Part shown: one piece after another, positions 1-64,000 of the stretch
Layout of the letters: every line of letters begins with the position of its first letter
Numbering within the stretch: the first letter of the stretch is position 1
NCBI GenBank assembly: GCA_011032825.1
Contig: JAADJZ010000006.1
Span: 1,860,001 to 1,924,000 of the forward strand
Direction of reading: 5' to 3'
Source of the DNA: Massariosphaeria phaeospora
Taxonomy: Eukaryota > Ascomycota > Dothideomycetes > Pleosporales
DNA length: 64,000 nt
Notes under the pieces: model-generated
Database searches by the model: none
The model's input: only the letters and a program-made list of their open reading frames with translations
What the model was told of the DNA's origin: nothing
Translations under genes and position numbers: made by a program

Positions 1-43
1 CACACGTCGGGGCGTGCCATGCTAACTGCCTGTGCTCTCGCAG

Positions 44-3000
44 ATACTTCCACCATTCCCAGCGCCCAAAATCAGAGCCAGACCGGAGCCGCCAGCCTGC
101 GCCCGCTGTCCAGCCACCCAAGTCCCTCCCGAGTCCTCCCCCCCTGCGTACTGTCGAAGCCCCGCGCGCCAACGCCTCCGAGGACAAGGCCCTCAACGCA
201 TTCGCTCAATTGGGAGCCCTCCGCCTCAACACTCGCCGATGTCTGATCTCCTTCTTCGACCGCCGCAACTGCTACGTGCTTGCAGAGGCTACGCGGACCA
301 CCTCCCTGCACAGTGGCCATGCCGAGTTTCGCGAGGACAGTCTCTGCTGGGGATCCACGCTGTTTTCCAAGGAGAAGAGCATCTGCTACTACACGGTGAA
401 TCTCCCGATGAACCATGCAGGACCAGCTATGGACGACTACAACGACGTCCCGTCGCTGATAGTCGAAGATCTTTCGCGGGACGACCGCTTCAAGAATTAT
501 CCCTTCGTTGTGGGCTATCCGCATTCGCGCTTCTACGCAGGTGTGCCGATACGGAGTCCTACCGGCCACAGCATAGGCACCTTTTGCGTTCTAGACGACA
601 AGCCGCGTGCTGGCTTGACTGTCTTCGAGCTGTCTTTCTTGAAAGACATGGCAGTCACGGTGATGCGCCACCTGGAGATGACCCGAGCAACCGACGATCA
701 CAGAAGAGGGGGCATAATGATCAGAAGCTTGGGCTCCTTTGCCGAGGGCAAGTCCAGTATCGAGGACTGGTGGCATGATCCCTGGGACACGGAACCTACA
801 GCCTCCATCGAAAATTCAGGACCAGCGTCTGACCCTCGTCAGCGTCGAGAGACCATGTCAAGGAAACAAAGCGCGGATTCTGCTATCATAAGCGTGAAGA
901 GTCCTACGAGCAATCTTTCCACTGCCAGTACTGCCATCACACCTGCATCCGAAACTGTAATCGACACTCGAGCTTTGGAGGCTACTAAATCCGCCTCGGC
1001 GGCCAAGGATGGTTCTCGGGATCACATTGCGCCCGAAATCAAAGCAACATTCAGCCGCGCAGCGAATATGATTGTTGAATCCACAGAAGCAGAGGGGGCT
1101 GTGTTCTTTGACGCTAAAGTTAGTACCTTCGGTGGATTGGTGGACGATGAATTCCTCTCGGAGCAACCACCCGAGCCGGACAAGCCATGTCGTATCCTGG
1201 GCATCTCCCTCTCTAAGAGTGCCAGCATATCCAGCATTGCATCGAAAACGCAGTCTTCCATGTCCGAAAGTGTATTGCGGCACCTGTTGCGGTCCTACCC
1301 CCATGGCCAAATATTCAATTTCGATGCCGAAGCAACGCCTGTAACGCCTGTTCAACAAGACACGCAAACAGACCCTGATCAAGAGCAACAGTCGTCTTTC
1401 TCCGATGTACTTCCCCTCAGCGCGTCCAGAAGGTCGGAATCAGCGCGGAGCCAAGATGACGAAAACGTGCTTCGAGAAGTTTTCCCAAACGCTCGGAGCC
1501 TAGTACTTTATCCTCTGTGGGATTCTCATCGTGATCGATGGTTTGCTGGCGCCATTGTTTGGAGCTCGGACCCGATGAGGGTACTAACCAGCGAGCAAGA
1601 AATGAGTTACCTCGCAGCCTTTAGCAACAGTGTTATGGCCGAAGTAGCGCGTCTTGATACCAAGCTAGCGGATACAGCGAAAGCCGATTTCATTTCATCC
1701 ATAAGTCACGAACTGCGATCTCCGCTTCATGGCATTCTTGGCACGACGGAGCTGCTCAAAGACACTCAGATCGATGCTCAACAGTCAAATCACACTCAGA
1801 CCATTGAAATCTGTGGCAATACTCTGCTGGACACGATCAATCATGTAAGTCTTCCGACGAACCAGTACCGGAACACTTGCTAAAATCTGATATAGGTTCT
1901 TGATTTCGCTAAAATCAACAATCTTACAAGAGGCACGTCTAAGCCTAATAAGAAGCGTTCGCAAGGCGGTAAACATGTGATAAACCCGGACCAGGGACAC
2001 ACAAACGACATTACGACTTTGACCACGGACGTAGATATGACCACTTTGACTGAAGAAGCACTTGAGTCGGTTTTTGCTGGATACAACTTCCAGAAGTCAG
2101 TAGTCCAGCCGTATGAGAAAGTGTCCTCGAGTAAGGGCGCCCCCCCAGTAGATGTCATTGTGGATATCAACAAGAGCAACAACTACGTCTTCCGGACACA
2201 ACCTGGGGCTTGGCGTCGCGTCCTCATGAATTTGTTTGGGAACGCCCTGAAATACACCCCTGCTGGTTATATCAAGATCAAGCTACAGGCTACTCCGGTT
2301 GGTAGCCCGTCCGAAGGCGTTGCCGAATTCCGAATGATTGTCACCGACTCGGGAATTGGAATGTCAGAGGATTACATCAATAACAGACTTTTCCATTCTT
2401 TCGCACAAGAGAACCCACTCAGCCAAGGTACAGGCCTCGGACTGAGTATTGTTAAGCAGATTGTCGAGTCTCTAGGAGGCGATATCGAAGTACGCAGCGA
2501 AAAAGGACGAGGCACTAAATTTACCGTTTACTGCCCTCTCAAATCGTCCATCATGTCTCCTGCCGTCGGCGCGTCGGGACCAGAAAGAGCATTGTCCTCG
2601 ATCAATAAGCGGACTGAGGGCATGAATGTTTACTTTGTTGGCTTCGAGGAAGAAGACGAATACTTCCCCGTGAAGACTTTCAAGAACAAGAATGCCACTA
2701 AGCTAACACTGAAAGCTCTCGACAATCTTTGTACTGACTGGTTTGGTATGAGGGCACACAAATACAGCTCCCCAGATGCTCCCCCAGCAGACCTTTTTGT
2801 AGCTACGGAAGCTGGTGCGAAATGGCTCCGGGCGCGCTACAGCAAAGATCCAGACTCTGCCTCCACTGCCCCGGTCATAGTGCTGTGTCAAGGGGCTGCA
2901 TCTGCTCAGTCGACTACAGCTATCACGGTGCCAGGCCAGATCTTCGAATGCATTTCTCAGCCCTGTGGCCCTCACAAGTTAGCCAAGGCATTGAAGTCTT

Positions 3001-3698
3001 GTCTTGACCGCCACGCAAATCGCCTTATGGGCCAGTCTACCGAGACGGACTCCCATTTATCAAGCATCGTTCCTAAACTCAGCCTCAAAGAGAACAACCG
3101 TGCCGTCCGACAAGACAGTCTGGCGTCCGTAATCGAACAGTCTCGGCCGCCAATGATGTCCGCTCTCAGCGCTCCTGAGGTGCGCGCGGTGACCAGCCCC
3201 GTGAAGAAGAAACACGAGTCGTCACAACATGTATTGAATTGCTTGGCGGTAGACGACAACCCGATCAATCTGCGTCTCCTCCGAACCTTTGTCGGCAAGC
3301 TAGGCCACCGCCACGTGCTCGCTACCAACGGCCTCGAAGCCCTCGAAGCCTACAAGGCAGCGTCGCCTGGTTCTTCTCCCTCTGAACCCCCATCGCCGAC
3401 TTCCATCCCCGCTCTACTACCCGAACACATCGACGTCATCCTCATGGACATCAACATGCCCGAAATGGACGGCCTGGAAGCCACGCGCCAGATCCGCAGC
3501 CACGAGCGCGACCACGGCCTCCCGCCCGTCACCATCATCGCGCTCACAGGTGTGGCCAGCTCAGAGGCCCAGCAGGAAGCACATGTCAGCGGCGTGAACT
3601 TGTTCCTCATCAAGCCGGTCCGGCTGGCTGATCTCGAGGTCGTCCTTAAGGGGGTCGTCACCGGGGAAGAGCATACAGCAGGAGGAGACAAGAAATAA
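44..3698 (+). CDS. Hybrid histidine kinase with GAF domain (5' end outside window)
   Basis: Two-component sensor kinase, exons 44-1844 and 1896-3698, about 1200 residues in view. The window opens inside an intron: a ctaac branch point at about 22-26 and an acceptor cag at 41-43 precede the first coding base. Domain order by eye: GAF-like sensor (about residues 50-220, with ALISFFDR/[11 protein letters not shown] signature of this fungal family), low-complexity linker, HisKA with the H-box [10 protein letters not shown] (phospho-acceptor His codon at 1707-1709), HATPase with N-box NALKYTP, G1 box DSGIGM (2346) and G2 box GTGLGLS (2427), then a C-terminal receiver with acceptor Asp in [11 protein letters not shown] (codon 3447-3449) and the conserved Lys in FLIKPV. 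All catalytic motifs are intact. Expected role: autophosphorylation and relay to a histidine phosphotransfer protein. No membrane segment is visible in this part, so it is probably cytosolic. The family is certain; the signal sensed cannot be read from the sequence. Confidence 0.93.
1845..1895 (+). other. Intron in histidine kinase gene
   Basis: Donor gtaagt and acceptor tatag. Splicing joins the HisKA sequence [11 protein letters not shown] in frame across the junction. The 51-bp length is typical of the introns in this window. Confidence 0.9.
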
Positions 3699-4575
3699 GG
3701 ATGAAGATGAGTCCGCCGGTCGCGACCTGGCAGCTGCGTGGATCGGAATATAGGCGGCGGACCGAAGGTGTGCTTGCTTTTCACTAGAAATTTGGCGTTT
3801 TTGGTATGTGGTCAACTCAACTCGACCCTGCCCTGCGGGATGGCCGGCATGAGACTTGTCTATACCCTATATTTCCGGCGCTTTTAGGCGCCACGGCCAC
3901 GTAGGTAAATCCAAACAAACCGGTGCATACAGGTAGGGTTAGCATGGGCGTTTTCGGCCGGTCGGTCGGGACTTCGATTATGGGCGTCCTAGGATAGGTA
4001 GCATGCATCGACAGTATAGCACTGGCGTCGGGGATTATGGGTGGGGTACGTATCCTACCTACCTTTTAGATCAATCAGCGGCCTGTATAGGGTGAACTAT
4101 GAACTAAATCATCGATCATGTCCTCTCTCTCTCTGCTTTCACGGAGATGGACCAACTGCCTCAAACGCAGCGCGTAAATAAGTGAGTGCACTGCAACAAC
4201 AAGCACGAGTATTTGGCCGCCGGCAAGCAACTGAACTGAACTGGCTGGGTAAACAAGCATGTTTTTCGGTAAAGACAGTTCTAGCCAAAGGGTTGGTTGT
4301 TTTATCATCGTACATTTATTTGCCTGCTGTGTGACTACCAAGAAAATACAAACAAAAAAGCAAAACGAGACAGAGTACGGGTACTGCATACCACCTTCCG
4401 CCTACTATAGTGTTAAAAGCATAACTGTACTCCAACCATATCGACGATCCGGATATCCATCTACACAATACTCTGCATTCGGAAACGCTACGCAACCGCT
4501 GACTTTGCATGATGTGCTTGAGTTTCGACGTCATCAAGCGTCCGACGCCAACCAAAAGGACGGGGCCGATCTTAT
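3699..4575. other. Convergent intergenic region
   Basis: About 0.9 kb between the stop codons of the histidine kinase (+) and the membrane protein (-). It holds the two 3' untranslated regions. Short open frames here have no coding character and I see no repeat or RNA gene. Confidence 0.6.
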
Positions 4576-5779
4576 CTAGTTCTGGGCCTCACGGACCTCA
4601 CGGACGTACTTCTGGATGGCAGGGCCCATGATAGCCCACATCTCGAAAGCGAAGACGTGCGCAAATGTGAGGATCAGCGCGGTGTTGACGAAGAAGATCT
4701 TGACGTAGAGCTTGATGACACGGCGGCGCGCCTCCCAGTTGAACGACTTCCACGCGTCGATGAAGCCGATGCTGCCAGAGCCACCGAGGATGCGGGCCAC
4801 GACTTTGCCGGCGAAGGAGCGGTCGAAGGGCACGATGGTGTCCTGGTCCTCGGACAGGATCGAGGCTTCGATGCGGATCAGAGTCACGTAGGCGGGGAGG
4901 CAGAGGAACACGGTGCACGTGATGGCGATGACGACGACGGCGAAGAAGCGGGCGAGCACCGAGGCGCTCTCGGCGCTGGAGTAGTTGACGACGTCCTGGT
5001 CGAGTGTGGTGAGCCCGAACAGGATCGCAAAGCCCCGCACGATGTAGAGGGAGAGGTAGGGCATCGCGGCCTGGAGACCAGCGGGGAATGCGAGCGTCTT
5101 CCAGTATGAGCGCTCGGGGATGCGCTTGTAGAGCGACATGCTGGAGGGCATGGAAATGACCTTGTGTGTCCACGCGGCGTGTAGGTTGGCCAACAGCGCG
5201 CCCGTAGCACCAGCGATGAGGACGATGCGGCCGGGGACGTGGGGCACGACCAACTCGAGGAGTGTGCTGACGAAGTGGAACTCGACATTGTAGAGCACCA
5301 TGTACCAAGCACCCCTCATGCGGGCCCATCCAGTACCGGTCTCCGAGACTAGGTGGCGGAGCGTCTTTCGGATCTTGGAGGTGATGGGCTTCTGGAGGAC
5401 GAGCGTGATTTCGGGGCCGGTCTCGAGGAGCGCCTCCTTCTGCTCCTTGGGAGCAGCCTCGTCGTGGGCGGCGGAGACGGTGATGGCAGCGGTAGGCGTC
5501 TCGACCATGGCGAGGGTAGCCACGACATCCTTGAGCGAGTAGTCGACCTGCAGTCGTCGTCGTCAGCACTCAGTCTCGCCACGTTCGCATACAAGCACAG
5601 CATGAGCAGAGGTCACCACTTACCGAGAGCAAGAAGGCGGCGATCAAGAAGAACGACGACGCCAGGATGAAGACACCCCACTTAGGGACCTCCAACTGGG
5701 GTCCATCTTCCGAGGCCCTCTTGATGAAGCTGGCCATGGAGGGATGCTCCAAGCCGCGGCGAACGGCGTGCCCGATCAT
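4576..5779 (-). CDS. Multi-pass membrane protein of a fungal family of unknown function
   Basis: Exons (minus strand) 5779-5624 and 5547-4576, intron 5548-5623 (gtaagt...ctgcag), 375 residues. I chose the first in-frame ATG at 5779; an internal ATG at 5737 is the alternative. The N-terminus carries one hydrophobic helix (VFILASSFFLIAAFLLS), followed by a hydrophilic stretch rich in Glu/Pro/Ala and then about five hydrophobic segments (for example IVLIAGATGALLANL, IVRGFAILFGL, FFAVVVIAITCTVFLCL, and FVNTALILTFAHVFAFEMW near the C-terminus). From memory, relatives in Aspergillus and other moulds carry a legacy label 'ubiquitin carrier/conjugating enzyme'. No E2 fold or cysteine motif is visible here, so that label should not be transferred. 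Function unknown; an endomembrane location is inferred from the helices only. Confidence 0.8.
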
Positions 5780-6932
5780 AATGAGAACCTCTGGAAGCAA
5801 GTTGGCAATAGAATTAACAAGAGTCGAGTAGTTGATAAAAAGAGTAGGAGAAGGGCAGGTGGGTAAGAAACGAAGAGGAAAGAAGGGTATAAGCGGAAGG
5901 GGAGGTGCAAGACGTCCACTCTTTGAAGTCTAGGCGGCGGAGCTGATCCGGAGGAGGCGCAGCTTGACGCAATTTCACAGTGTTGCCTAGACGCGCTCGG
6001 GCCACGCCAACGCTGTTGGAGGCTAGCCGCGGCCTATTATTGGTATCCTTTCACATCCTGCTGCCCCCTTTCAAACCAGACAGATCACAGCACTCTACCT
6101 GAGGTTTCAAACTGTATCATGTTTCAAAGACTCTCACAAAGTATCGACTCGTCCTCGACGTGTGTTGAAGTTCTAGCACCAGTTAACAGATGTAACTCAG
6201 TTCATGCATCCTCCGTCGTTATTGTGATCGAAATAATGATGGTGTACGTACGGCACTGTCCTTCATTCTATGTATACGCCCCAGGCCCTCGAGGCAGATT
6301 CGGCTACGCCGTGAATTGAGGCGATGTAAAGCAGCACTCAGCCATTGCTAGATCCTTCTGGCCCCCACCAGATTCTACGTGATGAATCGGGGCTGTATTG
6401 CTCCGTGCCGGATATTAAGATAAGTCAGCTTACGTGAACACGAAGGACATCCTTCAAAGAAGAGTACGGAGTGCACCAGCGTAAGATGAAAATACTATAT
6501 TGTCCGTGAATCACCTATCTAGTAGAAAGACCACCTTCCTGCAATTAACATCCTCATTCTCCATGTTCTGTTCACCAGGACAAGTGACTAGAATAGTATC
6601 GTAGTAAGAAAGGACATAGACCCCTGAATCAGATTTTAGGGAGCGCTTTTAATGAGAAGATAATACAAAAACTTTGCTGCTATTGCCGAGAGTGATGATC
6701 CCAATTTACAGCAAGAAATCATGATTGTCGTCTTGGGACCAGAAGTAAGGTCATATCATCCTATTGTCGTCATATACGCGTACACCGTGTGAGAGTAATC
6801 GCTAAGTGAGCCCGAAACTCCTGCCTTAGAATATGGCATTCGGTACAGTCGCCGGCCATGGTCATGTACTCAAATTGCCCCACACACCCTCAACCCAGGG
6901 TTGTGAAGCGAGGTGGCAGCGATTGAAGTGAC
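5780..6932. other. Intergenic region
   Basis: About 1.15 kb between the start of the membrane-protein gene and the stop of the reticulon gene (both minus strand). It should hold the promoter of the former and the 3' UTR of the latter. Fairly AT-rich from about 6400 to 6850. No convincing open frame or RNA gene seen. Confidence 0.55.
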
Positions 6933-8594
6933 CTAGAATGCGGGTTCAGCGGTCGGAGGGTGCACCGCGTCCTTCTCAGAATCAAGGTCGTGCTTGGGAG
7001 CCGCTGGGAAGTCTTCCTTCTTGACTTCTGGTGAAGTGGAACGTCCACGGTAGGAATTGATTGTGTCTTGAGCCTTGGAAGTGTACTCCTTAGTGTAGCC
7101 CTGGACAGTCTTGGCCGCGTTTCCGGTATGCTGCGAAGCAAGATCCTTCAATTGGGTGGCTTGTTGGCTAAAGAGGTGGTAACCTTTCTCAAGCTGTGCA
7201 TCGATAACCTCCTGGTTCTTGATGTAGATGAGGGGGGCAAGGTAGGCGACCGTGGTAGCGATAAGAGCTAAGCCCCAGAGTGGAACGAACTTGATGAGGA
7301 AATACGAGATGAGGGAAGCGAAGAAGGCCTAGGTTATGTGAGTCAGCATCTACAATCACGTCATAACCACGATATGGTAGTACTCACAGCTGTCGTCGTA
7401 TACACATTCTCGGCGAACAATATCCTCTGAGACTCGATGACGAAGAAGTTGATGAACTGTTCCACATCATCCGTGAGACGCTCAAGCGAGGCCTTCGGAA
7501 TAGTGAAATACTTCCTGGGTCGGAATTGGGAGGTCAAGCCGCGACCCATTGTCGCCTTTCCAGCGATCTCCGCCGCGGCAGTTGCTAGAGATATGATTAG
7601 TGTTATGTAAGCAAATTAGCAGAATATACGTACAACCAAGTACGACCCAAAGACCCTTGAAGATGTAACGAATAACATTGAGATACCTCGCGGCGAAGAT
7701 GAAGATGACTGAAGCGGCGAAGGCAATGGCGGTCGCGCGGGGGTTCTTCCACTAGATGAAGTTAGCAAACACTGGCAAGGTAAATTGTCTGTCTCTCCGG
7801 AGCTCATGATCCTGTGAGACTCCAGCTGTAGCGGCAGGCACAATGTTTGACGCTAGAAGCGAGATGTTGTACACCGTATACGCACGATGTCTAAAACAGA
7901 CAGGTAGAATCGAGAGTCGACTTACGCTTAGGAGCCGATAGAACAGGCTGTGATAGTCTGCTCTTCGTTAGTGTACAGGATGCCAGAAGGTTGGAAGGGT
8001 TGCCTACGGGTCAAGGGCTGGCCAGTGGCAGCGGGCTGATCTGGCGTCGTGCGGGCATTTGCAAGGTCGGCGAATTCGCCCCTCGTCTTTGCACCTTCGG
8101 CCTTGACGTTTTGTGCAAGCGGGCCTGGACGGTCAGTATCTCATCGAAGATTCGGGGTATGGGGCATTTTGGTTATCTGTGTCGCGAGACCACCGTTAGC
8201 TCCGAATTCTGATGCGATAAGGCAACCGATACGACTTACCTCACCATTGTTGACCGTGTCTTTGAAGCTCTGCGTAGTCGGGTGGTTCGAAACGGAATCC
8301 ATGGCGGATCGGGCTGCTGTGGGGTGGTTAGGACGGTGCGGGTGAGGTGGTGTGCGAGGTGCAGATGAGACTGTGATGCGTTAGGTCCGGCTCGGCAAGT
8401 TCGGAGGGGCTGATGTCACACACCTTACAATCCAGCATGCTGTTCTTCGCGCCCTCCAAGTTGGCACCACCGTTTGACTGGCGACTGGACTTGCCGTTGG
8501 TGTAGTTGTCGGCGATGGGTGCGTTGGTAGGTGCAAGGGATCCCAGATCAGGCATATCTGTGTTCCTGAGCTCGAGATGCGGTGCCTCCGACAT
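6933..8594 (-). CDS. RTN1: Reticulon-like ER-shaping protein
   Basis: Seven exons on the minus strand: 8594-8429, 8316-8245, 8124-8008, 7957-7926, 7751-7634, 7584-7388, 7328-6933; 365 residues. Every junction keeps frame, including a 32-nt exon coding for YHSLFYRLLS. The N-terminal third is hydrophilic. The reticulon-homology domain runs from about residue 115 with the fungal signature GQPLTHYHSLFYRLLSW, followed by two long hydrophobic hairpins (ATAIAFAASVIFIFAARYL and FFASLISYFLIKFVPLWGLA) separated by a hydrophilic loop. The C-terminal tail is rich in Lys/Glu/Pro. Known role of the family: wedge-like insertion into the ER membrane to stabilise tubules. I started at MSEAPH because its exon splices in frame; the alternative is the internal Met at 8302. 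One acceptor (exon 2) could move by 3 nt. Confidence 0.92.
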
Positions 8595-11500
8595 GGTGCG
8601 GCTCGGCGAGTTCTGTCGAAGTGCGGGCGGTGGCGATGGAAGCAGATATGGGTTGATGCGTGCAGACAGAAAGTGGACAGCACAAGAGGAGGTTGGTGAG
8701 GAGGGTGGGTGGTGGTGTGGTGAGGGATGAGTTTTGTGGGCAGGCTCGGTGTTTCTTGCTGTTGCTCGTGTGCTCAGAAAACCTATGACGTTTCACACTA
8801 GGCCCAAACAAACAAAATATCTGGGGCCTGCCAACCGTACACTCCACTTAAAGACCTGCTTGCGCCCCAGCTCGTCATGATTCCGATTCACCAAGTGCGA
8901 GACGTCGTCCGACTGTCGTCTGTGGCTTTTCGTGGCTCCGCTTCTGCCCTTTCCACGATGCTGCTGCTGTTCACGACTGCCCAACAAGTCGGTCGCTCGA
9001 CGCTGGCATGTGAAAGAACTCGGTGTTCACTCCTTCAGACCCACCGAACGCGCATCCGGCTGGCCGACACAACACTGCAATCGCAATCGGATCGATGCTA
9101 TTCACCAGCTGTGATGGCGGAGTTCTCCTTCTGTGGTACCTTCCGATCCGATGATGTCAGACAGGGTCATGGTGCCGCGCCGCGACATTTTCGAAACTTG
9201 GAACGCGTTTCGAACATCTGTTGGCTACCGTCGACGCTACAGATAACCTAGCAGCGATCACTGGAAGCTCCATCAAGTTCACGTGGTTCTTCCTAGATAT
9301 CTTCTGCCCTGATCTGTCCGCCGGGCTTCAAAATAGAGGTCCGAGTTTCTTCTGGCTCATCATGAAATCGATCATAAATACTGTTTGGACTCCACTACCG
9401 GCATAAGTCTGTACGGAGTACTGCGGAAGTCAACACGCGAATGCTCAAATGCCATGGCATCATACTATATCGCAGCACGTCTGATACAGAGCACAGAAGC
9501 TGCTGATCCAAGATACTTGGATCCTATTTACATAAAATATAGTAAATAGCTATGTGCTTGCTAGCACACACATTGTGAAGATTGTACATAACTTCTAGGT
9601 TTCTCGTGGCCTAGACTGTTTCTATCTGATTAAACCCTAAAGAAGAAAAGAGATTGAAATAAATGCTATCATTCGACAAGCACTTCGAATGTGGTGAATG
9701 CAAACCTGGATTATGAGAGGGATTGTCAGTAGTTGTACTTGCCAGCAAGCGAATACCGGTACAATGGTGCATTCGATATTGTCTTATTACCATCTAGAAA
9801 ATGAAAGAGGCAGTTACCAAGCACCGCGGAGGTGCCGGACGTCGTCCCAGCATCAACGACCACGTGGGATACTGCTGCACAGACCTCCTGTTCACTGACC
9901 TGATAGCTGCGGATCTTATTGATGCCCTAGAGCTCGCTCCGCTGTCCCGCAGGATAGACTCGCAGTCTTCTCCGACGCCCCCTATACTCCGTATGCGTGC
10001 ATATCGTGCATGTGGCACCTACGAGAAGGGGCAAGCGAGCGAGTACGACTGGATTCGGTAGTTGGTCGTTACGGGACACAGGATGCGTCAATAAAGCGCG
10101 CAGTCCAAGTCCGTAGCCCAAAGGTTATGCGCAGCGAAGAGATTCGCAAGATTACTGCATAGTGGATATGTAAGGCGGGATGTATCGCCACTGGGGAATG
10201 GTTCTATTGTCCTGACCGGGCCTATCTTATATGCGTAAGGGAAGCAGGACAATGCATGGCTCTAGTGCATGTCAAGTCTGCCGCTCTACTCCGTTTGTAT
10301 AAACCCACTAGACTGCGAGTTCCGTAAGAGGACGCATGTGTGACGGTTGAGGAAATGAGCTTCCTTCATCGTCCCTGTTGCTGGTTGCACCAATAGTCCT
10401 CGAGGATGCAGGACTGCAGGACCGCAGGACCGCAGGACCGCAGATTGGCCGTCTCAGAATGGCCCACTCATCTATCGTGGTCTATTATTAATAGGGTATA
10501 TACTTCAAGCAGGATCCGACGCGGGAGACGGACGTCTGTCATACGGCTCGTGGTGTGATGGTCCTGCTGGTGCGGGGATAGTGGGTGAGGACGTGTGCAA
10601 AACAAGCGTGCGAGATCGGGCGCGGAGTTGGGCTGCCTCCTTGATTCCGTGTCAGCCCTAGATATGCTCGCCGATGTACTGTCCTCGATGTCGTCTGGTT
10701 TCCGGAATGGGCAAGGCGTCGACGCGGGCATGCGAGGTACTGAGTTGAACAGCGGAGGAAGCCATCCATGTGAGGGACCAGCAGCCAGAAAGGCGGGGGA
10801 GCTGGGATGTCGACCAAGGCGGCGGCGCGGAGTGGGGGTCACTGCTCACTGTGCGAATTCGCGCAGCCGTTAGATAAACTCGATAGCAGTGCGATATTGC
10901 GCACTTCATCGGCCGCGCCACGCCTGTCGCTATGGCCACGGTCCTCGATATTCCTGCATCTCGGCGGGCTCTTGGGCAGGCGGCTGATGCCGGAGCAGCG
11001 TTGCCGGCGGTCAAGCGCACCTGGGCAATCACAGAGTCGCTGTGATCAGGTGCAAGACAGGGACAACAACGCACAGCCATGCTTTGACTGTGACTCTTCG
11101 CGGTCCTGTGCGGTGCCCCACCGCGCTCGACGAAGCGGTCAGCGCTGCCGGAGACAAGTGACGGGCGAGCCACTCAGCAGCAGCCGCAGCCCAGCCAGCG
11201 TGTTGGACTCCCGCCTCAGCCATCCATCCAGCAAAGGCGCTACCTGCCATCACAGTGCCAGGAAGCGCGTGCTGGCAGCTGCCAACCGCACCCAGGCGGT
11301 CAAGTGGCAACGCTGGCAGCTGGGCCGCCGCGTGGTGCTGGGTGAGCAAACCAGGCGTCGCTGTCGCTGTCGCGGTCGCTGCTTGGACGCGCAACCTTCA
11401 CGGGCGGCTGGTGAAGGTGGAAGACGACGGGTGCGCAGTCGCAGGTGGACGGCACTGCTACTACCGACACCGCCATGATTCCTTTGCCAACTCCGACGCG

Positions 11501-12041
11501 CCCGCCAGCTCCACAATAAGCTGGGCTCCGACTTTGGGCACGCCGTTGGCAGCAGGACACGCGCACGGCACAACTGAGCGCTGGGCGCGGCGTTATCAAT
11601 ATCACCGCCACCTTGCTCGACCCGCGCTCTGCTTCTGGACTTGTCCTGCTGCGCTCCCGCGATAAGTGGCAGACCTAGTCCTCCTCTCGAGCCCATATCT
11701 GTACACGCCGCGCGCCTGCCCGTCAGCCTCCTCTGGCACGCCCCGCTCCTCTTCGCCAGATTTCCATGACACTTTGACCGCAGCGCCGCCGCCTATATTC
11801 CATATTGCGCGCCTGTGCCCCAGCCAGCCCTCCACTCATCTCCACTCTATCCCACGGCCTCGGTACCAGCAGCGTATGACAGCATGGTCATAGCGCCTCA
11901 AAATCGCCGCTACCATCTCCAGCCCTCGCCGCCCGCCGTCCGCGCAACAACTGCGAGAACGCGAAAGGTCCATTGAGCACGCGACCGCTACAACTGCTCG
12001 CCCTCTGCGGAGGTGGGAGTAGGTGCCGACACCCAGCGACC
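8595..12041. other. Long divergent intergenic region
   Basis: 3.4 kb between the divergently transcribed reticulon (-) and rhodopsin-domain (+) genes. The part from about 10500 to 11900 is GC-rich, with overlapping open frames on all strands, which is what GC-rich non-coding DNA gives by chance; none has a recognisable domain or splice structure. A small 8-bp tandem repeat lies at 10407-10443. I see no tRNA or rRNA. Confidence 0.55.
10407..10443. repeat. 8-bp tandem repeat
   Basis: The unit cgcaggac is repeated about four times, with the first copy altered (gcaggact). It lies in a non-coding region. Confidence 0.8.
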
Positions 12042-13743
12042 ATGATCCTGCCTCGCAGTTTCTACAATGCCTCGCCCCCAGAGCGTCGCACCCGCATCTC
12101 GAACAACCCCACGCTGCTTTACAGTTGGTGGTGCACCATCTTTTCCCTGGTTATCATCGGGTTCCGCCTCTCTGGCCGCTACGTCAGGAACGAGCGTCTC
12201 TTCCGCGAGGACAAGATCATGGCCCTCAGCATCATTCCACTGTTGGCACGAATGGGACTCGTGCATTTCGTTCTCAAGTACGGCACCAACGATGTCGACA
12301 CCGACGGACTGTTCGACCAGGACAAGATCCGCCGCCGCGAGATTGGCTCCCAATTGGTTCTCGCAGCCAGAATCTTCTATGCGCTCTTGTAAATGCTCCC
12401 ATTCTGTTTGCATTTGCGATTGTCGGCTGACCGAATCTAGCATTTGGATGGCCAAATTCACAGTATCTGAATTTCTCAAGCGCATGACAGAGCGCTTTTG
12501 GAAGCGAGGCTACGAGTTCGGCCTTCGAGGCATTCGCATCTTCCTCCTTTGTACCTTCGTCGCCGTCGTCATCGCCACGTTGGCAGAGTGCCAGCCATTC
12601 GAGCACTACTGGCAAGTCATACCGGATCCAGGGCCGCACTGCCGCCAAGGCTACGCCCATCTACTAACCATGGGCACCACGGATATCATTACCGATATTC
12701 TCCTCGTTTTCTTCCCAATTCCGATTATTATCCGCTCGGGTATACCTTTAAAGCGCAAGGTGTCGCTTATTTCTCTCTTCTCCATGTCCATCATCCTCAT
12801 CGCTATCACCGGAGCCCGCATTCCATTAGTTATTGAGAAGCGTGGGCTGCAACAATTCCGGACCGTCTTTGCGTCTTCTGAGATACTTGCTGCCACCATC
12901 GTTTCGAACGCCATCATTCTGGGTTCTTTCCTACGCGATCGTGGTATCAAGAAGGCGAAATTCAAGGTCGGGTCCACATCCGACAGCATGGATCGCAGGT
13001 CGTCGACACGCCGCCCCACCCTTCAGCAGTGGGGAAGTGACGAAGATCTTGCGCGATCTCTAGGCTACCGTACCAAGCCGGAGCTAGCAGAGCCACAGAC
13101 AAACATCGCACGACCAGCACCGATTGCTGATATCGACCTACTATCCCCTCATGGTCCTCCGGCGCCCTTTGTGGGATCTGACTGGCGATTCCCAGAGCGG
13201 CAGCCCCGTATTTCTCGGGACAGCGGAGAATCTGACTCGAGACCAAGGCCTAGTGAAGACCCTATGCCGAGTCCCCGCGGCGGCAGACGTGTCTCGTTCT
13301 TCGATGTCGGCGGTCTATTGGAAGGTGGACAACCGATTAGATCGCACTCCCCAACCGATTCTGTTGTTGCCTACGACTTCGCACCACAGCCGAGAGGAGG
13401 ATCAAGAGCCTCGAACTCACTTATGCCGAATCCTCGAGCGCATCTTCCATCTGCTCGCCGCTCCTCACGTCTTTCACAACAATCTGAAGACTATGAAATG
13501 AGTGTCCGACCAAGTCAAGCGTTGCAAGATCCGGGAGGCTTGCTTTCGGATAGCTATGCACTTACCATCTCTGTTACGCCACCTACATCTCCTCCCGCAT
13601 CGTATTCACAGACGACATTACCTCCTCAGCACTCAGGACAACAATCTCAATCACGGTGCACCACCACCGAGACCAGCCCTAGAAGCCTCCCTTCAATACA
13701 AGACGCAGGCGGTCTCCTGTCTTCTCCAGAATTTCCTACTTGA
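12042..13743 (+). CDS. Fungal rhodopsin-domain (PTH11/SAT4-like) integral membrane protein
   Basis: Exons 12042-12388 and 12441-13743 (52-bp intron, gtaaat...atctag), 549 residues. The N-terminal half is a multi-helix membrane domain of about seven segments (for example WWCTIFSLVIIGFRL, IRIFLLCTFVAVVIATLAEC, TTDIITDILLVFFPIPIII, VSLISLFSMSIILIAITGA, EILAATIVSNAIILGSF). The family hallmarks are the loop CQPFEHYW..PGPHCRQGYAHLLTMGTTDIITD and the following basic helix end. The C-terminal half (about residues 310-549) is a long, Ser/Pro/Arg-rich cytosolic tail with no clear domain. Relatives are non-retinal fungal membrane proteins of unknown ligand, often grouped with PTH11-type receptors; a receptor role is inference. 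No CFEM cysteine domain precedes the helices. Confidence 0.87.
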
Positions 13744-14279
13744 TACCCATCACCCGCATCAGGGTTTTTCTTTCTGCATTTTTCTGTCTTTGTTTTTGTT
13801 ATAATGGTGCGAGATATCCCAGCCATCGGCGTCTATAGTTTTACGATTTATGTGTCATGAGGATCTCTAATGCATGAGCAACTTCACGCTCACACGTGTG
13901 GTATAATGCAATTTAGTAGTAAGGGTATATAGTCTCAGAGATCTAGATTGGCTGGTATCGATCGACGTCCGTGCCGTTGGCTGTGCATGGCGTAGGTCAA
14001 GCCGGTAGATGGACCATACATATTAAAAACTAAACATACCCAACACCGGCTCTTTTTGGGAACAAGCTCTCGGGACGTTTTAATGAAATCGTGCAGCAAG
14101 GAACCTTGAAAGGGTCCGCGCCCTACAGATCTCTCCGACGTTTAATCAAGTTCAATGCAGGAACCTGGTGAAGATCGCGGGTCTTGGCCAATTAAATATC
14201 TTGGCACTGTGCTAACACTCGAGCTCCGGAACACACTACAACAATCATACACAGTGCACACACAGCATCGCTTACAAAT
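13744..14279. other. Intergenic region between rhodopsin-domain and JmjC genes
   Basis: Tandem (+/+) genes. It holds the 3' UTR of the first gene and the promoter of the second. No gene or repeat seen. Confidence 0.55.
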
Positions 14280-15849
14280 ATGGCAACCAATGATGCTCAA
14301 TCGCTCAAAGAGATCACCGAACTAACACATAGCGCACTGATTATCGAGCAGGACGACAAAATCCGCGAATGTGGCCGCACGACGCTCACCCTCTTACCTT
14401 GCGATCCAGACCTCTGCCTCAGATTGGCGCATGCGCACCTATACGACGTACCGTTCAAGAAAGTAAATATGCGCTGGCTTCGTCTGTATACCGATGCGGC
14501 GATTCGAAGAGCGCTGGGTGTGTTGCAGGATTGTCGGAGGGAAGGAGATTGGGTCACGGAGATCGTGAAAATACTGGATATGGCTCTCATCTTGACCGGC
14601 GCGCCGCGGAGAGAAGAGCTGATTGAGTTGTGGTTCTCTGCGTTGGAGGATTGTGTGGATGGGATGGAGCACGCTCGAGATGATCTATCTGAAAGCCCAT
14701 CGAAGCGGCGGAAGCTTGACACAGAACCCAACTCAAGCAAGATTCCGGAAGAGTTCCCGTCAGGCATCGAGATTTCGCCAACTTTACGCTTTTCGATACC
14801 CCGCAAAGCTCATCTTAGTCTGGAAGCATTCCAGTCGCGGATCTCGAATCCAGAAACCCAGATTCCGGTCATCATCACGGGTGCGATCGATCACTGGCCC
14901 GCATTAGACGGAAGGCCGTGGAACAAGCCTTCGTATCTTCTATCACATACACTAGGTGAGTTTCGGGATTAGCGCTTCTTGCACACGGTTGGACCAATAT
15001 CATATTGATACTTTTAGGCGGTCGGAGACTGGTTCCTGTTGAACTCGGTCGCAGCTACACAGACCAAGGATGGGGCCAGAAAATCCTGAGTTTTGGCGAG
15101 TTCATGGATGATTACATGTTCGGGGGAACTAGGGAAGCACAAGGTGCGTAGGATCAAAGTGCTCCTCCGCACGGCATCGCAGCGAACCGAACGGTAACGG
15201 ACTTTGATATGTTCTAGGTACTAACAGATATCAAGTAGATGTTTCCTCTTCCTCAACCTCCTCCGAACCCCCAAAGACAGGCTACCTAGCCCAGCACGAC
15301 CTCTTCGCGCAAATCCCCTCTCTCCGCGCCGACATCGCCATACCCGACTACTGCTACAGCGAACCGCCACCAACTACATCCCTCTCTCACATCAAACCCT
15401 TCTCGAAACTCGAGGAGCCTTTACTCAACGCCTGGTTCGGCCCCACGGGCACCATCTCCCCCCTCCACACCGACCCCTACCACAACATTCTCGCGCAAGT
15501 CGTTGGCTCAAAATACATACGTCTCTATGCACCCGACCAGACAGAGAGCTTGTACCCGAAAGGCAAGGACGAAAATGGCATTGATATGAGCAATACGTCG
15601 GAGGTGGATCTGGACGAGGCGTTTGCAATCTGGCCGGAGTTGTCGCCTTTTGCGAGGCGTGCTGTTCCCAAAGATTGCGTCGGGGAGAAAGATAGTACCG
15701 CGTTCGAGGACACATTTCCGCGTTTCAGAGACGCGGCGTATGTAGAATGTGTTCTCGGGCCGGGCGATTGCTTGTATATACCCAAGGGCTGGTGGCACTA
15801 TGTGCAGAGCCTCACGCCGAGCTTTAGTGTGAGCTTTTGGTTCAACTAG
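14280..15849 (+). CDS. JmjC-domain dioxygenase, KDM8/JMJD5-like
   Basis: Exons 14280-14955, 15018-15143 and 15239-15849; 470 residues. The first two thirds hold an alpha-helical N-terminal region, as in KDM8 relatives, with a basic patch SKRRKLD. The JmjC fold starts near residue 190 (PVIITGAIDHWPA), then GYLAQHDLF and LNAWFGPTGTISPLHTDPYHN. The Fe(II)-binding triad is visible: His344 and Asp346 in LHTDP (codons 15466 and 15472) and His454 in KGWWHYVQSL (codon 15796). KYIRLYAP supplies the expected lysine near the 2-oxoglutarate site. A catalytically competent 2-oxoglutarate/Fe(II) hydroxylase or demethylase is expected; the substrate is unknown. Intron 2 has a perfect tactaac branch point just before the chosen acceptor (aagtag, ends 15238). 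An upstream acceptor at ttctag would add a few in-frame residues. Confidence 0.9.
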
Positions 15850-16295
15850 CTAGCTGGCAGGATATCAATCTAGGTATGGTGGTGAATCCACGATCTCGCA
15901 TGCTGTGCGGGGAGTGCACGGCTAGGCGGCGGGACGTTGCCTTACGCACTATTTCTTCTGGTGGACCCAAAGCTACGTCAAATAGACCTTTCTTGGAGGA
16001 TGATTCCCTTTTGTAAGAGTGGCCCCGGGGAGGATGGTATCACGTGATACACCTAACCCAATGTAGACTAGCTGCTGATCCTTGCCGCCTAGGGTTCCTC
16101 TGTTTAGTTTCTTACAATCAACTCAGTCCTCGTCTACTTCACTACCCTAATACCTTTGCTCCTAACCTGAACAGCCTCAAATTACTACCCCTGTGAGCGT
16201 GCCCCGGTGGCAGTGCGGCGAGGCCGGTCAAATCAGTTGAGGTGCACCCATCCTTCCAAGTTCGCAAGACTGGGTTATTTACATCTTTATCAGCC
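15850..16295. other. Intergenic region between JmjC and DUF4246 genes
   Basis: About 450 bp between tandem (+) genes; 3' UTR plus promoter. Nothing else recognisable. Confidence 0.5.
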
Positions 16296-18594
16296 ATGCA
16301 CAGATATCCTGGCCTTGACCTCCCATTACGGTACAATGGAAACCCAGTCGCTGATTTCTACCCCATCGGAGTTCACAGGGACTGTGAGAGTGCTACGTCC
16401 GATCTCCTTCCAGTTCGCGAGGTCGCGATGATGAACGTCATGGAAAAGCTCACAGACAAAGACAACTGGCATGAAAAGGTTTTTGATGATTTGGTTGTTT
16501 CCAAGTGGCGCGAGGAAGCTCTTGAAATACCGGATAGAAATCTCTGGGACCTGGCGACGAGTGGAAAGCAGCAGCTTAACAATGTTTATGACAGCTTTAC
16601 AGTGCAGCCTCACTATGGTACGGAGCGTGTTGCACCACCCAAGGCCATACTTACTGAGAAAGTCTTTGATCACGTAAGTAATCCGTTGTCCAAATGGACT
16701 CGTACTAATCTTTAACTCGAGTGCATCGGTGAGCTTCGAAGCAAGGCTCTCTATTACAAGAAAAGCAATATCATCCCCACGCTTGATGCTTGCGTAAGCA
16801 TAGCGAAGTCCGACACATTAGTCGCGCCGAGCTTGCACCAGCAACTTCGTAATGCCTTCGCCGTACTCCAGGACGACCAGATGGCATCTCCCGATTGGCA
16901 TCCCCATACCAACAATATGACTCAAGACCTAGTGCACCCGTCCCTGTATCCACTAGTGTATGGCCGCAGCAAAGTTCTACAAACGAGTTCGGTAGGGACT
17001 CGGGATGCCATCAACAGATGGTCCGGTAAAGGCTATGTGCTCAAACACTCCAGTGCGTACCCACACTACCATGAGAACGTTCCTCAACGGCGGTGCTATG
17101 TGCCAAACGACTACTGGTCTGAAACCTACCAATGGCTACCCGCGAATGTGGCATTCCAGGATGACGGCTCAGTGAAATTCACTAGCTACGTCAACAACCT
17201 TCATCCGGTCAAATATCCGGCTATCTATCAGGCCATCGAGAAATTGATTGCAACCGCTCTCCCAGCTTGGGATCAATGTCTTGTACTGAACACTGGCTCG
17301 CATCCAATCGTCCAAGTGGGAGCAGGCCGCATGGATTCTCGATTCTCAGCGTCCATGCCCGAGAACGTGAAGTAAGCCTTCTTTCACCAGAATGGCACTC
17401 GTCACGTAGCAAATGTTAACAGTAACAATAGCGAGGATAATTTGAGGCTCTGGGATCCCTCAAATCCGCAAGAAGTTGCTCATGCGGTTGTCGACTGGGA
17501 GCAGTTGAGAAAAGATCATGTTTTTTTTCACGAACCGGAATGGGATGATGAGACTGAAAGCAAATGGAGGCTGTTACGAACACCAATAATTCCGGAACCT
17601 GCCGCTGAAAGTATCGAGTACTCTCCCAGCCAAATGCGTCTCGCCGACAGATTCCGCGAGTCCGGTTTACAAGTCATTGTCAAGATGGCTTCGATAGAGT
17701 TGAGTCCCGAGAAGCCCGATTTTCCTGCTGGAGAGTGGCACGTAAGATTAACCTCTAGTTCTATGCTCTCTGCTATATATATCGTACTAAACACCAATCA
17801 GATCGACGGGCAGATGAACGAACATATCTGCGCCACTGCACTCTACTACGTCGACAGCGAGAACATCACACCCAGCGCCCTTTCCTTCCGCATGCACACT
17901 CGCTCAGAAATCGACCGCAAAGCCAGAATTGCTGTGGCTCAGGACACATACAAGTGGACAGAGCGCATCACTGGCACGACGCTCGGAATCGACAATTCTC
18001 CGAGCCTGCAGAACTACGGCAGCATAGAAACACGGGAAGGGCGGCTGCTTGCGTTTCCAAATGTTTTGTGAGTAAGCTCTAGGTAACGGACTTTTCACAG
18101 TGTGACTGACTGGGCTAAAAAGCCAACATCAGGTCTCATCTTTCGAGCTGGCCGATCCCACGCAACCAGGCCACCGCCGCTTCATTGCGCTCTGGCTCGT
18201 CGATCCGAATTTCCGCACCCTCTCCACCGCCGACGTTCCTCCCCAACAGCACGACTGGTGGGCAGAAGCAACGCTCGGTTACACCCCAGCGATGCGCGCG
18301 GAAGCCGTCTCCAAGCTCCCGCCGGATGTCCTCTCCTTGATTGACGAAAACAGCGCATATACTTCCACTTCCAGCACGACACTCGCGCCAGGAGTGCCGG
18401 ACAAGCTACCCGCTGAACTCGTGGAAATGGTAAGGCAATCCTTTGTCGAAGATGCGCGTGTGTCGATGATGAGCAAACAAGAAGCCGATGCCCATCGCCT
18501 GAAACTCATCGACGAGATGGGCAGGTTCGTCAGCACCTCGGAGGAGCGCTGGGAAGCGACTAGCTACAGCCACTATGAACCTTTTTTCCCTTGA
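16296..18594 (+). CDS. DUF4246-family fungal protein
   Basis: Five exons: 16296-16673, 16722-17371, 17423-17741, 17802-18067, 18123-18594; 694 residues, all junctions in frame. The start MHRYPGLDLPLRYNG matches the usual N-terminus of this fungal family. Conserved landmarks are VHPSLYPLVYGRSKVL, NVAFQDDGSVKFTSYVNNLHP, WHIDGQMNEHICATALYYVD (split by intron 4) and QVSSFELADPTQPGHRRFIALWLVDP near the end. The H-x-D-like WHIDGQMNEHI and the distal GHRRFIALWLVDP arrangement resemble a 2-oxoglutarate/Fe(II) dioxygenase core; that is my inference from the motif spacing, and the family is formally of unknown function. Cytosolic or nuclear by default, with no signal peptide or helix. Typical full length for the family, and no damage seen. 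Confidence 0.88.
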
Positions 18595-19880
18595 TGCTAG
18601 GGGAATTGCTTTAGCTAGTCTATTGTAGAGTACTAAATTTACGTACAATAGCGTACCAAGTACCTAATAATCGATTAGTTCCCTACTCCCACATCTAAAC
18701 TGCCTTATTTGCGTCACTGCCTGCCTGCCTACCTACCGCTTATTGTGAGATGCTTTACTATTGTGAGATGCCTTATTTCCGTGAAATACCTTGTTGTTGT
18801 TGTAAGATACTTTATTATTATTATAAGATGCCTAATATTTACGTATACTGCATTAGTAACTACTTACTAAGAGAGAGCTTTGCTGAAATAGACAGAGAGA
18901 GCTCTACTATAACAGTAGAGAGAGAAAAAGAAAAAGAAAAAGAGAAGAGACACGAAGACAAAAATGCATAAGCGTTTGTCATATCAATCAATGCAAGTAT
19001 AGAGATGTAGCGTGTAACTATTTCACATCTATATAGAGACATCGATCTAGCGTATTCTTGTAGTATATACAAAGCGTTTTACGAAGAGACTGCGAAGAGA
19101 CTGCGAAAGAAATAGCATGAGAATAGTAAGGAGCACAGTCTCTTACTATCTATCTAACTATCTATCTAGCTATCTACCTTCTTACCTCCTCTTCGATATT
19201 GCCTAGCTACAAGTCCAAAAAGAAGAGCCTCGCAGTATTCTCGACACAGCTACTGCGAGCTACTAGACGCTTCGATAACCTTTGCACAAGGTAGCTAACT
19301 ACTATACAAGCACAGGAAATCGCGTAGAAATTGTCCAATGGACTAAAACTACACTACCTACTACTAGCACATATATATGTAAGAAACAAGTAACTAGTAG
19401 GTATGTATAGTTCAACTAAGATAACGAGTAAATATAAACTAGTTATCTGTTATTCAATTACTTCATGTCTATATCGCGTTTTCAATTAGTGGAACCAGTT
19501 CAGTTCGGTTTCAGTTTCGCTCCGCCAACTAAACTATCCAGATAGACTACTAAAAGAGTCTTTGCAAAAAAAAATAAAAAAATAGGTATCTGGCCATCCG
19601 TTTGCAGCAACCAAAAACAAAAGAGCAAAAGCCACACGCTCTATATGGTTATCTAGCGCCACTGCACCCTCCCCCATGTTTATGCTCATGGTCCCCAAGT
19701 ATCTCTTATCATACACACAGATTCATGTTGGAAGTTCTTCGCCCAACGATTCCCAGAGCCATGTCGATCGCCACGCCACCACCATCGGAAGTCGCCGACG
19801 TCCGCTCATCCTAGCCCCCATCGTCCTCGACATGTACGTACACCCCACAATCTCGCCCTCGTAAAGTAAAAAAGAACCAT
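18595..19880. other. AT-rich, repeat-like gene-free island
   Basis: Base composition falls sharply relative to the flanking genes. Contains a degenerate tandem motif around tgtgagatgccttatt (about 18735-18840), a purine run gagagaaaaagaaaaag (18911-18945), a ctat-rich stretch (19145-19185), and traces of former coding sequence (about 19200-19320: Lys-rich then TAG/TAA-broken). Most likely a decayed mobile element; no family can be named. Confidence 0.45.
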
Positions 19881-22800
19881 CTACACCGCGCCCCCACTGC
19901 CGCCGGGCCCAAAGAAGAAGCCGTCGAACAAATCGAACCCATTCCCCTCGCTCCAATCATGAGTGCCGTCGCCGAAGCCCATGCCAAAGCCGAGGTCCTG
20001 CAGTCCGCCTGCGGCGTCGCTAGTCGTATTCAGATTTGTGTTGTTGCCCTGGACAGGGAACGAGTCTAAGAAATCGAGGTCTGAGAAGCCGAGGTCGGGG
20101 TACTGGGACGTGATGTTCTGGGCGAAGGCGTTGTAGGGGAGTTGGTTGGAGATCTGGTAAGGGGAGGGTAGGGGTGGTTGGGAGAGGGATGGGGATAGGG
20201 TTGGTGCTGCTGTGGGAGATTGGAAGCCTCGTTGCAGCTGTTGTTGCTGAGCAAGCGAAGAGTTGTTTTGCGGGTGTCTGAGACTCGGGTCGAAGCCGAA
20301 AGTTTGCTGGGGGGTACGGAGCTGTGGGGCGATTTTCAGGTCTGTCTGGAAGCTGTGGATTTGGCGTGGCTCTTGCTTGATTGGTGGAGGAGGAGGCCGC
20401 ATGCTGTTGACCTGGTTTGATATGCGACTGAAGGAGCGTTTGTCGGTTTCGTCTTCGGGGAACAAATCCCTCAGATTCATGTCGAACCGTGGAACGGGAC
20501 GTTTGTTCTGCTGAAGCATGTTGCTGGGAGAAAACCCTGTCATATCGGTGTCCGACTTGACATCAGGATCTGATGCCGAACTGTATGTGGTACTAGCGGA
20601 GAGGGAGGTTTGCTGTGGGGCATTCGTTTGCTGGGTACGAAGGGCCTGGGGTCCGAAGCCTGTCGTTGACATGCACATCTGTATGGTAGCCTTGCTCATG
20701 CGGTCAAACGCATCTCGACATGCTTCGGCAGGGGGGCATTTCTCAATCAAATCGCCGAGGACGGATGTTGCGGCCAGTACGGTGAAGTCGACGTCGTCGA
20801 GTGACTAAAAATCTAGAGTCAAAATCGTCTGTACACAAGCGGAGTAAGAACAATAGAGATGTGGTAGCTTACCAGCATACTGCGTACTGTTGGAGAATGC
20901 CACACAGCATATAGGAACGAAATGCCTGGTCAAGTTAGTTAGGCGTTGTTGAATTAGACCACAATACTGACCAGCCATGAACAGATGATGTGTGGCTAGG
21001 AAGGTATAGTTCACTAGCATTACTCGGTGTAATTGCCGGTACAGCTTGAGAACCTTCTGACCAGCCTCGGCGACTTTCAGGAAAACTAGCTCTTCGTCTT
21101 CCCTTTCCTCAATGTTCACCATAGATGGGCTACCGACGTTGCTGTCAGTGTTCCCGAGCTCCTCGGCTAAACCAGGCGGCACAACGAGGCTCTGGCGATA
21201 TAACATAATAATAGCTTGCCAGTAGTTGAGCTCTAAAAAGAGTGGCGAGAACTGCACGCCTGCGTCTAGTTGGGTGGGGGCAGAGTCTTTCCATTCCAAC
21301 AGGCGTCTATCGATGTCAGCCCGCCATGCGCGAAACGAGTCGAAGTTGGCCAGGAATGGCGACGGGAGCTTTGTGTGCATGAAATCATTGCCCTGATTGG
21401 CGCCGCTCGCCCTTGCTTGTTGAGCCTGCCGCTGTTGCAAGACTTGAAGAATTTCCGACTGTAACAGTCGCAACCGGAAATAATGATGGGCTACTAGCTT
21501 GTATGTAGGTTTCTCCTGGTGATCCGGTGGCTCAAGGAAACCTTCTTTTGTAATGAAGCGATCGTCCAGTATGGAAGGAAATTCAGTCGTGACAACCTGA
21601 TCGGTGATACCAAAAGGTCGTCCTACACAGGTGCTAACGAGTCTGTCTAGTGAGTATACACACCACCAAAGTCGCCGGCGCAGATCTCGGACCCACTCTC
21701 TTCGGCCTCTCTCTTTTGCATCGATTCTGGCACTATTATTGGAACTCGAAATTTCCTCTACTGTCTGTGCTGAGTTTCCCGGATTCTGGTCCTCCGACCC
21801 CGAGCTATCTATTCCTACACCGTCTTCATAATGTAACCCCAGGTCGACACCCAGCCGGACAGCGACGCCTACAATGTACCACAAGCCAGGCGCAACGGGC
21901 CTCAACAACGCGAACCCTGCGAGAAGCAGGACGGCTTGAAGCTCTTCTAGACCAGCACCAAAACCGTCGGGGCGGTCTGCAGCGGGAGTGGAACCGAGAA
22001 AATTTTCAAGATGGATAATTGCCGATGCGTGATACTCTTCGGGTTGGTGCTGCTGACCTGTAAGTCGCCGTTTCTTGTTGCTAGGAGGAGACGACCTGGA
22101 TCTGCTCGGAGAGCTGGGGTTATCCGATGTCGGCGAGTCGTCGGAGTCTGAGCTCCCCATGATTATTCCGGCACCAATAGCAAAGACAATATTCAGCATG
22201 TATGACTCTCGTGACGTCCTGTGCCGCGCCCCTGACGCGTATACGCGCTCAAACATGTCCAGGAACTCGCCACGGTGCAGAATCGGGATCTGCGGGTTGG
22301 CATGCTCGAAGTACAGCTCAACAAGACGCGCACCCAGCTCTCGGTCTGGAAATGGCGCTTGGCGAATGGCAGGCTTCGTGTGGAGCCCGAAGAAGCTGTC
22401 TCTCATGGACGCACCGCTGTCTGCGACGTTGCTCGTCAGTGACTTGGCGCCTCGAACGCTGCCTCGCTCGGACGAGGAGCCTGAAACCGAGCTCTTGACC
22501 GCTGCAAACACGACTCTTGCAAAAGATATGCCGGACGTCGATCCCAGGAAGCGCGGGTCGCTGGCACCCTGGACAGAGACCATGCCTATATTCGACACCA
22601 GCTTGGATAGCTTTTCGCGATCATATTTCTCGCTCTCTTCCTTGGCCAGGCTGGCCGGCGGGTTGGGGGCGCCATTGTCGCGGTCCTGCAGCGACTGATC
22701 AGCTGCGGAGACGGGCCTGCTGGCGGCAGAAGCGTTGTCGGACGCAAGACTGGGGTTGAAGTCTTCTGCGGGGGCGAAAGCGATGGCGTTGCTCTGGAGC

Positions 22801-23215
22801 AGGGCTTCCAGGTGAGCCACGCGGGACTCCAGGTAGTAGACATAACTGGGACCCAGTCAGTAGCTGAGGCCAGGCGCTGGCTCTGCGGTGCGCGGCTTCG
22901 TTGATGCCAGCAGCGCCTGAAACGAGTGCGGGCTACACACCTGCGGGGAATCTCCCGTTTGGTGATGGGATCGTATCCGACGCACTTCACGCTCGCCTTA
23001 TCGCACGTCGCGCACGAGGGCAGGCGCTGGTCGCAGCGGTTCTTGCGCAGGCGGCAGCGATTACAGGCGCTCACATTGCGGAACGTCGACGAGGCGGCGG
23101 AGCTGGACGCGGCCGAGGCGGTGGGCGACGCGGGCTTCGCGGGGGCGCTGTCGTGCGGAGGGGCGCCGTCTCGACCGGTCGAGGACTCGTCCAAGGTGCG
23201 CTTAAGGCCGGTCAT
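19881..23215 (-). CDS. Zn(II)2Cys6 transcription factor with fungal-specific TF domain
   Basis: Exons on minus strand: 23215-22941, 22845-20972, 20925-20873, 20804-19881; 1041 residues. The binuclear zinc cluster is complete, C-x2-C-x6-C-x6-C-x2-C-x6-C at residues 51-78, followed by the linker DPITKREIPRS and YVYYLESRVAHLEALLQ, a short coiled-coil dimerisation segment. This linker style is that of the PPR1/UaY group (pyrimidine or purine pathway activators), so a nitrogen-base regulon is a possible but unproven target. The middle homology region follows (FPDRELGARLVELYFEHANPQIPILHRGEF and RRRLWWCVYSLDRLVSTCVGRPFGI). The C-terminus is Gln/Pro/Ser/Phe-rich, typical of activation domains, and ends in Gly-rich sequence. 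Intron 1 falls exactly in the linker. In-frame upstream ATG codons exist, but the clear start is MTGLKRTLDE at 23215. Nuclear. Confidence 0.92.
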
Positions 23216-24568
23216 CGAGGCGCATGGCAGCAGGATGGGGATGACGATGACCGAGGGTGCAGGGCTTGGTGTTTGCGCAACAATTCCAGATGCAGCGGCA
23301 CGCAAGGTGACGAGCGCAGTCTGACAGAGCTTGAGCTTCCCCCGCACGCTCGCGCTCTCCGGGCGGTGGGCGGTCCTGCGGTCTGCGGTCTGCGGTCCCA
23401 ACAGGTAAGCGACGCCGACGGGGGTCGAGGATGCAGCGTGGAGATATGGCGACGCTGGACGGCAGCCGGCGGTGGGCATGCGGTGGCCATGTCCCCCAAA
23501 AGCAACGGCAAACACCAGGGCTGCGAGCGGCGGACGAGGCCAGATCGTGGCTGTCGCGGGCCTCTGTGTCTATCTCTTATCAGCCCGCGATAGGGAGCCA
23601 ACCCCAAGGGCCAACCCCAACCCCTCCCACGGCCACTCTATACGGAGCACGGCAGAACCTCGCCCCGTCCAACGCTGTCTCTGACCGCCCCCTGCTTTCA
23701 TCCCGTCTGTTATCAACTCGAGACGATTACTTGATTGTCTGCTACAAGCCAGCAGGTACTCGTAAGCACCCCGCGGGCGCCTGACGCTGACATGCCCACG
23801 TCGCGCAGGCACAGGCACAGGTGTCAGGCACCGGGCACAGCAAGTGAGGCGGTCTTCCATGAAAGCTTATTGTGCCTCCTCAGTGCTCACTCATGCCCGC
23901 AGCGCCCGCATCTGTGCAGTTATTCATCGCCCTGGCTGGCCCGCCGCACTGCTAACGGGAGCGGGACGGGCCTGACTCGTACCCCCTACCTGTGTGCTGT
24001 GCTGTATCGAGGTCAAATGTACCATATACGCCCTCGCACACCGGTCGGCTGTAATGCATCTTCGACCCCCAAATAACACTCTGCATTTTTGCCTTATTCG
24101 GATGACCTGCGTCTGCCGGCGCATCGTGCATTGTACTAGGCGTACGCTCATCACCCAAGGCCAGCAGGCAACACCGAGTCAGCACAGCCAGCTATACCCA
24201 CGCACAATTGTTTTGTTTCATAACGAGTGCTGAGAATGATGATAAATTGCATGAGCACAACTATTCTAACCTGGCTTCGAGCGAAGCCAGCTGGGTATTA
24301 TTCTTGATAAACGCCGAATAAGCCATACCTTTGACCTGATAACTTTTGCTTGTCCGAGCACCGTCTAACGCATCATGCCCCAGAAAGCCACCCATAACAT
24401 GATATATAATCCTCCATAATAGCGCCTGGCGGTATGCTAGCTCTTACATGCCCATGACGAGCGAACCCTTTCTATAACTCTTTACCCAATTAACTCCGTG
24501 GTTTTTTTCTTTCTTCCCTCGCATCTCACATAAACATGTAAGAGCTGAAATCCTTCGATGCTGTCATC
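23216..24568. other. Intergenic region upstream of the Zn2Cys6 gene
   Basis: 1.35 kb between the transcription-factor start and the MFS transporter stop (both minus strand). GC-rich near the factor, AT-richer toward 24560. Promoter and 3' UTR only; no gene recognised. Confidence 0.5.
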
Positions 24569-26534
24569 TTACTTCTTCGAGAGTACCGCATCAACCGTCT
24601 GGTCAGGCGTGAGCGTAATGACGGAATCGACGTCCGAGTCAGAGTCGGCCAATGCCTCTCCAAAGCCAGCTTCTTCATCTTCTTGCACTCCGCAGAATCC
24701 TGGTCGTCTTCTCTCTTCCTTCATGAGAAAACCGGGCACCCAGCCAATCGCGGCGATTCCCGCACATGTCCACCATGCCAGCCCTGACATTCCCAGGCTA
24801 TCGCCAAATGTGTCGACTGCGCCTGACACGGTGGGGCCAAAACCCCGACAGACGCTGGCTGAGGAGGCGGCCGCGCCGTTTAACGTGCCGAGGACCTTCT
24901 TAGATGGCGCTGCATTTGCCAACATGATTGCAAGCGAAGGGTAAGATAGTGATTGGGCCGTGACTTTCCAGACTAGTAACAGGATGATTCCGGGAATGCG
25001 AAGATGCTCCGGGAGGAGGGCTAGATAAGGGGCCACCATGTACAAAAATGGATACGTAGCGATAGTGAGCCAGAAGGTGCGCAGACTGCCCAGTCTTTTG
25101 CTGATCCACGGGAAGAGGATCACTTGGGCGAACATCTGGAGCGCACCCTGGACAGCGAGTAAGGCGCCGATGGTCTGTGGCGTGAATTGGAAACCTCCTT
25201 TGAAATGAAATGGCATATGTCGCAAATCTTCTTTAGGCTGTTTTCTGGACATGAGGATAGGTAACAGTTGCTCTAGCGATATTGTATGACTGTCATCGTG
25301 ATTAGCATATGTACAAGTGAACCTGGGGAAATCAGACTCACAAAGCCAGGATTCCGTAACCCACGATGTTCAGACACACTTGTTTTGTAAAGGCTGCGCG
25401 CAACTTTGGAGCTTCCGAGACCTCTTTATCAAGACAATATCGCGGTGGCTCAGCCATAGAAGTCCGGGAGCTGCATAGTGTCGGAGAACTACTGGTGCTT
25501 GAATATGATCGCGCTGCATGGTCTTCAAGCATCGATCTCATCTCATCTAGAGACCCATCCTTGTCGCTCATAGGCGCATCCATCTCGCTCCTCCACACCT
25601 TTCTGAGTATCCATTGTCCAGCCTCGCGACCGCGGTCTTTGTCATTTTTCCTGTCATCGTGTGTCTCCTCGAGGAACAAGATTCCCACGATGAGGCCGCA
25701 GACAACGACTGCAGTGCAGACCAGGTTCGGAAGAAGGTACGGGTAGGTTTCGAAAATGGAGCCCTCGAATAGGCTTGGGAACGATTTTGCGGGTTGTGCT
25801 AAGAGGCCGCCTAAGCTTGCGCCTATAATGGTACTATTCAGAAGGTCAGTTGAGCGCCAAATACATAACTTTTGGGCTGATTTCATACCCAATACACCAT
25901 ACAAAAGGCATGATCGAGTACGCGCGAGCTATCAAGTCAGTTTGCGCATATCGGTTCCAGTTGGCTAGACTCACGCTGGTGCTCCTCCACTGTGACTAGC
26001 TCCGCGACGGTAGTTTGCAGGACGCCGATGTTACTACCCAGATCATTTAGCGAGCGCAAAATACGGAGTAGCACGGATGGCCTCACCCATTCAGCAAGCC
26101 TCCAAGCGCCCGAGCAAGCAGAGCCATTGGCAACGTCTGAGCGAAACCAAAAAGCAGCATGCTCAGCCCAGTGCCAAAAAGTCCACCAAGTAGCACCTTC
26201 TTTCGGCCAATTCTATCGCTCAAGCGACCCCAGAAAACACCACTAAGGCACTCTGCAAAGGCAAATGCGGAGGTCACCATGCCCACATACATGGAGATGT
26301 GAGCCTTGTCTTTGGCGATTCCGAAGGACTCCACCATGAAGTAGGCATATGGAAATATCGACATGAACGCAATTGGTTCACATATCCGGCAAAGCGCTGT
26401 GTGGGGACAGAGTATTAGCTGCGCAGCTCATCGGGAATGCATACGTCGTCTCACTCACCCAGTATGGCCATTTGCCTGGTTGGAAAAGGTGCGTTGCCCT
26501 TGGGCTGGGCCAATGCCCCACCATGACGAGTCAT
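24569..26534 (-). CDS. MFS transporter (ZIFL/YCR023C-like group)
   Basis: Six exons on the minus strand: 26534-26459, 26396-26087, 26033-25975, 25928-25889, 25833-25342, 25289-24569; 565 residues, frame kept at all five junctions. N-terminal half: LCRICEPIAFMSIFPYAYFMVESFG, then the MFS motif A GRLSDRIGRKK between helices 2 and 3, then LLNGNIGVLQTTVAELV. A hydrophilic central loop of about 90 residues (HDDRKNDKDRGRE...) separates it from the second six-helix half. The C-terminal tail is acidic. The order and motifs fit the fungal branch related to plant zinc-induced facilitator-like proteins; the substrate cannot be inferred. Two exons are very short (59 and 40 nt), but their peptides (NIGVLQTTVAELVTVEEHQ and RAYSIMPFVWCIG) are the most conserved parts of the family, which supports the model. 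Confidence 0.9.
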
Positions 26535-27204
26535 CAGTGATAAGTGGGCGGCAGGTAGGAAAAGAACACAAGAGTAGATGAAGAGCCGTTGGAAAAAGAA
26601 CGGAGCTGGGAATAATTGAGCAAGCCGACGAGCTCAGCAGTACATATGCAAATTGGCGTCAGAACGGGCCACTACCGCCAGGGTGTCAAAGGGAGTCAAG
26701 GGAGGGCGGTCTGATATTGACGCGAGCGTCAGAAGATATATATGGATGAGCTAGATTTGCGTGGCGTCCTGAAAGAGGATGGCCGGCTACCAGGGACAAG
26801 GATTGTGGCGGCGGGGAGCGGAGGGACAGCGGTGATTGCTGTGACTGACACTGACTGTGGATACGTAGGTAGTAGTGGGCGGATAGGGACAGCGGGAAAG
26901 GGCCAGCAAAGGTTATTGCACGCGGACCCATGATGCCATGGTGGCTACGAAACACAGCCGTGGTGCTGTCGACAAGCGACCAGGAACTGTGTTGGCGGTC
27001 AACCAGCCTGCCGGCTACATGTCACCTGGGTCCTGTGACTCCAGGGCGGGCCGGCTGCGAAGGGCACGAGAAGGGAAGTGAATTGGAGCTGCAGCCCCTG
27101 AGCGTGGGCCGGGGCTGGAGAAGCTTTGGGCCACACAGGCCAACGCCGGGCTTGGGCGGAAACCATGGCATTGGGGGTGCTAGAGGCTGCCGAGTAAGGC
27201 GGAC

Positions 27205-27240
27205 CAGGGCAGCAGGGCAGCAGGGCAGCAGGGCAGCAGG
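27205..27240. repeat. Short tandem repeat (gcagggcagca)
   Basis: Perfect 8-bp period agcagggc repeated about four times, in non-coding GC-rich DNA. Confidence 0.85.
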
Positions 27241-29468
27241 AGAGCGTTGAGGACGAGTGTCGGAGCAGGGACGAGGTGCCATGACTTGGAACTCGCGAAG
27301 ATGATCACCGCGCACGGCCCGGCAGAAAGTGTGGGCGTGGACTAGCCAAACCCGCGGATGCGGACACAGGCGCTAGGCTGCAGTACGCTGCACCGCACAG
27401 AACATGGGCTCCCTGCCGAGCCTCGCACACTGCGAACGTCCTGCCGACCACCGCTGGCCGTGGTGAAGCCGCAAACGGAGGCGGAAGCCCGTCGAGCTTC
27501 CCCGGGGGGCAAACCAGCAGCTTCCAGGCCGGCCGTGTGAGGCCACTCTCGCGCTCGCGGCTCAGGGGCAGCACCAGGGCACCGCCGTCGAATCAGTGCC
27601 AGGCTGCGTGGTACCTCCTGGGTGCCGGCGAGTCAGGGCGCAGAGGCAACCGGCACTGCGCTGCTGGACTCTGGAGAAACGCGACTCTGCCGAATCGACC
27701 ATAAGGCCCATACCGCCGCACCATTGTCCGCAACTCTGACGCCTGGTAGCGTGGCAGCGTGGCAGCGTCAAACAGCCGCGACTGCTCCAGGGCCGGGCCC
27801 CAACACATGCCCAAAAGGGCGGTGTACCGATGTATCTTATTCTTGCGATGCTTGCAGCTTGCCAGGCCAAAGCACCCTCGTCTGCTATATGCCGATGCCG
27901 TCATCATGGGCGGTCTGCGAGTTGGGCGCGACTGGCAACTTTAGTCCGCCTGGGAGCAGGATGCAGACAGGTTTCGTAGGCGCCTCGCGTCGTTCGTTCC
28001 TTGCCGCACCGGGCGCCTGGCGATGTTATTTGCTGCCCAGCTGTTGCAAGTAATGCTCCCATGGATCCACGTAACCTTGCGAATGTCAGCGTAATTCTGC
28101 GCGCACCGCCCAACCCGAGCGGCCCTGTTATGGGCTGCGGCCGGCTCGAAAGCCCTTCCACGGCCTGCTCTCGCTCCAGACCAGAGAGCAGGCCGCGACG
28201 TCGACCAGCAGCGAGCCCACGGCGCTATCGTCGGCAGTCATCACCACCAAGAATGTGCATCGTGGCCGAATGCGCGCCCTCACTCATGCCATCGGCTGAC
28301 CCTGCTCAGCGTCCGCTTCCGGCGGCATGAGCAGCCACGGTGCTGCTGCCCAGCGCCCCGTTCAAGGCTCGCCGGGCTGGCACTTCGGCGCCGGCCTCGT
28401 ACATGGGCCCGGGAGTGGTTCCGTCGCGTGTCGCGAGGTGCGCTGTCGTAGCGGCTTCACCCAGGCGGCGCGGACTGCGCCAAAGCGGTAAGCTCAACGG
28501 TCGTTTCGAGGCCGAACAGGGCCACGGCGGAGCTGCGTACGTTGCGGCGGTGTGGACATAAGGCTGGCGGGCGCAGCGATTGGCCGGCGCGGCTTGCATT
28601 TCCCACGCGAGATTGACATGGGCAGCAGCTCGAGACGGCCAGTCTTCTTAGTGGCTTCTGGCCTGGAACTTGGAAGCCGGGGACGCCAGGCTGATGGGCC
28701 TGCGGCTTTGATTGCTCCAGAGCCAGAGCAATCCTCCGATGGGGGTGCTTGGCCCTGACGCTGCTGCCAGCGTGCTACTCTCGCGCGTCGCTTCGGCCTT
28801 CCGAGCGCCGCTGCCCACCCCGGGGACGGACGACATGTCTGCGCACTATGCGGCCGAGCAGACGCAAACGAACGCATGGTTGCAACTTTCTCATGTATGT
28901 GCAACGGGGACGGGGGCCGGGGGCCGGGGGCAGAGCAGGCGAGGGCGATTGCTGTGAAGCGGCCCCTGTCGTTTCGGCTTGCAACTCTGCCCAGGAGCCC
29001 CAAACGAAATTGCCCGCGTTCGACGGTGCCCAGCAGCCCAGGTGACATGCTGACCCAGCGGCATGGGTCGATAAACCCCCGATCGACTGCTGGTATTGCA
29101 CCGCGCAGCTCAATTCGAACGTCACCCAACGGCTGGTCCCCTCCCCCGTCTCCCTTACCGGCGACCGCGAGCCCAACACTGCCGGCGCGGCGACGGTCGG
29201 AAGCTGTTTGAAGACAGCGACGCTCTCGCCGCGCGTTTCATGTTGACTGGAGCCAGCGCACTTGGGCCTGCTGAGGTTCCACGGCAGCTCGTCGCTGTAC
29301 CATGGCATGCGGTGCCTCTGGGGGCCAGCGAGTCGGAGAAAGACAACGACAATCGCATTACCATAACCGGCTTGGCCTCCCTCTGGAACTCGTCTCTACG
29401 CGTGCCGTCAGCGCGGGTAGACCATCTGCATCGTGGATTCGCAGACAGCACAGTGCCAATAGCGCTGG

Positions 29469-29493
29469 GCACTGGCACTGGCACTGGCACTGG
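29469..29493. repeat. Hexanucleotide repeat (ggcact)n
   Basis: Four perfect copies of ggcact in non-coding DNA. Confidence 0.85.
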
Positions 29494-30196
29494 TTTCCGG
29501 AACCAAGCCGAGCTACGCAGGCCGGGTTGCACCGTCTCGGCTGCCCGTGGCCCTGTCCAGTGTTCACCTGACTGATCGCACGATAGCAAGCTGGGTCGAC
29601 GAAAGCTGCACGGCATGATGAAATTTTTCCGCTGGCCAGTCTCTGCAGGCGGCCTTGCTGCGCCGGAAGACAAGCGCCTGGGTGCGATGCTCCGGTAGGC
29701 TGTGCGCAGTCGGCTTCTGCCCGGTACAGTACCCAGGTAGAGGGCGGATCGGATCGAGACGTCGTACGGTCGCACAGGGGGGCCTTCCGGTTCCTGTTGT
29801 TTGATGCATTGCCCTGTCCAGCAATGGCCGCCTCGCGGGAGTATCGTAGCTGGCGCGTTCGGGCGCGGCGGCGCTGCCTTGCTCACCACTGCCGGCCCGC
29901 CACGTCGAGGATATAATGTCAGGCGCCCATCAGTCTCCGCGGTCAGCGCCCTCCTGCGCACTCGGGTTCCGGTGTAGGGCGTCAGAGGGCGACGTGAAGT
30001 GGGGAGCAGTGGTGAGGTGCTGGGGTGGCTTTGCTGGGGCGTGCGGCGAGCGAGCGGCGATCAGCGCTGGATTCGCGCTACTGCCCACTCCGACTAGCCC
30101 CGGCTGGCCGTTGTGAAGGACGTCGACGTCCTCCCACAACGCCCACGTAATCTTTACCGCCCACAACCCACAACCCCTCCGCTCGCGACCTCCGCG

Positions 30197-31388
30197 ATGC
30201 CTCTTCCCGCTGCTTCGCCGACCTTACCGTCGTTTCGGAAGCAGCATCTGCTCGTTGAGTTGTAGGTGGGTGTGCTGGGACTGGGCAGACGGGTCTAACG
30301 CACACGGCAGCTCCAGTCTACGGCACGCGCAGCTCGACGGCGTGTTCGTGAGTATCACGCCGGGAGATCCCTCGCTGTGGGTAGGTGTCATGTTTGTGCG
30401 AAAAGGTACTCGTCTCTGTGGAGCGGACAGCAAGCTCTTTAAATCGGTGTGCCGGCTGTAGCTGCCGACCTATGCACTCACTCCTCGACGACTTGTGCCC
30501 GGACTAATCTTTGTTCGCATTTCACCAGGTCCCTATGCCCCTGCCGTCCTGCGCTTCCAGCTCTCTTTTCCGCCCAGCTACCCTACGCTGCCCCCTCTCG
30601 TGACCTTCTCCACGGACGTCTTCCACCCGTTGCTCACACCACTTACGACGTACACGTACACGACCGGTTCCTCGGATACAGACACCGTGAGTGCTACCGA
30701 TGAGGAACGACTGCCACCGGGCGGCTTTAGTCTTCGACATGGATTCCCGCAGTGGTTCGGCCGGGCTCGAAAGTCCACGACAAGCTCCCGCAACGTCAGC
30801 GGATCCGGCGTAGGGAGCCCGCCACAGAGTCACACACCTCTCGCCCCGGAAGCCAAGAGTAGCTCGTTAGTTGCCTCAGAGCTCAATGCACTGACTGCAT
30901 CGGCGGCGCGAGACGTCTCTGTTGTAAAGATTCTGGAGTATATCCGGTCGACCTTTGGTGACGAGGCGGTGCTTGACTCGATTCCCCTGGAGGCTGCCGC
31001 AAATTCAGGCGCATATCATGCCTGGCGAACATATCGTGCAGCATTTCTGCAGACACAAGAGTCTTCCGCTGACTCTCCCACCTCTGACCTCCCTAGTTCG
31101 ACCATCAAAGCCTCCGATGCCCCTATCCTAGGAAGGAATCGTCGACCTGGTGAGTGGAACTGGGACGGCGTCTGGGAAGAGCGCGTTAAAAAAGCCGTCA
31201 AGGCGAGTTTATCAGAGTCGGTGCTGTTTGGTAGCAATGCTGGGGAAGATATAGTGTGTCCTAAGATGCATTCCTTCGCCTTTGCGCTGACATGGTTCCA
31301 GATCCGTTTTCGCTACGGTGACGAGGAAAGTCTGGAGAACATGAAGCAGCAGTTAGAGAGGGTAGTTAATAGGATGGCGGAAGCGTAG
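30197..31388 (+). CDS. E2-like (UBC-fold) protein lacking the catalytic cysteine, AKTIP/FTS type
   Basis: Exons 30197-30261, 30311-30405 and 30529-31388. A further 48-nt intron (31256-31303, gtgtgt...ttccag) is likely inside the last exon: its removal joins AGEDI to RFRYGDEE, but it is a multiple of three without a stop, so retention would also stay open. The N-terminus reads KQHLLVEFSSLRHAQLDGVFV, then WVGVMFVRKGPYAPAVLRFQLSFPPSYPTLPPLVTF: a clear UBC fold. At the place where active E2s have HPN...C, this protein has FHPLLTPLTTYT with no cysteine, so it cannot form a ubiquitin thioester by the usual route. That, together with the long insert and C-terminal region (KILEYIRSTFGDEAVLDSI), resembles the FTS/AKTIP group, which in fungi and animals works with Hook and FHIP proteins in dynein-driven endosome transport. 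The FTS assignment is inference; the missing cysteine is seen. Confidence 0.8.
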
Positions 31389-31894
31389 GTATAACGCCGC
31401 GATACATAATGCGATCTGTCAAGCTAGCACGGCACTGTGCAATATGGTTTAGTTGAGACTTCGTCTTGACTCTGGGTTTTCTACGTACAAGACGACGTGA
31501 GCGTGCATGCTAGACGAGATTCATCAAGCAGGCGCGTTGTGGCGACCTAAGGTCGCGCTTTCTCGTCGAACAGCCTACTGTCTTCACTTCATTCAATATT
31601 CTGAAGCATCGTTTCTTAAAGCCTCATTCCACTTGAAAGAAACATCTCAGTATCCATCAACATTGATCAGCATTCAGGCTGTAACGACTCGCAGCACCAT
31701 ATTCGAGTTACCCTTCTTATCCTCCCATTTTAGCACAGCGTTTGGTTCTGCTCATTATCCTAGAGCCTCCACGCTGGTCTTTTCTCATTGCACTCGATCG
31801 AACTTGGAGCTGGTGAACCACGATTGAAGCGGGGTTGCAGTGAAAGTGAACGGGACTTTGGTCGACGCGACGTGACGTGACGCGTGCCGTCGCG
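31389..31894. other. Intergenic region
   Basis: About 500 bp between tandem (+) genes. No feature beyond 3' UTR and promoter. Confidence 0.5.
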
Positions 31895-34264
31895 ATGGCG
31901 AAGGCTGCCGGACCTGTAGTTCTCCCACCCCACACCACTCTCTCGCCTCGCCCTCTCCACATCAGCAAAAAGCCACGGAGGGCTAGTTTTCGTCGGCGAA
32001 TTCTGCGTAAGTTTCAACACCGCGAGATCAGCGGCGACAGCGCACAAGGTCCACTGGACGACATTATCGACGAAATTACGTGCAACATCTGGCAGTCACC
32101 ACCGGACTACACCCTCGAGTCGTCTTTACGCGACTGGGTCAACCCACCTAACCCACTCAAGGCACTACCAACGTGGACCGTAACACCACTACCGATAAGC
32201 AGGATACCGAGCCGAGAGCCTCTGACGATTCGCAAGAACAGAAACAGTCGATCAACGGCGTCTGGTTCCAGCATGGGTGACACCAAGCTTCCCTCCCGAG
32301 ACTCCAGCAAGGGCGACGACAATGTAGGTACACTTTCTAGCACGACCTGTACGCCCTGGCCGTTGTTCGATCCAATCCTGCCTTATGCGGACGCCGACTT
32401 CGACTTTGAATACGCAACGAGCACAAACTATATTAATCATCCTTCTGCTCAACAGGCTCTCAAGAAGGTCATCGATTCCGACGGGAAACTATCAAAAACT
32501 CGTCGACCCTCGATTCTGCAGAAGGTCTCAGATGGATGGACGCGCTTGCGCAGAACTGGCACGAGCGATACGAGTAGAAGCAGTACGTCCTCAAATACAC
32601 CTAGGCCGACTACTCTAACGCTTCTCGCCCCCGAAGATACCGAAGGCGACGTAGCGTCAGGTAAAGAGCCTGTTTTCGAGGATGCCGCGGACATGCGCAA
32701 AAATCACAACTCACTCGAGTAAGTACCTTAAAGTAGTGTTGGAACTTGGTGTTATGGACCCTAACATAGCGACAGTGAACCTGATTTATGCGGCCGACGA
32801 TTGTCTGAGCGAAATGTTCCGCCACCGACTCTGCAAGCTGCTGTCAGAATATTGTCCGAGGTTAACCTTCTCACAGCACAGGATAGTCAAGAGTTCTGGG
32901 TGTGCGTTGAGGTGGAGGGTGTCCTGGAAAGTTACCAGCAACTGCCAGATACTGCCATCGACGTGGTGTTCGTTGTCGATACAAGGTACGCTGATACAAG
33001 TCTCAATGATGTTTTGGGAGATGATGCTGACCAACATGGAAGCTACTACGTGACCAAGGAGTGTTTGACTCACGCAGTCAACTCCATGATGGGAGTGATT
33101 TCGTGTCTCACTCGCGGCGATCGCATTGCACTGTATGCTACCCATTGCAACCATGAACCTGTCACAGGAACTGTCCCCGATATGCTCTATCCACTACGTC
33201 CCATCTGCGGAGATACCGAAGCGATTCTACGAGATTTGGCCACATACATCGTACAATACGGAACTCAGGCATGGCAGCCAGCGCGTCCCAATCCATCTAT
33301 GGCTGACGTAGTCATTGCCGTGTCCAAAACAGTGGCGAACGAAGAGCCAAAACACAGTCGGGCGCACGTCATCGTCCTCTCTCCAGTTGCGAACGACCTT
33401 CACAAGGCATGCACGTCTCAGCCTCGGCTTCAATATCACCAAGTGAACCCTGCCGCTGTCCCCTTCCGCATCACGATGGAGCAGAGTGGAAGCCGAAACC
33501 AGCTGTTCCGCGGCGGCAACAACTCTAGGAGCAACTACACGCACTACCGCTCCACTCCAGGCCGTCTAAAGCAAATCATCCACGACGCGCGCCTGGAAAA
33601 ACCCCTCGGCGAGCTCGCCAAAGTAACCGTCGACATCTCCCCAAAGGCTGGTTGCAAAGTCGTAGCAGTCGACGGACCGACCCACATTGCATCCCTCCGC
33701 CTCGGCCAACTGCACACCTTCTTCGTCAAACTCCGCATCGAGCGCTCGCAGATCGAAGAACTTGACCTCCATACCACCGACCCGATCCTGCTCGACGCCT
33801 TGGAGGGCGGCTTGCGCCAGGAGCTCGCCCACGTCGCCGAGCTGGACGCTACAAAAGCCCACGTCCTCTCCATCCGCGCCACCAGCCGCAACGCGCTGCG
33901 CCCGCACCGGCACTGGCAGTTCACCGAGCAGCAACTCCTCATGACCGCACAGCAGGGCAAACTCGCCACGCCGCACGATCTCGCAGCTGCCGTCGCGCGC
34001 CGCCGCCTGTTCCACCGCGTTACGAATCGCGCGCCGCCCTTGGCCACGGCAGAGCTGGATGCCTTCGAGGGTGCCGACAAAGTGGCGTCGTTGGCCGAGG
34101 CCATGGCGAAGGAGGTCGGACATCATGAGGCCGTGCTCAAGTACGAGGAGACGCGGAAGGGGCTTCCCGTGTGTGTGGGACCGGTTTGCGTGGCGCCGGC
34201 GCATGAGTGGTTGGTGGAGAGGTGGGATGAGAAGAAGATGAGGCGCAGGGGACTTGTTATGTAG
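31895..34264 (+). CDS. Large fungal protein with a degenerate vWA-like domain
   Basis: Exons 31895-32718 and 32776-34264 (57-bp intron, gtaagt...gacag), 770 residues. Start at the first ATG, 31895. The N-terminal 270 residues are basic and Ser/Thr-rich with no domain (RRASFRRRILRKFQHR near the start). From about residue 336 the sequence AIDVVFVVDTRYADTSLND opens a Rossmann-like fold as in von Willebrand A domains, followed by HAVNSMMGVISCLTRGDRIALYATHC (helix then strand, with the D-R-I-A-L pattern of vWA) and ADVVIAVSKTV / SRAHVIVLSPVAND. The metal site D-x-S-x-S is replaced by D-T-R-Y-A, so metal binding is doubtful. The C-terminus ends in a basic tail KKMRRRGLVM. Function unknown; vWA assignment moderate. 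Confidence 0.75.
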
Positions 34265-34690
34265 GCAGGGCTGTTATATGTGCGTGGTATGATTGTATGT
34301 GTATGGTATGGGATGGGATGGGATAGGATGTTATGATGAGAAATCGCATCGATAGGAATGCGAATCTTTTCAATATACATGTTGGTATATGAAGTGATAC
34401 TGGGTGCATGGCTGGAGAATGAGGATGTTTGTGCAATACCGTCGTTGGTGGGTATCATGGGTGATGTGTAGGCGGGTTTAGGTTTACGTTGCCTATTGTA
34501 TGCGACAAAGGGGGTTATGCGTAAGCAGATGTCTCCCACATTGCGTTTTGTATACGCCAACGCAGGCCATGCACGTAAACAACTCCCAATTATGGTAAGA
34601 ATGCTAGAAATCTATTACTTCCATAATGATACAGGGTCTGTCCTCCACTTAGATTCAAAATACATATAACTCCAGCGCAACCTTTCGATC
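34265..34690. other. Convergent intergenic region
   Basis: About 430 bp holding two 3' UTRs. A short gggat-type microsatellite-like run lies at about 34300-34330. Nothing else. Confidence 0.5.
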
Positions 34691-35412
34691 TTACACTATA
34701 TGCGATGCGCCTTGCGGATGATAGGCGTTATTGGGTTGCTTGTACGCTGTGGGCTGGTGGAAGCCCGCCGGGCCCCTGTATTCTGGCAGGTTCGTATGCG
34801 CAGAGGGATTGTGCGCGGGCGCGTACTGGCCGCGCCTCAGCTGCATGCGCTGGCGGTGGTAGCCGACGCCGGCGTAGATGAGCAGGCCGAGGAAACTCAG
34901 GCTAGAAGTACAGTTAGCAAGACAGGCCCACCGGGGAAAGGGGGGGGGGGTAAAAAGTGACGTACAAGACGACGAGTATAAGACCCAGACCCACTGCGCT
35001 TGTGCCCTGTCCAATCGCGACGAGGTTCATGATTAACACGCCGCCCCAGAAGCCGGTTTGAAAGCAGCTCATGACGAGGAAGAGCATGGGCTTTAGGGCA
35101 TCGCGCAGGAAGAGGATGATGGCGAGGATGTCGATGAGTAGGACGGCGACGATGAAGAGCATGAAGATGACGATGGCGCTGCGGGACTCATGTTAGCACA
35201 AGTTCTCATCTTCTGTCTGTATCTGCGAGGGGGTGGGTGGTTGCTACGTACACCATCGCTGGAGCCTCGATGTCGTTGAACTCGTCGTGCTGTTGCTTGA
35301 CCAGCGCGATGGCCCAGGCGTAGATGCCGATGAGGAAGACCATCAGGCATATCCGCACTGTCCAGAAGGGCACCAGAATGCGCTTCTTCCATATTATCGG
35401 TGGGCTCGACAT
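34691..35412 (-). CDS. Small four-helix membrane protein (MARVEL-like)
   Basis: Exons on minus strand: 35412-35252, 35178-34966, 34901-34691; 194 residues. Four hydrophobic helices: FWTVRICLMVFLIGIYAWAIAL, AIVIFMLFIVAVLLIDILAIILFL, FLVMSCFQTGFWGGVLIMNLVAI and GLILVVFLSFLGLLIYAGVGYH (the last spans intron 2). The short hydrophilic C-terminus is rich in Pro/Gln/Asn/Tyr. The N-terminal KKRILVPFWTVRICLM and the four-helix plan fit the fungal MARVEL-type group of plasma-membrane proteins; this is a topology argument, not a motif match. Intron 2 contains an uninterrupted run of ten G on the plus strand (34941-34950), a place where sequencing errors are likely. Confidence 0.72.
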
Positions 35413-36152
35413 GGCGTTGTGGGTGGGGGTGGCGGCGGCGGGGATGCGGTGTGTTTATCTGTCTGTTTACTAGGACGCGGTTGGAGTCGAGGGGGAGACG
35501 AGCAACTGCTGGCGCTGTTTGCGAGGAAGAGCTGTTAGGGAGTGGAAATGGCAAGACGAGTGTGCGCAGGAGGTCGATTTAACAAGTTCATTATGCGCAG
35601 TCCGAACGGGACGCCTAGCGGGAGGGAGGAGGCTGAGGCTTCGGACGCTGAAACGGGGCGGATACGGAGTACATGTCTGGGGATTGCGGTTGCTTAGCGA
35701 CGGCCTGGATCGTCTGATTCGCGGGCTCGTGAAGGGGCCGGGGTGGTTGTAAGGCTGTGTCCCTTGGTGTTCCCCGATAGATTCCCCGATTTAGAGCCGT
35801 TGGGGGTTACCGGGTTGGGTGGCGGTGTCCGTCCAAACTCCAAAGCAGCTCGGCCCAACAGCAGTGGCCGTGACGGTGGCCGTGCGGTGAGGGTGGCCGG
35901 GGAGCATCAAGGCGGTCGCAAGGTTGCTGTGCTGTGGTCAGCAGTTCGAGGTTGGTCCATTCACGGCGTGTGTCAGGCTGGCGAATCAGACGGCAGCATC
36001 TCCGGGCCCGATAAGCTCCAACTCGATCGAGGTCAGCTGCGGCGGGCAGGCACCTTACTGGCCCAGCGTGCTTCGGACGTCTTCCCTACACCTCAACCTC
36101 CTCTCGCGATACGCTTCTTAACGGCAGCGCACTTCCAACTTCTAGTCTCACC
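35413..36152. other. Divergent promoter region
   Basis: 740 bp between the membrane-protein gene (-) and bleomycin hydrolase (+). Open frames here lack coding character. Confidence 0.5.
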
Positions 36153-37793
36153 ATGGGTGCCAATCAGTCACGGCCGTCCGATGCGGCTATCCAGGAGAAG
36201 CTCCTTGAACGCCTGCAAGCGCTCCACGTCAAGGATGATAGGTCGATCAACGAGAAGGACGGCTTTGTATACGTCGACAACGAGGCTCGTACGTGGACCA
36301 AATCAGAAGATATAGCTAGCTGACCGAACTACAAGGCGCGAGGAACACATCTATCCCAGTCCACAAACAGGATGTCTCCGCCGACGGTATTGGGGAGTGG
36401 GAGAAGGAGCTCATGGAGGACCCCAAGGCACGTCATCTTCTACCACATGACAGTCACGTTCAACTGCTAACATACCTCTCAGAACCGCCTTGCTCTCGCC
36501 GCACTCAGCTCAAACTCGGCCAACGCCGTCCTCTCGTCCCGCTCCGCCACCATCGCAGACACGCAGAACTTCAACATCAAGATCCCCGTCGAAGGATCGC
36601 CCATCACCAACCAAGCCGCATCGGGCAGATGCTGGTTGTTTGCCTCCACAAATGTCTTCCGCGTTGCCATCATGAAGAAGTACAAACTGTCTTCCTTCCA
36701 ACTATCACAATCCTATCTCTTCTACTGGGACAAGATCGAGAAGGCGAACTACTTTTTGGAGAGCATCTTAGACACAGTCGGGGAGGATATTGACAGCCGA
36801 CTTATCCAGGCGCTCCTGGCAAGCCCAGTCGGCGACGGCGGCCAGTGGGACATGGTAGCCAATCTTGTCTCAAAATATGGTCTTGTTCCCCAGACCCTGT
36901 ACCCCGACTCATACAACGCCTCAAACTCCTCAGCCATGGACCGCCTCATCACCACCAAACTCCGCGAAGACGCCATCCGCCTCCGCTCCCTTGCCGCAAG
37001 CAGCACCTCCCCGGAGATCTTACGAGCCACCATCGCCACGGAAAAGGAGAAAATGCTCCGCGAAGTCCACCTTATCCTCACTCTCATGCTCGGCCCTCCC
37101 CCAGCTCCCGACAAAGCCTTTGTCTGGGAATACTACGACCGTGACAGCAACCTCTGCACCCTGCGCACCCGCCCCACCGCCTTCGCCAAAGAGCTCTCCG
37201 ATAACCGCACGATGCGCGCGCTCGGCGGAACCGACGTCCACAAGCTCTTCTCTCTAGTCAACGACCCGCGGAACTCGTACAACCGTCTCCTGAGTGTCAA
37301 GCGCCTCGGCAACGTCTACGAAGGGCGCCCAGTAACCTACGTTAACGTCGACATGCCCACGATGAAGAAAGCCGTCATCGAGATGCTAAAGCGCGGCTTC
37401 CCCGTGTTCTTCGGCTCGGACGTGGGCAAATACTCCGACTCGACCAAGGGCATTATGGACACGGAGCTGTTTGACTACGAACTGGGTTTCAATATCAAGC
37501 TCGGGCTGAAGAAGGCCGAGAGGCTCCAGACGGGCGAGAGCCAGATGACCCACGCAATGGTGCTGACCGCCGTCCATGTCGTCGATGGCAAGCCGGTGCG
37601 CTGGAGAGTCGAGAACTCGTGGAGCGAGCGCGCGGGCGACAAGGGCTACTTTGTCATGAGCGATGCCTGGATGGACGAGTTTGTCTACCAGGCTGTTGTT
37701 GATCCCTCCGTGGTCAGCGCTGCCGTCCGGAAAGTGCTCGAGCAGAAGCCGAAGATGCTCGAGCTGTGGGACCCTATGGGAGCGTTGGCGTAG
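36153..37793 (+). CDS. BLH1: Bleomycin hydrolase (papain-fold cysteine aminopeptidase, C1B)
   Basis: Exons 36153-36288, 36336-36427 and 36483-37793; 512 residues, normal for the family. The catalytic triad is complete: Cys126 in QAASGRCWLFAS, His433 in MTHAMVL (codon 37551) and Asn454 in VENSWS (codon 37614). Other family landmarks are SQSYLFYWDKIEKANYFLE, VGDGGQWDMVANLVSKYGLVP and PVFFGSDVGKYSD, and the C-terminus ending in MGALA fits the self-processing tail of this hexameric enzyme. Known role: cytosolic neutral cysteine protease that trims peptides and hydrolyses homocysteine thiolactone and bleomycin. Intron 2 (36428-36482) must use a GC donor: AAG|gcacgt ... gctaac ... ctcag, because only this cut joins EDPK to NRLALAAL in frame. 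Confidence 0.96.
36428..36482 (+). other. Non-canonical GC-AG intron in BLH1
   Basis: 55-bp intron with donor AAG|gcacgt, a gctaac branch point about 12-15 nt before the acceptor, and acceptor ctctcag. Its length is not a multiple of three, so it must be removed. No GT within the segment gives an in-frame junction. Confidence 0.85.
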
Positions 37794-38425
37794 ACGGAAG
37801 ATTGAGTTGAGTGATAGTGCATCTGGTGTTGCTTTTTTCGGCTGGGTACTTGAAGGCATGGTGGGTGGTTGCTTGGCGTTGTGGTTTCGATGATCTCGGA
37901 TCGGATATATACCAGCTACTTTAGCTTTTCAGTAAGGCTACGAATATCATTTATTGAACAGTGCTGTAGTAAGATCCATTAGGTTCAGCGTTTGCGTATG
38001 TCATGTCGAGCGCTACATGCAGATCGCGACATGGAGATTCCCATATAAGTCTACGTAGTACGAACCGTGTTAGCGTGAGTATCACGACTTAAAGGTAGGT
38101 AGGCATGCTACTGTCTATCACACACCACTACAAGACACCATTCACGTGTCTTCCAAGTACAAGGATTCCAAACTACTACATTTGTGAATCTGAACATACA
38201 AGTTCACAGTAGAGATGCATTACAATAGAAGGCCTTTCAGCGGCGTTGCTGCGCGCTGTCATGATCTTTTTGCCCTTGTGGCCAGAGAATCGATCCGTTC
38301 CTCCATAGACCCGCCGTACCCACCAAAGTAGGCAATGTCAATTCGCGGCGTAGACGCAGAGGCGACGCTGTTCGTGTTTCCGTGAGCCGTATCGTATTTG
38401 CAGTGTTCAGAGTATCCAGGAGGAA
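37794..38425. other. Intergenic region at the start of the accessory island
   Basis: 3' UTR of BLH1, then AT-richer sequence without a recognisable gene. Confidence 0.45.
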
Positions 38426-38760
38426 TTAAATCTGATCAGCATCATTGACGTTGTTTGGGGTACCTTTTTGCGCGTCTGCTACGACGTCGTTGTAGTTTAA
38501 GTCGATAGCGTCTGCTTTCCTGGAAACGCGGTCTTCTTCCTCGCCGGCAGAGTGGGCCGTAGGCTCTTGCGGGCTTAACTTTAACTTGCGGCTGTGGCCT
38601 CATCTGGTACTGTCTGTTGTCCCGTGTTGTGGTCGTAGTATCCGCGATTGATAATGTCGGAAACGTCCGGCCTCTTAGCTGCGTAGCCCACGTCCACTAT
38701 GTCTAGTCTTCGCCGTTTGCGGAAGCGCTCCAGTTCGTCGGTGGCTGAGGTTGCTGCCAT
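38426..38760 (-). pseudogene. Short frameshifted coding relic of unknown family
   Basis: On the minus strand an open frame starts at ATG 38760 and runs 59 codons (key parts DELERFRKRRRLDIVDVGY, PDVSDIINRGYYDHNTG) to TAA at 38581-38583. A second frame, shifted near 38585-38595, continues LKLSPQEPTAHSAGEEEDR ... AIDLNYNDVVADAQK to a stop at 38426. Both parts have the codon texture and charge pattern of a real hydrophilic protein with a basic, possibly nuclear, patch. One small indel would join them, so I read this as a recently broken gene or a sequencing error. No family recognised. Confidence 0.4.
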
Positions 38761-39363
38761 TGAGGAGCAGCGTCGTTCGAGGCTTTTACTGATTTGTTAA
38801 AGTGAGAGACCTCTTGCCTAGTACATTAGATACATCTACATACCATTTATCAGTAACAATGAAAAGCACTGAAGAGTTCGTACTTGTCTCCATTGCTGTA
38901 TTTGACGAGTCGCTCCCTTGGTCTCTTATATGCGACCTTGTCCGTGAATGTCGTTGAAGCAAGCTTTGAGGTCACAGAGCGCGTCAATCGCGCATACTAT
39001 TAAGAGATTCAGCCCTAGAACAGCGGAGAATACACATCTCGCTTCGCCTTCAGATGTGTGTATGTAGAAAAGAGCGCAAGACGCTAGTCAGCTAATGATA
39101 TCTCGGATACTGTGCTCGAGGCATGAAACGGCTTCGAGGAAGAAAGAAATTTCTGCTGCGGAAGAGCTCACTTGCATTAAGATAGCTAGGAAGAAGTGCC
39201 ATTAGTGGTTCTAGACCAAGGCGCGAAATACGCAACAAAATCAGACAGGAGGACTTGATGGTTAGGAGACGAGGTAAAGTGATGAGAGTGAAAAGGAAAG
39301 GCGCCAGGTTTGCTACTGCTACCTTTAGCAGCTGATACCACAAAGGTGGATATGCCTAATTAC
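38761..39363. other. Gene-free, mixed composition
   Basis: No convincing coding sequence. The one open frame on the minus strand (39092-39343) has no recognisable features. Confidence 0.4.
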
Positions 39364-39451
39364 AAAAGAAATAGTAGCTTCTCTTTGATTGAGCGTGTCA
39401 TCCTTAGTGCAGGGGCTATGCTAATCTTCTCTGTATTGTTGAAATGACAAA
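39364..39451 (-). pseudogene. Intronless, 5'-truncated U6 snRNA copy
   Basis: On the minus strand the sequence from tttgtcatttcaac onward matches the U6 gene at 40816-40878 joined directly to 40933-40958, so the 54-bp intron is absent at exactly the predicted junction (gctcaa then tcaaag). It keeps ACAGAGA and the AGC motif. It has three transitions in the core (ACGAT to ACAAT, ATGG to ATAG, ACCA to ACTA) and a broken T-run (tttctttt), so it should not terminate Pol III efficiently. The 5' stem-loop and the TATA box are missing. Best read as a processed (RNA-derived) pseudogene; an older, never-intron-bearing duplicate is the alternative. Confidence 0.85.
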
Positions 39452-39667
39452 CGCACGTGGAGCACGGTTGCTGGGCAGACAATGTTGTTGTTAACACACC
39501 GCGATTCTCGCTGTGAACGATGAACCGAGAGAAACAGGCCGCGGAGACTTTGCAGAGACGATCGGATAAAAACGCGTACTGGGCTAGACGGACCAACACC
39601 CAGAAGCTTCTGCACGTCTACCCTCGCGCTCTTTTTCAATGCGTCTTGACCTCGCGATGCGTGCGAC

Positions 39668-40236
39668 TTGCCTATACCACAGTTCGTGCCCAGCGCCCCT
39701 GAGCCCAGTGCAGAGGCGGGAGGAGTCTCGCTGCCGCGGTTGACGCGCGCCACGTTCGTTCGGCACCTCTTCCGCGTCTACCCTCTCGATCTTTCTTCAA
39801 CGCGGCTTGGTCTTACGGCCCGGCATGTTGCCCGCACCCACCCGACACCTCACGTCGAGTGGAGCATGGATTCGATCCACCCTAGCAACAGCTCCCAGCA
39901 ACAGGACCCAGCTGCAGAACCATACTGCAGGGAGTTGGAAGACGTGTTCGAGGAGCGCTATACCAGCTGCCGAACATCGTAGAAGGATGTGAGTCGGTAG
40001 ACCATAGGGCGATCCGACTCTGAGGATTTTGGACCCAAGGTATATCCCTATGAGCATGCGTTAGTCTATGCTGAAAATCTCGAGTACAACTTCTTGTAGC
40101 CTGTGAACGCAGCTTTCGACGTTGAACAGGTTTCGGACTCCGCGCTTCACGATGACAGACCGTCTTTTCGCGATTATCCCCACCCGGTCTTGAAATATGA
40201 GAAGGTCTCAGACCGGGCCACTGATGTCCACATGTG
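39668..40236 (+). pseudogene. Coding relic broken by three in-frame TAG codons
   Basis: One continuous plus-strand frame reads ...MDSIHPSNSSQQQDPAAEP (ATG 39866), ELEDVFEERY, SDSEDFGPKVYPYEHALVYA, NAAFDVEQVSDSALHDD, RDYPHPVLKYEKVSDRATD to TGA at 40234. It is interrupted only by TAG at 39980, about 39998 and about 40097. Each TAG can arise from TGG (Trp) by one G-to-A change, the strand-mirror of CpA to TpA damage. There is no frameshift. The protein family is not recognised. Upstream, two imperfect direct repeats of gtctaccctcgcgctcttt (about 39618 and 39776) precede the ATG. A repeat-induced-mutation victim is the likeliest explanation. Confidence 0.5.
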
Positions 40237-40772
40237 AAGCTCGGCCAGACGATTTGAAAAGGTTGGAAAGTAAGAGACTGGAGCTGAACATATGTACACT
40301 CCCACCGCGGACGTTACGCCACGACGGAAATTTTACAGCAGAAGCTTGCCGCGGCTGCCCGAGCGCCAATCAAACGTTCCGGAGAATGAGGTTGCACAAC
40401 AATTAAGATACCAGGGCATGAAGAACTCTGGTCTTGGAGGAGCAAGATTGACGGAGACGATCTATGACGACAAGACCACTTATTTCTGAAGACGGGCTAT
40501 CTATGGGTACAGAGCGACATCACTTGGGCATGGCACATGGTTATGTCCAAGACACCTGCAAAAGATATGGTTAGTCTACTATCGTTGAACACTTGCAAGA
40601 CGGTGTGTGGAGAGGAAGAGAGGAAACGTGTTGCAGAACACAAGAAGATGGCCGCTAGCGCGTGCACGAGCCACACGTAAGCCTGCCGATGATTCCAAGG
40701 TTCCGCCGCCAAGCCCGCCCCCAAACGCAGGATTTTCGCGCAATTCCGCCCCCCAACGCAATCAGATCCTAC

Positions 40773-40783
40773 TATATATATTT
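40773..40783 (+). promoter_or_regulatory. TATA box of the U6 gene
   Basis: tatatatattt lies 30 bp upstream of the predicted U6 5' end, the spacing used by TATA-dependent Pol III U6 promoters. Confidence 0.75.
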
Positions 40784-40802
40784 GTTCCGCGGCCACATTC
40801 TC

Positions 40803-40952
40803 GTTCTTCGGAACATTTGTCATTTCAACGATACAGAGAAGATTAGCATGGCCCCTGCACTAAGGATGACACGCTCAAGTACGTTCCAATCGACTCCATT
40901 CTGCCTTCAAGCATATCCTAACACGAACGCAGTCAAAGAGAAGCTACCATTT
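40803..40952 (+). ncRNA. U6: U6 spliceosomal snRNA gene interrupted by an mRNA-type intron
   Basis: Exons 40803-40878 and 40933 to about 40952, mature RNA about 96-100 nt. The 5' stem-loop gttcttcggaac (40803-40814) is followed by the catalytic core: ACAGAGA box at 40833-40839, AGC triad base at 40845-40847, and the internal stem-loop region ggcccctgcactaaggatgacac. The conserved core matches U6 of fungi such as S. pombe almost letter for letter. Between gctcaa and tcaaagagaagctacc lies a 54-bp insertion with gtacgt donor, cctaac branch point and cgcag acceptor (40879-40932). Removal restores a normal U6 3' end and the T9 Pol III terminator. The segment between the 5' stem and the ACAGAGA box is a few nt shorter than in S. 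pombe. TATA box upstream and B-box downstream support a functional locus. U6 introns are known in a few fungi (S. pombe, Rhodosporidium), but at other positions as I recall. Confidence 0.93.
40879..40932 (+). other. Spliceosomal intron inside U6 snRNA
   Basis: 54 bp, gtacgt...cctaac...cgcag: the same signals as the mRNA introns in this window. It interrupts U6 just 3' of the internal stem-loop. The intronless copy at 39364-39451 independently marks the same splice junction. Confidence 0.88.
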
Positions 40953-40958
40953 TTTTTT
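40950..40958 (+). terminator. Pol III terminator of U6
   Basis: Run of nine T directly after the U6 3' sequence gctacca. Confidence 0.85.
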
Positions 40959-40970
40959 GCTGGATCGATC

Positions 40971-40980
40971 GTTCGAGTCT
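40971..40980 (+). promoter_or_regulatory. B-box-like element downstream of U6
   Basis: gttcgagtct matches the Pol III B-box core GTTCGANTC and lies 12 bp after the T-run. Budding-yeast U6 also uses a downstream B box (farther away), and S. pombe has it inside its U6 intron, so a functional TFIIIC site here is plausible. Confidence 0.6.
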
Positions 40981-42323
40981 CGCAACAGACGCTTTTTAGG
41001 CTGTTAAAAAACCAAATTTTACGCGAACACGCTAATATTGCGGAGTACGATCATCTCCAACACCAATCCTGTTGCTTTCTATCTATGCAAGACAATTGAT
41101 ATGCTCTACGTATAGCTGTAAGTAGTGTCTACACTTGTATATCTAAGGGCAAGTGCTGAGGCTTCAGAAGGGTAGGCGTTGGCACTAGGAGATCGCGGAG
41201 GCGCATGGAATGAAGGTAATAGCAGCGTCTCTCGTTGGGATCTTCTCGCTACAGACTTTGCACTCTCTCAAGTGTGAATGGGTTGGCTAGCCTGTTGTAA
41301 TTGATCGCGTGGGACTGTGGCTGTGTGTTGGCTCACGTTCACGATCTGGTTCATTGAGGTTGACGCTGAACACCGTTCCAATAAAGATAGTTAAGTAAAT
41401 CCTCTTGACAGTAGAGACCTTTCTAGCAATAGGTAGAGAGTGTACTTGTATTTTTACAAAGCCCTATTGTATCTAGTATAGTTACTAGGTAATGTCTAAG
41501 CAAAGCCTGCACATAGACGGGAGTTGGTAGGTTGTCATTAGCACACCGAGGAATTCTTGATGATTTGCGACGAGGGAGTAGATGATGGATCCTCGCCAGC
41601 GCGACGCTAAGTACGATGACTTCATATGCCTACGGGCCGCTGCTGTCGTTGGCTGTCGTCGCTGTGCTGACCGCGAGGCACGTAACAGGCGACTGAATGG
41701 ACGTAGAGGCGCCCGCCCGTAGAGGCACCATGGCGGCGCTCGGTGGCCGGGCGCGCACCCGCTGCGAACCATCATACTACAGCGCAGCAACTACCCAACA
41801 GAAAATGGCTGCGATAGTTTGTATAATTGTCGCATACAAATAGAGCGGCCTCATTCAAAGCGCAGGTATTTTGAGTCGCTGTGGAGGTGGTGCAGTAGGT
41901 GCAGAGAGGTTGCTGGCGGTGCCCGCAGAGGTGCCCGCACGACCCCGCCCTGCACACCTCAGTAAGCCTACCCTCTCACTCTACAAGCTACACATGCAAT
42001 ACCTAGTATACTAAGTATAACAGAGCTTTGTAAGGATAGAAGTCGACTATCTACATGTTGCTAGAAACTCCTCAGCTGTCAAAGGGATCGCGAAGTGTTC
42101 TTTGATATGAATTTTGCAGGGAGGTGACGGCATATCCTATAGCCCTCACAGCCTAACTTGTGAGCTTCAATCAGCTTGCTTACTTACGAAACAACCTTCT
42201 TCGCCAACAAATAACAACTACAGTGAGTTATTAATTGTTTGCGACTTATATACATATGCTTGCAACTCTTGAGCAAGTAGAGTAGCCGAGCAAGTAGAGT
42301 AGCCCATCCCACGGGTTGGCACT
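40981..42323. other. Gene-free region
   Basis: AT-rich with scattered TAG/TAA-broken frames. No RNA gene or recognisable protein fragment. Probably old repeat DNA. Confidence 0.4.
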
Positions 42324-42536
42324 CAAAGGGCAAGCTCAGTAACCTTGGAAGTCTAGCGGTCAGGTGCAGACAGGGCAGGGGTAGGTAGGAACATCAAACT
42401 TTTTCGCACCAAAATAAACGAGGGGCAGCCAATGCAGCAGATCTGATTTGTCAGCGTGTCCGCTTGGCACGCACGTGAACGCCAGACTACCTAGGTACCT
42501 AAGCCTGGTTCCAAGGTTATTGAGCTTGCCCTTTGT
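42324..42536. mobile_element. 213-bp inverted-repeat element (MITE-like)
   Basis: Ends are 25-bp inverted repeats, caaagggcaagctcagtaac... at 42324-42348 and its reverse complement at 42512-42536, with one mismatch (G/A at the fifteenth base). The 163-bp interior has no coding capacity. Size and structure fit a miniature inverted-repeat transposable element. I see no clean target-site duplication, so the copy is old or the true ends differ slightly. Confidence 0.6.
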
Positions 42537-43025
42537 AGAATCCTTCACACCTGCGTTAGGTAGAGCAAATTGCGAACATACCTCAAGTTCGCAATCTGTT
42601 CCAAACCGCATGGTTAATTAGCGCAGAATACGAGTGTCATTCAGGTTACTGCCATCCATTCATTGAATCCTCACCTGATACTCTAGCTTGGAGCGGAGTT
42701 CCCCAGAAGAGTCCTCATGAAAAGGTTTCTTCTTGGTGTGAGCTGAGTGGCTAGTCTGTAGCCATTTTTGCTGTTAGAACTCAGTATGTGGCCGTAACTT
42801 CTTGCTTCATTTTACTTACTAGTTATCTCACTCACACATACTCTCTCCTCACTCTTCACCACCGTGTCTTTACTATCTCTTACTCACCACCAGAAAGGCG
42901 ACGCCTTCGCATACAAAAGGTGCGGAGGAGTCCTGAGTGTGCGTGCCTACCTTATTCCTTCCTCGAACACGCTATTGCAAGCAATCGCAAGTGCCCAATG
43001 AAAAACTAGTCCTGCTTTGGCGGAA
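42537..43025. other. Gene-free region
   Basis: No supported gene. An open frame at 42788-43009 (+) has no recognisable content. Confidence 0.4.
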
Positions 43026-43375
43026 CATGCTTCCGTAGAAACGCTGATTCCGCTTCAACAGGCTAGCAAGGGTCTAGATTGCTCTTAACCGCTGTACCAG
43101 CAGCTGTAAACAGCTGAACTAAGATATGCCAAAAAACGCCTCGAAAGTGCTTCTGGACATACCATAGTTACCGGACGAATCCGTTGCTGTTGCGACAAAG
43201 CATGCTTCCGGAGAAACGCTGCTACCTCGTCAACAACCTAGCGAGGGTCTGGATTGCTCCTAACCGCTACACCAGCAGCTGTATAACAGCTGAACTATGA
43301 TCATACTGAGAAACTCCTCGAAAGTGCTTCTAGACATGATCATAGTTACCGGACGAATCCGTTGTTGTCCATGAT
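43026..43375. repeat. Two-copy tandem duplication, 175-bp period
   Basis: Copy A 43026-43200 and copy B 43201-43375 share catgcttccg(t/g)agaaacgctg, agggtct(a/g)gattgct, accagcagctgta, cctcgaaagtgcttct and gttaccggacgaatccgtt, diverged mainly by transitions. Copy B contains the last codons and stop of the GIY-YIG-like gene (stop at 43346-43348), so copy A carries a duplicated gene tail. Confidence 0.8.
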
Positions 43376-44757
43376 GACTATCCACGCATCTCCCAGATCC
43401 AAGGGATGGCCGGTATATCCACACCTCGGTCGATCCAATCGCTTGTTGGCAGGGTACCAGCGACGGGGTCTAAGCTCGTCGGGATCCAGGTCCTCTAGCC
43501 AGTCGACGAGCCGGTTTGCCCTAGGGATTGACTTGTCCGGATCACCTTCCAGCCTCACCCAGACGAAACCCTCTTCGTTGTCGCACTTTCGGACACCACT
43601 TATCTTGATCCCTAGGCGCCGAGCGGGGCCGTTGTAACGTTTTGGCGAACCAAGGCTACTGATGACGCTTTCGGGGTGATATCCGTCCGGCAGCAGCTCG
43701 CACCATACTCGAATTGAGGCTTCTTCGAACCGGTCGATATGGGATCTGCCGACCCGAAACCTCACGCTCCATATCTGGAATTCGTAGTCCGCTCCACCAT
43801 ACCATCCAGGGGCGTTCCAAAAAGAGCCATCGAAAATCTCACCCTTGAGGAATGATTCGCGCCGAGGGGTTATCTCGCGGTTCCGAGAGATTCCGTACCA
43901 TTCTCTTTTCAGAGTATCTTTCGCATATTTGAAGCTATTGCTTCTCATCGGATAGTCGGCAAAGCTGAAGCCTTGCCCCAAGGGCTCGCGGACATTTACA
44001 CCCTTGTCTAGCTCTTCCCCGCGTATCCACTTGAAGCTCTCGGCATCAAGATTGTTCTTCAAATCGAAAAGCTGAAGAGACCGAAAGATCAGGCCGAGCC
44101 ATTGTTCAAGAATATTTAGAATGGGTCCCGCCGCTAGGTCCGTGTCCGAGATAGGTAAAAGGTAATGTATTGTTGTTGCGCGCTCGAAAAGAAAATAGAG
44201 AAAACTCGGATGTACATTACGGTACGCTTCAGATTGATGGCTCAAAGTAATCCGGTGATGGCCATTTTCAGTCTGACCGACATAGCGGCGCTCTTGACCC
44301 TCGATATCTAAGAGGATGAGGTAGCCTACCCCATGATGGGGGAATTGGGTCACGGCCTTCGTTTTCAACCTTCGCAGATGTTAATTACATGTTCACAGAG
44401 GCACCGTACTAGGCTGTGAATAGGAAGGGTTTCAGCTTGATTTATTTACCATTGACGATCGTAGAGACGGCCTTTGTTCCAGAACTCAAGGACCCAGTCC
44501 GAGAGCTTTCCCTTGCAAAGTTCTATGGCGGCGTCCGGATCCGCAAGCTGGTCACTGTAAAAATCTAGGAGTGGTTGACTTTTACACTTATGCGGCAGAA
44601 CTTCCTTCACCAAATGCTCAAGAAGACGATACGGATGAGAAGGATGCAGGGGCTGCTCGATTCTTGGGGCTTGAACCGGCCGGAGCTCGAGATCTTCGCC
44701 GTCGTCGTCGTCGTCGTCGTCGTCGCGAGGGCGCTTGGTAGTATTCGTAAGAGACAT
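43346..44757 (-). CDS. Putative GIY-YIG-type nuclease-like protein with acidic N-terminus
   Basis: Exons on minus strand: 44757-44450 and 44369-43346 (81-bp intron, gtaaat...gcgaag), 443 residues. The N-terminus holds a run of about nine Asp encoded by a gtc/gac microsatellite, then a helical region (YRLLEHLVKEVLPHK, WVLEFWNKGRLYDRQW). Straight after the intron comes GVGYLILLDIEGQERRYVGQT, followed by NGHHRI and a downstream LEQWLG. The pattern G-x-Y ... Y-V-G-Q-T ... R ... E is that of GIY-YIG nucleases (two-strand core, catalytic Tyr, Arg and Glu). The remaining 250 residues are rich in Trp/Arg/Asp with no known domain. The gene looks intact although it sits in a decayed, repeat-rich island. 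It could be an island or mobile-element passenger, or a fungal orphan family. The domain call is by motif only. Confidence 0.6.
44695..44728. repeat. (gtc)n trinucleotide microsatellite
   Basis: About nine perfect gtc repeats inside the coding region of the GIY-YIG-like gene, encoding its poly-Asp run on the minus strand; a likely length-variable site. Confidence 0.9.
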
Positions 44758-44943
44758 GATGAGACGGCAGTACACTATCGAACAAAGAACACAGTGACAG
44801 AAGAAGACAGCTTGTAGGAGAAATCTCTTCGATAAAACTTGGCCATACGTGACTTCCTTCATTCTATTCTGACCGGCTGCCTTTACGATACAGGAAGGCG
44901 TTACAAAGCCGCCTCACAACGCCGCCTGAGAAGGAACACTCTC

Positions 44944-45487
44944 TCAAGAACGTACGTTCTTGCCTCCAGACTCAAGTATGTCCAGGCAGCAAGCAGGTGG
45001 TGCCGAAGACCTTGCTAGGTGTCTGCCCCATGCCTTCCTCGTTTCGTCGTGGCCAGCTGCTGACACCACAATAGAGGAAGGCACGATTTCCTCATCAAGC
45101 CGCAAGAAGCGCAACACGATCTCGATCTCGGGAATGTTGATGAATGGCCTGATCGCGTCCAGGTTGGAGCCAATGGGCGTTTCCGAACTGATTTCGGAAC
45201 GAAATGCTGGCTCCGTAGTCTAGTAGTGGACGGACTGGGAGTGGTCCCTCTGCAAGCATGACGCCAGTCCATAGGTACTACGATAATTCCAGGCGTGTAA
45301 CTGGAAGGAGCAGCCGAGTTTGACTGAATAGGATGTTCGTTTCGGTCCGAAATAGGGGTTCTGCTTTGCGTGTAGAAGTGGGAGAGATCCCCTCTGTGAT
45401 CTCTTCCAAGCTTCGGTACTCGCGCCTCACCTCCTCGCGGCCAAGCGATAAAACGCCCCTTCTCCGCTGCCTCTGCCAGAATTCCAT
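44944..45487 (-). pseudogene. Coding-like fragments of an unrecognised gene
   Basis: Two minus-strand stretches have good coding texture. One is 45487-45278, starting MEFWQRQRRRGVLSLGREEV and continuing EEITEGISPTSTRK. The other, 45219-44944, is preceded by an acceptor-like actactag and reads TTEPAFRSEISSETPIG, NIPEIEIVLRFLRLDEE, VSAAGHDETRKAWGRHLARS to TGA at 44944. I could not find a splice that joins them in frame, so they may be parts of a decayed gene or of a gene whose exons I have mis-set. They lie divergently to the Lys-rich gene at 45611. Confidence 0.3.
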
Positions 45488-45610
45488 CAGCGCGCTTCAC
45501 CTGCTCCAGATAACCTCCCAGTCTTCACTCACTAAACCCGGCGCCCTGTGTCCGCTATAGAGCGCTGTCCTGCTATACTCTCCGGCGCCGCATCTCCCTC
45601 CCTCGCTCAC

Positions 45611-46364
45611 ATGGCGAGCAAGGTACGTAACTGTTCTAGGAGGCCGGAACTTTCCGCATGCAACGATTCTCAGATGCTTGCGCTTGCGAGAGCTATGTCG
45701 TTTTTGAGCTTTAGTTTTGATCAATGCCTAGAATCAGAACAGCGCGGCTGCGGCCACCCCAGCGCCCGCGAAGTGGACGCCGCTAAACTAAGTAAGTGAT
45801 CTCTCCTATCTTCCTTTCAGCACGGCTCGCTCTTGATGGCGAGATAAGTCGTCTACAATACTTCTTGCTTCCTTTCGCTTGCCTTCCCAGTAGTATTGCT
45901 ATTCTACAATAGTGGCACATATGTCTTCCGGTCGCAACTTCCGATGCATGTTTATGAGATGCTAACATAATCTGTAGAAGCGGCATCGTGAGGAGAAGAA
46001 GGAGAAGAAGCGCAAGCGCGAGGAGCCTCCTGCCTCGTGAGTAACTTTCAATACCTCTGTGAAAGCTAATCATCCATCAAACTTCCCACACTGAGTGGAA
46101 TAATGTCACCAAGTCTGCGAATTGAGCACTAGCCTAATGTAGCGTAGCAGCACGTCGAAGTCAGCCGCGCGCAACAAGCGCCGCCGAAAGGCGAAGAAGG
46201 CGGCCGCCGAGAAGGTTGAGGACGAAGACAAGGACGACGACAAGGACATGGACAAGGACAAGGACAAGAACGAGGAGAAGGAAGTGGAGAAGGAGGAGAA
46301 GAGGTACGTGGTCCCCGCCAAGCTAGGGGCCAAGTGGGACGATAAGCAGAAGAAAATAGTTTGA
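45611..46364 (+). pseudogene. Lys/Glu/Asp-rich small protein gene with one nonsense codon
   Basis: Four exons that keep phase throughout: 45611-45622 (MASK), 45732-45791 (NQNSAAAATPAPAKWTPLN then TAA), 45978-46036 (KRHREEKKEKKRKREEPPAS) and 46148-46364 (SKSAARNKRRRKAKKAAAEK, then an Asp/Lys/Glu repeat and YVVPAKLGAKWDDKQKKIV). Introns have gtacgt, gtaagt and gtgagt donors. The only fault is TAA as the last codon of exon 2, which is one C-to-T change away from CAA. If the stop is real, the product is 23 residues. The protein would be very basic then very acidic, probably nuclear or nucleolar. Family unknown. Confidence 0.45.
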
Positions 46365-46389
46365 GCGAAAATATATTCTAAACCTATCC

Positions 46390-46413
46390 AAGAGAAGCTA
46401 CCATTTTTTTTGC
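46390..46413 (+). pseudogene. 24-bp fragment of the U6 3' end with T-run
   Basis: aagagaagctaccat followed by seven more T and gc is identical to the end of the U6 gene (exon 2 plus terminator, one T shorter). Sharing the bases beyond the T-run means it was copied from DNA and not from mature RNA. Confidence 0.6.
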
Positions 46414-46706
46414 AAATATTGTAGTCAGTGATTTTTTGCCATCTCGCGCATTCTTTTTGTAGACCGCTACGACGTCTGGGGAGTGAGATAGAAAGCGGCG
46501 TGGGTTCAATTCCCGCCTGTTCTCTCTTCTGACTCGCTAATACAGCCAATCACACCTATGTCACGTCTTCGGGCCTTTGTCGGGCATTTGGGTAAGCTTA
46601 AAATTTTAGCTTTAGGCATATGATTATCTCGACTACTCTCTCACTATCTTTATCTACCCAGCTGGCATTACTCTCTCAACGGTCCAGGCGAGTTACCTTC
46701 GAGAAA
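46414..46706. other. Short unassigned stretch with a tRNA-like T-arm
   Basis: Contains gtgggttcaattcccgc (46503-46519), a perfect B-box with a 5-bp T-stem and 7-nt loop. I cannot fold an acceptor stem or anticodon arm around it, so it is not called as a tRNA. Confidence 0.4.
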
Positions 46707-47050
46707 CCATCAACGATTCCACATCACCATACGCCACTGTCTCGGAAACAGCATCACCCTCCTAGGCATATACAATAGGACAACGTCGTGCCAGCGCTAT
46801 CCTCTAGCCAGCTCACTGGAACCCCCTACCTAGCTGGCGATAGCCTCTAAGCAGGCCGGGCCAGCTAGCTCTCATGGGTCCATCAACAGTTCCACATTAC
46901 CAAACAGTACTACCTCAGAAATAGCATCACCCCCCCTAGTATATACAATAGCACAATGTGGAATCAGCGGAATCCTCCAGCCGGCTCGCTAAAAGCCCCT
47001 ACCTCCAGACAAGGATGCGCAAGCTCTCAACTACTTCTCCCACGCGCGGA
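46707..47050 (+). repeat. Diverged tandem repeat of 174 bp with coding ancestry
   Basis: Unit A (46707-46880) and unit B (46881 to about 47050) align in the same reading frame: TINDSTSPYATVSETASPS against INSSTLPNSTTSEIASPP, then AYTIGQRRASAIL against VYTIAQCGISGIL. The 174-bp period equals 58 codons. Where unit B has ctccag, unit A has ctctag: a direct CAG-to-TAG comparison within the window. The frame continues open after unit B (DKDAQALNYFSHARILLPD) to about 47247. Family unknown. Confidence 0.55.
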
Positions 47051-47247
47051 TATTGTTGCCGGACGCCGTTGCTCATGGCGGATCTCGTACCCGCTGGTAC
47101 AAGCACTTCCTCTCCCTCTTCAGACTACTAGGCCGGAACGACACATTACTCTATCTTATACGGCACAGGGAGTATTGGCCAATACGAGCATCCTCCTGGC
47201 TTGCTGCTGGGATTCGGTACTGTCCCATAAGGATCAGAGAGCTATAG

Positions 47248-48119
47248 AGTTAACGAGTCTGTGCAACATCCATGCACAGCAGTACACACGCGTCTCACAT
47301 ACGGCTCGTCACCTCTACACCAAGCACTCTACTAGCTACGATTGGTCTTACGTAATGTCTAATCAATAGTTCTAGCCACTTACTAGATCTCTCAACCGTA
47401 GGCTAGAGCCCGTATCTAACTCTTCCAAGCGCATTTTGGCTCACCGTAACCCTTCCTATCTACCACCCTCCAGGGTAGCGTTATGTCTGAACGCGGGGTT
47501 TCTCTGAGAGGGAGTGCGTAATAAATATATAGAAAGAAGGGAATGCAGAGAGTAATCGATCAAACGAGGACTTCACCAACTGGTCTCGTCGTTACCAAAC
47601 ACATCTGAAATACTACCTGCACCAAGAGCGATTGATCCATCTCATGATTTATGTTCGTCGCCGTCCTCTGAGTTTCTATGTTGATATAATTATAGACACA
47701 CAGTATCCTAATCGAGGCATAGCGAGAGTGTTAACTGATAGAAGAACTCTTCGATAATTATGCAAACAGTGGCAATGCACCTTTGCGCCAGTACCGGATT
47801 GGCACGCAAAAACCACTACCCAAGCTGAGTGCTAGCTAGCAAATCTGCGATTAGCAGAGCACACAATGAGAGACAGAAATCTAGCATTCCGGGAAATGAT
47901 GATCTGCCTATATTTGGTTAGTAATTCCTAAAGCTATCTCTTAGAGCCTTATTGAATGTACAAGGACACGTTTGTAATCGCCGTATGCAATTCAAATCGA
48001 TCCATGAAAAAAAAAACAATGATACATTGCACGCTCGCTGGAATAGCCCAAAAGTCCCGCTATGCAAACCAGGCCTAAGCCTATGCAAACCACTGGCTCT
48101 GCTGCCAGCCATAAGCCCC
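47248..48119. other. Gene-free end of the accessory island
   Basis: AT-rich, no supported gene; 3' flank of UBC7 at the right edge. Confidence 0.45.
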
Positions 48120-48731
48120 CTATTCACACTCCAAGCTGTCACGTACGCACTTCCGCGCCCGCTTCTTAAACTCGGATGGGTTATCCCGCCACATTGACGC
48201 GGCTTCTACGTTGGCTGGCGACTCGTCGTTGGGGCTGCTGAGCATGGAGATGACGGAGAGGAGGATAGTCTCGGGTGTCTGGACTGGTGACCAGCGCTCG
48301 GATGCTGATTCGTAGCCGTACTTGTCTTCTTCTGGGGGGTGTAGGATAGAGATGCAGACGTCGCCGTTTTCGTAAACTGGATTCGTAACGTCAGTGACAT
48401 GTTTGCAGCAATGCAAAGGGTTGGCATTACTGTTCGGGTGGAAGATGGTAGTCTCGAAGCGCATTTTTGGCGGCATCAAAGGATACTCGTGAGGAAAGTT
48501 GAGACGCGCGCGGAAGAAACCGCCTGAGGGGTCAGTCAGCATAACTCCTGACCAAGAACTTCTGTACCCACCACCATAGAACTTTGTGTCGTCGTTGATC
48601 ATGAGCATGACCTCCCACTCGAACACATTGCTGTCCACGAGACCACAGCTGATGCCCGGTATGTCTTTGTCATTCTGCATTTGCTTCAGCTGTCGCGCTA
48701 GCAAGCCTGCGGCCGCTGACGAAGATGACAT
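48120..48731 (-). CDS. UBC7: Ubiquitin-conjugating enzyme E2, UBC7/UBE2G2 type
   Basis: Exons on minus strand: 48731-48572, 48523-48431 and 48376-48120; 169 residues. Both introns are short and in-frame without stops, so they are easily missed; they are needed because they restore YGGGFFRARLNFP and FHPNIYENGDVCISIL. The active-site Cys is residue 92 in GDVCISIL, preceded by the HPN motif. The acidic insertion after the active site, HPPEEDKYGYESASERW, is the hallmark of the UBC7/G2 class, and SPNDESPANVEAASMWRDN fits the C-terminal helices. Known role: ER-associated degradation E2, working with HRD1/DOA10-type ligases and recruited by CUE1-like factors. Cytosolic face of the ER. Confidence 0.95.
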   Translation of the reverse strand: MSSSSAAAGLLARQLKQMQNDKDIPGISCGLVDSNVFEWEVMLMINDDTKFYGGGYRSSWSGVMLTDPSGGFFRARLNFPHEYPLMPPKMRFETTIFHPNSNANPLHCCKHVTDVTNPVYENGDVCISILHPPEEDKYGYESASERWSPVQTPETILLSVISMLSSPNDESPANVEAASMWRDNPSEFKKRARKCVRDSLECE

Positions 48732-50157
48732 GTCCTCCTAAGAAGTTGGGTTTCCGTGTAAATATTGCGAGGAACAGTGTAGGAACAATGCGGTTGTGAG
48801 AGAGTGGTGTGGGCGGGTGGGGTGGATACGGATCCGAACAGGCCCACGGCCGTGGTGTTAAAGAGCCTACACCCGGGCAGCAGGGCGCGTGTGAAAGAAT
48901 GGCTCAGCCCGTGCGCAGTTGCAGCTTCGCAAGAACACGCCTGCCCTTATGGCTTGGTGGAGGGGGAAGCGGCGGGGCTTTGGCGGGGCAGGGTGCCTTA
49001 TCCGAGGCGTCGAGTGGCAATATGGTGTCGAAGGATTGTTTGGCGCGTGATACGAGTAGTGGCTGGTGACCGAAGTGGACTGCACTGCTGCAAAGGTGAG
49101 AGGCGTCGAGGGGTTGGCGTGGTAGCAGAAGCAAGCAGCCGCAGTCGTGCACCTGAGAGTCGACGTGCTGCAAGTGGCGACATCTGCCAAGACGGGTCGT
49201 CCGCAAGGAGGAAGGCTCCGATCCGCCCGCGGCCGCTACTGGTTAGCTCCTCACCTTTCTTCTTTTTCTCTGCATCTCACCTTCTCTATCTACCAATCTC
49301 TGATGCAACGTCGCTGCGAGGTTTCCCAAGGCTGTTCCTACTTGCAGACGCCGGTCAATCATTGTGCGGGCTCTACGAGCACCCGCAACAGCGACAGCAG
49401 CAGGAACAGCAATCCAAACCGGCTCTCGTATCGCAGACAACCCAACAGATTCTTGCGGTATGGCGAAAATATACACAATATTGCAACATCTGTCGCACAC
49501 CGATTACTTGTAATATCACAGCTAGTGCTCGAGGTCCAGTTTTTAGTTTCGAGTCGTTCCGACATTTCGAGAAGTACACTATGCAATACTACCTTTGTAG
49601 CGTAGGGTTGGGTATCGAAGTCGACCAGACGCGAACGCGTGTATCCTAGCTGGATCAGTTCCCGTGGAGAGCGAATCTCAATTCTGTACTTTCAGGGCGC
49701 TCCTACGTCTAAGCTGTCTGCAGTTTCTGAAGCTCTTCAGGCAAGCATGAATGTGGCCGCAAGTACGTAGGCGTATCGAGGTAACTAATCGCTCATCGTA
49801 AGCAGGTGCGGAACCAAGGCCGTAAAATGTCTGCACACACATTAGGCGTTCACCCGCGGCCCAAGCAGTTCGGATTTTCTAACACATTTGTCAGTGCGAA
49901 CTGTCGTCAAATGTCTACACTCGGATCTCATACGTTGACTAGCGGCCAAGTAGTTCGGATTCCTAATTCATTTGTCAGAGCAAACTGCTGTCGGGAATAT
50001 TTAGGAGATCTATCCTGGTTTCGTAATCAAAGTTCAACTGTGTATCCCTCAGCGTCGGGGAAATTTCGTCTGTTGCTCCCACAAGATGAGACTATATATA
50101 TCTTCAAACACTCTTCTCATTCATTCACAAACCATCCGAGTGTTCATCTGAGGCAGG
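48732..50157. other. Intergenic region with a small direct repeat
   Basis: 1.4 kb between divergent genes. Two copies of gcggccaag(c/t)agttcggatt...catttgtcag (about 49856-49908 and 49943-49993) form a short direct repeat of 87-bp spacing. An open frame at 48804-49649 (+) has no recognisable content and is Cys/Arg-rich in the way GC-rich non-coding DNA is. Confidence 0.5.
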
Positions 50158-51305
50158 ATGCGTTCATCTATCATCATCTCCTTCTGTTTTGCAAACCCAT
50201 TCTTGACATTAGCTTATGACACGCCGTTCGCCTTTAAAGCCCGTCCCACCATCGAGAACCGAACAATAGACGACATATACCAAGCTGCCCTAGCCGAAGG
50301 CGGCGTTGTTACTGCCTGGCATGGTGGTGACGAGAAGAACCAACAGGATGCGTTGAAGAAGGCTTTCGAGGAGCGTTTCCCCGGCATGACTCTGAACATC
50401 ACCGTCGACGTCTCCAAATACCACAACGGGCTCATCGATGAGCAGCTTGCCAACGGCAATCTGTACGTTGACTCTGCAATTCTGCAAACGCTGCATGACT
50501 ATCCGCGCTGGAAGGAAGCTGGTGCTCTTCTGCACTACGCGCCTCTTGATTTCGACAAGATCCATACATCTTTCAGGGATATCCACGCCGCCTACTACGG
50601 GGTGAATATCTTTGGTTGGAACATTGTATGGAATACACGGAAGTGAAATTCTACTGGTGGACGTGTCCAGGATTTTGCGGATTTCTTGGACCCGAACCTT
50701 CGGGACCGTATCGTACTCACTTATCCGAACGATGACGATGCGGTGCTCTATACTTTTGATCTCATGTAAGTCTTCGTTTTCCTATATGGCATTGGGCTCA
50801 CATATATTGACTGCAGATACAGCATGCAACAGCTAGGTGCCGGATGGTTCGATGACCTCCTCCTTCAAAATCCCCGCTGGGTCCGAGGAAGCGCCACTCC
50901 CACCTCCCTCATCGACCAAGCCAACAACAGTACGTCGCTTCCTTCGTAGGGTTCATCGGCGCTGCGGACCCCTCACTCGGTCTCAACGATTCCTACCCCA
51001 CCGATGCACCCTTTGTGACATGGGCAGAGGGCGCAGCCATCTTCAAAGACGCACCGCACCCCGAGAGCACCAAATTGCTACATAACTTCCTCATCAGCAA
51101 GGAATATCTCGAAACAACCCCACGATGGACTGTCCGAACCGATGCCCCGGCGCACTTTCCGAAGATATTCGATGAGCTGTACACGAATGTCAATGTTTTC
51201 GCCGACTGGATGGCTGATCGTGAGAGGGTCGAGAGATTGCGCTTTTGGTTTGAGAAGCAGATTGGGACGCCCCAGGGACTCAGCCCTCTAGAGGACGATC
51301 TATAA
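50158..51305 (+). pseudogene. Bacterial-type extracellular solute-binding protein gene, broken
   Basis: ATG at 50158, exon 1 to 50765, a 51-bp intron (gtaagt...ctgcag), exon 2 from 50817. The start is a signal peptide (MRSSIIISFCFANPFLTLA), followed by a periplasmic-binding type II fold: GGVVTAWHGGDEKNQQDALK, FEERFPGMTLNITVDVSK, DSAILQTLHDYPRW, ADFLDPNLRDRIVLTYPNDD, WVRGSATPTSLIDQ, VGFIGAADPSLGLND, FVTWAEGAAIFKDAPHPE. Two lesions: TGA at 50644-50646 (one C-to-T step from CGA) after WNTRK, and a one-base loss near 50928-50931, since QANN and YVASFVGF are in different frames. No intron can rescue either. Relatives in moulds are secreted proteins similar to bacterial iron or organic-ion binding proteins. 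If both faults are real, the locus makes only a truncated protein of 162 residues. Confidence 0.8.
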
Positions 51306-53058
51306 GGTGGGGTTATCTTTAAGCATGTCAGTGTCAGCATCATCGTACCACTTTTCAGCTGTTCCTAGCTCCACGTTGGCTAGCCGGTGAACATAGTGTA
51401 TTGTTATAATACTTGCTTGACGTCTCCAACTCTACATGTCACGCGTACACCAACGTCCAATACCAGGTCGTTAATACCGAGTGCACTTCCATCTCTCGAT
51501 ATCGGACTCCGAAAAGAATCTCGCCCCTTCAACGCAGCTTCAGCTTTCCACCCATCGTGTAGGAACGAAGCTGATCGGAATTGTCTGACGTGGCTTGAAG
51601 GTTTCCGTAAGCCAGCCTCAGTCGCATCTTCAGTCGCTCTACTAGCTCTGTCGACTGCGGTGTATAGAACAACACTTTAGAGAGGTAAATATATCTACTC
51701 GTTCATCTTGCTAAATTTTGTATACTGTGCGGAGGATCGCGTGTGAAGGCTTTCTCGATATCAGCTAATCATGTTATGGTAGCAGGTCTGTGGATCGTAA
51801 AGGGGTAGAAATCATTGGGATTTTTTGAGAAGTGATGGCATTTACAATACGAACAGCATGGCGAGTCTAGCGAAGTGCTGTTTCAGTCTCTACTTGATGT
51901 TTTCTGAATTGGTTACTTAGCGAAGATTTCTCGCTAGCCGTTGTCAAATCTTGGAGCAGTTGAAAGCTCAAAGTTGTCGGTTTCCGAATAAGCATCTTGA
52001 AGATGCGTTTCGGGGTATCGCTACATCAGCTGAAGTCATCTGTATCTACAATGTCTGCACGCTTCCGCGGTTATACGACAGTTGCATATAGTGGTACAAG
52101 AGGCTGAAGCCCCTGTCAGCCTGAGGGAGCTCGGGGTAGCAAAACACCCAGCCATCATGCAGAAGAGGTTCAGCTATGCGGCTGATGTCCCCGTTAGGAA
52201 TAAGCGTGGTTACTCATCACCAAATTGATTATGTTCGCATCTATCGCCAAATAGACTGCCATTTGTAGCATTGTGCAGCATGGCTTGCAGCATGGCTGGC
52301 CCGCCCCTTCATGAAACTCGGACGGTCATTTGAACGAATCTTCTGGATCTCTGAAGGCGTCCGGAGAGGTATCTGGCGGGTTTTTAGGCGACGAGTGCTT
52401 GTGTGATTGTGTGTTCGTGTGTTCGTGTCATTTCCTCCGCAGCATGTCCGTCCAGTCTGCTGGGTCCGAAGGGGTGAGTAATCAACGCTAGTCAGGGGTC
52501 CGCCGCTAAGACCACCCCCAGTTTCCCAGTTTACCTACCACCACCTCACGCTGATATCCTGCACCAAACGCCATCACCGTTACACTTCGGTGCGTAATGC
52601 GGAAGAAAGAAGATTGGCCCTTCGTTTTCGAAAAGCCATCTGGATTCTAGGCATCGGGAAAGAGCCGTACCAATGACATCGCCGTAATGGCATCTCCCAT
52701 GTCACATTCGTTTCCCGCTGTTTTCCTTCTCGAATCTCTTGGCCCGAGCCCTGACGAATAGTAGTTGCTCCTCAAGATAGCGGGAACGGGAAACGCTACC
52801 CGCTCACTGCAGGGTTTGGAAGCAACCTATTCTTCTTTTGATGGGTGAGACAGCTACCCAGCTGTGATGGGACATGCCGGTGCTGGAGAACCCTAGTGTC
52901 TGACAGGGAATTGCGAACCGGACCCCTCTGATCGCTGTACCTGGAAGGGTTCATAAGTGGACATGCCCTTAATCTTCGTGCGTTGTTTAGCTTAGCTTCT
53001 GGTACCCACTAGCAGCTCGCCCTAACCCGATCATTCACTTTACAGATGTCTCGATAGC
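51306..53058. other. Gene-free region
   Basis: 1.75 kb between tandem (+) loci. Open frame 51387-51680 has no recognisable content. No RNA gene seen. Some short repeats (gtgtgttcgtgtgttcgtg at about 52410). Confidence 0.45.
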
Positions 53059-55193
53059 ATGGCAATCTTGAGCTACGTTGAATCGCGTCATCTGAACTTT
53101 CTGTTCTCCCTCCTTACCGCATACCTATGGGGCACCTCTTTCGTCTACGCCCAATCTGATAAATTCGAGTTAAATCCGCTGACCAACTTTTGCTCACGAT
53201 GGTGGTCACAATGTGAGCGACCTGAAATGACTCCATGGTAAATTACTTACTTACAATCTGCATATAGCGGTTGTCAAAAACGATGTATTATATATCGACA
53301 GCGGCGTCCAGAAGTACAACGGAACCGACATCTCAGCTCCGATCTTTGGAATCAGTTAGTCTATCTTATCCAGAAGAGATTAGGCTAACATGTGTAGACA
53401 ATTACTTATTGACCATTCCACTGAACACTACCTGGGATTGGAAGAAGGATATAGTCATCAACGCGGAGCCCAAAAACGAAACCAACCCCGCAACCGGGAC
53501 GCTGCCACCAAGTCTGATCAGGGGCCATATATTCCATGGCCCTCTCGAAAATCCAGATATTTATGTTTACGGGGGCACGACATATATGGGTAACCAGACC
53601 TTTGAAGGTTACAATTCGCCGGATTCCGCCATCTATTCATTGTGGTCGTACACCCCCGACACATTGCAGTATCCTTGGCGCCAATACGACATTGTTCAAC
53701 CCTGGATGGCCAACCATGGAGCAGCAACAGAAGCAATAGATCAGGGTCTAGGTTTCTATCTGAACGGCCAGATTGATTGGGGTACCTCCGCGAAGACATC
53801 AAACAATATCAAAAGTGAGGACCTTTACAGACCATTGGACGGGATGTTGGTAATTGATTTCGGCAATTACACTTCGAACAATATATCTACCGCATCCATT
53901 AGAAGCAACGCTCCAAGAGTTGGTGGTAGCATGGAGTATTTTGCCCCTGTGGGAGGTATGGGGATACTTGTTGCTCTAGGGGGACAAATTCAGCCCGGTC
54001 AAACTCAGCCGTACTCTAATATTAGCCAGGGAGAATTGGTGAGTCAATTATGGCCGCGCCTTTGATCTAATCTGACACACACGTAGCTTGATTTTTCCTC
54101 GGTTGATATTTTCGATATCGATTCATACCTGCAGAACTTGGTGAGCAACGGCACATGGTATCAACAAAATACTACGGGCGAGATTCCGCCGGCACGCATC
54201 GACTTCTGTACCGTCTCAATTTCGAGCGCTGATAAATCCAGCCACCACATATATCTTTACGGCGGCCGTGATCCCACGAAGAAGTTACATTACGACGATG
54301 TCTATGTCTTGACCCTCCCTTCGTTTACATGGACTCCAATCTTCACAAGTGGTAGTTCGCCTAGATGGGGACATAACTGTCATATAGCAGGCATGCGGCA
54401 GATGATTACTGTGGGGGGCAATATCACAAATACCGGGAAATGCGATTGGGAGCGGAAAGGTGTTGCGGTATTAGAGATGAGCACCGTGACGTGGGGTAGC
54501 GTCTTCCAAACCAATTTGACCACCTTCGAAGTACCTCAGAGAGTCCTGTCTGCAACAGGGGGAACTGCATCGGGCGCTGCAACGATGAAAGAGCCAACCA
54601 CGGGCTGGACCGACCAACGGCTGAAGACGGTATTCGACACCCCGCGAAAATGGACATCCAACCCGGAGACCTCGTCTCCACCAGAACCCGGAAGTACCGA
54701 CACCAAAAAGAACGTTGGCACAATAGCAGGCGGCGTAGTAGGCGGCGTACTCGCCTTCGCCCTAATCCTCAGTGCTCTCCTCGCCTGGCGCCTCAAACGC
54801 GCTCAAGCCCGCGGCCCCCACGAACTCGCCTCCGACGAAATGCGCCCCGAAATCGACGGCGACAAACGGAAATACGAACTGCAAGGCCTTAACGGCAACG
54901 ACCCAGTCGAGCTGCCTGGCTTCGAACCCCCTGAATTGCACACACCCCAGCAGCTGTTCGAAGCAGACCGCGATACAGCGACGAGAGCGGCAGAACTGCC
55001 TGGCACGAATACGGTTGCTGGTGGAGTCCATGGTGTGCCTATCGTGAGGACTCCTGGAGATGATTTGCCGACGCCGCCACTGTATACCGCGGGACTGTCC
55101 TCGGGTGGGAATAGTGCAACGTCCGATGCGGAAGCAGATGCAGCGTCGCCGGGGGAAACGCAGAAGCCCGTGAAAGATTATACATGGATATGA
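53059..55193 (+). CDS. Kelch-repeat single-pass membrane protein
   Basis: Exons 53059-53212, 53268-53354, 53398-54038 and 54087-55193; 662 residues. N-terminal signal sequence (FLFSLLTAYLWGTSFVYA), then a large N-glycosylation-rich ectodomain with kelch-type blades: VVKNDVLYIDSGVQKYN, PDIYVYGGTTYMGN, GGMGILVALGGQIQ, HHIYLYGGRDPTKKLHYDDV followed by VYVLTLPSFTWTPI, and HNCHIAGMRQMITVGGN. One transmembrane helix near residues 503-525 (AGGVVGGVLAFALILSALLAW) follows a Pro/Ser-rich stalk, then a basic stop-transfer KRAQ and an acidic/Pro-rich cytosolic tail of about 130 residues. The architecture fits a fungal cell-surface kelch protein family of unknown role. All introns are short and phase-consistent, and exon 1 carries the signal peptide alone. 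Confidence 0.88.
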
Positions 55194-55956
55194 ACTTGGT
55201 TGTAGATTGACCACTGGATCAAATCAACCATCCGTCACGTCGACCGAAACCCAGGCTCGGTTCCATGCCGCAGTACGCTGCTGCCTTGCCACGTCGAGTA
55301 AATCGGATGAGCAGCAGAAACATCGGTCAAAACCACACCCAGACGCAATCCTCATGACACCATAAGATATTCCAGTAGAAGCCACAGAGTTCCATTTCGC
55401 CGTCACAAAGCGCTGTTGTATCCACCACCCTTGACCATGTCTAAAGAGAGCTTTCTGCGGTCCAGGGCAGAAACAACGCTGGTACTGCAACTGATAACAA
55501 GCTATGGCGGGACCGTCTCGTAATCCGTGTATGTGATTTATGCCAAATGACGCTTTACGAACTGAGATGATACAGATCAGCTTAGTTTGAGAGAGAGAGC
55601 TACACTCGGGACGTGCGATACGGCCCTAAATGAACAGTTCATGAATTCGGCATAGCCCGCTCCTGCAGCCTCATTTGAGTGAAAACACGTCTGTTCTATA
55701 TTCATACAGAAGTATAATCATATAACCGCCTAACCTCGAACCCCAGCCCCACGAGCCCAAAAAGAGGAGGAGGGAGATCTATCCATAGCCGCCCCCCAAA
55801 ATAGCCAAGCCTAACCATCGTGCAGATACATCACACATAACCCACGTAAACGCCGTCGTAATACAGGAGAATAGAAAGGTATTGGCATTCGATTCGTGAA
55901 AAGAGAAAGGGGAAGGGAAATCTAGGACACAGCGAGTAATAAGAGAAGTTGGCGGA
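55194..55956. other. Convergent intergenic region
   Basis: Two 3' UTRs; no gene recognised. Confidence 0.5.
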
Positions 55957-57162
55957 TCAGCCAAAGACCTTCAGGAAGGCCCACAGCCCGGCGCCGCACA
56001 GCACTGGTATTGTCAGATTGTCGTCCCAGCCGAAGAGATCGAGGGCCTCGCTGGCGCTGGCGATGACGCCTGCCGATAGCGACATTACACCTAGAGCGAG
56101 ATAGCCGCTGATGGAGGCCTGTGGGACGGATAGACCTAGGGCTTCACGAGCCTGTGCGGGCAGCGCGAGCACGCCCTGGAAGGCAAAGGCATGTTCGCCC
56201 TGGTCGTGAAACGACATGTGGGGCGCAAGCCAGCCCCAGAACAGCGCCGCGGTGATTATACCCGTAACGCACGCTGCGATGGAGCCAGCGAGCGACTTGC
56301 CGCGCCGTACGCTCCATGTGCGGTGGCCCCAGAGTCGGCCGAAGGTGGATGCTGCGGTGTCGCACCAGGACAGCAGCAACACGCTCATCACGCCGACGTC
56401 CTTAGGGCAGAAGCGCAGGACTATCCAGGCGCCAAGTAGGTATGAGATGACGCCGTTCCAGCCATCGACTTCGGATTCGCGCATGAATGCGCCCAGGCAG
56501 CCGATGTAGAAGCGGTTGACCGAGGGGTAGCGGTGTCGGATGACGTCGGTTGCGGCGATGGGTATTAAAAGTGTGAGTAGTACGGGGTGGATCTGGCCGC
56601 GTTGGTAGCCTCTACAGTAGAGGAATACACTGAGGAAGCCGATCGAGACGTGCAGGATCTTTCGGGGTATTTCATGGCGGTGGATCTGTGCTTCTGATTA
56701 GCCCCTCCACGAGAACGCCATAAGCAGGTGCGCCTAACTTACAAATGATCTCCATTTCTGGTGTATAGGGATTAGGCCGAGGGGACTCGGACTCCTGCTC
56801 ATCTCGCGCCAGTAGTTCTTGTTCGCTGCCGCGGGCGACAGATGTCCGTTGACGGTCCCGTTTGGCAGCGCAATGTCCCCCTTCTTCCCGCTGGCAATCC
56901 TCGAATTTGTTAGGCGACTCATGCGCCGCCGGCTGCCGTCAAGAATAGGGCTCCGACTCCTAGTGCGCGCCCGCTTCTCGGGGTCGGACCCGGAGTCTTC
57001 GTCGATTGGCGGCGGCGGGGACGGCGGGACCACATTCTTGCGCGTGGTGGAGCGCGTTACGGGGCCAAAGTAGCCTTCTTTGCTGCCCACTTCCGAGGGC
57101 GTCGGCGAGGGCGATATCACGCGCGGGGTCCGCGGGACCTGGTACTGCCTGGAGGAAGCCAT
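55957..57162 (-). CDS. DGK1: CTP-dependent diacylglycerol kinase, DGK1-like
   Basis: Exons on minus strand: 57162-56743 and 56685-55957; 382 residues. The N-terminal 140 residues are hydrophilic, Ser/Pro/Arg-rich (possible phosphorylation region, as in yeast Dgk1). The membrane domain begins right after the intron with IHRHEIPRKILHVSIGFLSV and continues with PVLLTLLIPIAATDVIRHRYP, WNGVISYLLGAWIVLRF, LLLSWCDTAASTFGRLWGHR and GKSLAGSIAACVTGIITAALFWGW: the CTP-transferase signature of the cytidylyltransferase-related family, including the conserved D-T-A-A-S and G-K-S-L-A-G-S elements. Known role: phosphorylates diacylglycerol with CTP at the nuclear envelope/ER, opposing the phosphatidate phosphatase PAH1. 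The acceptor was chosen as cacag (ends 56686) because only it keeps frame. Confidence 0.92.
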
Positions 57163-57993
57163 GGCCTGCGCCCAGCAGTGCGGGAACGACGGCAGCGGCG
57201 CAGAGCGGATGAGGCCGGTTAGCGATAGACTGGCTCGCGCGCAGAAAAACGCGACGTTTTCAAAGAGCGAGAGGCGATATGGCGGTTGCGGCCGGGGAGG
57301 TGGGGGGGTGGAGGGCTGAGCGTCGTGGTCGAGATTGGAGATGGTGGCTTTGGCATCGGCGTCAGATGTCAAAATATGGGGTACGGGGTTCGCGGGAGCC
57401 AGAGGTGACGCGAGTTCGTCCGGTCGCGGCGCATCGTCTGGTGGGGGAGAGGATGCCACTGTGGGGATGGGCAGCAGCGGCTGGGAGTTGGTGGGTGACG
57501 GAGGAAGGGGTGGTAGGCTGTTTAGTTGTTTACGGGGTACGGAGTACTCGTGGTGGTGTCGCAAGACAGGCGCGTGTGAAGGGCTTCTTTGGGCAGGAAA
57601 CTTTTGCCAGGCCTCCAAGCGGCCGGTCGCTACCGTCTTGGCAGATGCAATCGCCGACGCAGAGTGCAGACGGTCCAGACTTGGAAATTGAGAAGAAACT
57701 GCCTTGGCCTATGGTCCGGTATGGTCTTGTCGTTTGTCGGGTTATGCGCAGTCTAGCAGAGTAGGCAGTCGTGGATATAAAGCGTTTTGCACGACGTGTG
57801 GCGGTGCAAAGCGGCACCGCCACAGCCGCCACGCATAACTTTTTTGTCCGAGTAAAAGTTCTGCCGGCGATCCACACACCACACACCACGAACAACAACA
57901 CCAGACCTCACATAGAACTAGCAGGACTTGTCTGTTTGCTTTCTGCCTGCTCACAGGGTCCATTGAATTAAAAAAAGAGAAGGAGAGGCTACG
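57163..57993. other. Divergent promoter region of DGK1 and SPB4
   Basis: 830 bp. Open frames continue from the opposite strand of DGK1 but have no coding character. Confidence 0.5.
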
Positions 57994-60061
57994 ATGGCAC
58001 CTCAATCTAGGACAGATCGGCAATGGAGTGCACTTACGCCTCCGCTCAGCGAGTGGATCTTGGACGCTATATCCGTCATGGGGTTCACGAAAGCCACCCC
58101 TGTACAGCATGCAGCTATTCCCATGTTCATGCAGAACAAGGACGTAGTAGTAGAAGCCGTGACGGGCTCAGGTATGCAGACTTCCATATTACCTTCTTCA
58201 AACTCATATACATCTTTGTCCATTGACCAACTGGGTATACTAACTTAACTCTATAGGCAAGACTTGGGCGTATGTTCACCACGACAACAGTAGATCTTTG
58301 TGACAACCACTAATTACTTAAAGGTTTCTGATACCCATCGTCGAACGACTGCTTCGGCTGGATGCCCCAATAAAGAAGCATCATGTAGGAGCTATCATCA
58401 TCTCTCCCACCAGAGAGCTAGCCACCCAAATCCATACCGTCTTATGCTCGCTTCTCAAGTTCCATGGTCCCTCAGCTGCGGCATTGGTACCCGAAGACGA
58501 CGAAGACACCGACATGCCCGATCCCGATGCGCCTCCTCCTCCGACTTTCCCTCCCGGCACTTTAAAAGTCCTACCCCAGCTTCTTCTAGGGGGCAGCGTT
58601 ACCCCTGCTCAAGATCTTAGCTCGTTCCTGAAGAAATGCCCCAATGTGCTGATCGGAACGCCTGGACGCCTCCTCGAATTACTCACTTCCCCCCATGTTC
58701 ATTGCCCGCAGTCATCTTTCGACGTTCTTGTCTTAGATGAGGCGGACCGTCTTCTGGACCTTGGCTTCAAAGACGACCTCCAAAAGATCCTATCACGACT
58801 ACCCAAACAACGACGCACCGGTCTGTTCAGTGCAAGTGTGAGCGAGGCAGTAGACCAGCTGGTCCGTGTCGGCCTGCGGAATCCGGTTCGCATTGCAGTC
58901 AAAGTAAAAGTCAAAGCTGCATCAAGTGGGAAGGCGGGTGAAGAGATCATGGTTGAAGACAAGCGTACTCCGGCGAGTCTTCAGATGTCATACCTTGTTA
59001 TGCCGCCCTCACACAAAATTTCCGCTATCAAGAAGTTGCTCTCTACCTTACAGCCGCAACCGCTAAAGACGATCTTGTATCTAGCAACGTGCTACTCGGT
59101 TGACTACTTCCAACACGTCCTTCCCGAAATCTTGCCAGGTCAGGCTATCATCCCATTACACGGCAAACATCCAGATAAAGTGCGCCGCAAGAACTTCAAC
59201 AAGTTTGTCGATAGCACGACGCCATCTATCCTCCTTACCACCGACGTTGCCGCCCGCGGTCTGGACATCCCTGCCGTCGATCTAGTCCTGCAAATCGATC
59301 CTCCCAGCGATCCGAAGACATTCATCCACCGCTGCGGACGTGCCGGACGCGCTGGCCGCAAAGGCTTAGCCGTCACCTTCCTCACCACCGGCCGTGAAGA
59401 GGATTACATTGAGTTTCTGCGCGTGCGGCAAACCCCGATTGCTCCGCTCGAATCACCCCCCATAGTCGTCACCATAGCCGACGCAAACAGCGTGACGGAC
59501 AAGATACGCAGCGTCGCCAAAGGCGACCGAGCAATCTACGACAAAGCGCAACGCGGCTTCGTGTCCTGGGTCCGCGCCTACAGCAAGCACACCGCCAGCT
59601 CCATTTTCCGCATCGCCGACCTACAATGGGATGAGTTGGGCAGTGCGTGGGGCTTACTCCGACTCCCCAGCATGCCAGAGCTGAAAAAGTGGGAGGGCGA
59701 TCGCAGTCTCGGCGTCGAGCTGGATTTCAAAACGTTTCCGTACAAAGACGTGGTGCGCGAAAAGCAACGTCTCGAGGAGCTGAACGGCGAACGGGAGATC
59801 GACGGCGCCGCCGCGGTGGTGAAGCGGCACAAGAAAAAGAACCCGGAAGATGCGTGGAGCCAGAAGAAGGAGCAGCGCGTGGAGAGGGATTTGCGTCGTG
59901 ATAAGAAGCTGGCGAAGCGCGAGCATGAGCGTGTGTTGAAGTTGACGGATGAAGAAAAGCTGAAGGAGGCGGATCTCAAGAATATGATCGAGGTGGTTAG
60001 GAAAAAGGTCGTTGTTGAGCAGGAGTTGGAGGAGGCTGAGTTTGACGGGTTTAGTGACTGA
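57994..60061 (+). CDS. SPB4: DEAD-box RNA helicase SPB4 (DDX55)
   Basis: Exons 57994-58171, 58257-58269 and 58324-60061; 642 residues. Helicase motifs in order: Q motif FTKATPVQ, motif I AVTGSGKT (assembled across intron 1), Ia SPTRELA, GG element GGSVTPAQD, Ib [23 protein letters not shown] (the SPB4 form, not SAT), [12 protein letters not shown] and [15 protein letters not shown]. The C-terminal extension with KKNPEDAW and a Lys/Glu-rich end fits the SPB4 group. Known role: nucleolar ATP-dependent remodelling of late 66S pre-ribosomes during 25-28S rRNA maturation. Exon 2 is only 13 nt and encodes the core of the Walker A lysine motif, GKTW; skipping it would destroy the enzyme and shift frame. 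Confidence 0.96.
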
Positions 60062-60529
60062 GGTCTTGGGCCTCGATCTGTATTGCATTATATTAAGGCT
60101 TTGCGGTCACATCGTGGGTTCTGCCAAGATATACCCCAAAGCTTAGTGCATCCATGGATCTCCACTGTGCACTTATGTATATATTCAGACTTACGATTCT
60201 GACGATGGAATTCCTGCACTTTGAAGACGCGTGTACCTCTGAGGCGTAACGTTCGCGCTAATCTGTTAGTAGACTTGTGTGTAAAAAGTTCCAATTATAT
60301 GTTACAGTCTGTACACAGACTATATATAAGCGTTTACTTAAGAAATACTAAGTAAATACTAATTTACTAAATAGTAAAACCTAAAGTAATATAACGTAGA
60401 TCCCTAGCGAGTCGCTCACCTAGGCGAGTCGCTTACCTGCGCCAAGCTTTCTTTCTACTACCTACTTTCTTCTTTCTACTACTTTCTCCCTAGCACCTAG
60501 TACAGGTCAAGATATCTTAAATTACTTAG
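60062..60529. other. 3' flank of SPB4 and AT-rich junction
   Basis: Becomes AT-rich from about 60290 on, marking entry into transposon DNA. No gene. Confidence 0.5.
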
Positions 60530-60984
60530 AATTAACTGCTGCATCTAACCTACACGTGCGCCTATCGTGCTCTAGCTCGCCGCAGCGTCCACAGCGTCTT
60601 GAAAGCTAGCTGCCCTAATTACCAGCATCACTACGAGCTCTCTTCTTTGCTTTCTTTTTATCACTGCGCGTTTCAAACGCCTTAAGGGCTGTTAAGCGCA
60701 CGCTCTCTTTAACTGTAAGGGTACTCTTCTGCTGCACACGCTTTCTCTTGTGCGATCTCCGTCGCGAGGAAGCCTCGTTAGCAGCTTGAAGTTTAAGGTA
60801 CCTAGCGACTTGGTTGCGCAGTAGCAGCACAGAAGCTGCTGCATACTCTGCGCCTTTAGAGAGCTTTGCAAGGGCATCAACTATTGAAGTAAAAGAGCTA
60901 TCTACATGCCTTTGAATCTTCTCTCGAATTAGCGTTGATTGCGACCCAAATTCTAGGGTATTGCTTGGGGTTCGAGACTGCCAG
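60530..60984 (-). mobile_element. C-terminal relic of a pogo/Fot1-type DDE transposase
   Basis: Read on the minus strand from the copia border: WQSRTPSNTLEFGSQSTLI, KIQRHVDSSFTSIVDAL, LAKLSKGAEYAAASVLLLRN, ANEASSRRRSHKRKRVQQ, LTVKESVRLTALKAFE, then two TAG stops and a CCHC zinc knuckle C-x2-C-x4-H-x4-C (CGRCGELEHDRRTC). This series, from TP-x-N to the terminal zinc knuckle, is typical of the C-terminus of fungal pogo-like (Fot1/Tigger group) transposases. The catalytic core is absent because the reading frame is cut at 60984 by the LTR element. Confidence 0.75.
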
Positions 60985-61168
60985 TGTCACGGTTTAGAGT
61001 CTCTCCTACCTCACGTGTAGTGGCGCCTCACCTACGCTGAGGTGCGACTACCTATCCTGCACTAGCGCTGTTTACAGCCACTCATGTATATCTACGTTCG
61101 TAGCTACACACAATACAACCTCAGTTCAATCCTCAATTCCCTACGCACTGCTTGCACTCACCCTGACA
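60985..61168 (+). repeat. 5' LTR of a Ty1/copia element
   Basis: 184 bp bounded by the inverted ends TGTCA (60985-60989) and TGACA (61164-61168), and followed directly by a primer-binding site. The 3' LTR lies outside the window, so the ends are inferred from structure. Confidence 0.8.
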
Positions 61169-61182
61169 GTTATGAGCCCAGC
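61169..61182 (+). promoter_or_regulatory. Primer-binding site, half-tRNA type
   Basis: gttatgagcccagc directly abuts the LTR. Its complement, with ctcataa, is the anticodon loop and arm of initiator methionine tRNA and not its 3' end. Priming by an internally cleaved tRNA-iMet is a known feature of copia-type elements. Confidence 0.7.
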
Positions 61183-61347
61183 TGCAACCTAGGATTGTTC
61201 TCACCTGCTGCTGCAATCGTTACTCTACTCTGAGTCGCACGTTGCTATACCGCGTCCACCACAACGCACCTGTTACCGCGTTTACCCACGACGCACATTG
61301 CCTGGATCTCAGCCTGAATCCAATCACATACGACTATAGCCTCTACA

Positions 61348-64000
61348 ATGGCTACTAAGTCTGACCCCGCTGTGACGCGCGTCACAGTCATACTAAACAC
61401 GCCTAACGACTGGTTTACCTAGCTGTTCATTCGCCGAGACGTTGCCAATCGCCACGGTCTCTGGCAGTATATCAATCCTAACGTAGCTAGGGAGCTTCTC
61501 CCTAAGCTAACGGAGGCTATCGAGCCTCAACTCATCAACTACAAGGCTGAAGCTATCAGGCTCTCTAACCTTAATGCAGACGACCGAGAGTCTTACCGAT
61601 AGGAATGCGATCGATAGAAGCGACGCCGCTCTAAGTACCGCACCCAGAAGAAAGCTTTAGCTGACCTAAACACGGACATTAGCAAGACAATTGCTGTACG
61701 CCACATACACCTAATCAAGAATCACGAAACACCCTACGACCGACTAGTTGCTCTCAAGAAGTTCCTCTGTCCAACTAACGCAACTCGCCGCCGCGAGCTT
61801 GCTGACAAATACAACACTCTCAAGACTACTCCACGAGCTGCGAAGAAGGTCGAGCAATGGCTAACTAACTAGGTATACATTACCGCCCAAGGCAAATCAA
61901 TCAAGCTGCCGGAGACTGACGGCAACCAACCTCAAGAGGACTTTCTAATCGCCTGCAAAGCGCTCGATCAAGAATACGCTACGTCCTGCCTGCGCGAGAT
62001 ATTCAAGCATGAAGCGCGAGGCACTACTGCTAAGATCTCATCTCTAGAGACCTACGTCGCCGAGATGACTACATATCTACGCCGTACGAAGCCTCACTCT
62101 ACTAGCCTAGCAGTCACTGCCGCTGAGCTCGGTATCGCGCACCCGATTGAGCCTCAATCAACAGGCAATCAAAGACAGCGCTACCGTAACGGCGCACGAC
62201 CAACGCCTACTTGTATCTGTAGAAAGAAGCATTAGTACACCGACTGCTTTATTCTGAATACACGCCACCCGGAGCGTCCGAAGTCCTATCAACCTGCAGC
62301 TAAGGCTATACGCAAGGTTAAAGAAGCGCGAAAGAATTCTAAGATCAACGCGCGCATCAAGACTGCTCTTGAGAGGTAAGCAGCCCGCCAACCTCAAAGC
62401 GCTAGACAGAACGCTGGCTCACTACGGGTTAACGACGGCAAGCCACCTGCCAACACCGACACGTTCGTGATATCAACTAGCCCATCACTTATAACACTTG
62501 GCCACGACGGTCACGACGGTCATGACGGTATCGCGATCAACGCTCTCACCGAGTCTGTCGAAACTCTTACAACAATAGCTGTTGATAACGCCACTTAGAC
62601 CAACCTACTTGACAGATGGATCGTCGACCCTAGATCCAACACACACGTCATCAACACAGAGGCTTGGAAAGGCTAGAAGAGAACGAACGACAACCCAAAG
62701 CGCCGCTCTGTCAATGCTAGCAATAGCTGTATTCTTATTACAGCTTGGGGCACGATGGACCTCGTAGCCCGTACGCCACATAGATCGCTAACGCTAGAGC
62801 TGACGCACGTTGCGTACGTCGAAGGCTTTCTTACAAGCGTCTTAGGACTCGCTCGCTGCCGTACAGAGTCAATTTACTTCGACTCTAGCCGTAACGTCCT
62901 GTACAGGCGACAGACATCGAACGTCATCGCGCAACTCGAGTACAATAGGGAACACTAGCTTATTGATGCAAAGCCATCACGCCGACCCCCTCTATCACTT
63001 CTACACTCACGATTGAGTACCTTTGGAGCATCGTACCGCCCGTCGTACGCGCCAAAGCCCACCAACGTCGTCGATCGACGTGCTGCTCATCTGATATAAG
63101 GCCACCCAGGCCGGAAGGCTATCGATTAACTCGAACCAAACGTTACTAGCGTCCAACTAACAGGAGACTATATAGACTGTCTCTGCCAGACGTGTATCGA
63201 AGCTCGAATGACTCATATTATCTCGAGGCGCCCGGCTGAGAGCCGTGCACAACGACCATTCTATCGAATCGCGATAGACTTGATCTACATTATCCCTATA
63301 GGAGAGGAGTGTATCGACGGTAGCAAATACGCTCCGCACTCGATAGACGAGTACTCAAAATGGCATGAGATAGCTACAATCAAGCGAAAGGACAAGTTGA
63401 CTCTCACACGCTAGTTCATGGCCTTGATTCGCAAGATTCAGCGCGTGTACAATGCTGACGTAGTCGCTATCCAATGCGACAACGAAAAAGGATTTGGCAA
63501 CGATCTAATCAACACCACAGACGAACTAGGAATGCTGTACGAGCTAGCTCCACCTAGCACAAAGGAGCCGAATGGACTCATTGAGCGCGCAGGCGGAGTT
63601 CTTACTCAGCGAGCTCGTGCTATGCGCATACACGCGAACCTACCAAAGGATCTAACACATAAGATGTATCGCACAGCCGCGTACATCCTCAATCGAACGC
63701 CTACTAAAGCACTAGGTTGGAAGACACCGTACGAGGTCGTATGAGGACGAAAGCCACTCGTCGCTTATATGAGGCCTATCAGTTGTCGCGCCTACGTCTA
63801 CAACCGCGATCTAAGAGCTGCTAACAAGCTCGAATCGCGTACTCTTATTGGCCACCTAGTTGGCTACCAAGGCACTAATATCTTCCGTATATGGCTGCCT
63901 ACAAAGGATACTGTTATCGTTACACGTAACGTCGTATTCGACCCTACGCTTTTCTTCGAGGGAATAGACGGCTACGCCTCTACGTCAGTAATCGAGGAAG
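61348..64000 (+). pseudogene. Copia gag-pol reading frame (gag, protease, integrase) with 13 stop codons
   Basis: A single frame across 2.65 kb. Gag: WQYINPNVARELL, TNATRRRELADKYNTLK. A Cys/His cluster near 62206-62245 is a degenerate zinc knuckle. The protease region is around WIVDPRSNTHVI, where the active D-S/T-G has become D-P-R. Integrase: His/His/Cys/Cys zinc region near 63085-63205, then catalytic Asp in RIAIDLIY, Asp in IQCDNEKGFG, and Glu in PNGLIERAGG, followed by AYILNRTPTKALGWKTPYE. Stops: TAG at 61420, 61600, 61615, 61870, 62233, 62596, 62674, 62956, 63412; TAA at 62377, 63097, 63127; TGA at 63742. No indel is needed anywhere. Every stop is one C-to-T or G-to-A step from Gln, Trp or Arg. 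Not autonomous. Confidence 0.85.

Follow-up and report, generated by a model that had tools for sequence, protein, structure and literature searches.

A U6 gene that appears to carry an mRNA-type intron raises two questions: whether the insertion is a spliced intron, and whether its removal would make the spliceosome depend on itself. We examined such a locus in a stretch of 64,000 nucleotides from the fungus Massariosphaeria phaeospora (Ascomycota, Pleosporales; contig JAADJZ010000006.1, positions 1,860,001 to 1,924,000; hereafter the window). Positions 40803-40958 of the window hold a U6 snRNA gene interrupted by a 54-bp GT-AG insertion (Table 1). The Rfam U6 model (RF00026) matches positions 40803-40900 on the forward strand with 63 bits, against a gathering score of 44, and the tail of this match is intron sequence. 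The gene reads as U6 up to CACGCTCAA, continues with 54 bases, GTACGT...CTAACACGAACGCAG, and is U6 again from TCAAAGAGAAGCTACCATTTTTTTTT. We consider it highly probable that this is a Pol III gene with a normal, spliced 54-nt intron that was gained by one paralog, and that it is one of 13 snRNA introns in this genome.

Table 1. Features of the split U6 gene, the two U6 relics near it and the insertions in U1 and U4. Positions are those of the window unless a locus is named.
Feature	Position	Strand	Remark
TATA box, TATATATA	40773-40780	+	30 bases 5' of 40803; read from the sequence
TATA box with adjoining conserved element, TATATATATTTGTTC	40773..40787	+	similar element in intronless U6 genes
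U6 exon 1, 76 nt	40803..40878	+	5' stem-loop, ACAGAGA box, AGC triad, internal stem-loop; RF00026
U6 intron, 54 nt, spliceosomal type	40879..40932	+	GTACGT...CTAAC...CGCAG; missing from L001-L005
Branch-site motif of the U6 intron, CTAAC	40918..40922	+	read from the sequence
U6 exon 2	40933..40958	+	strand for U2/U6 helix II, then the 3' end closing in T9; read from the sequence
T9 terminator of the split U6 gene	40950-40958	+	read from the sequence
Downstream B box, GTTCGAGTC	40971..40979	+	GTTCGAG common to L001-L004; final bases vary
U6 relic L005	39366..39466	-	Rfam 69.2 bits; without intron, TATA box or B box
U6 3'-end fragment, TCCAAGAGAAGCTACCATTTTTTTTG	46387..46412	+	pattern match, 1 mismatch over 23 bases
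U4 intron after AUUCAAGU	L022:1452-1508		inside U4/U6 stem II
U4 intron after AUCCAAGUG	L023:1430-1505		inside U4/U6 stem II; one base off the L022 position
U1 5' end with a 52-nt intron between ATACTT and ACC	L042:1449-1506		GTACGT...CTAAC...TAG; boundaries set by hand

The boundaries of the insertion are set by comparison with the other U6 genes of the genome. Excision of the 54 nt restores U6, because the junction then matches that of four intronless paralogs, CTCAATC(A/G)AAGAGAAGCTACCA; the intronless copies read CTCAATCAAAGAG at this point, or CTCAATCGAAGAG in L003. The insertion follows nucleotide 76, one base ahead of the helix II strand, for which pairing with the 5' end of U2 is predicted. 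A sequence-only reading of this DNA had described a U6 gene that is split by a 54-bp mRNA-type intron on the 3' side of the internal stem-loop and has a TATA box at -30, a T9 terminator and a downstream B box. The Rfam match and the restored paralog sequence bear out its coordinates and description, the position beside the stem-loop is seen in the sequence, and all three Pol III signals are there, matching in kind those of L001-L004.

Several properties mark the insertion as a probable U2-type intron: GT...AG ends, a branch A 11 nt before the 3' end, which is a plausible branch-site distance, and a restored host RNA. A first-order Markov model of the window served to generate 400,000 random 54-mers, of which 8 fit the combination of GTRNGY, a branch site and YAG. 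The chance of the pattern is thus about 1e-4, allowing for five possible insertion registers (TCAA is repeated at the junction). A bleomycin hydrolase gene lies near the split U6 gene, at 36.2-37.8 kb of the window, and the protein record of the neighboring gene is consistent with an intron bearing the identical GTACGT 5' splice site. Against this, simple duplex calculations predict that the 5' end of U1 pairs weakly with the donor of the U6 intron (-2.8 kcal/mol) and with that of the U1 intron described below (-1.2 kcal/mol), compared with -12.0 kcal/mol for a generic consensus.

The intron contains no TTTT, and we considered whether the absence of T runs is an adaptation to Pol III. We dropped this idea as uninformative, because TTTT is also missing from 40 of the 45 intron-like strings in the window. 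Single hits in that scan are themselves weak evidence, since 20 shuffles gave a mean of 31.9 such strings (largest, 42) versus the 45 found.

To place the split gene within its family, we searched the whole genome with RF00026. Six U6 matches were found with the best 47 of 1920 candidates scored, and none in 14 control genomes. Four of the six (L001-L004) are intact and intronless, one (L005) is a relic, and the last (L006) is the split gene, so that one of the five full U6 genes found is split. The intact genes have a TATA element 27 to 31 bases upstream of the 5' stem (-30 in L002 and L003, as in the split gene; -27 in L001; -31 in L004), a T7-T8 run and a B box. In all of them, as in the split gene, the GTTCGAG of the B box lies 20 to 21 bases past the first T of the run. 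Exon 1 from AACGATACAGAG to CTCAA is identical in L001-L003 and has two differences in L004, and exon 2, TCAAAGAGAAGCTACCA, is also present in L001, L002 and L004, with one base different in L003; the 5' region GTTCTTCGGAACATTTGTCATTTCAAC is specific to L006. The 300 bases upstream of the split gene, a stretch that takes in about 8 bases of the RNA itself, are similar to their counterparts in L001-L004, with a score reached by none or one of 200 shuffles. The 300 bases downstream, B box included, showed no significant similarity to those of the other U6 genes. Patterns for the ACAGAGA region, the internal stem-loop and the 3' end returned only the known copies and the 3'-end fragment, and thus no further split U6. 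One hit with three mismatches on contig C7 was rejected as a U6 copy, as it has no surrounding U6 sequence and looks coding by eye.

The intronless genes answer the second question for U6. The sequence-only reading had proposed a self-dependence loop, in which a Pol III transcript passes through the spliceosome it helps to build, and had suggested looking in the complete genome for an intact, intronless U6 gene. Four such genes are present, each having a promoter element, T run and B box like those of the split gene, and U6 can therefore be made without splicing; the loop is not upheld at U6, where these four may account for all U6 RNA or for part of it.

The relic L005 lies 1.3 kb from the split gene in inverted orientation. 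Its TTTGTCATTTCAAC region matches the split gene alone among the six copies, and it carries changes at positions common to the other five. We judged it unlikely to be a functional gene because of these changes and because the TATA and B boxes are absent. Its features allow a further reading, namely that L005 was copied by way of RNA from the split gene's spliced transcript and would hence be a genomic fossil of splicing. The exact intronless junction, the shared TTTGTCATTTCAAC region and a similarity limited to the RNA (the flanks showed no significant similarity to those of any of the other five copies) are what such a copy would leave. However, the short distance and inverted orientation favor a local DNA duplication before the intron was gained, and neither a target-site duplication nor an A tail was seen by eye. 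We therefore hold the RNA-copy origin to be possible but doubtful.

The split U6 gene is not the only snRNA gene of this kind in M. phaeospora. Eight snRNA genes together contain 13 intron-like insertions: one in U1, nine in four U2 genes, two in U4 and one in U6. All are GT-AG, 45 to 76 nt long, with CTAAC or TTAAC 8 to 17 nt before the end; boundaries were set by hand so that the RNA is restored. Less usual ends are AAG in two introns of U2 stem-loop IIa, GAG in one, and a GTCAGT start in one U2 5' intron. Paralogs free of the intron are L001-L004 for U6, L021 and L024 for U4, L007 and L008 for the U2 5' site, and L007 and L011 for the U2 stem-loop IV site. The signals and the restored RNAs suggest that these insertions are spliced. 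Six of the 13, at four of the six sites, are within or directly beside segments that pair with another snRNA or with pre-mRNA: the U1 intron interrupts the 5'-splice-site recognition sequence, U2/U6 helix II is split by the U2 5' introns and bordered by the U6 intron, and the U4 introns divide U4/U6 stem II. The remaining seven are in U2 stem-loops IIa and IV, outside intermolecular helices.

U2 is the most heavily interrupted. Our search gave five matches (best 46 of 803 candidates scored), four of them full-length and one partial; the partial one, L011, consists of U2 promoter-like sequence and the 3' half of U2, without the branch-site-recognition core. The full-length genes have one (L007), two (L008), three (L009, on the minus strand) and three (L010) introns. 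All four carry an intron in stem-loop IIa, which starts 18 bases after the GUAGUA branch-site-recognition sequence, or 17 in L010, a one-base shift. L009 and L010 have an intron near the 5' end, after GCTCT, and L008, L009 and L010 have one in stem-loop IV. No intronless U2 was seen among the best 46 of 803 candidates that were scored. The 80 bases upstream of L008-L010 contain no match to TATA[AT]. An extra intronless copy of stem-loop IV was observed about 400 bases after the start of the U2 match in both L008 and L010.

With the nine introns removed, the four U2 sequences align without gaps over the slices compared (192 nt, the length cut for comparison rather than a measured U2 length). 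Two base pairs of the Rfam model change on both sides: pair 51-64 of stem IIa is U-A in L007 and L010 and C-G in L008 and L009, and pair 158-174 of stem IV is A-U in L007 and L008 and G-C in L009 and L010, with L007 being intronless at that site. Because these pairs join bases across the intron site, they suggest, if thinly, that selection acts on the joined, spliced U2 RNA; each case is one two-against-two difference among four genes, and further alignment columns follow the same division. Given the four sequences, RNAalifold folded the IIa region differently, and the outermost of the seven IIa pairs tested is non-standard in all four genes.

The U1 search gave a single match (best 41 of 580 candidates scored), with 38.3 bits, under the gathering score of 69.5. 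Its GAUCAAG and AUUGCAC motifs and a AAUUUUUG Sm-type site align to the U1 model, the predicted fold is consistent with the U1 four-way junction, and its TATA element and 3' motif resemble those of U4 and of U2 L007. The intron leaves a first exon of 6 nt (AUACUU/ACC), 37 bases after the start of the TATA element, and divides what we take to be the sequence that pairs with 5' splice sites. No intronless U1 was seen among the best 41 of 580 candidates scored.

Five U4 matches were found (best 41 of 2231 candidates scored). Two are split, L021 and L024 are intronless at the U4 intron site, and L025 is truncated. The distance from the TATA element to the first exon is similar in split copies (40 and 42 bases) and unsplit ones (43 and 46). 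With L021 and L024 intronless, U4, like U6, gives no ground for self-dependence. We know of no precedent for introns in U4. The single U5 match (best 46 of 2430 candidates scored) has no apparent intron. At this locus (L041, around 1470-1640) the upstream element resembles that of U6 (TATATATTTATTC, TATA at -27), a T7 run is present and the GAAGAAGA motif is missing, which suggests that U5 is transcribed by Pol III. That motif follows eight of the nine U1, U2 and U4 genes examined (L007, L008, L010, L021-L024 and L042) at up to 480 bases from the start, and is inexact in L009; perhaps it is a 3'-end processing box.

Together with the upstream resemblance to L001-L004, these observations point to the following account of the split U6 gene. 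Pol III would transcribe it, using an upstream TATA-type promoter and a downstream B box; the spliceosome would then excise the 54-nt intron from the primary transcript to leave ordinary U6. This paralog alone most likely gained the intron, since the four paralogs and the nearby relic are without it. The source does not appear to be a multi-copy, introner-like element: a DNA similarity search of the genome, and patterns over most of each half of the intron with up to three mismatches, found the intron itself and no second copy, and we rejected such an origin. The whole set of 13 would be explained if introns had reverse-spliced into RNAs that sit in the spliceosome. We put this forward as a proposal only, because no donor intron was detectable in the genome searches, and other routes of gain may account for the set.

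The direction of change could also be reversed: the ancestor of these U6 genes would have had the intron, and all but the split gene would have lost it, for instance when cDNA of spliced U6 recombined with them. Precise loss by way of spliced RNA is plausible, and L005, intronless and sharing its TTTGTCATTTCAAC region with the split gene alone, looks as a spliced-RNA copy would. This reading needs several losses against one gain, and the intronless genes have 5' regions and flanks of their own, which disfavors wholesale replacement; we regard it as unlikely. That the 54 bp are instead a disabling insertion and the split gene a young pseudogene, with all U6 made by the intronless four, is improbable: those four could suffice and the two nearby relics show that U6 copies decay here, but the splice signals are complete in a way that chance would rarely produce, the exons, promoter element, terminator and B box are intact where L005 has lost its TATA and B boxes, and other snRNA genes, the only U1 found among them, contain twelve introns of similar form.

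The idea of self-dependence fits the U1 and U2 genes of this genome better than it fits U6. It may be real there, because no intronless U1 or U2 was found among the best-scored candidates; an intronless copy should outscore the split ones and hence be among the matches listed. The fullest form of the argument is that U1, with its cap-proximal first exon ahead of the break in 5'-splice-site recognition, and U2, broken in IIa just past branch-site recognition, are encoded by split genes only. New U1 and U2 would then need a pre-existing spliceosome that already contains both, so that their function is inherited as a self-perpetuating state, while the paralogs with and without introns would record repeated insertion into spliceosomal RNAs, several times into pairing segments. 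We see an even chance that this is correct. Making a new spliceosome in M. phaeospora may thus require a working one.

How spliceosomal introns arose is a long-standing question, and those found within spliceosomal RNAs have classically been cited in favor of reverse splicing. Here split and unsplit paralogs stand side by side (U6, U4 and two U2 sites), and the insertion sites are therefore known to the base. Two further situations become open to test in this genome: a machine that has to process components of itself, and introns with a 5' splice site about 6 to 9 nt away from the expected 5' end of the RNA.

Among known systems, the closest to the split U6 gene is that of Schizosaccharomyces pombe, where U6 is encoded by a single-copy gene. 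Its mRNA-type intron (Tani and Ohshima 1989) lies near catalytic nucleotides, is removed by splicing and is presumed to have arisen by reverse splicing (PMC10484740). Both U6 genes have an intron of the spliceosomal type, here presumably removed in the same way; unlike in S. pombe, one of five full genes is split in M. phaeospora, at a site next to helix II on the 3' side of the internal stem-loop. A second precedent is the basidiomycete yeast Rhodotorula hasegawae, whose U1, U5 and U6 genes contain introns in addition to that in U2. The U2 gene of this yeast has an mRNA-type intron (Takahashi et al. 1993, as cited in PMC2586383), as do the U2 genes described here. In contrast to R. hasegawae, M. 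phaeospora is an ascomycete, has paralogs with and without introns, and carries introns in U4 as well.

Other fungi show that U6 introns are no isolated event. Canzler, Stadler and Hertel (2016, RNA Biol 13:119-127) surveyed fungal U6 introns and, as the title states, reported multiple insertions. The sequence-only reading had called U6 introns rare, but the available passages of PMC5832005 and PMC7827515 describe fungal U6 as often interrupted, the latter (citing Canzler et al. 2016) often by multiple introns. According to the former, no small structured RNAs other than U3 and U6 were known in 2017 to be often interrupted by an intron; it describes fungal U3 snoRNA genes whose canonical spliceosomal introns favor a small number of positions. 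The insertions here are likewise canonical-type introns in small structured RNAs. U3 acts outside the spliceosome, and therefore no circular dependence arises for it, unlike what may hold for U1 and U2 here.

Fungal U6 introns, and reverse splicing as their source, are thus ideas well established in these papers, and a split U6 gene alone adds no new kind, because U6 introns are already known in fungi. Topic searches of the open-licence full-text literature, made by subject rather than species name, returned no title or abstract opening on snRNA introns in Dothideomycetes. What is new, as far as that literature shows, is the combination in M. phaeospora: with no intronless U1 or U2 seen among the best-scored candidates, a single ascomycete carries introns in U1, U2, U4 and U6 and has paralogs both with and without them.
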